From Acidobacteriota bacterium (GTDB lineage Bacteria > Actinomycetota > Acidimicrobiia > Acidimicrobiales > Microtrichaceae): a DNA stretch of 64,000 bases. A model generated the notes under the pieces. That model saw nothing but the letters and a program-made list of their open reading frames with translations. It ran no database searches and was not told the DNA's origin. This document shows positions 1 through 64,000 of the stretch, piece after piece. Numbering within the stretch: the first letter of the stretch is position 1; every line of letters starts with the position of its first letter. The position numbers were made by a program, and so were the translations under genes. Location of the stretch: assembly GCA_003577145.1 (NCBI GenBank), contig QEUP01000001.1, positions 1-64,000 of the forward strand, written 5' to 3'.

Positions 1-99
1 AGCCTGCGGCGCAGCAGCGGGTACCCCAGAACCGCGTCCGCGAAGCGGGGCGTTGCGACAGCAATGCCAAGCCGGCACAGCCTGCGGCGCAGCAGCGGG
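1..99. repeat. Pair of 21-bp direct repeats at the window edge
   Basis: The 21-base sequence starting AGCCTGCGGCGCAGCAGC occurs at 1-21 and again at 79-99. The stretch 1-150 holds no convincing gene; open frames here are antisense shadows of the oxidoreductase that ends at 151. The two copies may be part of a larger dispersed repeat that continues to the left of the window. Confidence 0.5.
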
Positions 100-150
100 C
101 AGACCAGCACCGGATGGCGCAGCCGGTGCCACCTGCGGTGGCGCCAGGTG

Positions 151-1170
151 TCAGCCCGATCGAGCCGCGCAGGCCTCCAACGTCGCCTCGATCACCGCCC
201 ACCTGTCCGGGCCCCAGGGAAGGGGCATGATCACCGGGACGTCGACGCCCGCTCGCACATAGCTGCGGACGGCGTCGCGGACACCTGCCTCGTCGCCCAT
301 GATGTCGATGGCGTCGATGAACCTGTCGGTCACCGCAGCCAGCGCGCCCTCGCGGTCCTTCGCTTCGTGGCGGGCTCGGATCTCGGCAACCTCCTCTGCA
401 AATCCGGCGAGCTCGAAGCTGCGTGCATAGGAGTCGACCACCGCGTAGGAGAACAGGTCCCGCCGGGCGTAGTCGATCCCGTCGGCGCGATCGCACACAC
501 CGACGTGCACGTAGGCGTAGACGGTGCAGCTCCCCGGTGGGCGTCCCCCGCGGGCCTCACCGGCACGAACCTGCTCGACCGACCAGGCGACGCGCGAGGC
601 CGGCAGGTAGTTGAGCAGCACGCCGTCGGCCACCTCCCCGGCGAGGCGCAGCATCCCCTCGTTGAGCGCGCCGATGACGAGCCTCGGCCGGCGCTCACCC
701 AGCCGCACACCGAGCCGGAAGCGGCTCACCTCGTAGAAATCACCCTTGAACGTGACCGACTCACCGGAGAGGCACTCCCTCACCAGGGTGAGGTACTCGC
801 GCATCCGGGCCAGCGGGCTGCTCCCGTAGGGCACCCCGTGCCAGCGCTCGGTGACCACAGGTGAGGAGATGCCCACGCCGAGCACGACATCTCGATCCGG
901 GTGAAAGGACTGGAGGGTGGCGCCACCCATGGCGAGGAGCACCGGGGTCCGGAGCTGGATGGGGATCACGCCGCTGCACAGGTCGAGGTGGGACGTCACC
1001 GCGCCTGCCGCCGCCAGGGTGGCGAACGCCTCGTAACCGGTGGTCTCGGGTACCCACACGGAGCGGTATCCCAGGCTCTCGGCGAGGGAGGCCAGGCGCA
1101 CGGGGTCGAGGATCCCGAGGGACATCACGCCCAGGGACTCCAGGGCGGCAACCTCCGCCGGCTCGGTCAT
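151..1170 (-). CDS. LLM class F420-dependent oxidoreductase
   Basis: A 339-residue protein of the luciferase-like monooxygenase superfamily, a TIM-barrel family that in actinobacteria usually uses coenzyme F420. The N-terminal half reads like the family (SLAESLGYRSVWVPE near residues 28-42, then a run ending in DLCSGVIPIQLRTPVLLAMG), followed by the GVGISSPVVTERWHGVPYG segment typical of the FMN/F420 pocket and a C-terminal helix region. ATG start at 1170. The substrate cannot be read from sequence. It is transcribed away from the lipoprotein that begins 46 bases upstream. A second member of the family lies at 18481, close to acyl-CoA genes, so a role in lipid or xenobiotic oxidation is possible but unproven. 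Confidence 0.85.
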   Translation of the reverse strand: MTEPAEVAALESLGVMSLGILDPVRLASLAESLGYRSVWVPETTGYEAFATLAAAGAVTSHLDLCSGVIPIQLRTPVLLAMGGATLQSFHPDRDVVLGVGISSPVVTERWHGVPYGSSPLARMREYLTLVRECLSGESVTFKGDFYEVSRFRLGVRLGERRPRLVIGALNEGMLRLAGEVADGVLLNYLPASRVAWSVEQVRAGEARGGRPPGSCTVYAYVHVGVCDRADGIDYARRDLFSYAVVDSYARSFELAGFAEEVAEIRARHEAKDREGALAAVTDRFIDAIDIMGDEAGVRDAVRSYVRAGVDVPVIMPLPWGPDRWAVIEATLEACAARSG

Positions 1171-1216
1171 CTCAGCACCCTATTGCCCGGGAAGACGTGA
1201 ACTCGATTCCCCGCCG

Positions 1217-1702
1217 ATGGACAATGCTCGGATGCGGAAGGCAACACCATGGGTGACGCTGGTGCTGGTGCTCGCCGCCCTCGCCTCGGCGTGCGGCGAT
1301 GTGCGCGACGAGAACGGCACCATCTCCCGCAGCGGCCTGCTCTCGGTTCACGATCTGCGGGCGGGCGACTGCGGCTTCCAGCCCACCGACGGCGAGGTCG
1401 AACAGATCGAGGTCACCCCTTGTGACAAGGAGCACGACATCGAGGTGATGTCGGTGCTGAGCTACGACCGCGGTGACGAATACGACCAGGCCTCGGTCGA
1501 GGCGTTCGCCGACCAGGTGTGCGTGGAGGCCTTCGAGGAGTTCGTGGGGCTCCCGTACGGGGAGTCGCTGCATGACGTCATCAAGCTCACGCCGAACCAG
1601 GAATCCTGGTACCAGGAGGACCTCCAGGACCGCGAGGTGGCGTGCCTGTTCGTACGCGCCAACGGTGAGGCCGCGGGGAGCGCTCGCGGGATCAACGAGT
1701 GA
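1217..1702 (+). CDS. Lipoprotein with septum-formation-like domain
   Basis: About 161 residues. The N-terminus is a lipoprotein signal: basic start (MRKATP), hydrophobic core VTLVLVLAALA and cysteine in LASAC, so the mature protein should be anchored outside the membrane. The rest, with VHDLRAGDCGF, VTPCDKEHDIEVM and a late VACLFV, carries four spaced cysteines and resembles the actinobacterial 'septum formation' domain family (PF13845-like); this match is from memory of the pattern. Starts at 1217 and 1232 are both possible ATGs; longer upstream versions read antisense sequence of the neighbouring gene. It lies 13 bases from the 3' end of the convergent kinase gene. Function unknown. Confidence 0.75.
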   Translation: MDNARMRKATPWVTLVLVLAALASACGDVRDENGTISRSGLLSVHDLRAGDCGFQPTDGEVEQIEVTPCDKEHDIEVMSVLSYDRGDEYDQASVEAFADQVCVEAFEEFVGLPYGESLHDVIKLTPNQESWYQEDLQDREVACLFVRANGEAAGSARGINE

Positions 1703-1715
1703 GGAAGGGGGGGCG

Positions 1716-3152
1716 TCACCAACCTCCTGAGACCTCGACGCGGTAGTCCTCGGCCGAGCGGGCCTGGCCCACCGAGGTGATCCACAGCTCGACCCGCCCC
1801 CCGTCGTCACCGAACATGCAGGTGGGCTCCTCCACGGCGAGCTCCACCGGCTCACCGTCGTCGCTCGTGCCCGCAGCAAGCAACTCGTCGTCCATCCACA
1901 CCTCGATGCGCTGGGTCGTAGCCGGGGGGGACGTGAGCTCCACGTACAGCACACCGTCGCAGAAGACGTCGAGATCGTCCTCGACGGTGATGGAGTAGCT
2001 GTCGGTATCGTCGGCGGGTACGAGATTTGCCTCGACCTCGTCGTCGATCACGGTGCCGTCGAGGTCGTCAGGCTCAGCCTCACACCCGTTCACCGGATCG
2101 CCGTCGTAGTCGGCGGCACCGCCGGTGCAGGCCTCGCCGTCGGTGTTGGGTGCCGGGTCCTGGCCGCAGGGCTGATACGGGAGCGGGTCACAGCCGGTGG
2201 TGCTCGGATCCGCCACCTCTTCCAGGACCGGCGCACCGTCGGGCACCGCAGGAGTGCCATCGCTCGAGGCCAGCACCCCGAACACGCCCACGCCGGCAAT
2301 GACCACCGCTGTCGCCACGGCCGCGGTCACCGCTCGGGTGCGGCGCCCGCTCGCGCCGGGTTTGCGGGGCCATGTTCCGGCGGGGCCGCCGAGGACCTCC
2401 GCAGCCGAGGGACGCTGGGCAGGGTCACGATCGAGCAGGGGTCCCAACCGCCGTCGCAGGGTCCGGGGCAGCGAGGACGGCAGCGACTGTACCTTCCCCT
2501 GGGCTGCCCGGCTGATGAGAAGCCGGGGGTCGCCGTCGCCGTACGGCCCCCGGCCCGTTGCGGCCCAAGCCATCGTCGCCGCCAGGCTGAAGACGTCGCT
2601 GGCAGGTGTGGCCGGTTCTCCCCGCGCCTGCTCCGGAGCCATGAAGGCGGGGGTGCCCACCACCACGTCGGTGCTGGTGAGCCCGACTGTGGCGTCCGAG
2701 CTCCAGGCGACGCCGAAATCGACGAGATGGGGCTCCCCGGTGCTGTCGAACAAGACGTTGGACGGCTTTATGTCGCGGTGGATGACGCCCTGGCGATGTG
2801 CCGCAGCCAGACCGGTGAGCAGTGAGATCAGCAGCCGCTCCACATCTGCCGGCGGTAGGGGACCGGCGGCGCTGACCCGGTCCGAGAGGGAGCCTCCCGC
2901 CAGGTAGGGCATGACCAGGACGAGGTCGCCATCGTCGTCGAGCACCTCCAAGAGGCGGGCGAGGTGGGGTGCGTCGAGGTGGCTGAGGATCTCCGCTTCT
3001 CGTCGGATCCGGCGCCGTGCTGCTTCCATCTCGGTGGCGCTGCCGTGGAGGGACAGCTTCTTCAGCGCCACCTCGGTGCCGTCCGGGGCCACCGCGAGGT
3101 CGACGACTCCCATTCCGCCCCGACCGAGACGGCGCACGATGCGGTATTCCAC
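1716..3152 (-). CDS. Membrane Ser/Thr protein kinase (PknB-type) with extracytoplasmic domain
   Basis: A 478-residue eukaryotic-type kinase with GTG start at 3152. Kinase motifs are complete: glycine loop GRGGMG (10-15), ATP-binding lysine in VALKK (31), catalytic loop HRDIKPSN (125-132), DFG (145-147), activation-segment end GTPAFMAPEQ. A basic juxtamembrane stretch leads to one membrane helix near 275-297. The roughly 180-residue outer part first has a cysteine- and aspartate-rich linker (four cysteines, with DYDGDPVNGCEAE), then a beta-rich region starting DEVEANLVPADDTDSYSI that resembles a bacterial pre-peptidase C-terminal (PPC) fold. There are no PASTA repeats, so it is not a standard PknB. 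Its ligand and substrates are unknown. Confidence 0.9.
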   Translation of the reverse strand: MEYRIVRRLGRGGMGVVDLAVAPDGTEVALKKLSLHGSATEMEAARRRIRREAEILSHLDAPHLARLLEVLDDDGDLVLVMPYLAGGSLSDRVSAAGPLPPADVERLLISLLTGLAAAHRQGVIHRDIKPSNVLFDSTGEPHLVDFGVAWSSDATVGLTSTDVVVGTPAFMAPEQARGEPATPASDVFSLAATMAWAATGRGPYGDGDPRLLISRAAQGKVQSLPSSLPRTLRRRLGPLLDRDPAQRPSAAEVLGGPAGTWPRKPGASGRRTRAVTAAVATAVVIAGVGVFGVLASSDGTPAVPDGAPVLEEVADPSTTGCDPLPYQPCGQDPAPNTDGEACTGGAADYDGDPVNGCEAEPDDLDGTVIDDEVEANLVPADDTDSYSITVEDDLDVFCDGVLYVELTSPPATTQRIEVWMDDELLAAGTSDDGEPVELAVEEPTCMFGDDGGRVELWITSVGQARSAEDYRVEVSGGW

Positions 3153-3364
3153 GAAGACAGGCTAGATACAGGCGCCTGCCCGAAACCACGCGCCCCGGGG
3201 AGATGTCACCGGACCGATCCGGGGCTTTTGCCTTGCGCCGGCCGATGAGGTCCTCCACCATGGCAGCGGTGGCCTGCTGTCACGGGCTTTGTCAGCGGGC
3301 CGCGGTAACATCTCGTTGGGTGTGAGCTAACGATGGATCCGGGCCTGGCAGGGGCGGAGGAGTG

Positions 3365-3541
3365 ATGACCGAGACTCAAGACATCGAGAGGATCAACGAG
3401 GCTCTGGCGATGATCGACCGGGGCCTGGGCGGTCTGGTCGACCGTGAGCTCGTCTCCAGCTCCGAGGTCGCCGATCTGCTCCTCGATGTCCGCACGCTTC
3501 TCGCCTCAGCCGAACTCGACGAGTCGGTTTCGTCCAACTGA
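3365..3541 (+). CDS. Small hypothetical protein, 58 residues
   Basis: ATG at 3365 is preceded by a strong ribosome site (GGCGGAGGAG about 4 bases upstream); a GTG three bases earlier is in frame. The product begins MTETQDIERINEALAMIDRG and is acidic, helical and leucine-rich with no cysteine, signal or membrane segment. It resembles a short helical-hairpin or coiled-coil protein, but I recognise no family. It lies between two minus-strand genes and is divergent from the kinase gene, with about 210 bases between their starts. The good ribosome site and typical third-position GC support real coding. Confidence 0.6.
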   Translation: MTETQDIERINEALAMIDRGLGGLVDRELVSSSEVADLLLDVRTLLASAELDESVSSN

Positions 3542-3593
3542 CCTGGCGGGTCATCACGGGTGGTGTGCCACCGCGTTCAGGCCCGACCGGTGT

Positions 3594-5024
3594 TCAGGCG
3601 AGCTCGATCAGCTCGCGGTAGGAGTCCTCGATGCAGTCCCGCAATAGATCGGGTTCGTCGATCGCGCCGGCGTCGGTGTTGAGCCCCATCTGCAGTTGCC
3701 CCCGGTAAGACATCATCGTCAGGTTGAAAGCCGTCCCTCCCAGTGGCCCGACCGGGTAGTTGGCCTCGACGAGCGAACCGGCGATGTAGACCTCAAAGGG
3801 TGCCGCCCGGACATTCGAGGTGGTGAAGTCGATTCCGCCCGTCATGCGGCGCGCCGTCGGTATCAGCACCAGCGTGGGCAGTACCAAGAACGCGCCCGAC
3901 AACCCCTCGACGAGGTCGAGCGCCTTGTCGTGCTTGGTCACATCGAGGATCTCGTGGATGCGCTCGAACCGCGAGCGCGGATCGTCGACGGTGCTGGGGA
4001 CCACGACGGTGGTGGGGCTGAAGCGGTTACCACCGGCGGACTTGTCGGTGCGGATGCTCACCGGCATGGCCATGCGCAGCTCTTGGACCGGTTGGCCGCG
4101 AGCCGCGTGGTATCTACCAGCACCGCCCGCGGCCCCGGCGACGAAGAAGTCGTTGAGGCTGCCGCCCAGAGCCTTGGCGGCACGCTTGGCCCCGTCGAAG
4201 GGCACCTCGAGCGCGTCGAAGTGCCGGCGCAGGGAGCGCTCCCCCCACATCGGTGAGAGGCTGCTCTGGGTGAGCCGCACCTGCTTGAGCAGTGATCGGG
4301 TGGTGCTCGCCAGGTCGCGGCTGTAGTCGATGGTGCGGTTCGGATGGACGACGGCATCGGCGGTGGAAGAAGCGGTGCGGGCGAGGATCCCGAGGCCGCG
4401 ACGGGCGCGGTGGGTCACGGTATCGGCGAGCGTCTCCACCAGGCTGGGCGCGGCTGTGGACGAGAGAACCGCGGTGCCGGAGGTTGCCCGATCCGCAGCG
4501 GCGGTGCCGTCGTCCCCAGCGTCGCCTCGGGTCTCCCCGGACGGGTCACGCTCGAGGTCGATGAACTGCTCCGACATGCGGACTCCGCCTTCGCCGTCGG
4601 TGATGGTGTGATGGATCCGCTGCAACAGCGCGGCCTTGCCGCCCTCGAGACCCTCGATGACCACGAACTCCCAGAGGGGCCGGCTGCGGTCGAAGGGATC
4701 GAGGCAGGACTTGGCGACGTAGTCGAACAGCTCGCGGCGAGTGCCTCCGATCAACGCCACCCGGCGGATGTGGTAGGTGATGTCGAAGTCGGGATCTGCC
4801 CTCCATGCCGGTGGTGCCAGGCGCCCGAATGCGGGGATCACGCGCTGGCGCAGGCGCGGCACCTCGTGGGTCGCAGAGTCGAGGCGGCGCATCAGGCGCT
4901 CGATGTCGGGCGGGCGGTCGAGGATCGTGAGGTTGGCGAAGGCGCTGCTGAACGCCGGGTCCTTCTCGAGGGTCCACATCAGGGCCTCGAGATCCGACAT
5001 GCGCGGCGGAGGTTGTTCGGGCAT
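3594..5024 (-). CDS. Wax ester synthase/diacylglycerol acyltransferase (WS/DGAT)
   Basis: A 476-residue member of the bacterial WS/DGAT (Tgs) family, which joins acyl-CoA to diacylglycerol or fatty alcohol to make storage neutral lipid. The active-site motif HHTITDG is at 138-144 (family HHxxxDG), preceded by DPFDRSRPLWEF; the C-terminal half has the family blocks NDFFVAGAAGGAGRYH, GNRFSPTTVVVPS and FTTSNVRAAP. Length matches the usual 450-500. ATG at 5024 is chosen over the adjacent TTG at 5027 because of an AGGGAGG ribosome site upstream. A second family member is at 22773-24236, so the organism has at least two. Probably membrane- or lipid-droplet-associated. Confidence 0.92.
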   Translation of the reverse strand: MPEQPPPRMSDLEALMWTLEKDPAFSSAFANLTILDRPPDIERLMRRLDSATHEVPRLRQRVIPAFGRLAPPAWRADPDFDITYHIRRVALIGGTRRELFDYVAKSCLDPFDRSRPLWEFVVIEGLEGGKAALLQRIHHTITDGEGGVRMSEQFIDLERDPSGETRGDAGDDGTAAADRATSGTAVLSSTAAPSLVETLADTVTHRARRGLGILARTASSTADAVVHPNRTIDYSRDLASTTRSLLKQVRLTQSSLSPMWGERSLRRHFDALEVPFDGAKRAAKALGGSLNDFFVAGAAGGAGRYHAARGQPVQELRMAMPVSIRTDKSAGGNRFSPTTVVVPSTVDDPRSRFERIHEILDVTKHDKALDLVEGLSGAFLVLPTLVLIPTARRMTGGIDFTTSNVRAAPFEVYIAGSLVEANYPVGPLGGTAFNLTMMSYRGQLQMGLNTDAGAIDEPDLLRDCIEDSYRELIELA

Positions 5025-5089
5025 CAACAGATCCTCCCTCGCCCTCGCTCATCGTGAGACTACCGAGGTTGCGGCGAACCGGCTGACCG

Positions 5090-5155
5090 TAGCTTCCTGG
5101 CAGCAGTGCGCCCGACATGTGGGGTAAGGCTCCTGAGGAGCAGCGCCAGGAGGCT
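5090..5155. repeat. Imperfect inverted repeat, related to the element at 8274
   Basis: Contains TTCCTGGCAGCA followed 11 bases later by an ATGTGGGGTAAGG block. The same two blocks, with scattered changes, occur at 8274-8320. TCCTGGC here also pairs with GCCAGGA about 45 bases downstream, so the RNA could fold. The left block also resembles the outer arm of the 54-bp hairpins at 27991 and 28282 (GCCGTTCTTGGCAGC), which suggests one dispersed family. Confidence 0.4.
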
Positions 5156-5250
5156 CTGAGCGCCTGGGGCAGCACACAGGGTCACCACATTTGCGGGAGA
5201 TGCCAATTCCTCGCCAACAAGTGGTTGACCCCGAGGTTGACGGGGGGAGC

Positions 5251-6651
5251 ATGGTATGGGAGATGGCTCTGGGCAGGCCGTGCGTCAGTGGGAGGCGATG
5301 CGGCTCGCGCCATGTATCTCCGGTGGGGCGTGTCGGGATCGTGGTGCTCGTTGCGGTTGCCGCCTCCTGCAGCTTGGGCGGCGGCGACGAGGTCAGCAGC
5401 GGCCAGCAGCCATCGGAGGAAGCTGGTGCGCCGGTCGTGGATCTGTCGTCGACGGAATGGCGGCCTGTGCCGCTGCCGGAGTCAGTTCGCGGTCTGGAGG
5501 GCGTATCGAGCGTGGCGCTGGGTAGCGAGCTGCTGCTGGCCGGCGGGGGCAAGCGGATCGGTGAGGAAGTGCCCGAAGTGGGTGTCGTGTCTTGGCAGCC
5601 GAGCAGCGCGGTCAACGTGTTCGACACCGAGAGCGGCAAGTGGTCTGAGCTACCCGACCTGCCCGGGCAGGGCGCCGTGAGCGGCGTGACTGGCACGCGT
5701 CTTGGCTCGAGCACGATCCTGGTCGGTCTCGATTGCGAAGCGGCTGAGCCCAGTGAGTCGTTTTCATGCAGCGGCTCCTCGCTCACGACAACCATATGGA
5801 CGTTGTCGGAGGGAGCAGGGGAGTGGGAGCCGCACCTCCCTCCGCCTGAGGTCGCGAAGCGCTTCGACAAAGGGTTGTCGTCGCTCTCCTCGGTGAGATC
5901 GATCGCCACCCTGACCGGTGTGGTGGACGGTCAGCTGGTTGTGGCCCTGCACGAGGGCAGCTACGTGGTCGGCTCAGCCGGCTACTGGGAGCTCTACCTG
6001 GTCGACTCGGCCAGTTGGGAGTGGAAGCAGATAGCGACACCACCGAGCCTGTATGAAGAGCACCAGCTCTGCGTGACCAGCGGTGCGCTCCGCACCGTCA
6101 GTGCGAGCATTGCACCCGCCGGTGAGTTCACCGACATCTACCTCGCAAAGAACGCCACGCTGTTGACCTTCGAGCCAGCAACGGGTGAGTGGCGACCGGG
6201 TCCGGTCGTCGAATTCGAACAGCAGGTGTCGGCTAGTGGAAGCAGAGTGGTGTGCGCCGAGGAGGGTATGTATGCGCAGGAGCATCTCCTCGGAGAATCA
6301 CAACCCGGTGTTGATACCGACAGCTGGTGGCACCTGTCGCTGCCCGAAGGGGGCTGGGAGCGCCTGCCGCCCATAGTGGAACTTGAAGGTGCCGAATCGG
6401 ATCCCTTGGTAAGCACCGATTGGACTCCGGCCCCGGCCGGCACTGGGCTGCTGGCGATGGCCAACACCGGCCTGAGCGAGGTGATCTCGGTCGCTGAATA
6501 CGACCCCGTATCTAATGCTTGGACAGAGCTACCCGACATTCCCTCCGGGGGGCGCGGTGGCCAGCCGATCGTGGTCGGCTCCACGGCCATCGATGTCGCC
6601 GCGCTGACCTTTGCAGGAGATACCGACTTGCCGGCTATCCGCATCGATTAG
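5251..6651 (+). CDS. Secreted lipoprotein with Kelch/beta-propeller-like repeats
   Basis: About 466 residues. A hydrophobic segment GRVGIVVLVAVAAS ends at a cysteine (AASCSLGGGDE), so this is a lipoprotein, followed by a low-complexity linker. The rest shows recurring Kelch-like elements: NVFDTESGKWSELPDLPG, TTIWTLSEGAGEWEPHLPPP, LLTFEPATGEWRPGPV, AEYDPVSNAWTELPDIPSGG. These 'x-y-D-x-x-t-x-x-W-x-x-L/P-x-x-P' units are typical blades of a beta propeller. The start is unsure: ATGs at 5200, 5251 and 5263 and a TTG at 5191 are in frame; the signal peptide fits best with 5251 or 5263. It precedes a secreted EEP-fold protein. Ligand unknown. Confidence 0.75.
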   Translation: MVWEMALGRPCVSGRRCGSRHVSPVGRVGIVVLVAVAASCSLGGGDEVSSGQQPSEEAGAPVVDLSSTEWRPVPLPESVRGLEGVSSVALGSELLLAGGGKRIGEEVPEVGVVSWQPSSAVNVFDTESGKWSELPDLPGQGAVSGVTGTRLGSSTILVGLDCEAAEPSESFSCSGSSLTTTIWTLSEGAGEWEPHLPPPEVAKRFDKGLSSLSSVRSIATLTGVVDGQLVVALHEGSYVVGSAGYWELYLVDSASWEWKQIATPPSLYEEHQLCVTSGALRTVSASIAPAGEFTDIYLAKNATLLTFEPATGEWRPGPVVEFEQQVSASGSRVVCAEEGMYAQEHLLGESQPGVDTDSWWHLSLPEGGWERLPPIVELEGAESDPLVSTDWTPAPAGTGLLAMANTGLSEVISVAEYDPVSNAWTELPDIPSGGRGGQPIVVGSTAIDVAALTFAGDTDLPAIRID

Positions 6652-6686
6652 CTCGTTCACACCGGGGAGATCTCTGACAGGGGGTA

Positions 6687-7646
6687 GTGAAGGTGAGGAG
6701 CACTAGGGTACAGAGGCTGACGAGGCAGACGCTGGCGGCTTTCGTGGCCGGGGGGAGCGTTCTGGGTGGCGTCCCGGGCCCATCGGGCGCATCGATGGCG
6801 AAGCCAGCCACCTCTCCGGATACATCTGGTCGGGATGGTGTCGTCCTCCAGCAGATGGGTTCAGGGCGGCCGTACGAGATCCAGCACAACATCTGCGGGA
6901 ACCTGTGCAATGAGCATGGGCTTGCGAGCGCCAACCTGCCGACCAAAGCAGCCATCCAGCAGGGCAGCGGCACGCTTCTCATGATCGGCCACCAGGAAGT
7001 GTGCTTCAACCTGCAGGCTGAGGACATGTACGGCTGGCTGAATACCCAGGCTGGCTACCAGGCCTACGCGTTGCAGTTCCACGTGCATACGTTGAACTCA
7101 GAGTGCGGCAAGTACGGCGCCGCGGTGTACACGTACGGGGCTCACGAGCGGAGCGAGGGCAAGTACCAAGCGCAGTACCCAGGGGACGAGCCCAGAGGAT
7201 ACGCGTGCATCCTGGGTGGCAGCCCGAGCCCGAAGTTCTGGGGCTGCACGACCCACCTGACCCCTTGGGATCCCAAATACACGCGACAGCAGTTCGAGGA
7301 GGCCTACGGCATGGTCGCGTTGACGGCGCTTGGAGGTACGCCGGTCCTTTGGGGCGGAGACCTCTATCTCTCCCCTGGCGAGCTCGAGGGTCTCGGTGGC
7401 TTCTCGAGCAACACCACGACCGAGGCCGACGCGTGCCCCACGCCGCAGTACTGGACCAACTCCCGTGGCTACCGGAAGGTTGACCACGTACTCGGCACGA
7501 TCAGCGTCCCTTGTACACAAGACGCATACATCGACCCCGTGTTCTGGGGCGATCCCAGCATCGAGTTCTGCATCGGGGCGTCCCACGAGCCGCCCTGCCC
7601 CTGGTATTCCGACCATCGACTGGTGGGCGGCTATCTCGTCCCCTAG
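6687..7646 (+). CDS. Secreted endonuclease/exonuclease/phosphatase (EEP) fold protein
   Basis: 319 residues, GTG start at 6687, with a basic N-terminus and hydrophobic stretch (TLAAFVAGGSVLGGV) that looks like an export signal. EEP-superfamily landmarks appear in order: HNICGN, the metal-ligand glutamate in GHQEVC, TTHLTP, GGDLYLSP at the place of the usual GDFN, and a final SDHRLVGGY matching the SDH motif. Ten or so cysteines fit an exported, disulfide-bonded protein. The asparagine of GDFN is replaced, so activity may be altered. Could act as a secreted nuclease, phosphodiesterase or phosphatase. It sits 35 bases after the propeller lipoprotein. Confidence 0.75.
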   Translation: MKVRSTRVQRLTRQTLAAFVAGGSVLGGVPGPSGASMAKPATSPDTSGRDGVVLQQMGSGRPYEIQHNICGNLCNEHGLASANLPTKAAIQQGSGTLLMIGHQEVCFNLQAEDMYGWLNTQAGYQAYALQFHVHTLNSECGKYGAAVYTYGAHERSEGKYQAQYPGDEPRGYACILGGSPSPKFWGCTTHLTPWDPKYTRQQFEEAYGMVALTALGGTPVLWGGDLYLSPGELEGLGGFSSNTTTEADACPTPQYWTNSRGYRKVDHVLGTISVPCTQDAYIDPVFWGDPSIEFCIGASHEPPCPWYSDHRLVGGYLVP

Positions 7647-7667
7647 TGGTGCATGGGGAGCGCGGCG

Positions 7668-8270
7668 ATGAGCGAGCCATGGAAGCCATCAGCGTTGCTG
7701 GCCGAGCGGCTGATGCTCTACCCGGTCGGAGCCCAGCACTACGACATGCTCCGGGTGGCGGAGATCCTCACGATCGGCCCGAACTGGCGGCACCGAGGCG
7801 CCGTCGTGAGCCCCGAAGCCTTCCCGAGCCGGATCTGGTCGGGGATCCTCGCCCAGTTCATCATCGTCAGGCGAGATGACGACGACACAGTCGGCTGGCT
7901 CCAGTGCTACAACGCCGACATGGCCAACGGGCACGCCTATGTCGCCGCCGCCAGGCTCAAGAGAGGGAATCTGTCGACTGACTTCGCGCAGGGCTTCGTG
8001 ATGTTCGTCGACTACCTGTTCGACAACTGGCCGTTCCACAAGCTCTACATGGAAGTCGGCGAGTTCAACCTGCACTTCGTCGAAGGCGGGATCGGCGAGC
8101 TGTTCGAGATCGAGGGAAGGCTCATAGATCATCTCTGGGCCGGCGAGAGGCGCTGGGACATGCTGATCTTGTCAACTGGGCGAGTGACCTGGCAGGGCTC
8201 TGAGTTCGTCGAGGCGATCCGCCGGCGGACCCTCGCGAGTGAGTACCCCGAGGGCGTCCAGGCTCGCTGA
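7668..8270 (+). CDS. GNAT-like acetyltransferase-fold protein
   Basis: 200 residues from the ATG at 7668, which has GGGAG about 7 bases upstream; an ATG at 7653 is also in frame. The pattern L-x-P-V-x-x-x-H-Y near the start, VGWLQCYNADMANGHAYVAA in the centre, and HKLYMEVGEFN match the strands of ribosomal-protein-type GNAT enzymes. The classical acetyl-CoA loop (Q/RxxGxG/A) is not evident; KRGNLSTDFAQGF sits where it is expected. It may be a degenerate or specialised GNAT of the kind found in actinobacterial natural-product or conjugating systems. Follows the EEP gene by 21 bases, so co-transcription is likely. Confidence 0.6.
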   Translation: MSEPWKPSALLAERLMLYPVGAQHYDMLRVAEILTIGPNWRHRGAVVSPEAFPSRIWSGILAQFIIVRRDDDDTVGWLQCYNADMANGHAYVAAARLKRGNLSTDFAQGFVMFVDYLFDNWPFHKLYMEVGEFNLHFVEGGIGELFEIEGRLIDHLWAGERRWDMLILSTGRVTWQGSEFVEAIRRRTLASEYPEGVQAR

Positions 8271-8273
8271 CCG

Positions 8274-8320
8274 GCCGTTCCTGGCAGCAAGACCACCCGT
8301 ATGCGGGGCAAGGACTTCCG
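8274..8320. repeat. Copy of the TTCCTGGCAGCA element
   Basis: Begins four bases after the stop of the GNAT-like gene. It shares TTCCTGGCAGCA and a downstream ATGCGGGGCAAGG block with the element at 5090, in the same orientation and spacing. It lies between convergent genes, so a terminator role is also possible. Confidence 0.4.
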
Positions 8321-8387
8321 AGAATCGCTCAGGTAGTAGCTCGTCGGCGCCGTGACGGGAAGGGTCAGGGATCGACCGGGAACGGCC

Positions 8388-8843
8388 TCACCGGCGCGGC
8401 GCGACTCCAAGATCGTCGAGCACGAGGTCCGCGACCCGAAAGCCGGAGTCGACCGCCTGATGGGTGGCGACACCCTTGCTGCCAGCGTCGCAGCCGACGA
8501 TGAAGAGGCCCCGCAGCGGCGTGCGTGGGTCAGGCTTGTTCCTGCCCTCCTGCTCCATCGTCTGTGCGATGCCGATGCACTCGCCCCCGGCTCCTGGCAC
8601 GACAGCGTCACGGGTGAGGTTGGAGACGCTGCGGGTCGTATACGTCTCCTGCTTGACGATGTGTTCACCGGCTGGCAGGTCGAAGCAGCCGTAGCCCTGC
8701 CGGTGCAGCGTCATTGCCTTGCCGCCGGCGCGGTCGTTCATCTCGGCGAGCAGCACCTTCAGGCCGGCTTCGGTGAGCAGGGCGGCGATGGTGGCGCAGC
8801 CCGGTCTGGCCCCGATGACGACGATGTCGCAGTGCTGGCCCAC
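8388..8843 (-). pseudogene. Remnant of FAD-dependent dehydrogenase (phytoene desaturase-like)
   Basis: The 151-residue frame joins the two ends of a protein that is normally 450-520 residues. Its first 70 residues are a Rossmann start (CDIVVIGARPGCATIAALL, then VLLAEMNDRAGGKA), and its last 70 are the flavoprotein C-terminal signature (GLFIVGCDAGSKGVATHQAVDSG). Everything between them, including most of the FAD and substrate domains, is missing. The dinucleotide motif GxGxxG is also damaged, reading GARPGC. Reading frame is kept, so this is either a decayed gene or an in-frame deletion. The start (GTG at 8843) abuts the stop of the PAP2 gene, so the remnant keeps its operon position. A functional short protein is unlikely. 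Confidence 0.7.
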
Positions 8844-9413
8844 CTATGCCTCGCCCTGCCGGGGGCCTCGGATCGTGTTGCGCCAGCCCGCAGCGTCGAA
8901 GCGCCGGGCCAGGTGGCCGAGCCCCAACCCGATTGCCGCACCCGCGACCACGTCGGAGGCGTGGTGGATGCGAACGTAGCAGCGGCTGGTCGCCACCAAT
9001 GACGCCAGCGTGTAGTAGGCCGCGGCCCCGTCGCTTCCTTCCGCCAGCAAGACGGCGGACATGAACGCGCTGGAGGCGTGTCCGCTCGGGAAGCTGCTGG
9101 TGAGGGGTTGGCGGAGATGCAGGGGGCGCACCCCCTCGTGCACGGGACGGGTGCGGTCGAAGAGGGACTTCACGAGTCCGTTCACCAGCAGCGACTCGGC
9201 ACCGAGCAGTGCGGCGAACCTCAACGACGACCGGATTGGGTCGGCTGTCCGGAGACTGCGGGCCAGACCGAAGCCGAGCCAGATCATGCCGTGGTCACCC
9301 ACCGCCGAGAGCGAGTAGAAGAGCCGGTCGAGGCCGGGCCTTCCCCGGACGCGGTCGACCCAGCCTTCGACCCGGTCGTCGAACGCCTCCACGGCGGCGC
9401 GGGTGTCTACCAC
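8844..9413 (-). CDS. PAP2-family phosphatase, membrane-associated
   Basis: 189 residues with all three acid-phosphatase motifs: KSLFDRTRP (KxxxxxxRP), FPSGHASSAF (PSGH), and SRCYVRIHHASD (SRxxxxxHxxxD). The histidines of motifs 2 and 3 are the catalytic nucleophile and proton donor in this family, which dephosphorylates phosphatidic acid, isoprenyl diphosphates or related lipids at the membrane. Hydrophobic stretches around MIWLGFGLA, AALLGAESLLV and VVAGAAIGLGL fit membrane helices. GTG start at 9413, three bases after the nuclease stop; the FAD remnant follows directly. A role in phosphatidate or isoprenoid metabolism is inferred only from family. Confidence 0.88.
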   Translation of the reverse strand: MVDTRAAVEAFDDRVEGWVDRVRGRPGLDRLFYSLSAVGDHGMIWLGFGLARSLRTADPIRSSLRFAALLGAESLLVNGLVKSLFDRTRPVHEGVRPLHLRQPLTSSFPSGHASSAFMSAVLLAEGSDGAAAYYTLASLVATSRCYVRIHHASDVVAGAAIGLGLGHLARRFDAAGWRNTIRGPRQGEA

Positions 9414-9416
9414 GGC

Positions 9417-10274
9417 TCAGGCGGGGGTGGTCTCGAGGTGTTCCGTGCCCGCCAGCGCGGGGTCTCCGCCGAAGGCAGGGCAGTATTGGCGGAAGTTGCA
9501 GTAGTCGCAGAGCCGGGACGGGCTGGGGCGGAAGTCGTCGCGTTCGCAGGCCCGTTCGATTGCCGACCAGATCGCCTCGAGCCGGCGCTCCAGGCCCCTG
9601 GTGGACTGGGCGGTGGGCTCGGTGATGATGGCCTCAGGTGCGCTGAGGTAGAGCAACTGGACCCGGGCGGGCCTCTGGCCGAAGAAGCGCTCGCAGAGAT
9701 AGGAGTAGAAGTGGACACCGCCGAGGCGGGCCTGCTCGAACTGGCGACCCGGGACCTTGCCGGTCTTGTAGTCGGTGACGACGAGTTGCCCACGTTCGTC
9801 GAGCTCGAGCCGATCGATGATTCCCCTCAAAGTCAGGTGGTCGGCGACTTCGACCTCCAAGCGGAGCTCCAACCCGATGGGCTGCACGCTGCTGGGATCT
9901 TCCAGCTCGAAGTACCTCGACACCAGGTCGGCCGCGTCGGCGATGAACTCGTCCTGCTGATCGGTGTCGAGCTCGAGAGCGAGGTAGTCGTCGTCGGTGC
10001 GCAGCTCGCTGAACGCCTGATCGAGGCAAAGCCGCGCGTGTTCTTCGGTGCGTTCGCTCGGCGCGGCGCACAACAGCATCTCGAGTGCCCGGTGCACCAG
10101 CGTGCCCCGCGTGGCTGCCTCGGATGCAGGTTCGGGAAGCCGGTCGATTGCCGAGAAGCGAAAGGCAAGCGCGCAGTCCTTGAACGAGGACACCTTCGAT
10201 GGGGACAGCGATGAGGGCAGCTTGAGCGGCATGCTCAGATGGTAGGCGCCGAATGTGACACTGGGGTGGTCCAT
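9417..10274 (-). CDS. RecB-family PD-(D/E)XK nuclease with probable Fe-S cluster
   Basis: About 285 residues from the ATG at 10274 (GGGA upstream); an ATG at 10232 would give 271 and begins nearer the conserved LSPSKVSSFKDC. The nuclease core shows GTLVHRALE (motif I histidine), GIIDRLELDERGQLVVTDYKTGK (aspartate and D-x-K catalytic motif) and QARLGGVHFYSYL. A cysteine near the start (KDCALAF) plus three at the end (CDYCNFRQYC) form the arrangement of AddB/RecB-type iron-sulfur nucleases. Single-domain proteins of this kind are common in actinobacteria and are thought to act in DNA repair. Longer frames to 10541 overlap the hydrolase gene and are rejected. Confidence 0.85.
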   Translation of the reverse strand: MDHPSVTFGAYHLSMPLKLPSSLSPSKVSSFKDCALAFRFSAIDRLPEPASEAATRGTLVHRALEMLLCAAPSERTEEHARLCLDQAFSELRTDDDYLALELDTDQQDEFIADAADLVSRYFELEDPSSVQPIGLELRLEVEVADHLTLRGIIDRLELDERGQLVVTDYKTGKVPGRQFEQARLGGVHFYSYLCERFFGQRPARVQLLYLSAPEAIITEPTAQSTRGLERRLEAIWSAIERACERDDFRPSPSRLCDYCNFRQYCPAFGGDPALAGTEHLETTPA

Positions 10275-10311
10275 CGGGGTCCCTGAAAAGAGCGGGACGT
10301 GGCGAGCGAGC

Positions 10312-11151
10312 TCAGGTCCGCGCGCTGGTCGCGGCGGTGCGAATGGAATCCGCAACGTCGTCGAGCCCCTCGAGTGGCCCGAAGTGGCCGAGCCCGGGGA
10401 AGTCAGCCAGCACACCGTGGGGGATGGCCGAGGCGATCCGGGCGGCGAAGCCGGCGGGGCCGAAACCGTCCACTCGGCCTCGTGCCACGACCACAGGACA
10501 CTCGACCTCCGACAGCCCTGAGAAGGCGTCGTGTGCGGCACCCATCCGGTAGAGCTGCGCCTCGTTCTCGGGTCGGCACCGCAGGCGGACGGAGCCGTCA
10601 GCTTGCTCTTCGAAGCCGTGGTCCACGTAGAGCTCGAGCACCTCGTCGTCCATCTCGCACAGCGGTGGCTTCTTGGCGTAGTTCTGCACCGCCTCGTACT
10701 TCGAATCGAACACGTCGCGGCGGCGCAGCGCCTGTTCGCTCATCGGGTTGGCCGCTCCGAGGCCCTCGGCCATCGCCGCCGGGAAGACGATGGGCTCGAA
10801 GAGCCACAGTCCCCGAAACGTTCCCGGCCGCTGCTGTTCGGCCAGCACCAGCGCGGCCCCTCCCATGGAATGACCCACCCCGAAGGGTGCGGCCAAGCCG
10901 AGATCATCGATCACGGCAAGGACGTCGTCGGCGGTGCCTGCCCAGCTGAGGTCGCCGCCGGCAGGGGTCGTGGAGGTCCCGTGGGCACGGAAGTCCAACG
11001 ACCAGCACCCGAAGTCGCTCAGGCGGCGGGCCAGTGGCTGCCAAACGAGTCCGTGGAATCCCGTGGCGTGGGCGAAGAGAATCGCGGGACCCTCTCCGCC
11101 GAGTTCGTGAACGGTGATTCGGACATCACCCGAGGAACCGACGGTGTGCAT
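10312..11151 (-). CDS. Alpha/beta hydrolase
   Basis: 279 residues. The oxyanion block ILFAHATGFHGLVW (HG-equivalent), the strand-turn SLDFRAHGTS and nucleophile elbow GHSMGG identify the alpha/beta hydrolase fold; a late GLGHFGPLE supplies the probable catalytic histidine and VVVARGRVDGFGP the acid region. ATG start at 11151. The start lies inside the 3' end of the upstream frame (11019-11591), an unusually long same-strand overlap. Downstream is the nuclease gene, 37 bases on. The substrate cannot be inferred. Confidence 0.85.
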   Translation of the reverse strand: MHTVGSSGDVRITVHELGGEGPAILFAHATGFHGLVWQPLARRLSDFGCWSLDFRAHGTSTTPAGGDLSWAGTADDVLAVIDDLGLAAPFGVGHSMGGAALVLAEQQRPGTFRGLWLFEPIVFPAAMAEGLGAANPMSEQALRRRDVFDSKYEAVQNYAKKPPLCEMDDEVLELYVDHGFEEQADGSVRLRCRPENEAQLYRMGAAHDAFSGLSEVECPVVVARGRVDGFGPAGFAARIASAIPHGVLADFPGLGHFGPLEGLDDVADSIRTAATSART

Positions 11152-11591
11152 TCACCCATGCTGTCATCGTCAATCCGCAGATCCCCACTCCAGATGGGGA
11201 GGGTGTCACCCGTCTCGACCATCCGGGCTATGCGGTCGAGGGTCGCCCGATCGACCGTGGGGGGTCCCTCGCAGATGATCTCGAGCAGCATGTCGATGGG
11301 TACGACAGTGGCCTCGGCATGGTCGGATCCGGCTTGAGCGGTGACGACGAACGAGTCAACGAAGGGCACCCACGTGAGGTGGTCTGCGAGACGTGAACGC
11401 GTGACGCGCGCGAGGGCGATCAGCTTCCGGGCCGTCTTGGGGACATCCCCGTCGGCGAGGGCGAGAACGAATATGCCAGACGAGCCGGCCACGAAGTGAG
11501 CGTCGCCCATGTCCGCGCTCAAGTAGTCCCCGGGCAAACGCGCGAGGACGTCGTCGAGTTCCGAGCGCGACAGGCGTCCGAATTGGAACAC
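11019..11591 (-). CDS. Hypothetical protein, probably over-extended at its C-terminus
   Basis: 190 residues from GTG at 11591. The first about 145 residues are well-formed (FGRLSRSELDDVLARLPGDY, GIFVLALADGDVPKTARKLI, TVDRATLDRIARMVETGD). The last 45 residues, after LRIDDDSMG, are serine/proline-rich and lie over the start of the hydrolase gene in another frame. A one-base change would bring a TGA just before the hydrolase ATG, so the true gene may once have ended there. No family recognised; it reads as a soluble alpha/beta protein. Confidence is good for the first part and low for the tail. Confidence 0.55.
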   Translation of the reverse strand: MFQFGRLSRSELDDVLARLPGDYLSADMGDAHFVAGSSGIFVLALADGDVPKTARKLIALARVTRSRLADHLTWVPFVDSFVVTAQAGSDHAEATVVPIDMLLEIICEGPPTVDRATLDRIARMVETGDTLPIWSGDLRIDDDSMGECTPSVPRVMSESPFTNSAERVPRFSSPTPRDSTDSFGSHWPAA

Positions 11592-11844
11592 GTCCTTTCT
11601 TCGGCTGAAGCGGCTCCGAGCCTTAGCCCGACGCGCCGGCAGGCGAGCTGATCGCTCCGAGGAGCTCGTCGTGTGAGGTCGTACCAGGCTCGACGCGAGA
11701 CCGTCTCGTCAAGCGGCGGGCCCCTGGGCCCAGCAGGCCACCGGTTGTCGCGTCGAAACGAGCCTTGGCGGTAACGGATCTGCTGCTCGAGATCTTCGGG
11801 AAAGCTGGGTTCGGTCGGCAGCGCGAGTGTGTAGTCTCGCGGGG

Positions 11845-12708
11845 ATGCCCCGACTCGCTCCCACCTTCCGGATCGGTGCACCCGCCCGGCTTCTCCCCTG
11901 GATGGCCGAGCTGGCCTCCACCGGCGCAGGCCTCATCGACTCCTACCTACCACGTCGCGCCCTGACCCCCCGTGCCCGGGAGAGGATCATCGTTGCCGTG
12001 GTCACCGAGAGGGGCTCGCGGACCGCAGCCTGGGTCCATGCAGGGTGGCAGTCCTTTCTGGGGGACGCCGAGCAGGGTGACGCCGAAGCGGTGATGATCG
12101 ACTGGGCACGACGCTGTGCCCAGGCGGGAAGGCCCCTCCCGACCTCCGAGCTGGAGGGTGTCCTGCCCCAACGTGCCATTCGCTCCCTGCGGGCCTCGGT
12201 GGCGAGGGCGACGCTGGCCGGCGAGGTCGGCCTGGCGCACGAGCGCCTGCTCGAGCGCATCCTCGGGCCGCTGCCCTTCAGGCCTGCCGATGTGGCTGCC
12301 GAGCTGGCGGTGATCGCGGTCGGTCTTCCGTGGGTACTCCCGACAGCGGTGATCGGCACCGTCTTCGGCTTGCTCGGTCGGGTGGCACCCCCGCTGCCGG
12401 AGGTCGAGATAGCTCCCCGCGAAGACGCCAACCTGTTGACGCAGATGCTGGGCGAATCGGCCCCGCTGCTCTTCGGGAACGCCTTGATTCGCCTTGTTGT
12501 CCTCGATCTCCCCGTGGTGGTGCACCTCGGCGTACGCAGCGAACAGGCGACCTCGACGATATCGGTGGGCCGGCACCAGATCAGGGTGCAGGACGGGATC
12601 CGCTCCGATGTCGCGGCGGTCGTGGACGGGTGGCTCGACCCCTTCATAGAGGCGGCCTCGGGTGCCATCACCACCGAGGTCAGCAACCTCGCCCGCCGAT
12701 CGACCTGA
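11845..12708 (+). CDS. Hypothetical helical protein
   Basis: 287 residues from the ATG at 11845 (MPRLAPTFRIGAPARL). The segment LTPRARERIIVAVVTERGSR followed by AAWVHAGWQSFLGDAE is reminiscent of the helical carboxymuconolactone decarboxylase/AhpD fold but lacks the CxxC pair, so peroxidase activity is not expected. A hydrophobic stretch (AVIAVGLPWVLPTAVIGTVFGLLG) could be a membrane or amphipathic segment. The C-terminal 80 residues (TISVGRHQIRVQDGIRSDVAAVVDGW) loosely resemble an SCP2-type lipid-binding domain. These likenesses are weak. It is upstream of the TetR gene, same strand. Confidence 0.6.
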   Translation: MPRLAPTFRIGAPARLLPWMAELASTGAGLIDSYLPRRALTPRARERIIVAVVTERGSRTAAWVHAGWQSFLGDAEQGDAEAVMIDWARRCAQAGRPLPTSELEGVLPQRAIRSLRASVARATLAGEVGLAHERLLERILGPLPFRPADVAAELAVIAVGLPWVLPTAVIGTVFGLLGRVAPPLPEVEIAPREDANLLTQMLGESAPLLFGNALIRLVVLDLPVVVHLGVRSEQATSTISVGRHQIRVQDGIRSDVAAVVDGWLDPFIEAASGAITTEVSNLARRST

Positions 12709-12849
12709 TCCAGGGAGGCGTCGCTTCCGCGCGGTGAGCGGGAACAGTACGCTCTGTGCTCAGCTCGGGACTCACTGCCGCCAGCGAGAGCAGGCGTTCG
12801 GGGGTCCCGATCCGCAGCACCGATGGCACTCGAGCTGGGGAGGTCCGTC

Positions 12850-13542
12850 GTGACCGAGGTCCCGACGACGAGCAAAGGCCGGCGGACACGAACCCTCATC
12901 CTCAGCGCGGCCCGAGACGTGCTGGCCGAGCGTGGCTACGTCGCCTTGCGGATGACCGACGTCGCGGCGCGTGCCGACCTCTCCTTGGGAGGCCTCTACC
13001 GGTACTTCCCCAACAAGGACGCGCTGTTCGGTGAGCTGGTCGAGGAGCTGTCGACCGAGATCGGAGCCGCAGCCAGTGCCCACGGCACCGACTTCTCGAA
13101 GGATCCCTATACGGCGATGTACCTGTCGACCAGAGGCTTTCTGGAGTACTACCGGGACCACCGGGATCTGATGGACGCCTGGTTCGAAGCGGTAACCACC
13201 GATGAGCGCTACCGGCAGCAGTGGTGGGCCACCCGCCAGGCCACCGCAAGGACCCTGGCAGGGCTGGTCGAGCAGTGCCATGGCATCAACGAGGTCGACG
13301 GGGTGAGCGGTGAGTTGGTGACCGAGGCGGTCATCTCGTTGGTGGAGCAGAGCGCCTACGTCTGGTACGCCAAGGAGAGCATGCGCTCCGAGACCGTGTG
13401 CCCCGAGGAGGGCGCCCGCCTCCTGGCTCGCATCCTCTACCTCACCTACTTCTCCGACGCGACGATCGACCTGCGTGCCGACGGGGGGATCAACCCGCCG
13501 GGCGGGGTTCCTTGGGCAGCCCGAGGAGCCTCTCGCCGATGA
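12850..13542 (+). CDS. TetR-family transcriptional regulator
   Basis: About 230 residues. The N-terminal helix-turn-helix is clear: RTLILSAARDVLAERGYVAL, then MTDVAARADLSLGGLYRYFP and NKDALFGELVEEL. The GTG at 12850 is preferred since GGGGAGG lies 5-6 bases upstream; an ATG at 12823 is also in frame. The C-terminal helical domain would bind an effector, in this context perhaps an acyl-CoA. It converges on the broken acyl-CoA dehydrogenase gene and overlaps its 3' end by 53 bases. Target genes are likely nearby lipid genes, by inference only. Confidence 0.85.
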   Translation: MTEVPTTSKGRRTRTLILSAARDVLAERGYVALRMTDVAARADLSLGGLYRYFPNKDALFGELVEELSTEIGAAASAHGTDFSKDPYTAMYLSTRGFLEYYRDHRDLMDAWFEAVTTDERYRQQWWATRQATARTLAGLVEQCHGINEVDGVSGELVTEAVISLVEQSAYVWYAKESMRSETVCPEEGARLLARILYLTYFSDATIDLRADGGINPPGGVPWAARGASRR

Positions 13543-14574
13543 TGTTGCGCTGCACCTGACTGGTGCCTCCGGCGATGCGGGCCCCTGGGGCCGAGAGCAT
13601 CTGCGCGGTGGCCGGGTTGTCGAGCATCGCTGCGGGCCCCAGCAGGCTCGCCTGGAACATGGCGTAGTCGAACATCTGCTCGGTGATCCCCAGCTTCATC
13701 AGGGAGCCGGCCACGTTGGCGACAGGTCCCTGGCGTTGACCCAGGGACCGGAAGGCACGGCCACGCGAGTAGAGGCCTACCAGTTCCTGGCGTCGCAGCG
13801 GCTCGAGGTCAGCAGCGAGGGCCGCCAGGGAGTCCAGGCGGCGGTCGAGCGCGATCCCCGACGCTCCGATGTGGCCCCGTTCGTTCATGAGGGTCGCCAT
13901 GCCGACGTTCCATCCGTCGTTCAGCGGGCCGAGGAGGCAGTCCGCGGGGATGCGTGCGCCGTCGAAGAACACCTCGTCGAACTCGGCTTCCCCGTTCATC
14001 TGCCGCAACGGCCGGGTGTCGATGCCGGGCAGTGACATGTCGACGAGGAAGAAGGAGATGCCCTTGTGCTTCGGTGCCCCTGGGTCGGTGCGCGCCATGA
14101 GGATGCCCCAGTCGCTCACGCGCCCGTTGCTGCACCACACCTTCTGGCCGGTTACGACGTACTCCTCGCCGTCGGCCTCGGCGCGCGTGGCGAGCGACGC
14201 GAGGTCCGAGCCGGCCTCGGGCTCGGAGAACAACTGGCACCAGACCCGCTCGCCGGTGATGATCGGCCGGAGGTGCTCGCTTCGTTGCCCGTCGGTGCCG
14301 AACAGCAGGATCGATCCGCCTGCGAGCACCGGACCGACCATGTTGATGAACGGCGGCACCTGGGCGATGGCGCACTGCTGGATCCAGGCCGCCGTGTGCG
14401 CCGAGGACAGTCCCTGACCCCCGTGTTCGACGGGCCAGTGAAGCCCGGCGAAGCCGGCCTCGAACAGGCGGGCCTGCCACTCCTTGCCCTCGTCGCCCCG
14501 TAGTCCCGGGGCGCCTCGGCCTTGTGCTCGGACAACCAGCCCGCTGCCCGTTCCTGGAACTCCGCCACATCCAT
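13490..14574 (-). pseudogene. Acyl-CoA dehydrogenase with an N-terminal frameshift
   Basis: The start ATG at 14574 opens a proper N-terminus (MDVAEFQERAAGWLSEHKAE, then APRDYG), but the family sequence then continues in a different frame from about 14500 (GDEGKEWQARLFEAGFAGLH) to the stop at 13490. The junction also lacks about ten residues that relatives carry there, so a small deletion is likely. The rest is a normal acyl-CoA dehydrogenase: WCQLFSEPEAGSDLASLATR (flavin/substrate loop), VVTGQKVWCSNG, and C-terminal GGTSQVQRNIIGERLLGLP. About 360 residues in total. It may be a real pseudogene or an assembly error. It overlaps the TetR gene tail-to-tail. Confidence 0.75.
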
Positions 14575-14597
14575 GAGGAAAGGCTACGCGCTGCCGG

Positions 14598-14646
14598 ATT
14601 TGTGAACCGAAATGGCCCCTATAGGGGCCACGCGCGTTCACAGAAC
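14598..14646. terminator. Palindrome family copy A
   Basis: TTTGTGAAC on the left pairs imperfectly with GTTCACAGA on the right, around the perfect core GGCCCCTATAGGGGCC. It lies after the acyl-CoA synthetase gene and before the acyl-CoA dehydrogenase gene on the minus strand. Likely a decayed member of the family best preserved at 22712. Confidence 0.65.
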
Positions 14647-14670
14647 TGGTGAGGTGGCCGGGTCGGCTGA

Positions 14671-16234
14671 TCAGGCGACGCCGAGCTTGTCGGCGGCGTA
14701 GGCCTTCATCCGCTTGTAGTCGACCTTGCCGTTCGGAGCCCGCCCCACCGTTGGGATGGTCACGATGTGCTTGGGCGCCGACCTGCATGCCCTCGAAGGG
14801 CTCCACGACTGCGGTGACGGCTTCACCGTACTTGTCGTCAGGTATCCCCACCGCAACCGCGTCGTGCACCGACTCGTGGGTCTTGAGCACCTCTTCGACC
14901 TCTTCGGGGTAGACCTTCTCGCCGGCGGTGTTGATGCACACCGACCCGCGACCGAGCAGGGTGATGCTGCCGTCGGCCTCGACGGTGGCGTAATCGCCGG
15001 GTATCGAGTAGCGATCGCCGTTCACCTCGATGAAGGTCGCCGCGGTCTTCTCGGGGTCCTTGTAGTACCCGATGGGCTGGTTACCCTTGACGGCTACTCG
15101 GCCGATCTCGCCCGATCCCGGCTCGACGAAGCGGCCGTCCTCGGTGATCACCGCGGCGTTGCCGCCGAGTTGGAACTTGGCGGTGCTCGCCGCGCCCCCG
15201 GCCGAAGAGATCGACTGGCCCATCCCGAGCGCCTCCGACGACGAGAAGGCGTCTATCAGCAGCATGCCGGGTTGGTGCGCGAGCAGCCCCTGCTTCACCG
15301 GCTCGCTCCACATCACACCCGAGGAGGAGATCAGCACCAGGCTCGACAGGTCCCACTTGCCGGGGTTGTCGTCGAGGGCCCGCAACATGGGCTTGGCGAA
15401 GGCATCCCCCACAATCGATATGGCTCCGATGCGCTCGCGCTCGATGGTGTCGAGCATCTCGGTCACGTCGAAGTGGCGGTTGACCAGTGTGACGACAGCC
15501 CCCGCGGCCGACAGGAACATGTTGGCCGTGAACCAGCCGGTACCGTGCATGAGAGGACAGGCAGGGATGCCGCCGGTGCCGGGGGCGGTGATGGCATCGA
15601 TTGCGTCGTCGTAGGTCGCGCCTTCGGCGAGGACAACCGGCAAGCCGGTGCTCACGGTTGCCCGGATGAGGTCGTCCTGGCGCCACATCACCCCCTTTGG
15701 CATTCCCGTGGTACCGCCGGTGTAGAGCATGAGGATGTCGTCGCCGTCGCGACCCCACGGAGGCCGGACCCGCTCCTGAGCCGAGGTCGCCGCTTCCTCG
15801 TAGGGCCGGGCCCAGTCCGGGCACGGGCCGCTGTCGTCGTCGACCCACAGCCACGTGCCGATGTCGGGGAGCTTGTGGCGGATGCGCTCGATGGTGTCGG
15901 CGAAGCTGCCGTGGAACACCACCGCCACCGCGTCGGCGTTCTCCCACAGATAGAGCAGCTCGTCCTCTTGGTACCGATAGTTGGTGTTGACCGGAACCAG
16001 CCCCGCTTTGAAGCAGGCGAAGACGGTCTCCATGTACTCCGGGCAGTTGTAGAGGTACAGGCCGACCTTGTCCTGGTGCTGAGCGCCGGCGGCGAGGAGA
16101 GTGGCGGCGATGCCGTCAGCCCGTCGGTCGAGCTCCTGCCAGCTGCAGCGACGCTCGCCTTGGACCTGAGCGGTGGCGTCCGGGAACTTGTCGGCGATCC
16201 GCTCCCACAGCTCGGCAAAGTTCCAACCGGGCAT
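14671..16234 (-). pseudogene. Fatty acyl-CoA synthetase with C-terminal frameshift
   Basis: From ATG at 16234 the AMP-forming synthetase reads normally for about 485 residues: YTGGTTGMPKG (AMP/ATP loop), ISSSGVMWSE, SIPGDYATVEADGSI and the GRGSVCINTAGEKVYPEEVEE region. Near 14785 the frame breaks. The expected end (KHIVTIPTVGRAPNGKVDYK, then RMKAYAADKLGVA) continues in the next frame to a stop at 14671. Relatives also have some 15-20 residues at the break, so it looks like a small deletion that is not a multiple of three. The lost block includes the catalytic lysine of the A10 motif (GKVDYK). The unbroken frame reads on through the palindrome into the dehydrogenase, giving a false 914-residue fusion. 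Confidence 0.75.
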
Positions 16235-16313
16235 CTTGTTGCTCCTCGTGGCTTTCCCCTCTTGGTTCGCCGCGGAGTGTAGACGGAGGAGATCCGCGGC
16301 CTACCATCGCGCG

Positions 16314-17474
16314 GTGGATTTCGAACTGCCTCCCGATGACGATCCCCGCCGTGTCGAGGTCAGGGCCTGGCTGGAGGAAAACCCCTCGCCGACCGGCCGT
16401 CAGCTCGCCGAGCGCGGGCTGGTGTCGCCGCACTGGCCCGCGCCCTGGGGCCTCGAAGCCGACCCCATACACCAGCTGATCATCGACGACGAGTTGAAGA
16501 GGGCGGGTGTACGGCGTCCCGACAACATGATCGGCATCGGCTGGGCGGGCCCCACGATCCTGCACGCCGGAACCGACGAGCAGAAGGAGCGTTACCTGTT
16601 CCCCCTTCTCGCCGGCGAGGAGATCTGGTGCCAGCTGTTCTCCGAGCCCGACGCCGGTTCCGATCTCGCCAACCTCTCCACGCGTGCCGAGCGCGACGGC
16701 GACGAGTATGTCGTGAACGGTCAGAAGATCTGGACCTCCCTCGCGCAGTTCTCCCAGTTCGGCATCCTCATCGCCCGTACCAATCCCGACGCGCCGAAGC
16801 ACAAGGGCGTCTCGTACTTCATCTGCCCCATGGGTACGCCGGGGATCGAGATCCGGCCCATCATCGAGATGACGGGTGCCCACACGTTCAACGAGGTGTT
16901 CCTCACCGATGTGCGAATCCCCGCCGAGAACCTGGTGGGCCAGGAGAACGAGGGCTGGGCGCTGGCAAAGGTGACGCTCGGAAACGAGCGGGTGTCGCTT
17001 TCGAGCGGAGGGGCTCTGTGGGGGATGGGGCCGAACGCCTACGACCTGCTCGATGTCGTGCGGGAAGGGGGTGGCGTGAGCGAGCCCGTCCTGCGGCAGC
17101 GGCTCTCCGAGCTGTACATCGAGGCCGAGATCCTGCGCCTGATCCGACTCCGCACCGTCAGTGCAGCGATCAAGGGCAAGGCCCCGGGGCCGGAGGCGTC
17201 GATCCGCAAGGTCATGGCAGACGAGCACGGTCAAAGGATCATGTCCGCGGCGAAGGATCTCTCGGGAGCCGGTGCCCTCCTCAGCGACCGCGGGCCCTTC
17301 GGGGGCCAGGCGGGCCCCTGGCACCACGGGTATCTGTTCTCCCAGGCGCTTACCATTGGCGGCGGCACCGGTGCCGTCCAGCGCAACATCATCGCCGAGC
17401 GGGTCCTGGGCCTGCCCCACGACCTCGACGTCGAGGAGGGCAAGACCTGGGTCGAGGCCCGTTCGGGGCGCTGA
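16314..17474 (+). CDS. Acyl-CoA dehydrogenase
   Basis: 386 residues from the GTG at 16314 (VDFELPPDDDPRRVEVRAWL). Family blocks are intact: GPTILHAGTDEQKERYLFPL, WCQLFSEPDAGSDLANLSTR, VVNGQKIWTS, NEVFLTDVRIPAENLVG and the end GGGTGAVQRNIIAERVLGLP. It oxidises an acyl-CoA at the alpha-beta bond using FAD and passes electrons to ETF. It diverges from the synthetase gene with 79 bases between starts, so they may share a control region. Similar paired dehydrogenases in actinobacteria can form mixed complexes on sterol side chains; here that is only a possibility. Longer frames starting at 16173 run antisense into the synthetase. Confidence 0.9.
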   Translation: MDFELPPDDDPRRVEVRAWLEENPSPTGRQLAERGLVSPHWPAPWGLEADPIHQLIIDDELKRAGVRRPDNMIGIGWAGPTILHAGTDEQKERYLFPLLAGEEIWCQLFSEPDAGSDLANLSTRAERDGDEYVVNGQKIWTSLAQFSQFGILIARTNPDAPKHKGVSYFICPMGTPGIEIRPIIEMTGAHTFNEVFLTDVRIPAENLVGQENEGWALAKVTLGNERVSLSSGGALWGMGPNAYDLLDVVREGGGVSEPVLRQRLSELYIEAEILRLIRLRTVSAAIKGKAPGPEASIRKVMADEHGQRIMSAAKDLSGAGALLSDRGPFGGQAGPWHHGYLFSQALTIGGGTGAVQRNIIAERVLGLPHDLDVEEGKTWVEARSGR

Positions 17475-17608
17475 ACCGCCGTTGCCGAACACAAGTCGTT
17501 ACAGCTGAGGTCCACTACCCGGGGGGGTTGCAACGTGGCCACGAACGCCTGTGCCACCCGCACGGACCTGCGCCCTACGAGCGTTGTTGGCGGGGAAAGC
17601 GGCCAACG

Positions 17609-18436
17609 GTGCGGGTGCTCATAACCGGCGGGGCCGGGCTGACCGGACACGCCCTGTGCAGCGCGGCGCCAGACGACGTGGACGTGGAGGTCACTCAGAG
17701 GACCAGGCTCGCGGCAGGCCGGCGGGCTCATACCGTCGATCTGGCCGAGCCAGGCGCCGTCGAGTTGCTTCTTCTCGACAGCGGACCGGACCTCGTGATC
17801 CACACGGCTTACGCGACCGATGACGGTGAGCGAGACATCGTCACCGCTACGAAGAACGTGGTGGACGCCTGCGCCGACGCCGGTGTGGAGCTGGTCCACT
17901 TCAGCAGCGACATGGTCTTCGACGGAGAGCACGCTCCTTACCGCGAGGACGACACGCTGTCGCCGGTCACCGCATACGGGCGCCAGAAGGCTGCAGCCGA
18001 GATCTACATACGCGAGCACCTGGCTCCGGCGACCGTTCTCCGCACGTCGCTCATCTGCTCGCTCGACCCTGTCGATCCTCGCACGGCGGCAGTCGTGGAG
18101 GCGCTCACCATCGGCAAGTCGATCACCTTGTTCACCGACGAGATACGCAGCGCCGTCCGTCTCGACGACCTGGTGCACGCAGTCTGGGAGATCGCGCTGA
18201 TGGAGTCCGAGGCGCGGGCGGGCGTGTGGCATCTGGTCGGTTCCGAACCGGTAGACCGCTATGCCCTGGGACTGGCCATCGCGGCCTACCACGGCCTTTC
18301 ACCGGAAGCGATCGTGGCGGGCACGAGCGCCGAGAGCGCCGCGGGCAGACCCCGAAACCTCACGCTGGTCAGCGACCGCGCCGCTGCATCGCTTTCCTCG
18401 ACGCTGCGTCCGGTCACTAGCCTCTTCGCGGGGTGA
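17609..18436 (+). CDS. NAD(P)-dependent sugar/epimerase-type reductase (RmlD-like)
   Basis: 275 residues from the GTG at 17609. The Rossmann motif VLITGGAGLTGHAL is at the N-terminus, SSDMVFDG in the middle, and the catalytic Y-x-x-x-K in TAYGRQKAAAE; the pattern DMVFDGEHAPYREDD closely follows RmlD-type dTDP-4-dehydrorhamnose reductases. RLDDLVHAVWEIALM in the C-terminal half is also typical. The real substrate is unclear since no other rhamnose genes are nearby. A longer open frame that starts at 16628 is an accident of reading antiphase through the dehydrogenase gene. It ends 44 bases before the start of the next oxidoreductase. Confidence 0.8.
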   Translation: MRVLITGGAGLTGHALCSAAPDDVDVEVTQRTRLAAGRRAHTVDLAEPGAVELLLLDSGPDLVIHTAYATDDGERDIVTATKNVVDACADAGVELVHFSSDMVFDGEHAPYREDDTLSPVTAYGRQKAAAEIYIREHLAPATVLRTSLICSLDPVDPRTAAVVEALTIGKSITLFTDEIRSAVRLDDLVHAVWEIALMESEARAGVWHLVGSEPVDRYALGLAIAAYHGLSPEAIVAGTSAESAAGRPRNLTLVSDRAAASLSSTLRPVTSLFAG

Positions 18437-18480
18437 GAGTCCTCGCACCCGAGCCGAGAGCGCCTGCAAAGGGGAAGATG

Positions 18481-19512
18481 ATGAAGATCAGTTCGCAGCT
18501 CCAGTACGCCGGCGGGTTCAAGGAGTCGGCCCAGCAGGTGCAGGAGCTCGAGAGGGCGGGCCTGGACATCGTCTACGTTGCCGAGGCGTACGGTTTCGAC
18601 GCGCCAAGCCTGATGGGCTACATCGCCGCGGTGACTGACACCATCGAGATCGCGTCGGGCATCTTGCCGATCTACAGCCGGACCCCGGCTCTCATCGCCC
18701 AGACGGCGGCAGGCCTCGACGCGCTGTCGGACGGTCGATGCATCCTCGGGCTCGGGGCGTCCGGCCCGCAGGTGATCGAAGGCTGGCACGGGGTTCCCTA
18801 CGACATGCCGTTGGCACGTACCCGAGAGGTCATCGAGATCTGCCGCATGGCCTGGAAGCGCGAGCGCCTCGAGTACCAGGGAAGGTGCTACACGCTCCCA
18901 CTCCCCCCCGAGGAGGGGACCGGCTTGGGCAAACCGCTGAAGATGATCACCCATCCGGTACGCGACCGGATCCCCATCCACATCGCCTCTCTCGGGCCCA
19001 AGAACGTGGAGCTGACAGCTGAGCTCGCCGAGGGGTGGCTCCCCATCTTCTTCGATCCCCGCAAGGCGAACGACGTGTGGGGTGACGATCTCGCGCGTGG
19101 CAGGGCGAAGCGCTCACCTGACCTGCCGCCCCTCGATGTCGTCGCCGGGGGGCTCGTTGCCATCGGGGATGACGTGGAGGGTGTGCGCGAGTTCAGCCGG
19201 CCGATCATGGCTCTCTACATCGGCGGCATGGGCGCCAAGGGCAGGAACTTCTACAACGACTTGGCGTGCCGTTACGGCTTCGAGGAGGAGGCGGCGGAGA
19301 TCCAGGATCTGTATCTCGCCGGCAACAAGAAGGAGGCCGCCGAGAAGATCCCCGCCGATCTGCTCGAGGCAACCAGCCTCTGTGGCGACGAGGGGTATGT
19401 GAAGGACCGTGTCACCGAGTTCAAGGAGGCAGGTGTGACGATCCTGAACATCACGCCCATCGGTGAGAACCACGCCGAGATGATCGCCAAGCTCAAAGCC
19501 TGGGCCGAGTAG
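18481..19512 (+). CDS. LLM class F420-dependent oxidoreductase
   Basis: 343 residues. AAAGGGGAAG is followed by two consecutive ATGs (18478, 18481). Family blocks: ISSQLQYAGGFKESAQQVQE, GLDIVYVAEAYGFDAPSLMG, ASGILPIYSRTPALIAQTA, GLGASGPQVIEGWHGVPYD and IHIASLGPKNVELTAELAEG. This is a TIM-barrel flavin/F420 enzyme; related actinobacterial proteins sit in acyl-CoA and steroid gene regions, as here between acyl-CoA dehydrogenases. Its substrate is not known. The gene converges on the thioesterase, with palindrome copy B between them. Confidence 0.9.
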   Translation: MKISSQLQYAGGFKESAQQVQELERAGLDIVYVAEAYGFDAPSLMGYIAAVTDTIEIASGILPIYSRTPALIAQTAAGLDALSDGRCILGLGASGPQVIEGWHGVPYDMPLARTREVIEICRMAWKRERLEYQGRCYTLPLPPEEGTGLGKPLKMITHPVRDRIPIHIASLGPKNVELTAELAEGWLPIFFDPRKANDVWGDDLARGRAKRSPDLPPLDVVAGGLVAIGDDVEGVREFSRPIMALYIGGMGAKGRNFYNDLACRYGFEEEAAEIQDLYLAGNKKEAAEKIPADLLEATSLCGDEGYVKDRVTEFKEAGVTILNITPIGENHAEMIAKLKAWAE

Positions 19513-19515
19513 CAG

Positions 19516-19565
19516 GATTTGTGAACCGAAAAGGCCCCTATAGGGGCCATCCGCGTTCACAAATC
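19516..19565. terminator. Palindrome family copy B, bidirectional terminator
   Basis: Outer arms GATTTGTGAAC and GTTCACAAATC are perfect, and the core GGCCCCTATAGGGGCC is perfect; the bases between arm and core differ on the two sides. It sits three bases after the stop of the plus-strand oxidoreductase and 18 bases from the stop of the convergent thioesterase, the natural place for a two-way transcription terminator. Confidence 0.75.
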
Positions 19566-19583
19566 GTGTGTGGCCGTGTCCGA

Positions 19584-20021
19584 TCAGACGATCCGGTAGG
19601 TCTGTAGGCCGTGGGCCACCGGGTTGCCCCCGTCGTCGGTGGCGTGGATCTCGGTGAAGATCAGCTCCTTGCCCCGCTTCACCGCCTTGGCATGGCAGAC
19701 GAGATCGGATTCCCTCGCGGCCCCGAGGTACTGGACGTTGATGGCTACCGTGGCAGCCCGAGCGCCCTTGTTGAAGTCGTGGTTCGACCAGGCGGCCAGA
19801 GCGCCGGCCGTGTCGATCGCAGATGAGATGACCCCGCCGTGGTATACCTTGCCGTCGTTGGTGAGCTCGTGCCGGAACTTGACTCGCATGGTGATGTCGT
19901 CGGGCTCGTAGCGGTCGATCTCGATGCCCAGGAGGCCGATGAAAGGTGTCTGCGGGAAGATGTCGCGAACGGCGTCCCTGCGAGCTTGCTGTTCCTGGTC
20001 CGTCAGCTCGGCGTCTCCCAC
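19584..20021 (-). CDS. PaaI-type hotdog thioesterase
   Basis: 145 residues from a GTG at 20021 that has GGAGGG about 6 bases upstream. The hotdog signature is seen in NDGKVYHGGVISSAIDTAGA, with the HGG loop and the aspartate of the long helix used by PaaI-family acyl-CoA thioesterases. TVAINVQYLGAARESDLVC and KRGKELIFTEI are the matching strands. Upstream extension of the frame to 20465 is antisense to the dehydrogenase start and is rejected. It probably releases a CoA product of the neighbouring acyl-CoA pathway. Divergent from the dehydrogenase at 20109. Confidence 0.88.
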   Translation of the reverse strand: MGDAELTDQEQQARRDAVRDIFPQTPFIGLLGIEIDRYEPDDITMRVKFRHELTNDGKVYHGGVISSAIDTAGALAAWSNHDFNKGARAATVAINVQYLGAARESDLVCHAKAVKRGKELIFTEIHATDDGGNPVAHGLQTYRIV

Positions 20022-20108
20022 GCTATCCCTCCAACGATGCAAGGGCCGTTTTGCCCGGCCTGTCCTTCGCGAGACACGATGCTGACACACAACCGCTAGG
20101 GGGAAGCA

Positions 20109-21371
20109 ATGCGTTGGCAGGTGGACGACACACCCGAGCAGGCAGCGTTTCGGGACGACCTGCGGGGATGGCTGCGAGAGGCGCTCCACCCCGGCTGGGT
20201 CGAGGCGGTGGACGACGGTGACGACGACCGCTTCGCCCGCATCCGCAAGGAAGCCGAGGCCGCCGGGTGGAATCCGTTCTCCTGGGCTCGCACAATAGGC
20301 GAGAGCGGCTACGCGGCTCCGACGTGGCCCAAGGAGTACGGCGGTCTTTCCGGCGAGCCCTGGACAGTGCGGCTGACGCGGGAGGAGCTCGAGCGCTACC
20401 GCCTGCCGACGATCGCCATCAACCTGCTCGGTGTCGGGCTTGCCGGTCCGACGATCATCGAGCACGGGACCGAGGAGCAGCGGACCCGCTACCTGCGAAA
20501 GATCCTTACTTGCGAGGAGGTCTGGTGCCAGCTGTTCAGCGAGCCCGGCTCGGGCAGCGACCTGGCTTCACTCGGCACGCGAGCCGAGCGCGACGGCGAC
20601 GAGTGGGTCGTCAACGGGCAGAAGGTGTGGACCTCGGCTGCGCAGTTCTCGCACTTCGGGATGTTGCTGGCACGAACCGATCCAGACAAGCCCAAACACG
20701 ACGGACTCACCTACTTCATCGTGGCCATGAGCTCAGAGGGCGTGGATATCCGCCCGCTGCGCCAGATCACCGGGTCGGCCGAGTTCAACGAGGTCTACTT
20801 CACCGATGTGCGGATCCCCGAGGAGAACCGCGTAGGTGATGTCGGGGACGGTTGGCGGGTGGCTCGCACGACCTTGATGAACGAGAGGGTCACGCTCACA
20901 GGCGTCACGCTGGACACCGTTGCGTTCATGGGCGGTGTGCGCAAGGACGCCTGGGAGAGCTTCCTCGACTCTGTGCCCGATCGCGGCGACCCCGTTGCCC
21001 GCCAGGCGATCGCTCAGTTCTACATCGAGCAGCAGGTGAAGGAGATCACCGCCTTCAGGGCGGCGGCCGCCCGCGCCAGGGGTGAGGAACCGGGGCCGGA
21101 GGGCTCGATCGGCAAGGTGTTCAACGCCGAGCTCAACCAGCGCCGATCGAGCTGGCAGGTGTCCAACGCAGGCATGACGAGTGTCGCCTGGGAGCGCCAC
21201 GACAAAGACGCCGAGTCGCGCGCGCACGCCTTCCTCCGTGCCAGGGCCAACACCATCGAGGGTGGTACTTCTGAGATCCTCCGAAACCAGATCGGCGAGA
21301 GGGTGCTCGGCTTGCCTCGCGAGCCCGAACCCGACAAGGGCGTGGCATGGAAGGAGCTACGGCGCAACTGA
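20109..21371 (+). CDS. Acyl-CoA dehydrogenase
   Basis: 420 residues with ATG at 20109 and GGGGGAAGC upstream. Complete acyl-CoA dehydrogenase: N-terminal helical domain, GLAGPTIIEHGTEEQRTRYL, WCQLFSEPGSGSDLASLGTR, VVNGQKVWTSAAQFSHFGML, FNEVYFTDVRIPEENRVG, and C-terminal NTIEGGTSEILRNQIGERVL. The TIEGGTSEI block is the common C-terminal flavin site. It is the best-preserved of the three acyl-CoA dehydrogenases in the window and probably feeds beta-oxidation. Chain-length preference cannot be read. Confidence 0.92.
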   Translation: MRWQVDDTPEQAAFRDDLRGWLREALHPGWVEAVDDGDDDRFARIRKEAEAAGWNPFSWARTIGESGYAAPTWPKEYGGLSGEPWTVRLTREELERYRLPTIAINLLGVGLAGPTIIEHGTEEQRTRYLRKILTCEEVWCQLFSEPGSGSDLASLGTRAERDGDEWVVNGQKVWTSAAQFSHFGMLLARTDPDKPKHDGLTYFIVAMSSEGVDIRPLRQITGSAEFNEVYFTDVRIPEENRVGDVGDGWRVARTTLMNERVTLTGVTLDTVAFMGGVRKDAWESFLDSVPDRGDPVARQAIAQFYIEQQVKEITAFRAAAARARGEEPGPEGSIGKVFNAELNQRRSSWQVSNAGMTSVAWERHDKDAESRAHAFLRARANTIEGGTSEILRNQIGERVLGLPREPEPDKGVAWKELRRN

Positions 21372-21470
21372 TTGCGCGCCATCGAGGCGCCCCGATTTGG
21401 GACCGTTAGGGTGCGCCAGGCACGACCCGTCGAGCCCAGAACGGTCCGGGCCGGTCTCGCGCCGTCTGGA

Positions 21471-22673
21471 TCAAAGCTCGGAGCGAAATGCTCCGGGGCC
21501 GGTGAACATGCCCCGCTTCCAGCGGCGAGGCGTGACGATGATCGCCCTGGGATAGTCCTCGAAGAGCCAGCGTGCGAAGTTGCGGCGTGTCCACGCCGTC
21601 AAGCCTGCGATCCGTACTCCGGCCCGTGCCCCCTTGCGATGCTTGAGCGCCCGGATCAAGAGGGTCGACATCTTGTGGTCGGCGACAAGGTCGCGTTCTA
21701 CTGCCCGTGAGTACCGGCGGGTGACCTCACCACCTGCTGCGATCGCTTCAGCCGCTCGGATGCCCGTGTGAAGCGCCTGCGCGATTCCTTCACCGGTCAT
21801 CGGGTCGCAGGCGCCGACCGCGTCACCCACGAAGAGGGTCCGTTCGGTCGCGTAGGTGATGTCGTCGATGCGGGCAGGGATCGGCCACGAGCGGTACGGG
21901 CCTTCCGGGGCCGAGTTCGGCCCGAGGATCTCGTGAATGTGGGGGCGTTGAAGCAGCGCCTGCCACAGCTGCTTCATCTCGTTGATCTGTTGCTTGTGGC
22001 CGCGCTGGATGCCAAATCCGACGTTTGCGCGGTTACCGGGCAGCGGGAAGGACCAGGCATACCCGGGGAGGAAGTCCGGTTCGAAGAGCACGAACAGCTC
22101 GCTGGCGGCGCGGTCCGAAACATTGGTGAAGTACTGGCGGAACGCGTGCCATTCGCCGCGATAGTCGGGGGTGTGGACGCCCAGGTACTTCCGCATCGGC
22201 GACCAGATGCCATCGGCGGCAACGGCGTGGCCCCCCGCGATCTCACCTACACCCTCGGCCATCACCACCACCCCGTCCCGTGATTCGCTCGCCCCGGTAC
22301 AGGCGTGGCCATCGAGCACGTCGACGCCCTCCTTGCGGGCGAGCTCGACAAGGGCGTTGTCGAGCTCCTGACGTTCGGCGACGACTGCGTACTGACCGGC
22401 GCCCTCGGGTAGCGGGAACTGGACCAGCCGGCCCGAAGGTGAGCGCACGTTGACCGCATGGATGACCTTCCACGATGGAACCGTCGTCGGGTCGAGCCCG
22501 AGCTTCTCGAGCAGGCGCAGGGCGTTGGTGGTGAGCCCGTCGCCGCAGAACTTGTCGCGTGGGAAGGTGGCCTTGTCGACGAGCACGACATCGCTGCCAG
22601 CTCGAGCCAGGGAGATGGCAGCGGCCGTTCCGGCAGGTCCGCCGCCGACGACCACGACGTCGGCGATTCGCAT
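21471..22673 (-). CDS. Geranylgeranyl reductase-family FAD-dependent oxidoreductase
   Basis: About 400 residues. The FAD motif is VVVGGGPAGTAAA (7-19), then VLVDKATFPRDKFCGDGLT, the block characteristic of geranylgeranyl reductases and related flavoprotein hydroxylases. A second FAD contact is TLFVGDAVGACDPMTGEGIA (GD motif). In actinobacteria these enzymes reduce the isoprenyl chains of menaquinone or polyprenols. ATG 22673 follows CGGAGGTG; a GTG at 22694 is an alternative. It converges on the dehydrogenase at 20109 and lies downstream of the wax ester synthase, separated from it by palindrome C. Confidence 0.85.
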   Translation of the reverse strand: MRIADVVVVGGGPAGTAAAISLARAGSDVVLVDKATFPRDKFCGDGLTTNALRLLEKLGLDPTTVPSWKVIHAVNVRSPSGRLVQFPLPEGAGQYAVVAERQELDNALVELARKEGVDVLDGHACTGASESRDGVVVMAEGVGEIAGGHAVAADGIWSPMRKYLGVHTPDYRGEWHAFRQYFTNVSDRAASELFVLFEPDFLPGYAWSFPLPGNRANVGFGIQRGHKQQINEMKQLWQALLQRPHIHEILGPNSAPEGPYRSWPIPARIDDITYATERTLFVGDAVGACDPMTGEGIAQALHTGIRAAEAIAAGGEVTRRYSRAVERDLVADHKMSTLLIRALKHRKGARAGVRIAGLTAWTRRNFARWLFEDYPRAIIVTPRRWKRGMFTGPGAFRSEL

Positions 22674-22711
22674 CACCTCCGAGCGTACGGCCACCTCGTC
22701 CCGCGCAGCAC

Positions 22712-22761
22712 GTTTTGTGAACCGAAAAGGCCCCTATAGGGGCCTTTTCGGTTCACAAAAC
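22712..22761. terminator. Palindrome family copy C, perfect 50-bp inverted repeat
   Basis: The 50 bases are perfectly self-complementary about 22736/22737. Reading inward: GTTTTGTGAACC, then GAAAA, then the core GGCCCCTATAGGGGCC, then the mirror image. The GC core flanked by AAAA on the left and TTTT on the right is a classical two-way intrinsic terminator. It lies 11 bases past the stop of the wax ester synthase gene at 22773. Confidence 0.8.
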
Positions 22762-22772
22762 CGGTGTGGTGC

Positions 22773-24236
22773 TCATCGAGCGAGGGCGAGGACCTCCTCG
22801 AAGCCCTCGGCGAAGCACTTGAGGAGGGCGTCGGCGTCGGGGACGGCCACCGGGTCGAGGTTTATGCCGATGTTGAGCTCGTCGATGTAGCTGAGGAGGG
22901 TGATGTTCATGGCGGCTCCGGCCAACGGCCCGAAGGCGTACTGGGCCTCGAGCCTGGCCCCGGACAGATAGACGGCGAAAGGCGCTCCGGGGACGTTCGA
23001 GGTGGTGAGGTCCATGCCCTTCATCATCGACCCGAAGACCTGCGTGAGGATGGTGGTGGGGAGCCGGGTGATCACGTTGGCCATCGGGTCCACCAGATCG
23101 AGAGCCGGCTCCTCTCGGACGCTGCGCACGCGCTCGTGGATCGCCCGTACTGTCTCTGCCGCGCCAGAGAAGCTGATCGGGACAGTGAACCGGGTCGGGA
23201 CGAACGAGTTTCCGGCAACGTTGGCCGAGTCGTCGTTGCGGATGTTGATCGGCATCGACATGTGGACCTCGCAGCACTCGGCCCCATGCAGCTCGTGGTA
23301 CTTGTGCAACCCGAGCACCACCCCGCCGACGAACGCGTCGTTGAGCTTGCCCCCGACGGCCTTGGCGGCGTTCTTGGCATCCCGGAGCGGGACGGTCAGG
23401 GTGTCGAAGTGGACGCTCAGGGATCGCCGTTCCATGATCGGGCTGAGCGGCGCGGTAACCGGGGCCATGAGCCGTCTCATGCTGCCGAGCGTGTCGAGCA
23501 CGGACTCGGCTGAGCGTCGGGGGTGAGCAGCAGCGTCGATGGTGGCGGGGATGACGTTTCTGGCGTTGCGCTTGAGCATGCCCAGGTAACGGCGGGTCTC
23601 ATGCGTCATGGCATCGATGAAGCGCTCACGCTGATCCATCACATGCACGGGTGGTGGCGCAGGTAGCGGCTTCTCGGGCGCGTCCGGCTCGAGGTCGAAC
23701 AGCTCGAGCTGCAGCTTCATGCCTCCGACGCCGTCGGTGATCGAGTGATGGATCTTCATCAAGACCGCCGAGCGTTCCTCCTCGAGGCCGTCTACCACGG
23801 TCATCTCCCACAGCGGCCTGGCCCGGTCGAAGCCCTGCATGGCAATGGGTTCGGCGAACTGCAGTAGCTCACGCATCGTGCCGTTGCCGGCCGGTCTGGC
23901 AAAGCGGAGGTGGTAGTCGAGGTCGAAGTGAGGGTCGACCTCCCAGCGAGGTGGAGCCAGCGAAAGCGGGTTCGAGCGCACCCGCTGACGGAGTCGGGGT
24001 ATCACCCGAGTGGCGCGGTCGATGGTGTGGACGAACCGGGCACGGTCGATGGGCCGGTCGAAGACTGCCAGGGTGAGGATCGTCGAGCGGAGCATCGGGT
24101 CCTTCTCGATGCTCCACATCACCGAGTCGGCGTCGCTCATCCGGGGGGGGAACTCCACCGTGTCGCCGTCTGTTGGGGCTGCTCCGGCAGTCTCGCCGCT
24201 GTCGGGAGCGACTTCAGGCATCTTCTCGTCGGTCAT
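22773..24236 (-). CDS. Wax ester synthase/diacylglycerol acyltransferase (WS/DGAT), second copy
   Basis: About 487 residues from ATG at 24236, with AAGGG upstream; an ATG at 24266 is in frame. The active-site motif HHSITDG is at 163-169, after QGFDRARPLWEMTVVDGL. The C-terminal half shows LNDAFVGGVVLGLHKYH, AGNSFVPTRFTVPISF and MDLTTSNVPGAPFAVYLSGA. It has an extra acidic N-terminal 30 residues absent from the copy at 3594. Expected to form triacylglycerol or wax ester from acyl-CoA. The neighbouring flavoprotein and VanW-type genes share its strand but are separated by terminator-like or repeat sequence. Confidence 0.92.
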   Translation of the reverse strand: MTDEKMPEVAPDSGETAGAAPTDGDTVEFPPRMSDADSVMWSIEKDPMLRSTILTLAVFDRPIDRARFVHTIDRATRVIPRLRQRVRSNPLSLAPPRWEVDPHFDLDYHLRFARPAGNGTMRELLQFAEPIAMQGFDRARPLWEMTVVDGLEEERSAVLMKIHHSITDGVGGMKLQLELFDLEPDAPEKPLPAPPPVHVMDQRERFIDAMTHETRRYLGMLKRNARNVIPATIDAAAHPRRSAESVLDTLGSMRRLMAPVTAPLSPIMERRSLSVHFDTLTVPLRDAKNAAKAVGGKLNDAFVGGVVLGLHKYHELHGAECCEVHMSMPINIRNDDSANVAGNSFVPTRFTVPISFSGAAETVRAIHERVRSVREEPALDLVDPMANVITRLPTTILTQVFGSMMKGMDLTTSNVPGAPFAVYLSGARLEAQYAFGPLAGAAMNITLLSYIDELNIGINLDPVAVPDADALLKCFAEGFEEVLALAR

Positions 24237-24314
24237 CTCACGCCCTTCCGGTACATGGTGCGCCACCCATGATCGTAAACCGCGAGGTGGCGCCTCGCTC
24301 AGACAGGATCTCCC

Positions 24315-24346
24315 GTCCCGGAGCCGGGCCGTCCCGGAGCCGGGCC
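24315..24346. repeat. 16-bp tandem repeat, two units
   Basis: GTCCCGGAGCCGGGCC occurs twice head to tail (24315-24330, 24331-24346). Each unit contains a short inverted repeat around GGAGCC. It lies 8 bases after the 3' end of the VanW-type gene and may form part of its terminator. Confidence 0.6.
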
Positions 24347-24353
24347 GTCCGGA

Positions 24354-25982
24354 CTACCCGCCGTCGGCGTTGCAGTCGTACCAGGCGTGCACCTCGTCGA
24401 CCTCGGTGTGACCGTCCTGCACGAAGGTGCGGGTTCGCTGGGTTGTGACGTTCCCACAGCCGCTGCTCTGGGACTGCCAGGTCTGTTGGCCGGGTGAGTA
24501 GAGGGTGGAATAGAGGGTGACCGTGATGGAGCTGTCGGTGTAGGTGGGCCACACCAGGATGCCGTAAGGCGTGTTGTTCACCAGCTCCAGGTCGACGCCC
24601 GGGTAGCTGATGGTGGCCTCCCGCCCGTAGGGGTAGCGGGAGATGTAGATCGAGTGCGACATGTACTCGCCATAGTCCAGCCCGGCGAAGAAGGCGGCGT
24701 TGAACAGGGTTGTCGCGTACTGAGAGACCCCTCCGCCGATGTCTGTCGTGAACTCGCCGTTGTATATCGCCCCGCCTTCCACGAAACCGCCTTCGACGGT
24801 TCGCGGCCCCACGTAGTCGTTGACCGACCACGTCTCACCGGGCTCGATCACCACCCCGCGGGTGATGTCTGCGATCCGGTGGATGTTGGTGACCCGGGAC
24901 TCGCCGGCCGCGTAGTTCGTGGTGAACTCGCCGACCTTCTCTTTGATGCCGAGTGATTCGGCCCAGGCCGCGTTCTCCGCTGCGGCCACGACCTTGGTCT
25001 GGAGCTGGATCGTCGTCTCGCCGGCTTCGAGAGCGGTGAGCACCCGCTGGGAGGAATCCTCGGTGCAGCAGACGACGCCGTCGGCACCCGGCTGGTAGAC
25101 GACCTGGTCGGCGACGACGTTGAAGGTCGCCTCAGTTGGGTTCTGGGCGAGCTCCGGGAAAGCCAGAGCCAGGAAGTTGCTGACCGCCTCATCGTTCAGC
25201 GCCAGCGTCATCTCACCGTCTTGGACCTCCGATACGAATGCCGGGCGGAACGAGGCGGCGTCGACCTCCTTGCTGACGCCGTCGACGGCGAGCGTCACCA
25301 GCCCCTCGGTCATCGCGTTCGCCTCGTCGGCCAACGCCTGGGCTTCATCGTCACTGAACTCGGGCGCGATCTCGGCCAGCGGGACTTCCACCGCGATCGA
25401 TTCCTGGATGCCCTGGTCGAGGGCGGCCGCTAGAGCGTCGGCTACGTCATCGGCGTCGAGACCGGAACCCGGTTCGCCGGCGATGAGGTCCACCGCCTCG
25501 GTAGTACCTACGATCGCGGGCTCCACCGGCGGCTGCGCCTGGGCTCCCGCCAGCGCTTCCACCGTCTCGGCGAGGGCGTCTTCGTCGACGTCGAATTGCA
25601 CCTCCACCGAGCGAGGGTCGAAGAAGGACTTCATCCAATTGACAGGGCTCTGGATGGCAGAGTCGCTACGGCCGACGTCCATGGTCGTCTCGACAGTCCC
25701 GTCGGTGTCGACGGACACGCCCAGCGCGCTTGCGCTGGAGGAGATCTCGATATCGCCTGAGGTGACGGTCACCTCGGTGTCGGCGAACTCGTCGGCCAAG
25801 TCTCCGACGGTGGCCGTCAGGTCATCCTCGGACAGGCCACCGACCGGCTCTCCGGCGAGCGTCACGTTGCGCACGACCTGGCCGGAATGCGCGCTCTGGT
25901 CGACCGCCCAGGCGCCTACCGCGAGGAGGATCAGCGCTAGGGGGGTCAGAACCAGGAGGAGGATCGAGATCCTGCGACTCAT
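24354..25982 (-). CDS. VanW-family exported protein with YoaR-like repeats
   Basis: About 542 residues from ATG at 25982. One N-terminal membrane helix (SILLLVLTPLALILLAVGAW) anchors an extracytoplasmic protein. Two putative peptidoglycan-binding (YoaR/PG_binding_4-like) repeats follow, seen as NVTLAGEPVGGLSEDDLTA and the later VTLAVDGVSKEVDAASF. The C-terminal VanW domain has GETWSVNDYVGPRTVEGGF, DIGGGVSQYATTLFNAAFFA and ISYPGVDLELVNNTPYGILV. Cell wall association is likely; the biochemical activity of VanW proteins is not established. Longer frames to 26162 run across the promoter region of the divergent gene. Confidence 0.88.
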   Translation of the reverse strand: MSRRISILLLVLTPLALILLAVGAWAVDQSAHSGQVVRNVTLAGEPVGGLSEDDLTATVGDLADEFADTEVTVTSGDIEISSSASALGVSVDTDGTVETTMDVGRSDSAIQSPVNWMKSFFDPRSVEVQFDVDEDALAETVEALAGAQAQPPVEPAIVGTTEAVDLIAGEPGSGLDADDVADALAAALDQGIQESIAVEVPLAEIAPEFSDDEAQALADEANAMTEGLVTLAVDGVSKEVDAASFRPAFVSEVQDGEMTLALNDEAVSNFLALAFPELAQNPTEATFNVVADQVVYQPGADGVVCCTEDSSQRVLTALEAGETTIQLQTKVVAAAENAAWAESLGIKEKVGEFTTNYAAGESRVTNIHRIADITRGVVIEPGETWSVNDYVGPRTVEGGFVEGGAIYNGEFTTDIGGGVSQYATTLFNAAFFAGLDYGEYMSHSIYISRYPYGREATISYPGVDLELVNNTPYGILVWPTYTDSSITVTLYSTLYSPGQQTWQSQSSGCGNVTTQRTRTFVQDGHTEVDEVHAWYDCNADGG

Positions 25983-26183
25983 GAGGGCCAGATGATGCGC
26001 GAAACGGTTGAACCTTCGGATGGAATGACTCGCCTCCGGCCGGGCCGGCCGAGAGACGGAGCTCTCTCGTTGGGCCGCCTGTCGACGGCGTTGTAAAGGA
26101 TCGCACAACCGAGAGCCGAATTCACAGCACTCAGCGGCCCCTCCTAGTGTTTCTGCGGTCACAACCGGAAAGGGAACCCGCAG

Positions 26184-27092
26184 ATGGATCTACTCTGCGA
26201 AGGGCGGATATGCGTCGTCACCGGCGCCGGCCGTGGAATAGGGCGTGAGCACGCGACGATGCTGGCGCGGCACGGAGCGAAAGTGGTGGTAAACGACCTG
26301 GGTGGCGACATGGACGGAACCGGCACACCCAGCGATGGCCCCGCCCACGAGGTCGCCCAAGAGATACGGGAAGCCGGTGGCGAAGCCGTCGCCAACGGGG
26401 ACGATGTGGCGTCCTGGGAAGGTGCGCAGCGGCTGATCAACACCGCGGTTGAGAGCTTCGGTGGCCTCGACGTGGTGGTGAACAATGCCGGGATCCTCCG
26501 GGATCGGATGCTGGTGAACATGACCGAGGACGAGTGGGACGCGGTGATCAACGTGCACCTGAAGGGCACCTTCGCGCCCTCTCGTTGGGCAGCCGCGTAC
26601 TGGCGGGAACAGACCAAGGCCGGCGAGCCTGTTGAGGCCAGGCTCATCAACACGACCTCGGTGTCGGGGATCTACGGGAACGCAGGCCAGACGAACTACG
26701 GCGCCGCCAAGATGGGTATCGCCGCCTTCACGGTGATCGCGTCGCGGGAGCTCGCCCGCTACGGGGTGACGGTAAATGCCATCGCGCCGGCGGCCCTGAC
26801 CCGGATGACGGAGAACCTCGGCATGGGAGAGGCCTCCGACGAGGTCAAGGAGCAGATGTCACCTCGATGGATCGCTCCGATCGTCACCTGGCTGGCGAGC
26901 ACCGAATCGTCGGCGGTGACCGGCCGGGTGTTCGAGGCCTCCGGCCGGGTGCTCGCCGTGGCCGAAGGCTGGCATCGTGGGCCGGTGGCGGAGCCCGTCG
27001 AGGACCCCACGCTGATCCGGCCGCTGGTCGACAAGCTGCTGGCCGAGGCCCGTCCCAATGCCGACATGAGCGGCCGGGACGAAAGCAAGTAG
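26184..27092 (+). CDS. Short-chain (3-hydroxyacyl-CoA) dehydrogenase
   Basis: 302 residues, ATG at 26184. Cofactor motif TGAGRGIG (13-20), NNAG (100-103), and catalytic tyrosine and lysine Y172 and K176 in QTNYGAAKMG. The long NDLGGDMDGTGTP insertion after strand 2, and the C-terminal extension after SAVTGRVFEASGRVLAVAEG, are typical of the (3R)-hydroxyacyl-CoA dehydrogenase unit of peroxisomal multifunctional enzyme type 2. The next gene, 34 bases on, encodes the matching MaoC-type hydratase 2, so the two probably do consecutive beta-oxidation steps through D-hydroxy intermediates. Confidence 0.9.
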   Translation: MDLLCEGRICVVTGAGRGIGREHATMLARHGAKVVVNDLGGDMDGTGTPSDGPAHEVAQEIREAGGEAVANGDDVASWEGAQRLINTAVESFGGLDVVVNNAGILRDRMLVNMTEDEWDAVINVHLKGTFAPSRWAAAYWREQTKAGEPVEARLINTTSVSGIYGNAGQTNYGAAKMGIAAFTVIASRELARYGVTVNAIAPAALTRMTENLGMGEASDEVKEQMSPRWIAPIVTWLASTESSAVTGRVFEASGRVLAVAEGWHRGPVAEPVEDPTLIRPLVDKLLAEARPNADMSGRDESK

Positions 27093-27126
27093 AAAGAACT
27101 CACTCAACACCAACGAGGAGAACGAG

Positions 27127-27981
27127 ATGCCCATCAATCCCGATGCCGTCGGTACCAAAGGGGAGCCGGTAGAGAGCTCGTGGACTTCGAAGGACTGCCT
27201 GCTCTATGCCCTCGGCGTGGGCGCGGGGATGAGCGACCCGACAGGCTTCGAGCTCGAGTTCACGACCGAGAACAGCCAGAACGTCGATCAGCGGGCGCTC
27301 CCTACCCAGGCCGTGGTGATTCCCTCCTTCGGCAGTGCCATGACCAACATCGGCACGTTCAATCCCGCCATGCTCGTACACGGCGAGCAGAAGGTGGTCC
27401 TGCACCGGGAGATCCCGGTCCAGGGCTCTGTGGTGACGATCAGCGAGGTCACCGGCATCTACGACAAGGGCAAGGGTGCCGTCGTCGAGGTCACTCTCGA
27501 TTCGAACCTCGAGGGTGACGGCGAGCCGCTATTCACGAACGTCTTCTCGGCGTTCATCCGCGGCGAGGGCGACTTCGGCGGCGACCGTGGCCCTTCCGGG
27601 CCCAAGAACGTCGCGCCGGAGCGCGATCCCGACGCGTCGATCACCTATCAGACCCGCGAGGACCAGGCACTTCTCTACCGCCTCTCCGGTGACCGCAACC
27701 CTTTGCACTCCGACCCGGAGTTCGCCAAGCTGGCCGGCTTCGACAAGCCGATCCTGCACGGGCTGTGCACCTATGGCTTCACCGGGCGGGCGCTGCTCCA
27801 CGGGCTGTGCGGCAGCGACCCGGCGCGGTTCAAGAGCATGGAGGGCCGCTTCTCCTCCCCGGTGTTCCCGGGGGAAGCACTCACGGTCAACATGTGGGTG
27901 GACGGGAACGAGGCCGTGTTCCAGACGCTCGGCGACGATGGTCGGGTCGTGCTGGACTCGGGGCTCTGCGTGTTCGAATAG
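27127..27981 (+). CDS. MaoC-family (R)-specific enoyl-CoA hydratase
   Basis: 284 residues with AACGAGGAGAACGAG before the ATG at 27127. The hydratase-2 motif is complete: YRLSGDRNPLHSDPEFAKLA, then GFDKPILHGL, with the catalytic aspartate and histidine. The N-terminal half is a second, catalytically silent hotdog domain, as in double-hotdog eukaryotic-type hydratase 2. It hydrates trans-2-enoyl-CoA to the (3R)-hydroxy form, the substrate of the preceding dehydrogenase. Its stop is followed within 10 bases by the first 54-bp hairpin element. Confidence 0.92.
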   Translation: MPINPDAVGTKGEPVESSWTSKDCLLYALGVGAGMSDPTGFELEFTTENSQNVDQRALPTQAVVIPSFGSAMTNIGTFNPAMLVHGEQKVVLHREIPVQGSVVTISEVTGIYDKGKGAVVEVTLDSNLEGDGEPLFTNVFSAFIRGEGDFGGDRGPSGPKNVAPERDPDASITYQTREDQALLYRLSGDRNPLHSDPEFAKLAGFDKPILHGLCTYGFTGRALLHGLCGSDPARFKSMEGRFSSPVFPGEALTVNMWVDGNEAVFQTLGDDGRVVLDSGLCVFE

Positions 27982-27990
27982 TCCCCCCCA

Positions 27991-28044
27991 GCCGTTCTTG
28001 GCAGCGTTTTCAGCGCATGGAGGGGGTATTGCTGCCAAGAACGG
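27991..28044. repeat. 54-bp hairpin element, copy 1
   Basis: Arms GCCGTTCTTGGCAGC and GCTGCCAAGAACGG can pair as a 14-bp stem around a 25-base loop that includes GCGCATGGAGGGGG. The copy at 28282-28335 is identical over all 54 bases, loop included. It lies just after the MaoC stop. There is no T-tract outside the stem, so a mobile or regulatory element is as likely as a terminator. Confidence 0.75.
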
Positions 28045-28074
28045 GTGGTGGGTAGCCGGGTAGCCTCGACTGAC

Positions 28075-28281
28075 ATGGCGCGCCCTCCGAAGAGAACAGC
28101 AGGTGGCCGAGTCACGCCCAAGGGTCGACGCCCCCGGGGAGAGCCTGCCCGCCCAACCACGACCAAGGCCCGCCTGCGGCAGCGCAGCCCCTGGGCTTGG
28201 TGGCTGGCGGTGCTGCTCGTGGCCGCCTTGCTGGCCTCGACTGCGAGCCTCGCTGCGGTGCTCGTGCTCAGCGGCAACTGA
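28075..28281 (+). CDS. Small membrane protein with one helix
   Basis: 68 residues from ATG at 28075 (MARPPKRTAGGRV). The first 40 residues are strongly basic, with many arginines, lysines and prolines; the end is one hydrophobic helix (WWLAVLLVAALLASTASLAAVLVLSG). No family is recognised. It resembles short tail-anchored or division-associated proteins of actinobacteria only in general shape. It is bracketed by two identical 54-bp hairpins, the second starting at the base after its stop codon. Confidence 0.6.
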   Translation: MARPPKRTAGGRVTPKGRRPRGEPARPTTTKARLRQRSPWAWWLAVLLVAALLASTASLAAVLVLSGN

Positions 28282-28335
28282 GCCGTTCTTGGCAGCGTTT
28301 TCAGCGCATGGAGGGGGTATTGCTGCCAAGAACGG
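28282..28335. repeat. 54-bp hairpin element, copy 2
   Basis: Identical in sequence and orientation to 27991-28044. It lies between the stop of the small membrane protein gene and the convergent histidine kinase gene, with 9 bases to spare, so it could end transcription from both sides. Confidence 0.75.
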
Positions 28336-28344
28336 CGGGCGCAC

Positions 28345-29778
28345 TTACTTCGACGGGAGGCGGACGACGGCGTCTATCCCCCCACCGGGGGCCTGGCGCA
28401 ACTCGGCGTCGCCGCCCTCGGCACGGGCGAGCTTCCTGACGATGGCCAGGCCCAGCCCAGTCCCGCCGAGCTGACCCGGCTGGCGTGATGCACGCCAGAA
28501 GCGATCGAAGGCGTGAGTGCGCTCCTCCTCGGTCAGCCCCGGGCCCTCGTCGATCACGTGGATCTCGACGTCCTCACCAACCGGCTGGGCCGTCAGGGTG
28601 GTTGTGCAACCATCGACAGAGGCCTCGATCGCGTTGGCAACCAGGTTGTCGACCATCTGGACCAGTCGGTCCCGTGTCGCATTGATCGTCAGGTCGCCGC
28701 TCTCGCTCCGGATGGTCACGTTCTGCTCCTCGGCAAGGGGCTGCCATGCCGTTGCCCTCTCGGCCAGCAGGTCGAACACCTCGACGGGCTCGGCAGTGGC
28801 CGCCGCAGAGGTCCGTCCCGCTCGTGCCAGTGAGAGGAGGCCGTCGACCAGGCGGGAGAGCCGGGCGACCTCACGGCGTGCTGCCTCGACGCTCTCGGCG
28901 TCGTCGTCGACCACCGACTGCTCGAGGTTCTCCAGCCTGAGCCTGAGCGCGGTGAGTGGGCTCCGGAGCTGGTGCGATGCCTCGGCCACGAACGACTCCT
29001 GTGACTCCATGAGATCCGCCAGGCGGCCAGCCATGTCGTTGAACGACTGCGATAGCGCCCTGACCTCCGGGGGACCGGAATCCGTCGGGGCTCTGGCACC
29101 GAGGTCGCCGCGGCCCAGCTCACCGGCTGCCGCCTCGAGGTGCCGCAGAGGCGCGGTCACCGAGCGGGCTAGAGCGAAACCGATTCCGCTGGCCAGCAGG
29201 AGCGTGACAGCAGCGATCGCCGCGAGCCGTAGCCAGTTGTCGCGGATGCGAGCGTCGACCTCGGCCGTCGGGTAGGTGATCCGGACGGCTCCGTAGACGA
29301 TGCCCCCTGAAGCCACGGGAACCGCCACATAGACGAGGCGTTCGTCGAGGGTCTCGGAGGGTCGGATGCCGGTGCTGACCTCACCGCTGAGGGCAGCGGC
29401 GACCTCAGGCCGAGTGTCGAAGTACCGTTCGCCGGGTTGGGGCGGCGAGGAGTCGGCCAGCGCCAGACCGTCTTGGTCCACGATGACGACTCGTCCCCCG
29501 GTATCGGCCTGGTAGGACTCGGCGATGCGCTGAAGCTCGGCTGAGACGGAGGCCTCCCCGGAGGAGGCATCGGCACCCTGCTCTCCTGCCGCCACAGCGG
29601 CCGAGTGGGCCTCCATCATGTCCTCCACGAAGCCGGCCATCGCAGAGGCGTCCCGTTCTACCTCGCTGATCAGCTCGTCGCGCCCGCGATGAGCGAACTC
29701 GAGGCCCAGCGGGATCTCGAGCACCACGAGTACGAGGACTGTGAGCGCCAGATAGCTGAGGAGTAGCCGGCGTGTCAC
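28345..29778 (-). CDS. Sensor histidine kinase
   Basis: 477 residues with a GTG start overlapping the response regulator stop (GTGA). Membrane helices at about 8-27 and 184-205 flank an extracytoplasmic sensor of some 155 residues. A HAMP domain follows (SVTAPLRHLEAAAGELGRGD), then the phospho-acceptor H269 in VAEASHQLRSPLTALRLRLE. The ATP domain has the N-box VDNLVANAIEA, G1 DEGPGL and G2 GTGLGLAIV. It should phosphorylate the regulator at 29775. The pair is divergent from the flavin/heme operon starting at 30556, the likely target. The sensor ligand is unknown. Confidence 0.93.
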   Translation of the reverse strand: MTRRLLLSYLALTVLVLVVLEIPLGLEFAHRGRDELISEVERDASAMAGFVEDMMEAHSAAVAAGEQGADASSGEASVSAELQRIAESYQADTGGRVVIVDQDGLALADSSPPQPGERYFDTRPEVAAALSGEVSTGIRPSETLDERLVYVAVPVASGGIVYGAVRITYPTAEVDARIRDNWLRLAAIAAVTLLLASGIGFALARSVTAPLRHLEAAAGELGRGDLGARAPTDSGPPEVRALSQSFNDMAGRLADLMESQESFVAEASHQLRSPLTALRLRLENLEQSVVDDDAESVEAARREVARLSRLVDGLLSLARAGRTSAAATAEPVEVFDLLAERATAWQPLAEEQNVTIRSESGDLTINATRDRLVQMVDNLVANAIEASVDGCTTTLTAQPVGEDVEIHVIDEGPGLTEEERTHAFDRFWRASRQPGQLGGTGLGLAIVRKLARAEGGDAELRQAPGGGIDAVVRLPSK

Positions 29779-30446
29779 CGGTCGTCTCTCAGGCGGAAGC
29801 CCACGCCTCGTACCGTCTCGATCCAGTCCGGGTCCCCGAGCTTCTTGCGGAGGCTGGCGACGTGCACATCGAGTGTCTTTGTCGGACCGTACCAGTGCGC
29901 GTCCCAGACCTGCTCGAGGATCTCCTCGCGTGTGAACGTCGCTCCGGGATCGGTGGCCAGCAACGCCAAGAGATCGAACTCCTTTGGTGTCAGGTTCATC
30001 TCCGAACCGTCCACCGTGGAGCGATGGGTTCGGGTGTCGACCTCCAACAAGCCGTCTCGGAGGATGGGGTCCTCTCCATCGCCTCTGGCATCGGTGCGGC
30101 GCAGCACAGCCCGGATGCGGGCCACCAGCTCGCGGAGGCCGAATGGCTTGACGAGGTAGTCGTCAGCCCCGAGCTCGAGCCCGACCACCTTGTCCACCTC
30201 CTCGCCCCGCGCGGTGACGACGATGACGGGTACGTTCGAGCGGGCCCGCAGCTCTCGGCAGACGTCGTTGCCGTCCATGTCCGGCAGACCGAGATCCAAC
30301 AGCACCAGATCGGCCGGTGGAGCCTCGAGAGCAGCGGCTCCCGTTGCCACACGCGTGCACTCGAATCCTTCCCGCTCCAGACCCTCCTCTAGTGGTATGG
30401 CAATCGCGTCGTCGTCCTCGACGATCAGTAGCTGCACGCCTTCCAC
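29775..30446 (-). CDS. OmpR/PhoB-family response regulator
   Basis: 223 residues from the GTG at 30446. The receiver has the acidic pocket EDDD (10-13), phospho-acceptor D51 in LLDLGLPDMDG and the lysine of YLVKPF. The winged-helix effector domain shows LTPKEFDLLALLATDPGATF, TREEILEQVWD and the recognition region TLDVHVASLRKKLGDPDW. It is translationally coupled to its kinase by a 4-base overlap and is transcribed away from the operon at 30556, with a 109-base shared control region. Confidence 0.93.
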   Translation of the reverse strand: MEGVQLLIVEDDDAIAIPLEEGLEREGFECTRVATGAAALEAPPADLVLLDLGLPDMDGNDVCRELRARSNVPVIVVTARGEEVDKVVGLELGADDYLVKPFGLRELVARIRAVLRRTDARGDGEDPILRDGLLEVDTRTHRSTVDGSEMNLTPKEFDLLALLATDPGATFTREEILEQVWDAHWYGPTKTLDVHVASLRKKLGDPDWIETVRGVGFRLRDDR

Positions 30447-30486
30447 GGTGTCACGTCTGAGGGTCGGCGGTGGGCATCTTTGCCGA

Positions 30487-30546
30487 TCCTTTACCTGCTG
30501 CTGGGCCGGGCGTGGAAGTCCGCTCCGTATCGTCACGGGTAAAGGA
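30487..30546 (+). promoter_or_regulatory. Inverted repeat that can cover the ribosome site of the 30556 gene
   Basis: TCCTTTACC (30487-30495) is the exact complement of GGTAAAGGA (30538-30546). The second arm contains the start of the strong AAAGGAGGT ribosome site of the first operon gene. If both arms are in the transcript, the site could be masked; alternatively this may be a regulator operator in the shared control region. Confidence 0.35.
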
Positions 30547-30555
30547 GGTCGAACA

Positions 30556-31047
30556 ATGGAACGACGTAAGGCACTGGCCATCACAGCGGCGATCGTCGCA
30601 ACCGCGGCAACGGGTGGTGTGGCGTTTGCGGCGAACATGGGCCTGCTCGGCTTTGGCGGCGGCGATTCCGCCGTGGGCAGCCTCGATGCCCAAAACGTCG
30701 CCGAACTGGCTGCGGACTCGACGGCGGCAGGCTCCACGAGCTCAACCGCATCCACCCTCCCCGAGGTCATCGTCGTGGACGAGTACGTGAACGACAGCGC
30801 CGGGACCGCCGGCACGACGGCAGCGGGGCAGTCGGGCAGCTCGTCCGGAGACAGCTCGGTTCCCGGGTTCGAGACGAGCAGTTCGAGCCCCTCGATGACC
30901 GTCGTCACTCAGGCTCCCCCGTCGCCCTCTTCCGGTGGTCACCACGACGACGACCAGTACGAGGATGACGACGAGCATGGTGCAGGCGACCACGACGAGG
31001 GCGAGCACGAGGACGAGGAGCACGAAGGGGACGAAGACGATGACTGA
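30556..31047 (+). CDS. Exported acidic protein with His/Asp/Glu-rich tail
   Basis: 163 residues, ATG at 30556, with a near-perfect AAAGGAGGTC ribosome site. The N-terminus is a signal or anchor (RRKALAITAAIVATAATGGVAFA). A serine/threonine/glycine-rich disordered middle includes LPEVIVVDEYVND, and the last 40 residues are almost wholly His, Asp and Glu (beginning SGGHHDDDQYEDDDEH). Such tails commonly bind divalent metals. Its stop overlaps the start of the next gene by 8 bases. No recognised domain. It may be a metal-buffering or redox partner of the ApbE/heme module; this is inference from position. Confidence 0.7.
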   Translation: MERRKALAITAAIVATAATGGVAFAANMGLLGFGGGDSAVGSLDAQNVAELAADSTAAGSTSSTASTLPEVIVVDEYVNDSAGTAGTTAAGQSGSSSGDSSVPGFETSSSSPSMTVVTQAPPSPSSGGHHDDDQYEDDDEHGAGDHDEGEHEDEEHEGDEDDD

Positions 31048-31501
31048 GGGCAAAGGCGCCAAGGGCCGCGCTCGACGACCACGCCCCGCGTCGGTGGGGA
31101 GGATCATCGCCACCGGCGTCAGCGCCAGCGCGACGCTGGGACTCGTCGGTGCCCTGGCGCTCGATCAAGACACCGACTCAGATTCCGCTCCCTCGGCGGA
31201 CAGCCTCGAGCTCTCGACCGCTGTCCCGACCGGACAGGCAGCCGCAGCGGCGGCCCCGTCCGGGTCGAGGCCCATCATCGTCGTGCGCCGGATCCACCTG
31301 AACCCCACCGGTGGCTCCGCTGGGGGCACGGCCGGTGGGGGAGCAGCAGCTGAGTCCGGCCAATCGGTCGTGGTGAGCCCGGGCCCGGTGGGCTCGGGCT
31401 CTGCGACGGCGAGCATTGCACCGACACCCGCGCCGGCACCGGTCATGGCCAGCGCACCCGCTTCGTCGCCGTCACCCGACACATCGAGTGGGGCAAGCTG
31501 A
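31040..31501 (+). CDS. Small membrane-anchored, Pro/Ala/Gly-rich protein with ApbE-like acceptor motif
   Basis: 153 residues from ATG at 31040. After a basic start (MTEGKGAKGRARRPRPASVG) comes one helix (IIATGVSASATLGLVGALAL), then a disordered linker. IIVVRRIHLNPTGG recalls IVVDEYVND in the protein before it. The final residues are PDTSSGAS and stop. This fits the flavinylation consensus D-x-x-(S/T)-(G/S)-A-(T/S) used by ApbE, whose gene starts on the last base of this stop codon. No FMN_bind domain is present. The seen facts are the motif and the coupling; flavin attachment is a hypothesis. The ApbE here has no visible export signal, so where modification would occur is unclear. Confidence 0.7.
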   Translation: MTEGKGAKGRARRPRPASVGRIIATGVSASATLGLVGALALDQDTDSDSAPSADSLELSTAVPTGQAAAAAAPSGSRPIIVVRRIHLNPTGGSAGGTAGGGAAAESGQSVVVSPGPVGSGSATASIAPTPAPAPVMASAPASSPSPDTSSGAS

Positions 31502-32430
31502 TGGAGGAGCGCCGGTTCTGGTCGATGGGAACGATCTGTCACATCGTCATCGACAGCGCCCGCCCCGGCCTGGCGGCAGGGGCGGTGGATCATCTCGAGG
31601 GCTTGGAGCGGCGCTGGAGCAGGTTCATCGGCGACAGTGATCTCGTCAGGATCAACCGTGCCGGTGCCGGAACAACGACTGTGGCGCCCGAGACGGCGGA
31701 GCTGATCCAGCGGGCCTGCCTCGGCTGGGAATGGAGCGGAGGGCGGTTCGACCCGACGGTACTCGACTCACTTGTCGCCCTCGGGTACGACCGCACGTTC
31801 GAGTCCCTCGCTGGGCGCGTGGCAACGCGGACGGAACCGGGCGCGCCCGCCCCTGGTTGTGACTCGATCGAGGTCGACATCGACCGCTGCACAGTCCGGT
31901 TGGAAGAGGGACAGCATCTCGACCTGGGTGGCATCGCCAAGGGTCGGGCAGCTGACATGACCGCCGAGTGGCTGCTCTCCCACGGCGTCCGGGCCGGGCT
32001 GGTCAGCGTCGGTGGCGATCTGCGGGTCGCGGGTCGACGAGGTGACCGACCTTGGCAGGTGTCGATCCTCGATCCCTTCGACACCGACCATGCTCTGTGC
32101 ACGCTCGCATTGGAGACAGGTGCACTTGCCACCAGCAGCACGAGACGGCGGCGGTGGGCCACAACGGAAGGCCAGGCCCACCACCTGATCGACCCGCGCA
32201 CCGGAAATCCCGCGCAGTCGGGCCTGAGCGCGGTCTCGGTCATCGCCGGCGAGGCCTCGTGGGCCGAGATCGCAGCCAAGGCCGCGTTGCTGGCCGGCTT
32301 GGAAGAGGGCGTGTCCCTTGTGGAGGGAGCAGGCCTGGCCGCTGCCTTCGTCGACGATGGCGGCACCGTGTTCGCAACCGAGTCGCTTTGTCGGCACCTG
32401 GTGTCGGACGAGGAGCTGATCCTGCTATGA
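31501..32430 (+). CDS. apbE: FAD:protein FMN transferase ApbE
   Basis: 309 residues; ATG at 31501 overlaps the preceding TGA by one base. ApbE hallmarks: MGTICHIVI at the N-terminus, SLVALGYDR-type core, LDLGGIAKGRAADMTAEWLL (the FAD/metal region), VSVGGDLRVAG and HHLIDPRTGNPAQSGLSAVS. The enzyme moves FMN from FAD to a Ser/Thr of target proteins through a phosphoester bond, with Mg. No signal peptide is seen, so a cytoplasmic location is likely. Targets in this operon are discussed at 31040. Followed 22 bases later by the heme-type membrane protein. Confidence 0.93.
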   Translation: MEERRFWSMGTICHIVIDSARPGLAAGAVDHLEGLERRWSRFIGDSDLVRINRAGAGTTTVAPETAELIQRACLGWEWSGGRFDPTVLDSLVALGYDRTFESLAGRVATRTEPGAPAPGCDSIEVDIDRCTVRLEEGQHLDLGGIAKGRAADMTAEWLLSHGVRAGLVSVGGDLRVAGRRGDRPWQVSILDPFDTDHALCTLALETGALATSSTRRRRWATTEGQAHHLIDPRTGNPAQSGLSAVSVIAGEASWAEIAAKAALLAGLEEGVSLVEGAGLAAAFVDDGGTVFATESLCRHLVSDEELILL

Positions 32431-32452
32431 GGAGCCGAGAGGGTGTGGCCGC

Positions 32453-33073
32453 ATGAATGAGCACCTCTGGTGGTACACCGCGCGTGCTTCAGGGCTGGTG
32501 GCATGGGCGCTGCTGGCGGCCTGCGTCGCGTGGGGCCTGTTTCTCTCGAGCAGGGCTCTGGGAAAGCGCCCGCCGGCACCATGGCTGCTCGACCTCCACC
32601 GCTATCTGGCAGTGCTGCTCCTCGCTTTCACCGGTATGCATCTCGCGTCACTGGTCGCCGACAGCTACGTCGACTTCGGATGGTCCGAGCTGTTCGTCCC
32701 GCTGACATCGGAATGGCAGCGAGGAGCCGTGGCTTGGGGGGTCATCGGGATGTACGGCCTCATCGCCATACAGCTCACGTCGATCTACATGCGGCGCATA
32801 CCGAAGAAGGTCTGGCGATGGGTCCACCGCAGCTCATACGCGGTGCTGGTCATGGTCTCGGTGCATGCCATCGCAGCTGGGACCGACGTCAAGAGCCCGG
32901 TGGTGGGCTGGGCCGTCGTCGTGGGTCTGGTCGGCATAGCGTTCCCGGTTGTGTACCGCCGGCTCGCCCCTCGCAAGGGTGGTCGTGCGGTGCGGGAGAA
33001 GGTGGCCCGTCCCGAGCGAGTGGCTACCTCAGCGGGTGGCCGCCAGGCCCGGGTGCGCGCCGGGGTTGGGTGA
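32453..33073 (+). CDS. Ferric reductase-like transmembrane heme protein
   Basis: 206 residues with about five or six hydrophobic helices. Four histidines are placed as two pairs, H49/H63 (HRYLAVLLLAFTGMH) and H125/H138 (HRSSYAVLVMVSVH), the pattern of cytochrome b-type ferric reductase/MsrQ-like domains that carry electrons across the membrane. The C-terminal 45 residues are basic and cytoplasmic-like, with no NAD or FAD domain attached. With ApbE and a possible flavin-bearing tether next to it, a trans-membrane electron relay is the obvious model. Its stop overlaps the 3' end of the convergent fucosidase by 45 bases. Confidence 0.85.
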   Translation: MNEHLWWYTARASGLVAWALLAACVAWGLFLSSRALGKRPPAPWLLDLHRYLAVLLLAFTGMHLASLVADSYVDFGWSELFVPLTSEWQRGAVAWGVIGMYGLIAIQLTSIYMRRIPKKVWRWVHRSSYAVLVMVSVHAIAAGTDVKSPVVGWAVVVGLVGIAFPVVYRRLAPRKGGRAVREKVARPERVATSAGGRQARVRAGVG

Positions 33074-34564
33074 TCCGGGCCGGCGCCATCGAGGTGCCGG
33101 CTTGATCGCCACCACATGAGCGGGTGAGAGGGGAAGGCTGTCCGGCAGATGGAGGAGCAGGTCCCGCCCTTCAACTGACGCTCGGATCTGCCCGGTGCCA
33201 AGTAGATGGGCCTTGGGTACCGAGTTGGCTTCCAGCCCTTGGATGCGCACGGCTCGGCTCGATGGCGCTTCCAGGAACGTTGCGAACAAGGTGTCGCCTT
33301 TGGAGGTGAACCTCACCGGCTGGCCTTCGGTAGTGACCGATTGTGGCGCTCGCCAGGGCCGGCTCCCGAAGATGGCGTCGCCGTTGTCCTCGAGCCAGCG
33401 TCCCAGACCCAGCAACGGTGACTGCTGGCTCTCCGGGATCGTGCCGTCGGCCCGGGGCCCTATGCCGATCAGGAGGTTGCCGTTCTTCGAGACGATGTCG
33501 ACGAACATGCGAACCAGCTCCGTCTCGCTGAGGATGTCGTCAGGGGACTCGTGACGGTTCGCCCCGAAGCTGTGGCCGACACCGCGAACGGATTCCCATT
33601 TCTTCTCGGCGACGGCGGCGCGGTCCTCGTATTCAGGGGTGGTGAAGTCGCAGTGCGGTACCCGCGGCGGGGCGATCCGCCTGAACCTCGATGGCAGGAA
33701 GCGCCAGAGCCGCTCGACGCTGCCAACGAGGCCCCGCACGATCACCGCGCTGCCGGAGCCACCCGGGATCCGGGTGTTGAGCCAGCGGTCGTTGACCACG
33801 CCGTCGGGTACCGAGTTGTAGTAGTGGGCCAGCAGCCCAGCGAGATCGCCCGTGGCCGGGAAGGCGATGTCGTTCCACAGGATCGACGGCTCGTAGCGCT
33901 CTATGAGCTCCCGGAAGTGCCCCTCGATGTAGTCGGCATAGCGTCGGTCGTGGGGGACAGCCAGGATCGCATCGGCACCGGTCCGTATCACGGCTCCGTT
34001 GTAGGGCCAGTCATAGCCGCCCGAGTAGTAGAGGCCCATGCGCATTCCCGCTTGTCGCACTGCCAAGGTCAGGTCGCCGACGAGGTCACGTTCGGAGTGG
34101 TAGCTGCCCTTCGCCGGGTGCATCACATCGGTGGGCCAGAGGCAGAAGCCCTCGTGGTGCTTGGAGGTCAACACGACGTAGCGAGCGCCGGTGCGTCGGC
34201 ACAGGTCCGCCAGGGCATCCAGGTCTGCCTGTCGGGACTGGCGGTTGAAGGTCGGGATGAATCCGTCGTAGGCGAACTCGGCTCCGTAGATCTTGTCGTG
34301 ATGGTGCCTCGTCGGGCTGTCCTCGATCTGCATCGTGTTCATGTACCACTCGGCGTAGGGGTTGTTCCGGAACACGTAGGAGGGGCCGTGGTCGTGAAAC
34401 ATCGTCTGTATGTCGGGGACACGTGGGGCCCACCCCGGGACCGAGCTGAGCCCCCAGTGCAAGAACACGCCGAGCTTGGCGTCGTCGTACCAGCGCGGCA
34501 GCGGATGGAGGCGCAGCGAGTCGAAGTTCGGCTGGTACGGGAGCGGTGTCGGGTCGGGCGGCAT
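33029..34564 (-). CDS. GH29 alpha-L-fucosidase
   Basis: 511 residues from ATG at 34564. The GH29 barrel is clear: WYDDAKLGVFLHWGLSSVPG, HHEGFCLWPTDVMHP, GLYYSGGYDWPYNG and the nucleophile aspartate D232 in LWNDIAFP. FVDIVSKNGNLLIGIGPRAD matches the family's late barrel block, with a beta-sandwich C-terminus. No signal peptide is seen, so it may act on imported oligosaccharides. It is divergent from nagB, 74 bases apart. The last residues overlap the heme protein gene. Longer frames up to 34759 run antisense through the nagB start. Confidence 0.9.
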   Translation of the reverse strand: MPPDPTPLPYQPNFDSLRLHPLPRWYDDAKLGVFLHWGLSSVPGWAPRVPDIQTMFHDHGPSYVFRNNPYAEWYMNTMQIEDSPTRHHHDKIYGAEFAYDGFIPTFNRQSRQADLDALADLCRRTGARYVVLTSKHHEGFCLWPTDVMHPAKGSYHSERDLVGDLTLAVRQAGMRMGLYYSGGYDWPYNGAVIRTGADAILAVPHDRRYADYIEGHFRELIERYEPSILWNDIAFPATGDLAGLLAHYYNSVPDGVVNDRWLNTRIPGGSGSAVIVRGLVGSVERLWRFLPSRFRRIAPPRVPHCDFTTPEYEDRAAVAEKKWESVRGVGHSFGANRHESPDDILSETELVRMFVDIVSKNGNLLIGIGPRADGTIPESQQSPLLGLGRWLEDNGDAIFGSRPWRAPQSVTTEGQPVRFTSKGDTLFATFLEAPSSRAVRIQGLEANSVPKAHLLGTGQIRASVEGRDLLLHLPDSLPLSPAHVVAIKPAPRWRRPGSPNPGAHPGLAATR

Positions 34565-34638
34565 ATTGAGGTTCGGTGTCGGAGCGGCCCCAAGATCGCC
34601 CGACCGCGTCGTTGCCGCAGACTGTAGCCTCGCCCTCA

Positions 34639-35424
34639 GTGGATGTTGTGATCTGTCCCACTGCCACAGATGTTGCCGGGGTGGCGGCAGCCGAGATGGC
34701 AGGGCTGGTGCGTGCCAAGCCGGCTTGCGTGCTCGGCCTGGCCAGCGGTGAAACGCCACTGCCGACCTACGAGGAGCTGATCCGACTTCACCGTGAGGAA
34801 GGCCTCAGCTTCGCGATGGTGTCCACCTTCAACCTCGACGAGTACGTAGGGCTCGACCAGAGCGACCCTCGCTCGTACGCCGCGTTCATGCACGATCGGT
34901 TCTTCCGGCACATCGACATCGACACCTCCAGCACCCACGTTCCGGACGGGTCAGCTGAAGACCTCGATCTCGCTTGCGCCGAGTACGAGTCGGCGATCAT
35001 CGCTGTTGGAGGCATCGATCTGCAGATCCTCGGGATCGGTGCGGATGGCCACATCGGGTTCAACGAGCCGATCTCGTCGCTGGCGTCTCGTACCAGGGTC
35101 AAGGTGCTGACCGAGCAGACCCGGCAGGAGAACGCCCGCTACTTCGCGTCCCCCGACGATGTACCGCGCCTCAGCCTCACCATGGGGATCGGCACCATTC
35201 TCGAGGCCCGAGCATTGGTACTGCTCGCCACCGGTGAACACAAGGCCGATGCCGTCGCGCGGGCGATCGAGGGTCCCCTGAGCGCGATGGTCCCGGCCAG
35301 CGCCATCCAGCTTCACCGCCGGGCGATCGTCATAGTCGACGAACCTGCAGCCAGCAGGCTGGCCCTGAGCGACTACTACCGCGAGGTGACGGCCGCCAAG
35401 GCCGGGCTGGGCGCCATCGAGTAG
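34639..35424 (+). CDS. nagB: Glucosamine-6-phosphate deaminase
   Basis: 261 residues from GTG at 34639 (VDVVICPTATDVA). Family residues are present: GLASGETPLPTYEEL, D67 in NLDEYVGL, and the active-site block GIGADGHIGFNEP with D136, H138 and E143. It converts glucosamine-6-phosphate to fructose-6-phosphate and ammonia. The partner nagA is at 57990, 22 kb away, so the pathway is split. Divergent from the fucosidase, which hints at use of fucosylated, GlcNAc-containing glycans. Confidence 0.92.
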   Translation: MDVVICPTATDVAGVAAAEMAGLVRAKPACVLGLASGETPLPTYEELIRLHREEGLSFAMVSTFNLDEYVGLDQSDPRSYAAFMHDRFFRHIDIDTSSTHVPDGSAEDLDLACAEYESAIIAVGGIDLQILGIGADGHIGFNEPISSLASRTRVKVLTEQTRQENARYFASPDDVPRLSLTMGIGTILEARALVLLATGEHKADAVARAIEGPLSAMVPASAIQLHRRAIVIVDEPAASRLALSDYYREVTAAKAGLGAIE

Positions 35425-35541
35425 CCGGGCTCAGGAGCCGAGCCGATGGGCGAGGACGCCTGCTGAACCCGACGTGGTGATGTGGGCGGACCCGCGCTCA
35501 GCCAGAGGGATTCGACACCTCGCACCCGCCGCGGGCGGAGC

Positions 35542-37164
35542 TCATCGGTGTCCGGAGAGGCGTTGGCGGATCACCTCTCGTCGTTCGCGGAGCTCCTTGT
35601 AGGTGAACGCCTCGGTGCCATCAGTGAGCCCCATCGAAGCACGGATGCCGTCGAGGTCGACGGAGAACTCGTCTGGGGCGACGCCAACCTCGGAGGCGAT
35701 CTCGTCCCCGTGATGGGTGGCGAAGTAGGTCGAGATGTTGACGATCTCCTCGAAGATGTCCAGGTCAGGTGCGAGGTTGGCTATGGCCGCGTCGAGGAAG
35801 ACCATGTTCTTGACGAACAACATGAGGATCTTGGGCATGCGGGCGCCCATCGCCAGGAGTGCCTTGAGGATCTTCTGGATCTCAACGAGGAGCTCTTCTT
35901 GGGTCAGCGTGGTCGGGTCGACGACCGGCTTGTCCAACCCGAGCTCCCGGATCACGTCGCCGAGGTCCGTGTCGGGTGGTAGCGCTCCCAGGTCGCGTAG
36001 TGCCCGGAGCTGTCCTTTGACGTCGTTCATCGTGCCACCCACCAAGAGGCGAAGGAATGCGTTCCGCTCGACGGCGTTCATTCGGCCGGTTATGCCGAAG
36101 TCCAGCAGCGCAATGCGGCCGTCGGGCATCACGAAGAGGTTGCCTCCGTGAAGATCGCCGTGGAAGATGCCGTGGAGCATGCAGCCCTCCATGAAGCCGA
36201 TCATGCCGGTGCGTACGACCTTCTCGGTGTCCACGTTCGCGTTCCTCATCGCGTCGACGTCGTCGAAGAGGAATCCGTCGAGTCTCTCCATGACCAGAAC
36301 GCGGCGTGTGACCAGCTCCGGATGTGGCCGGGGGACGACGTAGCCCCGCTGGCCGAGCCTCGCGAACGACTCGGCGATGTCGAGCATGTTCTCGGCTTCC
36401 AGCCGGAAGTCCAGCTCTTCGGTGATCGTCTGGGCGAACAGCTCTACCAGAGCCGGTGGGTTCGCCAGGGCTGCAATGGGTATCCGGCCGACCAGAAACG
36501 GCGCCACCCAGGCCATCACCTTGATGTCCTCGTGCACGAGAGTGCTCACCGTCTGGCGCTGGACCTTGACGACCACCTCTTCTCCTGAGCGAAGGGTCGC
36601 CCGGTGGACCTGGGCGATCGACGCCGCGGCCAGTGGCGAGCGGTCGAAGGACGAGAAGACGTGTTCGAGGGGCCGCGCCAGATCCTCTTCGATGACGGCC
36701 CTGACCACAGCGAAGTCCTCGGCCGGCACCTGATCTCGGCACTTCTTGAACTCGTCCACGAGTGGCATGGGGAAGATGCCTTCACCGGCTGAGATGATCT
36801 GCCCCAGCTTGATGTAGGTGGGCCCGAGCCGCTCGGCGGCCACGCGGAGGCGGCGGCTCACCCCGGACTTCGAGAGGGTGTCAGCCGTGTCGGGGTCGCC
36901 ACCGTTGGCGAGCTGCCTTCTCGAGCGCCTCCGCTCGACGACCAGCCAGCCGAGCATGGCCAGCCCGATGTGCCAGGCGACCCGGAAGACCCGGAGCCCA
37001 GGGGGGAAGTGTCGGGGCCTGACCAGGTCGGGCACCTCCCGGAGGGTGGCTGACCTGATCGTCGCGAGGCTTGCGCTCCACTGGAGTTGATCCCTCTCGA
37101 CTATCCAGGGCGGGTCGGAGGTGAACGACCCGAACTGGAGATCCCGCGGTGCACCCTCGCTCAA
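35542..37164 (-). CDS. ABC1/UbiB-family atypical kinase
   Basis: 540 residues from a TTG at 37164 that has AGGGG 8 bases upstream. UbiB/ADCK motifs: the KxGQ block ERLGPTYIKLGQIIS, the alanine-rich loop LAAASIAQVHRA, VVVKVQR (ATP-site lysine), HGIFHGDLHGGNLFV and LLDFGITGRM. These proteins support quinone or isoprenoid lipid metabolism, with ATPase rather than ordinary protein-kinase activity. It follows cysQ by 53 bases on the same strand and may be the last gene of the sulfate operon, though the functions are unrelated. Confidence 0.9.
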   Translation of the reverse strand: MSEGAPRDLQFGSFTSDPPWIVERDQLQWSASLATIRSATLREVPDLVRPRHFPPGLRVFRVAWHIGLAMLGWLVVERRRSRRQLANGGDPDTADTLSKSGVSRRLRVAAERLGPTYIKLGQIISAGEGIFPMPLVDEFKKCRDQVPAEDFAVVRAVIEEDLARPLEHVFSSFDRSPLAAASIAQVHRATLRSGEEVVVKVQRQTVSTLVHEDIKVMAWVAPFLVGRIPIAALANPPALVELFAQTITEELDFRLEAENMLDIAESFARLGQRGYVVPRPHPELVTRRVLVMERLDGFLFDDVDAMRNANVDTEKVVRTGMIGFMEGCMLHGIFHGDLHGGNLFVMPDGRIALLDFGITGRMNAVERNAFLRLLVGGTMNDVKGQLRALRDLGALPPDTDLGDVIRELGLDKPVVDPTTLTQEELLVEIQKILKALLAMGARMPKILMLFVKNMVFLDAAIANLAPDLDIFEEIVNISTYFATHHGDEIASEVGVAPDEFSVDLDGIRASMGLTDGTEAFTYKELRERREVIRQRLSGHR

Positions 37165-37217
37165 TTGCTACCCCTGTGTAGATCCCGCCGTGTCGAGTCT
37201 GCCATGCGATCCCCCTG

Positions 37218-37967
37218 TCACGCTCTCGCGGCCTCGATCACTTGCTCGGCGTGCTCGGGCCGGCAGATCAGCAGATCGGGGAGGTAGGGGTCGGGACGGT
37301 TGTAGACCAAGTCGCTCCCGTCGATACGAGAGACGTGGAGGCCGGCCGCAGCGGCGACTGCCACCGGCGCGGCCGAGTCCCACTCGTACTGCCCGCCGGA
37401 GTGGGGATAGATGTCGGCGTCTCCTCGCAGGATGGACATGGCTTTGGCTCCGGCGGAGCCCATCTCGACCAACTCGGCGTCCAGAGCCTCGGCTATGCGG
37501 ATGGCTTCTGCCGGTGGGCGCGTCCGGCTGACGACGACCCTCAAGCGCTGCGGTGGCCGCGGGGGCTGCGGGGGCGCAGGGTCGGTGGCGTAGGTGACAC
37601 CGATCGCCGGTAACGACACCGCGCCGGCTGTGGGTGACCCCGACTGCACCAGCGCGACGTGGATCGCCCAATCGGTTCGGGGGACCTCGCTGAACTCGCG
37701 CGTGCCATCGAGCGGGTCGACGATCCACACACGTGGTGCCGCGAGGCGAGCGTCGTCGTCGGCCCCTTCCTCCGAGAGAACCGCATCGTCAGGGAAGGCA
37801 ACCGCAAGCTCCTCGAGGATGAACTGGTGGCTGAGGCGGTCACCTCGGTCCTTGAGCTCGCGTGGGTTGACGTCCCTGTCGGCCAACTCGGCCCGGAGCC
37901 GGAGCAGTTGCCGGCCGGCCGCCTCTGCGATGCGTGCGGCTTCGTGGTGGTCCCTGCGGTCTGCCAT
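37218..37967 (-). CDS. cysQ: 3'(2'),5'-bisphosphate nucleotidase CysQ
   Basis: 249 residues of the inositol monophosphatase fold. Metal-binding motifs: LSEEGADD, WIVDPLDGTREF (DPxDGT) and YEWDSAAPVAVAAAAGL (WDxAA). It removes the 3'-phosphate from PAP or PAPS, controlling the sulfate activation pathway encoded just upstream. The gene starts 28 bases after cysNC. Inositol phosphatase activity is possible, but the cysD-cysNC context supports CysQ. Confidence 0.92.
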   Translation of the reverse strand: MADRRDHHEAARIAEAAGRQLLRLRAELADRDVNPRELKDRGDRLSHQFILEELAVAFPDDAVLSEEGADDDARLAAPRVWIVDPLDGTREFSEVPRTDWAIHVALVQSGSPTAGAVSLPAIGVTYATDPAPPQPPRPPQRLRVVVSRTRPPAEAIRIAEALDAELVEMGSAGAKAMSILRGDADIYPHSGGQYEWDSAAPVAVAAAAGLHVSRIDGSDLVYNRPDPYLPDLLICRPEHAEQVIEAARA

Positions 37968-37995
37968 CTGCGCTCCGCTGCGGGGGATCCTCGTC

Positions 37996-39945
37996 TCACT
38001 CGGCGCTGGTGCGGCGCGGGTTCAGGTCGCCCCGTTCGACGAGGTACTCGACGATCCGGTTGACGCAAGTGGGGATGTCGTTGTCGACCGTGTCCAGGAC
38101 GAGGTCGGCGTTGGCCGGTATGTCGTAGGTCGCAGTGACGCCGGGGAACTGAGGGATCGAGCCCCGGTCGGCGGCTGCGTACAGGCCTGACGTGTCTCGT
38201 GCACGGCAGACCTCGATCGGGGCGTCGAGATGGACCTCGACGAACCGATCCGGCCCGACGAGATCGCGTGCCATGTCCCTCACGTGCTCTTTGGGCGCGA
38301 CCATCGCCATGATGCAGATCAGCCCTTGATCGTTGACGAGGCGTGCGACCTCCGACGCTCGGCGCAGGTTCTCGGAGCGCTCCTGTGACGAGAATCCGAG
38401 ATCCTTGCTGATGCCCAGCCGGAGGTTCTCGCCGTCGAGGCGAACGGTGCTGCGACCTCGGTCGAACAGGCGCCGTTCGAGCGCGGTGGCGATCGTCGAC
38501 TTGCCTGCGCCGGTGAGCCCGGTGAGCAGTATGGTCACCGCCTTCTGACCGTATCGAGCCTCGCGCTCATTGCCGGTGATCTCCGACAAGTGACGGGTGA
38601 GGTGTTCGTCGGGGGTGGCGGTCCAACCGGTTTCGTCCTCGGTGATCATGCCGGCTGCGAGGGTTGCGTTGGTCAACCGGTCTATGAGGATGAACGCGCC
38701 GGTGTGGCGGTTGCGACGGTACGGGTCGTACAGGATCTCCTGGTCCAGGGTGACGGTGCAGCGCCCTATCTCGTTCAACTCGAGCGTGGGTGCCGGCTCC
38801 GTCTCGAGTGTGTTGATGTCAACTCGGTGCTGCACCGACGACACCGCTCCGGTACTCGTCCGATTGCTCTGACGAACGAGGTACTCCTTGCCCGGGACAA
38901 GCTCCTGTTCGGCCATCCACACGATCATGGCGTCGACGTCGTGGCTGCGGGCGGGCGGATTGGCCGGGTGCACCAGCATGTCTCCTCGGGACACGTCGAG
39001 GTCCTCGGTGAGGGTGATGCTCACTGCCATCCCCGGCCCGGCCAGCTCGAGGTCGCCATCGAAGGTGACGATCCTGTCGACGTGGCTCGTCTTGCCCGAC
39101 GGGAGGACGAGCACCTCGTCGCCGGGGCGGACCACACCGGAGGCGACAGTGCCGGCATAGCCGCGGAAGTCGAGATCGGGCCTGCTGACGAGCTGAACCG
39201 GAAGGCGGAGGTCCTCGAGGTTCTGGTCGGCGACGATGGGGACGGTCTCGAGGTAATCCATGAGCGGCGGTCCCTCGAACCAGTCCATGTTCTCCCCGGG
39301 TTCGACGACCCAGTCACCGCGCAGCGCCGACATGGGTATGAAGAAGGGGTCGGTAATGCCCAAGCGCTCGCCGCACTCCATGTAGTGGTCGCGGATCTCC
39401 TCGTAGCGATCCTTGGAGTAGTCGACGAGGTCCATCTTGTTGATCGCGACGACGATGTGCTTGATGCCCAGCAACGACGCTATGTAGGAGTGTCGCTTCG
39501 TCTGGGGACGCACGCCGTTGCGCGCGTCGATCAGGATGATCGCGAGCTGGCAGTTCGATGCCCCCGTAACCATGTTGCGGGTGTACTGCTCGTGGCCGGG
39601 CGTGTCGGCGATGATGAACTTGCGGCGGGCGGTCGAGAAGTAGCGGTATGCCACATCTATGGTGATCCCCTGCTCACGTTCGGCTTTGAGCCCGTCCATC
39701 AACAGGGCCAGGTCGAGGTCCCCACCGACGGAGCCGACGGTCGCGCTGTCGGCTTCGACCGCCGCGAGTTGATCCTCGTAGATCATCTTGGAGTCGTGGA
39801 GCAACCGGCCGATGAGGGTCGACTTGCCGTCGTCCACCGACCCGCAGGTCAGGAATCGAAGGAGATCCTTCTGCTCGTGCTCCCTCAGGTAGCCGAGGAT
39901 GTCCTGGGCGATCAGATCAGACCTGTGGGCGCCCGCGGAGACCAT
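37996..39945 (-). CDS. cysNC: Bifunctional sulfate adenylyltransferase subunit 1/APS kinase
   Basis: 649 residues. The N-terminal EF-Tu-like GTPase (CysN) has GSVDDGKST (35-43), [28 protein letters not shown] and NKMD; two beta-barrel domains follow. The C-terminal 175 residues are an APS kinase (CysC) with P-loop GLTGAGKST (about 475-485), [18 protein letters not shown] and [15 protein letters not shown]. With CysD it makes APS from sulfate and ATP, using GTP, and then PAPS. The ATG at 39945 overlaps the cysD stop by one base. The fusion is common in actinobacteria. Confidence 0.96.
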
Positions 39946-40871
39946 CAGAAGTAGCCCTCCTTCTTCTTCTCCTCCATCGAGCCGGCTTGGTCGTAGTCGA
40001 TGACGCGACCCTCGCGCTCGGAACGAGTAGCGAGGAGCATCTCCTGGATGATCTCGGGGAGTGTCGACGCGTTCGACTCGACGGCCCCCGAGAGTGGGTA
40101 GCAGCCGAGCGTGCGGAATCGCACGCGCCGCATCTCGGGTTCCTCCCCCGGCTCGAACCGGAATCGCTCGTCGTCGACCATGATGAGCGTCCCGTCACGT
40201 TCGACGACGGGGCGCTGCTCTGCATAGTAGAGGGGAACGATGGGTATCTCTTGGAGCCAGATGTACTGCCAGACGTCGAGCTCGGTCCAGTTCGAGAGCG
40301 GGAAGACCCGGATCGACTCCCCGGGGTGAACCCGGGCATTGAACAGGTTCCACAGCTCCGGGCGCTGGTTCTTCGGGTCCCATCGGTGGTGCTTGTCGCG
40401 GAACGAGAACACGCGCTCCTTCGCACGTGACCTCTCCTCGTCCCGGCGGGCGCCGCCGAAGGCGGCGTCGAACCCTCCCGCGTCAAGCGCCTGCTTCAGG
40501 GCCTGGGTCTTCATGACGTCGGTGTAGTTCTTCGAGCCGTGGTCGAAGGGGTTGATGCCCTGCGCCAGGCCCTCGGGATTCGTGTGGACGAGCAGCTCGA
40601 ACCCGACCTCCTCCGCCATGCGCTCCCGGAACGAGATCATTTCCCTGAACTTCCACGTCGTGTCGACATGGAGGAGGGGGAACGGGATCTTCGCAGGGTG
40701 GAACGCCTTGCGAGCCAGGTGCAGCATGCATGACGAGTCCTTGCCGATGCTGTAGAGCATGACCGGGTTCTCGAACTCAGCAGCAACCTCTCGGATGATG
40801 TAGATGCTCTCGGCCTCTAGCTGTTGGAGATGCGTCATCCGCACTGCATCGATCACTGCGCTGCTGGTCAT
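39945..40871 (-). CDS. cysD: Sulfate adenylyltransferase subunit 2
   Basis: About 308 residues from ATG at 40871; in-frame starts at 40895 and 40898 would add 8-9. The PP-loop is [20 protein letters not shown]; further blocks are [50 protein letters not shown] and [17 protein letters not shown]. The adenylylating subunit of ATP sulfurylase; the downstream CysN partner drives it by GTP hydrolysis. No PAPS or APS reductase occurs in the window. Confidence 0.95.
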
Positions 40872-41062
40872 GGACGGTCCCGGCTTTCCTTGCATCACTT
40901 CGGCGGGTCTGCAGGGTCACTGAGGACCCATTGTGGACGATCGCGCATGTGCCGAACGAGTCGGGTCCCACCGAGTGCAGCAGAACGCATGGGCGCGACA
41001 GAGACGGTTTGCTCCGCGGTCTTCTGGGTCCGTCGTGCTGGAGAGCACACCTGAGGCGGAGC

Positions 41063-41323
41063 TCAGGCGGCGGCTTCGCCGTAGGGTTGGCCCGCCTTTC
41101 GGTAGCACTCGAGATGGTAGTGCTCCACGCGATCCCAAACCCCACCCACATACACGTTGCATATGACCTGTTGTCCGCGCTTCTTGGCCTGGAACTTGAC
41201 GCGCTCCTCGCAGTGGGAGCAGTCGACTGAGCTTCCCGCTTCGATGTTCCTGACTACCGCCCGACTCCGCCACTTCTTCTTGGGCGGTGACTTCCTCGGT
41301 CGGGTCTTGGTCTTGGTTGCCAT
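41063..41323 (-). CDS. Small zinc-ribbon-like protein
   Basis: 86 residues from ATG at 41323 (MATKTKTRPRKSPPKKKWRS). A very basic N-terminal 20 residues lead to a compact domain with CSHC, a later VICNVYV and HYHLECYRKAG, so at least four Cys and two His could hold zinc. The tail is short. It may bind nucleic acid. No known family is claimed. It lies between the sulfate operon and another small gene, all minus strand. Confidence 0.65.
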   Translation of the reverse strand: MATKTKTRPRKSPPKKKWRSRAVVRNIEAGSSVDCSHCEERVKFQAKKRGQQVICNVYVGGVWDRVEHYHLECYRKAGQPYGEAAA

Positions 41324-41395
41324 AAGAGAACCATCGGCGCTGTCGGGACTGACCTGAGTACATAGACCACTGATCACTTGGGCGGTCTGTTCCAG

Positions 41396-41779
41396 TCACT
41401 CTACGGGGCCATGACCGGATTTCGTATGCGGCCTGCGAATCGTCGCGGACCGGCCGAGGGATACCGCGGCCCGGACCAGATCCCGCACGTCGTCCTCGGA
41501 GGCTCCCTGAGCGACGAGCCGCTGAATCCTTCTCTCGAGATCGGCGGCAGCCGCCTCGTTGAATTCGCCTGCCTCGTGCAGCCAACCGGAGTTGCTGACG
41601 GCTGTCACGAGGATGAGGCAGACCGCGGCGACTGCCGTTGTCAAGCCGAAGGTGAGCGCAGCCCCGTTGTTGTCGGCGACGGAGGAGACGATCATTCCGG
41701 CTATCCCGCCGATGAACAACGCGCCCACGACCCCCTTGAATGCTCTGGGACTCATCGGGCGTCGCGTTCGAGTGGCCAT
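41396..41779 (-). CDS. Small membrane protein with SHOCT-like tail
   Basis: 127 residues from ATG at 41779 (MATRTRRPMSPRAFKG). Two hydrophobic helices (VVGALFIGGIAGMIVSSVA and LTFGLTTAVAAVCLILVTAV) are followed by a charged helix pair with LERRIQRLVAQGASEDDVRD, which resembles the short SHOCT-type helical motif. The end is basic. Function unknown. Confidence 0.65.
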   Translation of the reverse strand: MATRTRRPMSPRAFKGVVGALFIGGIAGMIVSSVADNNGAALTFGLTTAVAAVCLILVTAVSNSGWLHEAGEFNEAAAADLERRIQRLVAQGASEDDVRDLVRAAVSLGRSATIRRPHTKSGHGPVE

Positions 41780-41996
41780 CCCCAGCAGGGTTGCCGACAC
41801 TCACTCCGGAGGTGATGTGGCCCGCGGGTATGTCGTCTGTTGCTCAACTTCGATCCTCAACCTTCAATGGGCGTCCTCTGACCTGCGCTCGGCCAACCTG
41901 ACGCTCATGGGTGATGATCGTACCGGTCGATCATTCCCGTGACGCGCAGCGACCCGGCCACTGTGACCGGGTCGCTCGACTGACTGGAGTTGTCGC

Positions 41997-43337
41997 TCAG
42001 CGGCGCTTGCGGGCGGTGGACTTGCGCTTGGCCGGTGCCTTCTTCTTGGCGGTGGACCTGCGCTTGGCCGGTGCCTTCTTCTTGGCGGTGGACCTGCGCT
42101 TGGCCGGTGCCTTCTTCTTGGCGGTGGACTTGCGCTTGGCCGGTGCCTTCTTCTTGGCGGTGGACTTGCGCTTGGCCGGTGCCTTCTTCTTGGCGGTGGA
42201 CCTGCGCTTGGCCGGTGCCTTCTTCTTGGCGGTGGACTTGCGCTTGGCCGGAGCCTTCCTCTTCGCCGCCGCGGTCTTCCTCGCGGTGGCCCTTCTCTTG
42301 GCCGGAGCCTTTCTCTTGGCCGGGGCCTTTCTCTTTGCTGCCACTTTCGCCTCCTCGGCGGGCTCGGATGTTCCTGTTCCGGCGGTTGCTCTGTCGCTTC
42401 CGCCTTGTGCGGCCTCGGATGGTCCAAAGCCAGTTAGAGCCAGGTCGACGCCACGCCTGGGCGTGTCGAACGCCTGGACAACGAATGAGCGAACCTCTCC
42501 CTGGTCGAGCACCTCTCTGGCGCTGCGGGGAGGCGGATCGCCCATCGACTTGAGTGCTATGTAACAGCGTGCATCATCGGCAACCACATAGGCGCCATGT
42601 GAAGAGAACTCAACTACCTCTCCCTCCACGCTCGAACCGAGGGGATGATTACCAACGAACTCGATGAACGGTAGCGGATCGTTGATGGGTTCTGGGGGTT
42701 TACCGCGACGTCGCCGCGCGCCCTGGTTGTCTCGAGCGTTCCTGTCGACCTCGCTCTGAACATCCTGTTTGTCCTGTGGTTGCGTTTTGTCGCGCGGTTT
42801 GCCTTTGGTGGACGCCTTCTTCTTAGCAGGTGCCTTCTTCCTCGCGGAGTTCTTCTTCGCAACCTTTTTCGCGGCGGACGCACGCACCGGCTTCGCTTTG
42901 GCGCGTCGACGCGACGTTGATCTCACCGGCGAGCGTTCCAGGAAGATCCATCCGACGTCCGGAACTGGCTTGCCACCGATGAGTCGCCGCTCGTCGAAGA
43001 GCCATCGATACTCAGCCTGGAACTCCTGGAACGAGTCGTTGGAGACGACAGTGGCACCCGTGCGATCGGCAATCTCGAGGACGAAGGCGTCACCTCGCCC
43101 GATGGCACCGGCCGGCGGTGTGACCAGCTCGCCTGCCTCATGGGCCTCCTCGTAGCGCCGCCTCTCCGATTTCGCGATGCGATGGCCGAAGGTCGCGTCA
43201 ACGACAACGGTGAGCTTGTCGTGAGGGTGTTCCTTCAAGAACGCGCGCACAGCTTGGTCGAGTTGCTCGAGACTGGGCTTGTTGCGGCCTTCGGTCGCGA
43301 GATTGGATCCGTCGATGACGACATGGGTGCGGGCCAT
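41997..43337 (-). CDS. NYN/PIN-like RNase-fold protein with S1-like domain and histone H1-like repeat tail
   Basis: 446 residues, ATG at 43337. Residues 1-135 form a NYN (PIN-like) domain: VVIDGSNLATEG with D9, then LTVVVDATFG, AIGRGDAFVLEIADRTGATV and VSNDSFQEF, the acidic residues expected for a metal-dependent RNase. A lysine-rich linker follows to about 220. Residues 225-305 look like an S1-type RNA-binding barrel (GSSVEGEVVEFSSHGAYVVA). The last 110 residues are lysine/alanine/proline repeats of 12 residues (KRKSTAKKKAPA type), like histone H1 or bacterial H1-like tails. Together this suggests an RNA- or DNA-bound nuclease. The encoding DNA is a tandem 36-bp repeat. Confidence 0.8.
   Translation of the reverse strand: MARTHVVIDGSNLATEGRNKPSLEQLDQAVRAFLKEHPHDKLTVVVDATFGHRIAKSERRRYEEAHEAGELVTPPAGAIGRGDAFVLEIADRTGATVVSNDSFQEFQAEYRWLFDERRLIGGKPVPDVGWIFLERSPVRSTSRRRAKAKPVRASAAKKVAKKNSARKKAPAKKKASTKGKPRDKTQPQDKQDVQSEVDRNARDNQGARRRRGKPPEPINDPLPFIEFVGNHPLGSSVEGEVVEFSSHGAYVVADDARCYIALKSMGDPPPRSAREVLDQGEVRSFVVQAFDTPRRGVDLALTGFGPSEAAQGGSDRATAGTGTSEPAEEAKVAAKRKAPAKRKAPAKRRATARKTAAAKRKAPAKRKSTAKKKAPAKRRSTAKKKAPAKRKSTAKKKAPAKRKSTAKKKAPAKRRSTAKKKAPAKRRSTAKKKAPAKRKSTARKRR
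42013..42250. repeat. 36-bp tandem repeat within the NYN protein gene
   Basis: Six clear units of 36 bases plus partial ones, with period-defining block TTGGCCGGTGCCTTCTT recurring every 36 bases. Differences between units are mostly CTT/CCT swaps that change K to R. The period is a multiple of three, so unit loss or gain would keep the frame. Such an array is likely to vary in length between strains. Confidence 0.85.
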
Positions 43338-43441
43338 GGCAATCTTCAGTCAAGCAGGTGTCAGTGGGTCAATAGTGGATCTGAGGCGAACCGATCCGTC
43401 TCCGACTGGTGATCTGGATGATCCGGCGCGACCATGCCTCG

Positions 43442-44080
43442 GTGATCAAGGCCGTGCTCTTCGACTTCGGCGGAGTTCTCACGACGAGCCCGTTTGAAGC
43501 CATGGCTTCCTACGAGATCGAACACGGTTTGCCCGCGGGTTTCATTCGGAGCGTCAACGCTACCAACGGTGATGCAAACGCGTGGGCGAAGCTGGAACGC
43601 GGCGAGGTGTCGATCGAGGAGTTCTCGGACCTCTTTGCCGAGGAGTCCGCCTCCCTCGGCTACGAGGTTCCAGGCGAGGCGGTGCTCGCCTGCTTCTCCT
43701 CGGGCCGACTCAGACCTGCGATGCTGGAGGCGTCACGGAGGTGCGCTCGGGTGCTCAAGACCGGTCTGCTCACCAACAACTTCAGCGCCGCCAGCGACGC
43801 GTTGCCCGCCGCCGCGCGCGAATTCGGCCCCGTCCTCGAGCACTTCGACGTCGTGCTCGAATCGAGCCGGGTCGGCGTGCGGAAGCCGGAGGTACGGTTC
43901 TACGAGCTGGCCTGCGAGCAACTGGCGATCGAGCCCTCAGAAGCGGTGTTTCTCGACGACCTCGGCGTGAACCTCAAGCCGGCCAGATCGATGGGTATGG
44001 CCACCATCAAGGTGGTTGATCCGGCTGAGGCGATCGCAGAGCTCGAGCAGGTTGTCGGCTTGGCGTTGAGAGATGGGTGA
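43442..44080 (+). CDS. HAD-superfamily hydrolase, subfamily IA
   Basis: About 212 residues from GTG at 43442 (VIKAVLFDFGGVLTTSPFEA); an ATG at 43418 or GTG at 43409 would add a few residues. The nucleophile is the aspartate of FDFGGVL; motif II is in GLLTNNF, and motifs III/IV are RVGVRKPEVRFYELAC and AVFLDDLGVNLKPARSMGM. The pattern DFGGVL with a large helical cap resembles the acyl-phosphatase-like N-terminal domain of ACAD10/epoxide hydrolase proteins. Substrate unknown. It converges on kgd. Confidence 0.87.
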   Translation: MIKAVLFDFGGVLTTSPFEAMASYEIEHGLPAGFIRSVNATNGDANAWAKLERGEVSIEEFSDLFAEESASLGYEVPGEAVLACFSSGRLRPAMLEASRRCARVLKTGLLTNNFSAASDALPAAAREFGPVLEHFDVVLESSRVGVRKPEVRFYELACEQLAIEPSEAVFLDDLGVNLKPARSMGMATIKVVDPAEAIAELEQVVGLALRDG

Positions 44081-44124
44081 TTTGGTCCCGGATCAGGAGA
44101 GAACGACCCGGCGAGCACCCGGGG

Positions 44125-47100
44125 TCAGTCCCCGAGGATCGCCTTGTCGAGCAGCTCCTGTTGTTCCTGTTGGTGGATGACCGAGCTGCCCGTGGCGGGG
44201 CTACCCGATTCTGTGCGTGTGACCCCCGCGACGCGGAAGCGGTCGGCAAACCCGGCGAGCAGCCGGCCGCGCGTGAAGCTCCATGCCCCCATGTTCTCGG
44301 GCTCCTCCTGGAGCCAGACGAGCTCGCGGCAGCGGGGGTAGCGGTCTAGCTCGCCGGCGATCTCATCAGCAGGCCACGGGTAGAGCTGTTCGACTCGGAG
44401 TACCGCGACGGGAGAAGACATCTCGTCACGTCGACTCATCGCCTCGTGAGCCACCTTTCCGCTCGCCAGCACCACCCGGGTGACCTCCTGCGGGTCGATC
44501 GTGTCGTCGCCGAGGACCTCTTCGAACGAACCGCTGGTCAGGTCCTCGATCGGCGAGCGTGCTCGTGGATCTCGTAGCAGCGACTTCGGGGAGAACTCGA
44601 TCAGCGGCTTGCGGATGTCTCTGTTCACTTGACGCCGGAGCAGGTGGAAGTACTGGGCAGCGGTGGACACGTTGGTCACCTGGATGTTGTCCTCAGCGGC
44701 CAGTATGAGGAATCGCTCGATCCTCCCGGACGAATGCTCGGGCCCCTGCCCTTCGTAGCCGTGTGGCAGGAGCATCACCAGGCCCGACGTCTGGTTCCAC
44801 TTGTCCTCCGCGGCGACGATGAACTGGTCGATGATGATCTGGGCGCCGTTCATGAAATCGCCGAACTGCGCCTCCCAGATCACCATGGTGTCCTTGTTGG
44901 CGACTGAGTAGCCGTACTCGAACCCGAGCGCTGCATACTCCGAGAGCAGCGAGTCGTAGATCCAGAAATGTGCTCCTGGCGCTGCCAGCCGGTCGAGTGG
45001 GATCAACTCCTCTCCCGTGCTGTGGTCGACGAGGGTCGCATGTCGTTGCGAGAAGGTTCCTCGTCGCGAGTCCTGGCCCGCGAGCCGGATCGAGCGACCT
45101 TCGCGGAGCAACGAGCCGAATGCCAACGTCTCGGCGAGGGCCCAGTCGACCTCGCCGGCCTGGAACATCTTGTCGCGTTGTGCGAACTGGCGGGCGAGCT
45201 TCGGGTGGAGGGTGAACCCCTCGGGCAGGGCGGTCAGCGATCGGTAGACCTCGTCGATCTCCTCGCGGTCCACACCCGTGGCGATGTGGGGGAGCACGCC
45301 CAGAGGTGGTGGATGGGGAAGTGCCTTCGTGCCTGCCGGGGGCGCCGACTGGCGGGTGGCCTCCAGAGCGTCCTGCAGGCGTTCCTGGTAGTCGGCCAGG
45401 GCCTGCTCGGCCTCTTCGAGGGAGATGTCGCCGCGCCGGACGAGGGCCTCGGTGTAGAGCTTCCTCACCGACCGCCTCGAATCGATCTTTGCGTACATCT
45501 CGGGTTGGGTGTAGCTGGGGTCGTCGCTCTCGTTGTGACCGTGGCGGCGGTAGCAGATCATGTCGATGACGACGTCTTTGTTGAAGGCCTGGCGGTAGCG
45601 GAATGCCAGCGCGGCGACGCGTGCACAAGCTTCGGGATCGTCGCCATTGACGTGGAATATCGGGGCCTGGACCATCTTCGCGACGTCGGTGGGGTATTCC
45701 GACGAGCGCGCGGCGCGTGGGGGGGTGGTGAAGCCGAGTTGGTTGTTGATGACCAGGTGAACGGTGCCCCCTACCCGGTAGCCCCTGATGTTGGACAGGT
45801 TGAGGGTCTCCGCCACCACACCCTGGCCCGCGAATGCCGCGTCGCCGTGAATGAGGACGGGCAGAACCGGGTAATCGCCAGGAGGCTCGATGGCATCCAT
45901 GCGTGCGCGGACCATGCCCTCGACTACGGGGTCAACCGCCTCCAGGTGACTGGGATTTGCCGCCAGCTCCACCGGGATCTCGGCGCCCGCGGGGCTCACG
46001 AACTTCCCGGATTGGCCAAGGTGGTACTTGACGTCGCCGGAGCCCTGGGTGGATTCGGGGTCGATGTGGCCTTCGAACTCCTTGAAGAGCTGCTGGTAGG
46101 ACTTGCCGACGATGTTCACCAGCACGTTCAGGCGACCACGGTGAGCCATGCCGAGGACGGCGCTGTCGAGGTGCTCGTCGGCAGCGAGGCTCAGGATCGC
46201 GTCGAGGATGACGATCGCGCTCTCCGCGCCTTCGATGCCGAATCGCTTCTGGCCCACCCATTTCGTGGCGAGGAACTTCTCGAGCGCCTCGGCCGCGTTG
46301 AGCTTGGCGAGGATGTGCCGCTGTTGAGGGTGGCTCAACTTGGAGTCGACGCCTTCCACCTGTTCCTGGATCCAGCGCTTCTCAGGGGGCTCCTGGATGT
46401 GCATGAACTCGATGCCAACCGTGCGACAGTACGCATCCCGCAGGATGTGGAGGATCTCACCCAGCTCGAGCTCGTCGACCCCACCCACGGGGTTGTAGAT
46501 GCCCGATGAGCCGGTGAGGAACTCGCGATCGAGATCCCAGATCGTCAAGCCGTAGCTGGCCGGATCCAGCTCGGGGTGCATCTCGGGTTCCTTGGTGGCC
46601 AGCGGGTCCAGATCGGCGATCAGGTGGCCGCGCACGCGGTACATGTTGATGAGCTGATTGACCTGGTTCTGCTTCTCGAGCATCCCCTGCTCACGGTCCA
46701 CAGGATTGACGTCGTGGCGCCAGCGCACGGCTTCGTACGGAACCCCCAAGGAGCGGAAGAGCCCGCCGTAGAAGTCATCCTCACCGAGAAGCAGCTCGTG
46801 AACCGTCTTGAGGAACAGACCCGACTCGGCTCCCTGGATGATCCGGTGGTCGTAGGTACTGGTCAGCGTGACGACCTTGGAGAGGCCGAGGTCGGCGATG
46901 GTGCGCAGATCAGCCGCCTGGTAGGAGGCCGGGTAGTCGATCGTGCCCACTCCGAGGATGACCCCCTGGCCCGGCATCAGCCTCGGGACGGATTGCAGCG
47001 TGCCTATCGTTCCGGGATTGGTGATGGTGACCGTCACGCCGCGCAGGTCGTCTGGGCTCACCCGGCTGCCTCGTACCTTGCGAACCAGATCCTCGTACTT

Positions 47101-47754
47101 GGCGACGAAGGACCGGAAGTCGAGCGTGTCGGCTTCTCCAATGCAGGGGACCACCAGCGTCCGGGTGCCATCTGACTTCTCTACGTCGACCGCGATGCCG
47201 AGGCCCACGTGCTCGTGGTGAACGACCCGCGGTGTGTCGTCGGGCCCGGCAAGGAACGTCGAGTTCATCACCGGTACCCGATCGGAGATGGCGCGTACCG
47301 CAGCGAAGGCGATGATGTGGGTGAACGAGACCTTGCCGCCCCGGGTCCGGCCCAGGTACCCGTTGATCACCCGCCGATTGACCTCCAAGAGCTTGGCCGG
47401 GATCTCCCGGAAGCTCGTGGCAGTGGGTACGTCGAGGCTCGCTTGCATGTTCGCGACGATCCGGGCGCCGGCGCCTCTTATGGGATCACCGGGCAGCTCA
47501 CCCTCGGCCCTTGCGGGCGCCTTCGAGTGACCGCCCGGAGGCTGAGCCGGGGGTTCGAGCGATCTCTCCCGGTGCTCGTGGACAGGGGCGGTCACCGCCC
47601 CCTGGTCAGCGGCACGAACCTGCCGGTAATCGGTGAAGAACTCGCGCCAGTTGTCGCTGACCGAATCGGGGTCGGCGAGGTAGCGCTCGTACATCTCGTC
47701 GACGAGCCAGGCGTTGGGACCGAGGGCCTCGCCGGCTGCGTGCTGTTCTCTCAT
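44125..47754 (-). CDS. kgd: Multifunctional 2-oxoglutarate decarboxylase/dehydrogenase (Kgd)
   Basis: 1209 residues from ATG at 47754. Domain order is that of mycobacterial Kgd: a short N-terminal segment (NAWLVDEMYERYLADPDSVS), a low-complexity linker, an E2-type acyltransferase domain (about 95-330, with STYDHRIIQGAESG), then the thiamine-diphosphate E1 domain with MAHRGRLNVLVN, IHGDAAFAGQGVVAETLNLS and RYRQAFNKDVVIDMICYRRH. It links 2-oxoglutarate to succinyl-CoA or succinate semialdehyde in the TCA cycle. No separate lipoyl domain is present, as usual. The longer frame to 48066 overlaps the divergent gene and is not used. Confidence 0.95.
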   Translation of the reverse strand: MREQHAAGEALGPNAWLVDEMYERYLADPDSVSDNWREFFTDYRQVRAADQGAVTAPVHEHRERSLEPPAQPPGGHSKAPARAEGELPGDPIRGAGARIVANMQASLDVPTATSFREIPAKLLEVNRRVINGYLGRTRGGKVSFTHIIAFAAVRAISDRVPVMNSTFLAGPDDTPRVVHHEHVGLGIAVDVEKSDGTRTLVVPCIGEADTLDFRSFVAKYEDLVRKVRGSRVSPDDLRGVTVTITNPGTIGTLQSVPRLMPGQGVILGVGTIDYPASYQAADLRTIADLGLSKVVTLTSTYDHRIIQGAESGLFLKTVHELLLGEDDFYGGLFRSLGVPYEAVRWRHDVNPVDREQGMLEKQNQVNQLINMYRVRGHLIADLDPLATKEPEMHPELDPASYGLTIWDLDREFLTGSSGIYNPVGGVDELELGEILHILRDAYCRTVGIEFMHIQEPPEKRWIQEQVEGVDSKLSHPQQRHILAKLNAAEALEKFLATKWVGQKRFGIEGAESAIVILDAILSLAADEHLDSAVLGMAHRGRLNVLVNIVGKSYQQLFKEFEGHIDPESTQGSGDVKYHLGQSGKFVSPAGAEIPVELAANPSHLEAVDPVVEGMVRARMDAIEPPGDYPVLPVLIHGDAAFAGQGVVAETLNLSNIRGYRVGGTVHLVINNQLGFTTPPRAARSSEYPTDVAKMVQAPIFHVNGDDPEACARVAALAFRYRQAFNKDVVIDMICYRRHGHNESDDPSYTQPEMYAKIDSRRSVRKLYTEALVRRGDISLEEAEQALADYQERLQDALEATRQSAPPAGTKALPHPPPLGVLPHIATGVDREEIDEVYRSLTALPEGFTLHPKLARQFAQRDKMFQAGEVDWALAETLAFGSLLREGRSIRLAGQDSRRGTFSQRHATLVDHSTGEELIPLDRLAAPGAHFWIYDSLLSEYAALGFEYGYSVANKDTMVIWEAQFGDFMNGAQIIIDQFIVAAEDKWNQTSGLVMLLPHGYEGQGPEHSSGRIERFLILAAEDNIQVTNVSTAAQYFHLLRRQVNRDIRKPLIEFSPKSLLRDPRARSPIEDLTSGSFEEVLGDDTIDPQEVTRVVLASGKVAHEAMSRRDEMSSPVAVLRVEQLYPWPADEIAGELDRYPRCRELVWLQEEPENMGAWSFTRGRLLAGFADRFRVAGVTRTESGSPATGSSVIHQQEQQELLDKAILGD

Positions 47755-47883
47755 CGGCTCTGATCCTACCGCCGGCGACCTGTTGCCGATCGGTGCCGAG
47801 TTCGGCTCCAGCACCTCGTCGTGCCGCCAGTACCGGCGTTGGAGGTCGGCCGGAGGTTGCCCGCCGGTACTACCTTCTGTGCC

Positions 47884-48477
47884 GTGCGGACCGCGACGCA
47901 TGCCGACGTGGAGCCTCTCAGCCGGCTCCTCGCGAGCGCCTTCGAGGACGACCCGGTCCAAGCCTGGCTGTTTCCCTCGGTCCAGCGCAGGTGGCGCCGC
48001 CTCAAGAAGGCATTCGAGCTCGAGCTCCGGCACTGGATCATCGACAAGGAGCAGGTGTTCGTCCACCAGAGCGGTCTCGCCGTGGCGGCGTGGCTACCGC
48101 CGGATGACTGCCGGGTTCCGCTTCGAAGCGCGGTTCGAATCGTGCCGGCCTACACCAGCCTCATAGGTCGACGCGCGGTGGCGGCCTTCCGCGGCCTCTC
48201 GCTGATGGAACAAGGCCACCCGCGCGAACCACATCGGCATCTGATCATCCTTGCCACGCACCCCGAGCGGCAAGGCCGGGGACTGGCGTCGTCGTTGCTC
48301 GGCGAGCGGCTACGACTGTGTGACGAGGAAGGCGTACCGGCCTACCTCGAGAGCTCCAAGCGCGAGAACGTCGCCTTCTACGCCAGGCACGGTTTCGAGG
48401 TCACCGAGGAGATCCGCCTGCCGGGGGGACCACCGTTGTGGCTGATGTTGCGGGAGCCGAGAAGCCCTGTCCCGTGA
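47884..48477 (+). CDS. GNAT-family N-acetyltransferase
   Basis: About 197 residues from GTG at 47884 (VRTATHADVEPLSRLLASAF). The acetyl-CoA loop is THPERQGRGLASSLLGERL, and the C-terminal block is SSKRENVAFYARHGFEVTEE. Such N-acetyltransferases act on small amines or proteins; specificity is unknown. A GTG at 47821 would extend it by 21 residues. Divergent from kgd with about 130 bases between starts. Confidence 0.85.
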   Translation: MRTATHADVEPLSRLLASAFEDDPVQAWLFPSVQRRWRRLKKAFELELRHWIIDKEQVFVHQSGLAVAAWLPPDDCRVPLRSAVRIVPAYTSLIGRRAVAAFRGLSLMEQGHPREPHRHLIILATHPERQGRGLASSLLGERLRLCDEEGVPAYLESSKRENVAFYARHGFEVTEEIRLPGGPPLWLMLREPRSPVP

Positions 48478-48537
48478 CCACGAGTGCCGTCCGGCAGGGC
48501 CGGGTGGGGCAGCCGCTCGTCTCGTAGAGTCGAAGCT

Positions 48538-49323
48538 GTGCTGATCGCGACCTGGAACGTGAACTCCCTCAACGCACGTCTGTCCTACGTACTCGACTGG
48601 CTCGGAGAAGTAGCCGTCGACGTGTTGTGCATGCAGGAGACCAAGCTGACCGACTCCGGCTTCCCGGCGCTCGAGTTCCAACGGATCGGGTACGAGGCAG
48701 CCCATTTCGGCCAGGGGCGATGGAACGGGGTCGCCATAGTGAGCAAGGTCGGCCTCGAAGCCGTGCATCCGGGCTTCGAGGACGACGCCGAGCCGGATCC
48801 TGATGCTCGCATCCTCTGGGCGACCTGTGGCGACGTCAGGTTTGGTTCGGTGTATGTACCGAACGGGCGCGAGGTGGGACACGCTCAGTTCCGGTACAAG
48901 ATCAGGTGGCTGGAGCGGCTGCGGGCCGACCTCGATCTGAACTACGAGCCAGCCGAGCCGCTGGTCGTATGTGGCGACTGGAACATCGCTCCTGAGGACA
49001 TCGATGTCTGGGATCCCCAGGCCTTCGAGGGGTCCACGCATGTGACCGAAGAGGAGCGCGCTGCCCTCGCGGCTGTCAGGGACTGGGGCCTGGTGGACGT
49101 GTTCCGCAGGCGCTACCCGGCGGCCGGCCTGTTCAGCTACTGGGACTACCGGGCCGGGGACTTCCACCAGCACCGCGGCATGCGCATCGACTACATCCTC
49201 GCGAGCCGTGCGCTGGCAGAGCGTTCCGTGTCCGATCTGGTCGACAGGAACGCCAGGAAGAACCGCGACGGCAACAAGCCCTCAGATCACGCGCCTGTGC
49301 TCGCTCTCTTCGCCGATGACTGA
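48538..49323 (+). CDS. xthA: Exodeoxyribonuclease III
   Basis: 261 residues from GTG at 48538. All EEP active-site blocks are intact: IATWNVNSLNAR, LCMQETKL, SVYVPNGREVG, VCGDWNIAPEDIDVWDP, GMRIDYILAS and KPSDHAPV. It acts as AP endonuclease and 3'-5' exonuclease in base excision repair. It contrasts with the exported EEP protein at 6687, which lacks the GDWN-type asparagine. Starts 60 bases after the GNAT gene. Confidence 0.94.
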   Translation: MLIATWNVNSLNARLSYVLDWLGEVAVDVLCMQETKLTDSGFPALEFQRIGYEAAHFGQGRWNGVAIVSKVGLEAVHPGFEDDAEPDPDARILWATCGDVRFGSVYVPNGREVGHAQFRYKIRWLERLRADLDLNYEPAEPLVVCGDWNIAPEDIDVWDPQAFEGSTHVTEEERAALAAVRDWGLVDVFRRRYPAAGLFSYWDYRAGDFHQHRGMRIDYILASRALAERSVSDLVDRNARKNRDGNKPSDHAPVLALFADD

Positions 49324-49347
49324 ACGACCGGTTGGAGGACGCGCACG

Positions 49348-49482
49348 TTGAGCGACACAGGAGATACCATCGAATCGCAGTACCTCCCAGGTGAGCGCTC
49401 TCCGACATTGCATCCCCGAGGGGTGCTCCTGTTGTCAGCACCTGAGGTTGCTCGGGTCCTCACCGTGAATGATCAGGGCTAG
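49348..49482 (+). CDS. Possible 44-residue peptide
   Basis: A TTG at 49348 with TTGGAGGAC about 9 bases upstream opens a 44-residue frame (LSDTGDTIESQYLPGERS at the start, VLLLSAPEVARVLTVNDQG at the end), stopping 8 bases before the thioesterase ATG. Coding is not certain. It might be a leader peptide or just chance sequence between xthA and the next gene. Confidence 0.3.
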   Translation: MSDTGDTIESQYLPGERSPTLHPRGVLLLSAPEVARVLTVNDQG

Positions 49483-49490
49483 GAGTGCCC

Positions 49491-50216
49491 ATGACGGAGA
49501 TCCACGACGGCGAGGAGCCCCGGCATGCCTCTCCCCGCATCGCAGGCTTCGAAGCCCTGGAGGCGACGCCTCGCCGTGCGGCCATGAGGCGGCTGGCCAA
49601 GGAGATGAGGGACGTGATCGAGCACCTCGTGTCGACGACCGCGACGACACGGGAGCTGGAACAGGCCGCCGACGAGCTAGAGGTCATCGCCGCCGGCTTT
49701 CGCCGGCTGCCACGAGGTCAGACCTACGAGGGTTTCGCCGAAGCCGCCAACGCCGGTCCCGAGCCCTTCGACGACGCCGAGCGGTTCGCGTTCTTCGATC
49801 ACAGCCCCTTCATCGGGGCGGCCAATCCGATGGCGCCACCCATGCGTTTGCGCCACGAGGGTCAGCGGGTCGTCGGGGAGGTGACCTTCGGCTCGGCCTA
49901 CGAAGGCCCTCCGGGTTGTGTGCACGGCGGCTACGTGGCGGGGGCATTCGACGAGCTGTTGGGTGCCGCTCAATCCTTGTCAGGCGTCCAGGGCATGACA
50001 GCCCGTCTCATCACCAACTACCGCCGACCGACGCCGCTGCACACTCCGCTGATGCTCGAAGGCAGAGTGGACCGGATCGAGGGCCGCAAGATCTTCGCGG
50101 TCGGGACGATGCGCGACGCTGACATGCTCACGGCAGAAGCCGAAGGCCTGTTCGTCGTGATGAACAGTGAGACGTTCGGTGCAATGGTCGCTGCAAGGAA
50201 CGCCAAAGAGGGCTGA
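49491..50216 (+). CDS. PaaI-type hotdog thioesterase with N-terminal helical extension
   Basis: 241 residues from ATG at 49491, preceded by TAGGAGTGCCC. The first about 85 residues are helical and charged (MRRLAKEMRDVIEHLVSTTA); the hotdog domain follows, with GPPGCVHGGYVAGAFDELLG, ITNYRRPTPLHTPLMLEGRV and a C-terminal AEAEGLFVVM strand. The HGG loop and following aspartate match PaaI-type acyl-CoA thioesterases. The extension is not usual for the single-domain form at 19584. CoA substrate unknown. Confidence 0.85.
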   Translation: MTEIHDGEEPRHASPRIAGFEALEATPRRAAMRRLAKEMRDVIEHLVSTTATTRELEQAADELEVIAAGFRRLPRGQTYEGFAEAANAGPEPFDDAERFAFFDHSPFIGAANPMAPPMRLRHEGQRVVGEVTFGSAYEGPPGCVHGGYVAGAFDELLGAAQSLSGVQGMTARLITNYRRPTPLHTPLMLEGRVDRIEGRKIFAVGTMRDADMLTAEAEGLFVVMNSETFGAMVAARNAKEG

Positions 50217-50232
50217 GCGTGCCCGGGTCGGA

Positions 50233-52296
50233 TCAGTGCTCGGCGACGATCCGGAGCAGCTCCGGACCGAAGCGGTGAGCCTTGACGGCGCCGATTCCGG
50301 GGAGCTCCAGTAGCTGGGTTTGGTTGCGGGGGCGGGAACGGACGACGGCTTCGAGCGTCGCGTCGTTGAAGATCACGTATGCAGGAACCTTGGCTGCCCG
50401 GGCGCTGGTGAGTCGCCAGCGCTTGAGGGCATCGAGCAGCTTGCGCTCGGCCGGAGTGAGCTCCGGGCCGCCTCGGGGCGACCGGCCCTTCACCGATCCG
50501 CCGAGCTGCTCCCGCTGCCGCAGGAGGTGATCGTGCCAGTCGGCCGGGGTCTGGCCCAGGCGGCACAGATCGATTGCCTCCCGCACGCTTTCGAGATAGG
50601 GGGACGGCGCTCGCTCGGTCGTACGGGTTCCGAAGGTGCGCCGGCGCGACCAGGAGCAGCTCAGCTGCCGCTGTGCTCGGGTGAGTGCCACGTAGAAGAG
50701 GCGCCGCTCCTCGAGGCGCGCGGCCGACGTTCTGGCATGGCCGATGGGGACCAGGCCGTCCTCGACACCGGCGATGTGGACGATCGACCACTCGAGCCCC
50801 TTCGCCGAATGAAAGGTGGCGATGTCGACTGCATCGCCGGCGCTGTCGGCGCTGTCGCGATACATCGTCGATCGCAGCCAGGCCAAGAAGCCGGAGGTGG
50901 CGGCGTCGGGGTCGAGGGAACGGTACTCGCCGGCCAGGCGTACCAGTTCTTCCACGTTGGCAGCCCGCTCGGGGTTGACGAGCGCCGCCGCCTCACCGGG
51001 CGCGGCCGAGATCGCCTCGTCGGCCCACGTCTGCAGGTCGGCGAGGGCGACATCGAAGTTCGCGCGAGAGCGCTTCAGGAGCCGGAGGGCCTCCTTCACC
51101 TCCGGCGCGTCGAGGAACGCCCCCGAACCTCGTGAGCGGCAGGGGATGCCGGTGGTTCGCAGCGCCTGCTCGAGCAGGGGGATCTGGGCGTTGGTTCGCA
51201 CCAGGACCGCCTGGTGGGACCAGGGGGTGGCCGGGCTGTGGGAATCCCGGACCGCCCTCGCAACTGCGGCTGCTTCGTCCCGGTCGTCGGAGCATTCACG
51301 GATCGTGGGAACAGGTCCGTCCGGGGCGTTGGCTCGCAGGGTTATGCGCGGGATGCCCGCCGCCGCCAGAGTTGCGTTGGCAGTTGCCAGGATCTGTGGG
51401 GTCGACCGGTAGTTCTCGCTCAGATCCACCGTGTGACCACCGGGGAAGTGCTGCTCGAAGTGCTCCAGGTAGCCCGCATCGGCGCCGTTCCACCCGTAGA
51501 TCGCCTGATTCGGATCGCCTACCACGCAAAGGTCCGAGGAAGCGCCGAGCCAGGCTCGCAGGAGGCTGAACTGCAGCGGGTTGACGTCTTGGAACTCGTC
51601 GACGAAGAGGTGCCGCAGATACCACCGACGAGCTGCCGCGAACTCCTTGTCAGAGCTCAGGTCGCGGACAGCGAGACGCAACAGGTCGTCGAAGTCGACC
51701 AGGCGGCGCGCCAGCTTCTCCTCTTCGTACCGCCGGTAGACGTCCGCCAACTCTTGCGCGTCGAGCGGTGGCCGACGACCGGCGCGGCCGGCCACCTCGG
51801 CGTAGCGTTCTGCCGGCACCCTGGTGGCTTTGGCCCATTCGATCTCGTTGACGACATCGAGGGGGAGCACCTTGTCGGTGGTGCGAAGCAGCTGAGCCAC
51901 GAAGCCGACCTTGCGGTCGAGCAGCTCCGGGGGGCGAACCCCCAGTTCGTTCCAGCGTTGGCGCACCTGGGCGTAGGCGATGGAGTGGAAGGTGCCGGCG
52001 TGCACCGAGTCGCGGAGCCCGAGTTGGCGCAGTCGGTCCTTCAGCTCGCTGGCGGCCTTGCGGGTGAAGGTGACGGCCAGGACGCGTCGGGGATCGATCT
52101 CGTCGGCCAGGACGCGTCGGGCGATGCGGCGGGTGAGGACGCGGGTCTTGCCGGTGCCGGCCCCGGCCAGGATGCAGAGGGGAGCCGCGTTGGAGGTGAC
52201 CGCTTGGTGCTGCGCCTCGTTGAGACCGCTCAGCAGGCGACCGATCTGGTGGCTGGCGCGGTCGTCCTCGCCGCTGCTGCCGGGCTCTGCATCCAT
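50233..52296 (-). CDS. UvrD-family ATP-dependent helicase with HRDC domain (UvrD2-like)
   Basis: 687 residues from ATG at 52296. SF1 motifs: ILAGAGTGKTRVLTRRIARR (I), AVTFTRKAASELKDRL (Ia), LFVDEFQDVNPLQ (II), VVGDPNQAIYGWNGAD (III), LSENYRST (IV), IATFHSAKGLEW (V) and LFYVALTRAQRQL (VI). The last 75 residues are an HRDC domain (LLDALKRWRLTSARAAKVPA, then LLELPGIGAVKAHRFGPELL). Mycobacterial UvrD2 has this layout plus a tetracysteine linker, which I do not see here. Role: DNA repair and replication. Convergent with the thioesterase gene. Confidence 0.93.
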   Translation of the reverse strand: MDAEPGSSGEDDRASHQIGRLLSGLNEAQHQAVTSNAAPLCILAGAGTGKTRVLTRRIARRVLADEIDPRRVLAVTFTRKAASELKDRLRQLGLRDSVHAGTFHSIAYAQVRQRWNELGVRPPELLDRKVGFVAQLLRTTDKVLPLDVVNEIEWAKATRVPAERYAEVAGRAGRRPPLDAQELADVYRRYEEEKLARRLVDFDDLLRLAVRDLSSDKEFAAARRWYLRHLFVDEFQDVNPLQFSLLRAWLGASSDLCVVGDPNQAIYGWNGADAGYLEHFEQHFPGGHTVDLSENYRSTPQILATANATLAAAGIPRITLRANAPDGPVPTIRECSDDRDEAAAVARAVRDSHSPATPWSHQAVLVRTNAQIPLLEQALRTTGIPCRSRGSGAFLDAPEVKEALRLLKRSRANFDVALADLQTWADEAISAAPGEAAALVNPERAANVEELVRLAGEYRSLDPDAATSGFLAWLRSTMYRDSADSAGDAVDIATFHSAKGLEWSIVHIAGVEDGLVPIGHARTSAARLEERRLFYVALTRAQRQLSCSWSRRRTFGTRTTERAPSPYLESVREAIDLCRLGQTPADWHDHLLRQREQLGGSVKGRSPRGGPELTPAERKLLDALKRWRLTSARAAKVPAYVIFNDATLEAVVRSRPRNQTQLLELPGIGAVKAHRFGPELLRIVAEH

Positions 52297-52377
52297 CGAC
52301 GCGAGAGTAGTCAGCGCGAGTGACGGCGAATCGCCGGGATCAGCCCAACCGCGGGATGCTCGGGTACTCTCGGCGGT

Positions 52378-52722
52378 GTGATCGAGGTGTCCTTGGCCCG
52401 CTTCGAGACGCTGGTCGGCGAGGCGTTGGACTCCATCCCGCCCGAGCTCGGTCGCCTCATCGACAACCTGGCTGTGGTCGTCGAAGACCTCGGCGAGGAC
52501 CGCGACCTGCTGGGTCTCTACGAGGGAATCCCTCTCACCGAGCGAGAGGACTACGGGGGACTGGCTCTGCCCGATCGCATCACGGTGTACCGCCAGCCCA
52601 TCTGCGCGCTGTGCGACTCCGAGGCCGAGGTCATCGAGCAGATCCTGGTAACGGTCGTCCACGAGGTCGGTCATCACTTCGGCATAGACGACGAGCAGCT
52701 GATCGGCTTCGGATGGGGCTGA
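52378..52722 (+). CDS. Zincin-like metallopeptidase family protein
   Basis: 114 residues from GTG at 52378. The zinc motif HExxH is in TVVHEVGHHFGIDDEQL, with a conserved FGIDDEQL end that supplies the third ligand in this family of small predicted metallopeptidases. GIPLTEREDYGGLALPDRIT is another family block. Common in actinobacteria but of unknown substrate. Divergent from the helicase with 81 bases between. Confidence 0.88.
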   Translation: MIEVSLARFETLVGEALDSIPPELGRLIDNLAVVVEDLGEDRDLLGLYEGIPLTEREDYGGLALPDRITVYRQPICALCDSEAEVIEQILVTVVHEVGHHFGIDDEQLIGFGWG

Positions 52723-52744
52723 CAGCCCACGGCGGCGAAGGCCA

Positions 52745-53290
52745 GTGCGGGTGAGTCATCACGTCTCGGTGACGGCGATCGGGACCGACCAGCCCGGGGT
52801 CGTCGCGGCTCTCAGCGGCGTTCTCGCCGGGCGCGGCTGCAACCTCGAGGACACCGAGATGACCATCCTCAGGGGCCACTTCGCCATGGTGCTCGTGGTT
52901 GCCACGCCTCCCGGCCTCGACCCGGTCGGCCTCGAGGTCGAGTTGCGAGAGGCCGTCTCCCCCTTGGGCATCGACGTTGTCGTGCGGTCCTTCGACGACG
53001 AGGTCCCCGACGCCTATCCGGGTAGCGCTTGGACGCTTGCGGTGCACGGCGCCGACCGGCCCGGCATCGTCCACCGGGTGTCGCGCCTCCTGGGTGATCA
53101 CCGCGTGAACATCGACGACCTCACCACGAGGGTGATCGGCAGCGAGGAGGAACCCGTCTACACGATGGTCCTCGACCTCACCTTCCCCGAAGACCTCGAC
53201 CCTGCATACGTGGAGGACGCGCTGTCACGGCTGGCGGTCGATCTCGGGGTCGACTGCGTCCTGCAGGCGGTCGACGAGGACATCCTCTGA
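52745..53290 (+). CDS. Tandem ACT-domain protein (GcvR-like)
   Basis: 181 residues from GTG at 52745 (or GTG at 52751). Two ACT domains are seen: VTAIGTDQPGVVAALSGVLA with GCNLEDTEMTILRGHFAMVL, and LAVHGADRPGIVHRVSRLLG with VNIDDLTTRVIG. This resembles the glycine cleavage repressor GcvR and related amino-acid-sensing proteins. The ligand and partner are unknown. It starts 22 bases after the zincin gene and is followed by peptide deformylase. Confidence 0.85.
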   Translation: MRVSHHVSVTAIGTDQPGVVAALSGVLAGRGCNLEDTEMTILRGHFAMVLVVATPPGLDPVGLEVELREAVSPLGIDVVVRSFDDEVPDAYPGSAWTLAVHGADRPGIVHRVSRLLGDHRVNIDDLTTRVIGSEEEPVYTMVLDLTFPEDLDPAYVEDALSRLAVDLGVDCVLQAVDEDIL

Positions 53291-53307
53291 GCCTCGATGC
53301 CGTGTTC

Positions 53308-53339
53308 GGACCAGGGAAACCCCGGACCAGGGAAACCCC
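53308..53339. repeat. 16-bp tandem repeat, two units
   Basis: GGACCAGGGAAACCCC occurs twice head to tail (53308-53323, 53324-53339), between the ACT protein and the deformylase gene. No stable hairpin or T-tract is visible. Confidence 0.7.
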
Positions 53340-53397
53340 GATCGGACGGGCCGTCCTCGTGCCGCCCGACTCGCGGCTGAGCCGAGGTTGAGGCGCG

Positions 53398-53895
53398 GTG
53401 CTGCACGAGGTCCGCCTGCTCCCTGATCCGATCCTGAGTCGCCGCGCCGAGCCGTTGAGCGAGATAGACGGGTTCGCGCTCGGGGTGGCCGGCGATCTGC
53501 TGGAAACCATGAGAGGAACCCCCCACAGCGTCGGTGTCGCCGCCCCCCAGATCGGAGTGGGGATCCGTGCTTTCTGTGTCGACGTGAGCGGGCACAGGAA
53601 GGCTCGTTCCTGCCACGGTGAGCTGGTCCTGTTCAATCCGGTCATCCTCGTGGCCGAGGGACGGGAGCTCGGCCGGGAAGGATGCATGTCGGTCCCCGAC
53701 CTGACAGGTGACGTCGGTAGAGCAGCACGGCTGGTTGTCACGGGTCTCACGAGCGCGGGGGAGGAGCAGGTGCTCGAGTGCGAGGGCTTCGAAGCGCGGG
53801 CGGTTCAACATGAGGTGGACCATCTCGACGGGCGCGTCTTCTTGGATCGAGTCGCTTCGGCCGACCACGTGTTCCGCCGCAAGCGCTATCGCTGA
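53398..53895 (+). CDS. def: Peptide deformylase
   Basis: 165 residues from GTG at 53398. The three deformylase motifs are present: VGVAAPQIGVG (GxGxAAxQ), EGCMSVPD (EGCLS) and QHEVDHLDGRVFLDR (HExxH-type). Metal ligands are the cysteine and the two histidines. It removes the formyl group from nascent proteins. The third motif starts with VQHEVDH, as in type I/III forms. The neighbouring ACT and PH-domain genes have no clear functional link. Confidence 0.93.
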   Translation: MLHEVRLLPDPILSRRAEPLSEIDGFALGVAGDLLETMRGTPHSVGVAAPQIGVGIRAFCVDVSGHRKARSCHGELVLFNPVILVAEGRELGREGCMSVPDLTGDVGRAARLVVTGLTSAGEEQVLECEGFEARAVQHEVDHLDGRVFLDRVASADHVFRRKRYR

Positions 53896-53952
53896 ACGCC
53901 CCCTGCCGGCTGGCTGGCGCAGGGTCGGGCCCGGGGACACTACGCTTGAGAT

Positions 53953-54603
53953 GTGCCATTCCCACGACAGCTGCTCTCCGATCGGGAGGAGGTCGTCCTC
54001 GACCTGACTCCGCACTGGTGGACGCTTTCGGGTGGGTTCACCGCAATCGCGGCGGCAGTGATCTTCGGCGTGTTCGCACTGGCCCTGGACTGGCCCGACT
54101 GGGTGAAGATCTTCGCCGGTGTGCTGGTCCTCATGGCCTTGGTCTTCTTCGGCGTCCGCTTCCTCGAGTGGAGGTCGACGAACTTCGTGGTCACCACGGA
54201 TCGCTGCATCTACCGCAGCGGGGTGTTCGCCAAGAAGGGCATCGAGATCCCCCTCGACCGCATCAACACGGTGTTCTTCAACCAGACCATCTTCGAACGA
54301 CTGATCGGCGCCGGTGATCTCGCCATCGAGTCGGCCAGCTCCGAAGGGCGTCAGGAGTTCTCGAACATCCGCAAGCCTCACTATGTGCAGAACGTGATCT
54401 ACAAGCAGATCGAGGCCGAACAGGACCGGAACTTCGACCGGATGGGCAAGAGCGTGGCGGGCAGCCAGCATCACTCCGCTCCCCCCCAACCCCAGCTCTC
54501 GGTGCCCGAGCAGATCGAGAAGCTCAGCGAACTGCATGCCCGAGGCGTGCTCTCCGACGAGGAGTTCCATCGCAAGAAGGCAGAGCTCCTCGATCGGATG
54601 TGA
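53953..54603 (+). CDS. Membrane protein with bacterial PH domain and SHOCT motif
   Basis: 216 residues from GTG at 53953. Two membrane helices (FTAIAAAVIFGVFALAL and VKIFAGVLVLMALVFFGVRF) precede a bPH2 domain: TTDRCIYRSGVFAKKGIEIP, RINTVFFNQTIFERLIGAGD and LAIESASSEGRQEFSNIRKP. The end has a SHOCT helix pair (IEKLSELHARGVLSDEEFHR, then KKAELLDRM). Common actinobacterial architecture; role unknown, possibly membrane stress. Confidence 0.88.
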   Translation: MPFPRQLLSDREEVVLDLTPHWWTLSGGFTAIAAAVIFGVFALALDWPDWVKIFAGVLVLMALVFFGVRFLEWRSTNFVVTTDRCIYRSGVFAKKGIEIPLDRINTVFFNQTIFERLIGAGDLAIESASSEGRQEFSNIRKPHYVQNVIYKQIEAEQDRNFDRMGKSVAGSQHHSAPPQPQLSVPEQIEKLSELHARGVLSDEEFHRKKAELLDRM

Positions 54604-54625
54604 GCCTGCGCGCGCCTGTTCAGGG

Positions 54626-54988
54626 TTACAGGGAGCGCTCGTACTCGGCGACGGCCCTGATCTCCTCCGGCGTCAGCAGCCCGCGGTAGGCGGGCATGTC
54701 GGTGCCGGCCACGCCGTTGGTGATGACAGCGATCTGGTCCTCGATGGCGGGATAGGCGTCGGTCACCGCCCCGCCGGCGAGGCGGGGACCCACCCCACCT
54801 GACCCGTCGGGACCGTGGCAGCTGGCGCAGTGCCCCTTGCCCGCGTAGACGGCGGCGCCGAGTGCAGCGGAGGCTGCGGTGCCGCCGGGAGTGGGTTCTC
54901 GGTCGGTGCCGCAGGCGAGGAGAGCCACCGCCGAGACGACGGCCAACACCCCGACCAGCCCCCGGGCCACCTCGACTGACAGCTTCAT
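54626..54988 (-). CDS. Cytochrome c lipoprotein
   Basis: 120 residues from ATG at 54988. The signal ends with LLAC (C26), giving a membrane-anchored lipoprotein. The heme c site CASCH is at 54-58, and the distal methionine M98 is in GTDMPAYRGLLTPEEI. A class I small cytochrome c, probably a respiratory electron carrier outside the membrane. It lies 11 bases after galK on the same strand, which seems a chance pairing. Confidence 0.88.
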   Translation of the reverse strand: MKLSVEVARGLVGVLAVVSAVALLACGTDREPTPGGTAASAALGAAVYAGKGHCASCHGPDGSGGVGPRLAGGAVTDAYPAIEDQIAVITNGVAGTDMPAYRGLLTPEEIRAVAEYERSL

Positions 54989-54998
54989 GTGGGCCACC

Positions 54999-56015
54999 TC
55001 AGCCCGGGTCTGCTGTTGGGCCGTCGGGGAGGATTCGCGCGCCGGCACTGGGGCGCACCCGTCTGCCCTCGACTGCCGAGCCGCGGTGGGCCAGGGCTAC
55101 GACGCAGCCACCGAAGCCACCACCCGTCAGTCGGGCGCCGTAGACCCCCTCGGTGTGGATGAGGTCCTCCACCAGGTGATCGAGAGCGGGTGTCGAGACC
55201 TCGAAGTCATCCCGGAGGCTCTTGTGGCTCTCGACCATCACCCGCCCGGCAGTTGCCAGCTCGCCGGCTTCGAGCGCCGCAACGAAGCTCCGCACCCGAG
55301 CGCACTCGGTGATCACGTGACGGGCCCGCTGACGCAGGACGGGGTCGCTGACACGAGCGAGGTCGTCGGTCGATGCCTCCGGCAGCGGTCCTATCAATGC
55401 CGCGGCCGACGCGCACTCCGAGCACCGTTGTGCATATGCGGATTGGGCGAGGGCTCGGGAGGCACCCGAATGGATGACGACGATCTCGACCTGCTCTGGT
55501 ATGGGCACCGGCTCGACGGTGAGAGCCCCACAGTCGATGAGGAGCGCGTGGCCTTCGACACCGGCCGCCGAGGCGAGCTGGTCCATGACGCCGCAGGGGA
55601 GCCCTGAAGCTCTTTGCTCGGCCCTCTGGCAGAGCAGGGCGAGATCGAGGGGTTTGCCATCGAAGCCCAGGGCCAGCGCCACCGACACCACCAGAGCGGC
55701 ACTCGACGACAGTCCTGCACCCAGCGGTATCGACGATGTCACCGTCCCGGTGAACCCGTGGCGGGTCCCGAGCTCGGCGGCGACGCCGGCGACGTAGCGC
55801 GCCCACCTCGGCGAGACGGCAGCGGGATCTGCCACCGGCAAGTCGATGGTCGCCGCTTCTGTCATGGCGCCCGATAAGAGCTCGATCCTTTGGCCGCCCC
55901 TCGTGCCGCTCACGGTCGTCCCCAGATCGATCGCCATGGGGAGCACCAGCCCCCCGGCGTAGTCCGTGTGGTCGCCGATCAGGTTCACCCGTCCGGGTGC
56001 GTAGGTCGTGTGCAT
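54999..56015 (-). CDS. galK: Galactokinase
   Basis: About 338 residues from ATG at 56015; a TTG at 56024, overlapping the galT stop, is also in frame. GHMP motifs: APGRVNLIGDHTDYAGGLVL, the ATP loop PLGAGLSSSAAL, GVMDQLASAAG and LTGGGFGGCVVAL. It phosphorylates galactose to galactose-1-phosphate. Follows galT directly, forming the core of the Leloir pathway. No galE is seen nearby. The C-terminal 20 residues after VALAHRG are less typical. Confidence 0.93.
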   Translation of the reverse strand: MHTTYAPGRVNLIGDHTDYAGGLVLPMAIDLGTTVSGTRGGQRIELLSGAMTEAATIDLPVADPAAVSPRWARYVAGVAAELGTRHGFTGTVTSSIPLGAGLSSSAALVVSVALALGFDGKPLDLALLCQRAEQRASGLPCGVMDQLASAAGVEGHALLIDCGALTVEPVPIPEQVEIVVIHSGASRALAQSAYAQRCSECASAAALIGPLPEASTDDLARVSDPVLRQRARHVITECARVRSFVAALEAGELATAGRVMVESHKSLRDDFEVSTPALDHLVEDLIHTEGVYGARLTGGGFGGCVVALAHRGSAVEGRRVRPSAGARILPDGPTADPG

Positions 56016-56020
56016 CTGAC

Positions 56021-56857
56021 TCAAAGCGCTCGGAGCTCCTCAGCCGCCGCCTCGGGAAGGACGGGATTGAAGTACTCGCCGCTGCCCAGCTCCCCAGCCG
56101 CCACGAAGCGGGGTGTGTGGGGCATCCGGAAGTACGGAGCGATGTGAACGTGCAGGTGGGCGTGACGCCAGGGGCGGCCATCGGTCGGGCGCTGATGAAC
56201 CCAGAGCATGTATGGCATCGGGGCATCGAAGAGGCGATCGAGCCGCCCGAGGGCATCGACCAGCACCGCGGCCATACCCGGTCGGTCCAACGACGGGCTG
56301 AGCAGGTCAGCGACAGGTGCCATCGGCGCCAGCAGGAGCTCGTAGGGCCACCAGGCGGCTCGGGGAACCCAGCTTGACCAGCCACCCATCTCGGACACGA
56401 TGAGCTCGTCGTCTTCGGGAACCGGCGGTGTGCCGTGTTGCAGTTCGTAGAGCGGAGCCGGTGGGATCTTGTCGAAGGAGTAGATCTGACCGTGGGGGTG
56501 CGAGATGGTGGCACCGACCTCAGGTCCCCTGTTCTCGAAGATCAGGACGTAGGCGATGTCGTCGCGCTGACCCAGGTCAGCTGTGCGTTCGGCCCACAGA
56601 TCGATGACCCTGGTCGCTCCCTCGATACCAAGGGAAGCGAAGCTGGCGTCGTGTCGAGGCGTGTAGAGCACGACCTCGCAACGATCGTCCGGCATGGCCG
56701 GCCAACGGTTCGGGAACCAGCGGACGTCGTAGTCGGTCGGAGCCTCCAGTCCACCGGGGCAGAAGGGGCATCCTTCCTCGGGGAGGTTGGGGCGTCCCTG
56801 GCGGCTGCCGGTCACCCAGACGGGCCTGCCGCTCAGTTCGTCTGTCCGCTCTTCCAT
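56021..56857 (-). CDS. galT: Galactose-1-phosphate uridylyltransferase
   Basis: 278 residues, ATG at 56857. Family blocks: EEGCPFCPGG (CPxC-like zinc ligands), RWFPNRWPAM, and the active site ENRGPEVGATISHPHGQIYS, with nucleophile histidine in HPHGQ. The C-terminal HAHLHVHIAPYFR is the second histidine triad-like repeat. It is shorter than the about 350 residues of E. coli GalT. It exchanges UMP between UDP-glucose and galactose-1-phosphate, next to galK. Divergent from the Gfo/Idh gene. Confidence 0.93.
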   Translation of the reverse strand: MEERTDELSGRPVWVTGSRQGRPNLPEEGCPFCPGGLEAPTDYDVRWFPNRWPAMPDDRCEVVLYTPRHDASFASLGIEGATRVIDLWAERTADLGQRDDIAYVLIFENRGPEVGATISHPHGQIYSFDKIPPAPLYELQHGTPPVPEDDELIVSEMGGWSSWVPRAAWWPYELLLAPMAPVADLLSPSLDRPGMAAVLVDALGRLDRLFDAPMPYMLWVHQRPTDGRPWRHAHLHVHIAPYFRMPHTPRFVAAGELGSGEYFNPVLPEAAAEELRAL

Positions 56858-56948
56858 GCCCGCTTCGTCTCCGGGAGGATACCTGGCCCACCGTCGAGGT
56901 GAGGCTACCGTCTGATGCCCGTCGGTGGACGGGGGCTAGCTTGACGGG

Positions 56949-57965
56949 ATGACTGTGCGCTTGGGCTTCCTCGGGGCCGGGTTCATCGCCCGGCTCCACG
57001 CCGACCTGCTCAGAGGCTCGGGTGCGGACTTCGAGTGGGCCGGCGTGTATGACCTCGACCCTCACAGGAGCAGGGACTTCGCCGGCAGGTACGGCGCGCG
57101 GGTCATGCACGACACCGAAGCCGTGGTCGAATCCTGCGACGCCGTCTTCATCTGCACCTGGACATCGGAGCACCTCCGTCAGGTCGAGGCCGCCGCAGAG
57201 AGGTCCAAGGCCGTCTTCTGCGAGAAACCACTCGCGGTCGACCTCGCCGGTGCACAGCAGATGGCGGGCATCGTGCTCGAAGCGGGAGTGACCAACCAGG
57301 TCGGCCTCGTGTTGCGGTCCGTGCCGGCGGTACGAGCCTTTCGGAGGATGATCTCCGATCCGCGCAACGGACGGGTGATGAACATCGTGTTCCGGGACGA
57401 CCAGTACATACCCATCCAGGGCATGTACCAGTCGACGTGGCGCTCGGAGGTGGACAAGGCGGGAGCGGGAACGCTCATGGAGCACTCGATACACGATCTG
57501 GACCTGATCGAGTGGCTCGTGGGACCGGTCAGCACCGTCTCTGCCCACAGTGCCGAGTTCCACGGGATTTCCGGGATCGAGGACTCGGTTTCGGTCCTCC
57601 TGCGCTTCGAAAGCGGTGGCAACGGCTCGCTCGCCTCGGTGTGGCACGACATCCTGGCGCGTCCGAGCGTGCGCCGCATCGAGGTCTTCTGCGAACGTGC
57701 TCATCTGGTGCTCGAAGGAGAGTGGTTCGGTCCGCTTCGCTGGACTCGCGACGATGACGAGGGGGTCATCGAGGGAGAGGAGATCGTCCGGTTCTTGCGG
57801 GAGCACGGCGAGGAGCCAGAGCTCGCAGAGGCGTCGTTCCTCCGCGCGGTGGACGAGGGGCGCCCGGCCGAACCCGATTTCTCCGTGGCGTTGAGAGCGC
57901 ATCGACTCGTCGATGCGGTGTACCGGTCCGCCGCTCGTGCGGCGGCACCACAGGCAGTTGAGTGA
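56949..57965 (+). CDS. Gfo/Idh/MocA-family oxidoreductase
   Basis: 338 residues, ATG at 56949. NAD(P) motif LGFLGAGFIARLHADLL at the N-terminus, then FCEKPLAVDLAGAQQM (EKP motif), and the C-terminal block GTLMEHSIHDLDLIEWLVGP with the catalytic histidine region HSIHDLDL. These enzymes oxidise or epimerise sugars, inositols and similar polyols. It starts the likely operon with nagA (24 bases downstream), so a sugar substrate fits. Confidence 0.92.
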   Translation: MTVRLGFLGAGFIARLHADLLRGSGADFEWAGVYDLDPHRSRDFAGRYGARVMHDTEAVVESCDAVFICTWTSEHLRQVEAAAERSKAVFCEKPLAVDLAGAQQMAGIVLEAGVTNQVGLVLRSVPAVRAFRRMISDPRNGRVMNIVFRDDQYIPIQGMYQSTWRSEVDKAGAGTLMEHSIHDLDLIEWLVGPVSTVSAHSAEFHGISGIEDSVSVLLRFESGGNGSLASVWHDILARPSVRRIEVFCERAHLVLEGEWFGPLRWTRDDDEGVIEGEEIVRFLREHGEEPELAEASFLRAVDEGRPAEPDFSVALRAHRLVDAVYRSAARAAAPQAVE

Positions 57966-57989
57966 GGTGGCAGTGGAGCTGGGACGACC

Positions 57990-59057
57990 GTGAGTGCGAT
58001 GCGACTCGGCGTTGCAGCAGCCGTCGTCGAGGGCCGGGTGTTGGCCGGCGATCTCGAGATCGACGACGGTCGGGTGAGCGCAGTCGGAAGCTCCCCGGCC
58101 GGGCGAGGTGGGATCGCCCTACCGGGGTTCGTGGATCTCCAGGTCAACGGCTACGCCGGGGTCGATCTCCAGCGAGCAGACCCCGATGAGATCATCACCA
58201 CCTGCCGGCAGTTGGCGGCGACCGGTGTGACGGCGCTGCTGGCAACGATCCACAACGTGGCTCAGGAGGCTTACTTCTCCGCACTTGCCAGCTACACCGA
58301 GGTCCTCCGGCGCCAGGCGCACGCGGCCCGACTACTCGGAGCACATCTCGAGGGCCCTTTCCTGTCGGCCGAGTGGCCGGGTGCGCACGACCGTGCGCGG
58401 TTCGTGACGCCGGATTCGGGGCTCATGAGGAGATTGCTCGATGCCGGCCCGGTCCGGTTGGTGACCCTGGCACCGGAGCTGGACGGAGCCCGCTCCGTCA
58501 TCGGCGCGCTGGTAGAAGCAGGCGTGCCGGTGAGCATGGGGCATACCGACGCATCGACGGCCTGTGCCCATCAGGCGGTAGATGAAGGAGTGCGTGCCAT
58601 CACCCATCTGTGGAACGCGCACCGGCGCTGGCACTCGCGACACCCAGGGCCGGGGGGCGTGGCTCTGAGTCGAGCCGAGGTCACCGTCATGCTCATAGCC
58701 GACGGCATACACGTGGCGGCCGAGAACGTCATGACGGCACTTGCGGCCGCACGGGGACGAGTGGCCATCGTCACCGACGCCGCCCCCGCCACGGGCATCA
58801 CCGCCGAGGGGGCCGTATGGACCGCCGACGGCACCCTGGCCGGATCGGCGACCTCCATGCACCGGGCGTTCACCAACCTGGTCTCGTGGGGCGTCTCCGA
58901 GAGCGAAGCGGCCGGTGCTGTGAGCACCGTTCCTGCCCGGCTCGTCGGGCACAGCTCGGGGCTCGAGCCGGGACGGGTCGCCGATGTGGTCGTGCTCGAC
59001 GACTCCCGAGAGGTGCTCCGCACTCTGGTCGGCGGTCAAGAGGTGCACCGTGCATGA
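57990..59057 (+). CDS. nagA: N-acetylglucosamine-6-phosphate deacetylase
   Basis: 355 residues from GTG at 57990. Amidohydrolase features: GFVDLQVNGYAGVDLQ (the usual HxHG is QVNGYAG, typical of NagA), AHLEGPFLSAEWPGAH with the metal-ligand glutamate, VSMGHTDAST, ITHLWNAHRRWHSRHPGPGG, IADGIHVAAEN and IVTDAAPATG with the catalytic aspartate. It deacetylates GlcNAc-6-phosphate; NagB (34639) then acts. The HLWNA block is typically HLFNAM. Confidence 0.93.
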   Translation: MSAMRLGVAAAVVEGRVLAGDLEIDDGRVSAVGSSPAGRGGIALPGFVDLQVNGYAGVDLQRADPDEIITTCRQLAATGVTALLATIHNVAQEAYFSALASYTEVLRRQAHAARLLGAHLEGPFLSAEWPGAHDRARFVTPDSGLMRRLLDAGPVRLVTLAPELDGARSVIGALVEAGVPVSMGHTDASTACAHQAVDEGVRAITHLWNAHRRWHSRHPGPGGVALSRAEVTVMLIADGIHVAAENVMTALAAARGRVAIVTDAAPATGITAEGAVWTADGTLAGSATSMHRAFTNLVSWGVSESEAAGAVSTVPARLVGHSSGLEPGRVADVVVLDDSREVLRTLVGGQEVHRA

Positions 59058-59103
59058 CCGGTCGTCGTAGCGAGGTTGACCGCACGATCGACAGCCGGGG
59101 ATC

Positions 59104-60024
59104 ATGGCCGGCATGGGGCAACCAACGACCGCGGGAAGAGCACGCAGCGGCGATACCGAGATCTACTACGAGTCGCTCGGGGCCGACGGCGACCCGGCTC
59201 TCGTCCTGGTGAACGGACTCGGGTCCCAATGCATCAGCTACGAGGAGGAGTTCTGCCTGGGCTTCGTAGATCGCGGTTTTCGCGTAGTACGTCTCGACAA
59301 CCGGGACGTGGGGCTGAGCACCAAGTTCGACGCCTACGAACCGGACGTCGTCGCCACGTTGCAGGCAGCCGTGAGCGGAGCAGAGGTCACCGCGCCGTAC
59401 CGGTTGTCGGACATGGCAACCGACGTGATGTGCGTGCTCGACGAGCTGGAGATCGGCTGGGCCCACCTGTACGGCCAGTCGATGGGCGGGATGATCGTCC
59501 AGACCGCGGCGATAGAGCACGCCGACCGGGTGGCCAGCATGACCTCGGTCATGTCGACAACCGGTGAGATCGGTTTCGGCGGGCCCCAAGCCGACGTGAT
59601 CGAGGTTCTGATGACACCGTCCCCCGCAGAACGCGACGCGGCCATCGCTCGCTCGGTCGAGACGTCGAGGGTCATCGGCAGTCCCGACTACTTCGACGAA
59701 GACCGGGCAAGGCGTCGGGCAGCTGATGCCTACGACCGCTGCTTCTGCCCTCGCGGGTCGGATCGCCAGCTCACGGCGGTGATCGCCTCGGGTGACCGGG
59801 CTGCCGGCCTGAAGGATCTCGACCTCGCCACGCTGGTCATACACGGGGATTCTGACCCACTCATCGCTCCGAGCGGGGGCGAGCGCACCGCTGAGCTCGT
59901 GCCGGGCGCAGAGCTGATGATGATCGACGGGATGGGTCATGACCTGCCACCGGTGTTCTGGTCGAAGGTCATCGATGGCGTGACGCGGTTGGCAGCGTCG
60001 AGCTCAGGGCCGACAGCGTCGTGA
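59104..60024 (+). CDS. Alpha/beta hydrolase
   Basis: 306 residues from ATG at 59104 (a second ATG four codons later). LVNGLGSQCISYEEEF is the oxyanion region, VVRLDNRDVGLSTK the strand-turn, GQSMGGMIVQ the nucleophile elbow, VIHGDSDPLI the acid and GMGHDLPP the histidine. Close to the actinobacterial proline iminopeptidase/esterase-like hydrolases. Between nagA (46 bases) and the CoA transferase (55 bases), so probably co-transcribed. Substrate unknown. Confidence 0.88.
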   Translation: MAGMGQPTTAGRARSGDTEIYYESLGADGDPALVLVNGLGSQCISYEEEFCLGFVDRGFRVVRLDNRDVGLSTKFDAYEPDVVATLQAAVSGAEVTAPYRLSDMATDVMCVLDELEIGWAHLYGQSMGGMIVQTAAIEHADRVASMTSVMSTTGEIGFGGPQADVIEVLMTPSPAERDAAIARSVETSRVIGSPDYFDEDRARRRAADAYDRCFCPRGSDRQLTAVIASGDRAAGLKDLDLATLVIHGDSDPLIAPSGGERTAELVPGAELMMIDGMGHDLPPVFWSKVIDGVTRLAASSSGPTAS

Positions 60025-60079
60025 ACCTGACCGGGTCGGCGCCGTTTCACAGATCCAGATCTGTTCTCAGGAGGAGAGC

Positions 60080-61225
60080 GTGGGACCACTAGCCGGCTTC
60101 AAGGTGATCGAGATAGCTGGGATCGGACCGGGCCCGTTCTGCGCCATGATGCTCTCGGACATGGGAGCAGACGTCGTGCGGGTCGACCGTGCCGACAAGG
60201 TGACCGGCGGCGATCCGAGCAGCCCACCGGTGGATGTGTTGAACCGTGGGCGACGTTCCATCGCTGTCGACTTGAAGTCCGCAGACGGCTTGGCCGTCTT
60301 GTTGGACCTCGTCGGGGCCGCCGATGCGCTGTTCGAAGGCTTCCGCCCCGGCGTGGCCGAACGGTTGGGTTTCGGGCCTGACGTGTGCCTCGAACGAAAT
60401 GAGCGGCTGGTGTACGGCCGGATGACCGGCTGGGGTCAGGAAGGCCCCTACTCCCACACCGCAGGCCACGACATCAACTACATAGCCCTCGCTGGTGCGC
60501 TCCATGCCATTGGGCGTCGCGACGAGGCGCCGGTACCGCCGCTCAACCTGGTGGGGGATTTCGGTGGTGGCGGCATGCTGCTCGCCTTCGGGTTGGTGTG
60601 CGGCCTGCTAGAAGCTCAGAAGTCGGGCCGGGGCCAAGTGGTCGACGCGGCCATGGTCGACGGGACGGCGATCCTCACGACGATGATGCACGCCTTCCTC
60701 GCCATGGGCTTCTGGGAGGACGAGCGGGGGGTCAACGTCCTCGATACCGGATCGCATTTCTATGACGTGTTCGAGACCGCCGACGGAAGGTACGTCTCGA
60801 TCGGCTCGATCGAGCCACAGTTCTATGCCGAGCTGCTCGAGCACACGGGGCTCGCCGGCGAGGACCTGCCCTGGCAGCACGACCGCTCCCAGTGGCCGGC
60901 CATGAAGGAGCGCCTGGCGGAGATATTCCGGGGCAAGACCCGCGACGAGTGGTGCGAGATCATGGAAGGAACCGACGTGTGCTTCGCACCGGTCCTGTCG
61001 ATGACAGAGGCACCCGAGCATCCGCACAACCGGCACCGGGAGACGTTCATCGAGAGATGGGGCGTGGTGCAGCCGAGTCCGGCACCCCGTTTCAGCCGAA
61101 CCACCCCGGCAATCCAGCGTCCCCCCGCCCATCCCGGGCAGCAGACCGACGAGATACTCGCTGACTGGCTCGGAAGCGAAGAGGCTGAGATCGCCAAGCT
61201 CCGTGAAACCGGCGCGGTGGCCTGA
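60080..61225 (+). CDS. CaiB/BaiF-family CoA transferase (alpha-methylacyl-CoA racemase-like)
   Basis: 381 residues from GTG at 60080, after a GGAGGAGAGCG ribosome site. Family blocks: GPLAGFKVIEIAGIGPGPFC, MLSDMGADVVRVDRADK, NRGRRSIAVDLKS, MTGWGQEGPYSHTAGHDINY (with the HDINY active-site block of AMACR) and GRGQVVDAAMVDGTAIL. The AMACR-type features suggest racemisation of 2-methylacyl-CoA, as for methyl-branched or sterol side chains, more than CoA transfer. Fits the lipid-oxidising gene content. Confidence 0.9.
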   Translation: MGPLAGFKVIEIAGIGPGPFCAMMLSDMGADVVRVDRADKVTGGDPSSPPVDVLNRGRRSIAVDLKSADGLAVLLDLVGAADALFEGFRPGVAERLGFGPDVCLERNERLVYGRMTGWGQEGPYSHTAGHDINYIALAGALHAIGRRDEAPVPPLNLVGDFGGGGMLLAFGLVCGLLEAQKSGRGQVVDAAMVDGTAILTTMMHAFLAMGFWEDERGVNVLDTGSHFYDVFETADGRYVSIGSIEPQFYAELLEHTGLAGEDLPWQHDRSQWPAMKERLAEIFRGKTRDEWCEIMEGTDVCFAPVLSMTEAPEHPHNRHRETFIERWGVVQPSPAPRFSRTTPAIQRPPAHPGQQTDEILADWLGSEEAEIAKLRETGAVA

Positions 61226-61329
61226 GCGGCCACCTGTTCAGGTCCCCAGCAGTCCAGCGCGCCACAGGCCGCCCGTTCGGGAGCCCGACAGACCGGCGCT
61301 CTTCGCTCGAGGCGATAGGTTCTCTGGCA

Positions 61330-62154
61330 ATGGCGACGCTGGTCTGCTTCCATGCCCACCCCGATGACGAAGCCATAGCCACCGGAGGGGCCATGGCCAA
61401 GGCCTCGGCCGCCGGTCATCGCGTCGTGCTGGTCATCGCCACCCGCGGCGAGCACGGCGAGATCGTCCCGGGAGTCCTCGCCGAGGGCGAGCAGCTCGGG
61501 ATCAGAAGGGTCAAGGAGAGCTATGAGTCCGCTGCCATCCTCGGTGCCGGTCGGGTCGAGTTCCTGGGTTACATCGACTCGGGGATGATGGGCGAGCCCG
61601 AGAACGACGCTCCGGGTTCGTTCTGGTCCGCCGATGTCGAGCACGCGGCGGAGCGCCTGGCGACGATCCTCCGCGAGGAGCGGGCCGACGTGTTGACCAT
61701 CTATGACGACAACGGTGGTTACGGTCACCCCGACCACATCCAGGTCCACCGGGTCGGGCTCCGGGCGGCCGAGATCGCCGGCGTGCCGAGGGTCTTCGAA
61801 GCGACGATCAACCGGGATCATGTCCTCCGCGGAATCCAGGCTCGCCTGGCGTTGGCCCCAGGTGACGAGGAACGTGAACTGCGAGAGCAGCTCGAAGAGC
61901 TCGAGGAGACCCCGGACTTCGGCGTTCCGGAGGGGCGAATCACCCATGCCGTCGACGTCACCGGTGTCGTCGATCTCAAGCGAAGGGCGATGCGTGCCCA
62001 TGCGAGCCAGATCCCCGAGGAGTCCTTCTTCCTCACGATGGATGATGCGACCTTCGCCGTGGCCTTCGGAACCGAGTGGTTCATCGCCAGCGGCGCGACC
62101 AGGCGGGATGGCGAGGCGCCGGGTGAGGACCTGCTCGTCGGCATCGAGGACTGA
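61330..62154 (+). CDS. PIG-L/MshB-type zinc-dependent deacetylase
   Basis: 274 residues, ATG at 61330. The zinc motif is HPDDE (10-14) in CFHAHPDDEAIATGG, with the third ligand in GYGHPDHIQVHR. These are the metal ligands and catalytic aspartate of LmbE/PIG-L enzymes; GFTTRGEHG-like loop appears as IATRGEHGEIV. In actinobacteria the family includes mycothiol MshB and Mca. Without other mycothiol genes nearby the substrate stays open. Its stop overlaps the next gene's ATG by one base. Confidence 0.9.
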   Translation: MATLVCFHAHPDDEAIATGGAMAKASAAGHRVVLVIATRGEHGEIVPGVLAEGEQLGIRRVKESYESAAILGAGRVEFLGYIDSGMMGEPENDAPGSFWSADVEHAAERLATILREERADVLTIYDDNGGYGHPDHIQVHRVGLRAAEIAGVPRVFEATINRDHVLRGIQARLALAPGDEERELREQLEELEETPDFGVPEGRITHAVDVTGVVDLKRRAMRAHASQIPEESFFLTMDDATFAVAFGTEWFIASGATRRDGEAPGEDLLVGIED

Positions 62155-62720
62155 TGAGCGCGCCGCATCGCTCGCATCTCGTGCACCTCGTGCGGCACGG
62201 TCAGGCGGCCCACGGCTGGGTCGACCATCCTGACCCGGGACTGAGCGAGCACGGGTGCCTGGAGGCCGAGGCGATGGCAGCGTCGCTGGGCACACTCGGC
62301 CGCCGCCGCCTGGTCACGAGCCCACTTCTCAGATGCAGGCAGACTGCACGCGCTCTCGAGGATCGCTGGGGAGTCGAGGCCGAGAAGGTGAGCTCGGTGG
62401 CGGAGGTGCCGGCGCCGGACCTCGATGGCCGGATGGCATGGTTGCAGGAGGCGCTGCGATCCAAATGGTCCGAGCTGCCCGCGCAACAGCAGAGGTGGAG
62501 GCAGGGCGTGCTCGGGTTCGTCCGCTCGATCACCGAGCCGGCGGTGGTGGTGACCCATTTCGTGGCGATCAACGTCGTCGTCGGAGCCGCACTGGGTCGG
62601 GAGGAGGTCGTGTGCATCACGCCGGGCAACTGCTCGGTCACGACGGTCGAGATCAGCGACGGTCAGATCCGCGTTGTGGAACTGCCCGGTGGTCAGGACA
62701 GCGAAGTCCTGGTCCGCTGA
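62154..62720 (+). CDS. Histidine phosphatase family protein
   Basis: 188 residues, ATG at 62154 in the overlap with the deacetylase. The phospho-histidine motif is HLVRHGQAAHGW (H15), then LVTSPLLRCRQTARAL, AWLQEALRSKW and the second histidine VVTHFVAINVVVG. The RHG motif defines the phosphoglycerate mutase/SixA-like superfamily. Substrate unknown; coupling with the deacetylase suggests a joint role. Confidence 0.9.
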   Translation: MSAPHRSHLVHLVRHGQAAHGWVDHPDPGLSEHGCLEAEAMAASLGTLGRRRLVTSPLLRCRQTARALEDRWGVEAEKVSSVAEVPAPDLDGRMAWLQEALRSKWSELPAQQQRWRQGVLGFVRSITEPAVVVTHFVAINVVVGAALGREEVVCITPGNCSVTTVEISDGQIRVVELPGGQDSEVLVR

Positions 62721-62833
62721 GGAGGCCTCCGATGACGCGGTGAGCTGGCTGCATCAACAGTGGTGGTTCACGCGACGCCTTCACCCGAACAGCGAGCAGA
62801 TGAACCACCAGGGCTGGTCGCGGATCCTCGGAA

Positions 62834-62873
62834 GGTGGCCGCCGCTCCTTGTGGCTCCCGCGCGGCGGCCACC
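62834..62873. terminator. 12-bp perfect hairpin
   Basis: GGTGGCCGCCGC (62834-62845) pairs with GCGGCGGCCACC (62862-62873) across a 16-base loop. It is 114 bases after the histidine phosphatase stop. It has no T-tract, so it may be a terminator of the actinobacterial I-shaped type or an RNA-structure element. Confidence 0.5.
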
Positions 62874-62986
62874 GTCCGAGTTGGACACCGACCGGGGTAA
62901 AGGGCGACTGGAATCCCCAGGCGATATCCGACGGCGAGGCAGTGGTGGATGGTTCCCGCCAAGCCGTGCCGAGGACGGACCCCGAC

Positions 62987-63015
62987 GAGTAGAGACACTA
63001 CTCGAAATGTGTCTC
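62987..63015 (+). promoter_or_regulatory. Two overlapping, mutually exclusive hairpins
   Basis: GAGTAG (62987-62992) pairs with CTACTC (62998-63003), while GAGACAC (62992-62998) pairs with GTGTCTC (63009-63015). Both cannot form together. The arrangement, about 105 bases before the next start, resembles a switch or attenuator. Confidence 0.3.
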
Positions 63016-63120
63016 AGGGCAAACCGAGGTTCACTTCTCGTGCCCCGCTGGGTGGTGACGGCCCCGGCCGTTGCAGCCGAGTCGGCGCCGACGCGGCGCC
63101 GCTCGGGCGGTGAATGATCG

Positions 63121-63612
63121 GTGTCGGAAACCGGTCAAGAGGTAACCTCGACCGCTGCTACCGGTGAGCCGCCTGACCCGGCCCACCGGCGGAGGACCTT
63201 CCCTGACCTGACTTCCCCGATCCGACGGAGCCTCTTGATCACCGTGCTGGCGGTCTCGCTACTGGATCTCCACGCCAACTGGGCGTGGGTGGTGATCATC
63301 GGCAACGCGCTCGCCGGCGCGTGGGCGTTGGCCGCCCACTGGGTCCCGGCCCTTCGCCTGCGCGCCCTGTGGTGGTTCGTGGCCATCGCCGAGATCACGA
63401 TCTTCGTGCAGGTGGCGATGGGAGTAGGGCTGGTGGCGGGACAAGGGATCGAAGCGCCGCAGTTCCACATGTTCTACGGCTTCGTGGCGATAATCGCGGT
63501 CGGCATCATCTTCGCCTACCGCAACCAGCTCGAGGGCTGGCAGTACCTCTTGTACGGGTTGGGAGGCCTCTTCCTCATGGGCCTTGGCATCAGAGCCATG
63601 ATCGTGGGCTGA
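63121..63612 (+). CDS. Membrane protein, four predicted helices
   Basis: 163 residues from GTG at 63121. A 35-residue soluble start (with PPDPAHRRRTFPDLTSPIRR) precedes four hydrophobic helices: LLITVLAVSLLDLHANWAWV, VIIGNALAGAWALAAHWV, LWWFVAIAEITIFVQVAMGV, and FHMFYGFVAIIAVGIIFAY with LLYGLGGLFLMGLGIRAMI. A histidine in QFHMFYGF is conserved-looking. No known family is claimed. Confidence 0.75.
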   Translation: MSETGQEVTSTAATGEPPDPAHRRRTFPDLTSPIRRSLLITVLAVSLLDLHANWAWVVIIGNALAGAWALAAHWVPALRLRALWWFVAIAEITIFVQVAMGVGLVAGQGIEAPQFHMFYGFVAIIAVGIIFAYRNQLEGWQYLLYGLGGLFLMGLGIRAMIVG

Positions 63613-63730
63613 CAGCCCGCGGGCGCGGCGCCGGCGGAGGAGGAGGGCCGTCGATTGGCGCTGCTGCACGTTGCGCGGGCTGCGCCATCGGGTTCCGGAT
63701 CGCCGGCTGCTCCGCAGGCCGACTCCGCTG

Positions 63731-63967
63731 TCAGAGATTGACGACGGGGCAGGTGAGGGTGCGGGTGATCCCTTCGATCATCTGGACCTTGCTCACGACC
63801 ATCTTGCCCAAGGCGTCAACTGTCTCTGCCTCGGCTCGGGCGATCACATCGTATGGACCGGTCACATCATCGGCGGAGACGACACCGTCTATCCCTGCGA
63901 TTTCCTGGGCCACCTGTGCGGCTTTGCCGACCTCGGTCTGGATGAGGACGTACGCGTTGACTGACAT
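63731..63967 (-). CDS. Stand-alone Lrp/AsnC ligand-binding (RAM) domain
   Basis: 78 residues, ATG at 63967. It matches only the C-terminal RAM domain of Lrp/AsnC regulators: AYVLIQTEVGKAAQVAQEIA, VVSADDVTGPYDVIARAEAE, and the end GITRTLTCPVVNL. No DNA-binding domain is present, as in other stand-alone RAM proteins that bind amino acids or modulate full-length regulators. Convergent with the membrane protein gene. Confidence 0.88.
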   Translation of the reverse strand: MSVNAYVLIQTEVGKAAQVAQEIAGIDGVVSADDVTGPYDVIARAEAETVDALGKMVVSKVQMIEGITRTLTCPVVNL

Positions 63968-64000
63968 TGACGCTAAGACCTTTCGGTTCGGGAGTTGAGC

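Follow-up and report, generated by a model that had tools for sequence, protein, structure and literature searches.

A predicted NYN ribonuclease with an S1 domain and a basic repeat tail in the Acidimicrobiia

Does a single open reading frame in an acidimicrobial genome really join a nuclease domain, an RNA-binding barrel, and a long basic tail, and what might such a protein do? The frame lies in a 64,000-nucleotide stretch of DNA, here called the window, and an initial annotation made from the sequence alone read it as an NYN RNase-like domain, an S1-like domain, and a histone H1-like tail in one protein. The frame begins with ATG, encodes 446 aa, and occupies the coordinates and strand given in that annotation; the architecture recurs in orthologs, so that the presence of all three parts in one protein stands. 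The gene and its parts are as follows.

41997–43337, minus strand: whole gene, 446 aa, in the order NYN domain, basic linker, S1 domain, basic K/R/A/P tail
42918–43337, minus strand: NYN (PIN-like) domain, residues 1–140, from PF11977 and the PDB matches KHNYN and ZC3H12A
43311–43313, 43197–43199, 43089–43091, and 43035–43037, minus strand: NYN acidic residues D9, D47, D83, and D101, respectively
42693–42917, minus strand: basic low-complexity linker, residues 141–215, net charge +22
42432–42692, minus strand: S1 (OB-fold) RNA-binding domain, residues 216–302
42000–42431, minus strand: K/R/A/P-rich tail, residues 303–446, 144 aa, net charge +54, probably disordered
42012–42263, minus strand: tandem array of 36 bp × 7.0, encoding STAKKKAPAKRK-type repeats

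The NYN and S1 domains

Residues 4–113 match PF11977 (RNase_Zc3h12a) in Pfam with an E value of 8.6e-11 and 42.2 bits, above the curated cut-off of 23, which upholds the NYN assignment. The best solved-structure matches of this part in the PDB are KHNYN and ZC3H12A, and in those alignments D9, D83, and the aspartate of the SND motif line up with the window protein. Modeling of the domain by AlphaFold, with only three usable sequences, gave a pLDDT of about 40–45, so the case for the fold comes from profile homology and the conserved residues. The acidic site expected by the initial annotation proved to be conserved among homologs: across all 68 distinct orthologs D47, D83, and D101 show no substitution, E16, R53, R81, E105, and K123 likewise never vary, and the NYN domains that carry them diverge down to about 60% identity. 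D9 and N12 are also constant in these 68 proteins, but partly by construction, because the extraction motif admitted no residue but D or N at position 9 and required GSN; one ortholog outside that motif (L081) retains the aspartates too. An NYN ribonuclease associated with CRISPR in Bacteroides, which cuts RNA internally with Mn and with relaxed specificity, has aspartates at the three matching positions; they lie together in its predicted active site, and the first of them is essential (PMC11346440).

A stand-alone 166-aa NYN relative with 34% identity is encoded elsewhere in the genome from which the window comes (contig C8, L004, 1318–1818, minus strand). Its region equivalent to D83 reads GGHVAF and its SND motif is replaced by ITD, so that it is possibly an inactive paralog, and similar short relatives are present in other genomes too.

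As a single sequence, the protein matches PF00575 at residues 231–300 with an E value of 5.9e-4 and 20.6 bits, 1.4 bits under the cut-off of 22. A 13-sequence family profile retrieved bacterial ribosomal protein S1 at an E value of about 1e-20. The fold predicted by AlphaFold for residues 222–301 has a pLDDT of about 77–89 over most of the region, and Foldseek aligned the predicted barrel with S1 OB-fold structures in the PDB (E value about 1e-5, rmsd about 2 Å), among them Mycobacterium tuberculosis, Vibrio, and E. coli S1. Profile and predicted structure thus agree in supporting the S1-like domain. It lies in the same frame as the NYN domain in 66 of 69 extracted proteins, the remaining three being cut off or frameshifted before it.

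The basic linker and the repeat tail

The tail, which starts at about residue 303 (42431), had been ascribed to the 36-bp array, and this holds for part of its length: the array (period 36, 7.0 copies, 97% match, score 469), the sole long tandem array within the window, encodes part of the tail, and the remainder lies outside it. The description of the tail as histone H1-like is likewise half right. Its composition is alike, but the NCBIfam H1-like model gave the window protein 12.9 bits against a cut-off of 80, which rules out membership in the histone H1 family and leaves a likeness of composition only. Antisense open reading frames with AFFLAVDLRLAG repeats (41911–42564, plus strand) were discarded as shadows of the repeat array.

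The linker between the NYN and S1 domains is strongly basic, like the tail, and both segments carry a basic charge in nearly all of the orthologs. Across 47 complete orthologs, the tail has a median length of 154 aa and a median net charge of +40, the corresponding linker values being 82 aa and +15, and the tail is at least 60 aa long in 45 of them. Tandem arrays were detected in 61 of 63 tail DNAs, with every best period a multiple of three, and two orthologs (L014 and L015) whose NYN domains are 100% and S1 domains 97% identical have tails of 78 and 158 aa. Together these observations bear out the suggestion that repeats drive variation in tail length, and they support in-frame gain and loss of repeats as its route; assembly collapse may contribute to the variation, since many of the genomes look like MAGs and 21 of the extracted genes are truncated at the edge of a contig. 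Three orthologs (L076, L079, and L081) keep both domains and are missing the C-terminal tail, and the linkers of L076 and L081 are themselves K/A/P-rich, from which it seems that basic charge matters more than its position.

Distribution and gene neighborhood

In whole-genome searches the NYN domain turned up in all 17 good genomes of the window's family and, within the order, in 111 of 190 good genomes, and a search with the S1 domain only returned essentially the same genomes, normally in the same open frames. Matches to the NYN sequence query in a draw of 296 genomes from the phylum were confined to the same class; a second draw, of 198 genomes, likewise had PF11977 in that class only, and PF11977 was detected in none of 14 control genomes. 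The named relatives, an Acidimicrobiales MAG and an Actinomycetota MAG, suggest that this class is the Acidimicrobiia. Recurrence of the whole architecture in about 60 distinct orthologs excludes chance, and on these sequence comparisons the frame at 41997–43337 is a real, conserved gene. It is absent from about 40% of the good genomes of the order, and so is not essential there.

The gene neighborhood was compared in 20 larger loci and the window, and adjacency to EttA, an ABC-F translation factor that binds the ribosome, was counted over 44 loci. Upstream, the usual neighbors are a divergent HAD hydrolase and kgd. Immediately downstream, 22 of the 44 loci have EttA in the same orientation; in relatives it matches TIGR03719 (E value 1.2e-278), its match begins about 80–250 nt past the NYN-S1 stop codon, and in several relatives it is followed by genes for two small proteins, u134 and u104. 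The window has these flanking features.

43409–44080, plus strand: divergent HAD-family hydrolase, conserved in synteny
41801–41996, no strand: slot from the stop codon to the gene that follows, the site of EttA in many relatives, empty here
41396–41800, minus strand: u134, 134 aa, no family, conserved in several relatives
41063–41377, minus strand: u104, 104 aa, with CxxC...HxxxC, no family, conserved in several relatives

The slot that lacks EttA measures 196 bp between genes. No EttA ortholog was found in the window's own genome, which is 96.6% complete, the best match having 38% identity over part of the protein. EttA is therefore not required, being absent from this genome and nonadjacent in half of the loci, and synteny with kgd and the HAD gene, which is uninformative on RNA, is as strong as that with EttA. 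Farther downstream, cysN/cysD (37996–40898, minus strand) share the strand of the NYN-S1 gene in the window and lie on the opposite one in relatives, to which they show only about 50–58% identity, a possible local rearrangement or replacement.

EttA regulates ribosome pausing (PMC11282234). In B. subtilis, an efp defect is suppressed when either of two proteins is lost, the ABC-F factor YdiF or Rae1, an NYN RNase that works at the A site of the ribosome (PMC6613710). The parallel between Rae1/YdiF and NYN-S1/EttA is suggestive, not proof.

Proposed function and relation to known systems

The reading that we favor, with moderate confidence, is that the protein is a metal-dependent endoribonuclease specific to this lineage, kept on RNA or RNA-rich particles by its S1 domain and basic tail, and that it serves mRNA turnover, perhaps coupled to translation. 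D9, D83, and D101, probably with D47, would bind Mn or Mg, and the NYN domain would cleave single-stranded RNA, held and presented to it by the S1 barrel, with little sequence specificity. The linker and tail would tether the enzyme to RNA or ribosomes as a nonspecific anchor for polyanions, a mode modeled on the lysine repeats that retain actinobacterial TopA on DNA. If total basic charge outweighs exact tail length, repeat slippage would be tolerated and the tail could be lost in proteins whose linker provides that charge. Turnover of mRNA would be the likely process, and a possible link to translation is suggested by how often EttA, the ribosome factor, is the neighbor on the same strand. 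RNase E is also present, so the enzyme would be at most one of several RNases; replacement of RNase E is ruled out by the same observation. A sharper version, which we regard as quite unlikely, has NYN-S1 work with EttA at paused ribosomes and cut the mRNA in stalled complexes, the length of its slippage-prone tail tuning dwell time on polysomes; if true, their cooperation would be a Rae1-like pathway built independently in the Acidimicrobiia.

It is unlikely that the tail binds DNA and so places the RNase at the nucleoid, to act on nascent RNA or R-loops. The TopA of the same genome carries the same kind of tail, and lysine-rich tails of actinobacterial TopA and the KPAA repeats of AlgP/PhaF bind DNA (PMC7398561, PMC9239181), which makes DNA binding by this tail possible by analogy. 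Both folded domains are nevertheless of RNA type, the conserved neighbors are a translation factor and metabolic enzymes with no DNA-processing genes among them, and the three orthologs without a C-terminal tail keep both domains. The R-loop processing or nucleoid control offered in the initial annotation gained no specific support from this analysis, and EttA synteny points towards translation instead; RNA decay, another of its suggestions, is plausible.

Processing of stable RNA, that is, maturation or quality control of rRNA or tRNA in which the S1 domain and basic tail would grip structured RNA, is decidedly unlikely. Such parts would suit binding of rRNA or precursors, and adjacency to EttA fits the ribosome as well, but the patchy presence noted above (111 of 190 good genomes) would be unusual for a core maturation enzyme. 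It is highly improbable that the tail serves to control or store the RNase by sensing polyphosphate or polyanions in general, or by anchoring it to granules: AlgP, whose KPAA-repeat tail is 154 aa long, is found at polyphosphate granules and needs that tail for their spacing (PMC9239181), but the argument is one of composition only and no polyphosphate gene was recognized in the conserved neighborhood. A role in a defense system was rejected on the absence of any PADLOC or PHROG match (no PADLOC family at an E value of 0.1) and on the stable synteny of the gene.

Among known proteins, the preferred reading as an endoribonuclease finds its closest counterparts in the Zc3h12a-like NYN RNases (Regnase-1/ZC3H12A and KHNYN; PF11977), a class of endoribonucleases with matching DGSN, D, and SND motifs. 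The window protein differs from ZC3H12A and KHNYN in being bacterial, in having an S1 domain instead of CCCH or KH, in an extra invariant aspartate, D47, and in its basic repeat tail. The NYN ribonuclease of Bacteroides fragilis, a Mn-dependent endonuclease with three corresponding aspartates (PMC11346440), is by contrast an effector of a type III CRISPR system, whereas the window protein has no PADLOC match. Rae1/YacP of Bacillus subtilis (PF05991) is also an NYN RNase from a bacterium and is linked genetically to an ABC-F factor; to our knowledge it has neither an S1 domain nor a tail. Membership in that group is ruled out, PF05991 being absent among the Pfam matches of the window protein up to an E value of 1. 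No PF05991/YacP-type gene was found in the window's own genome; such genes occur together with the NYN-S1 gene in many relatives, which rules out replacement of one by the other.

No description of the combination of NYN, S1, and basic tail, and no paper joining the Acidimicrobiia with an NYN domain, was found in the literature searched, which was covered in part. The architecture appears to be new within the NYN RNase family, each part being of a known kind, and it adds a conserved, uncharacterized putative RNase, beside the gene for a ribosome-pausing factor, to a poorly studied actinobacterial class.

The tail resembles the lysine-repeat domain of actinobacterial TopA and the KPAA tails of AlgP/PhaF in its H1-like K/A/P composition and its repeats, but those tails sit on a DNA topoisomerase or on granule proteins and this one on a predicted RNase. 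The window's own genome encodes, on contig C26 (L005, 1444–3111, minus strand), the C-terminal part of a topoisomerase I with a KKKGAA lysine-repeat tail. The lysine-repeat tail of actinobacterial TopA slows dissociation and raises processivity (PMC7398561), and that domain is, by analogy, the nearest functional counterpart of the tail described here. With a charged low-complexity tail that drifts in length, in register, while the folded domains stay fixed, these orthologs form a natural series for the study of tail function.
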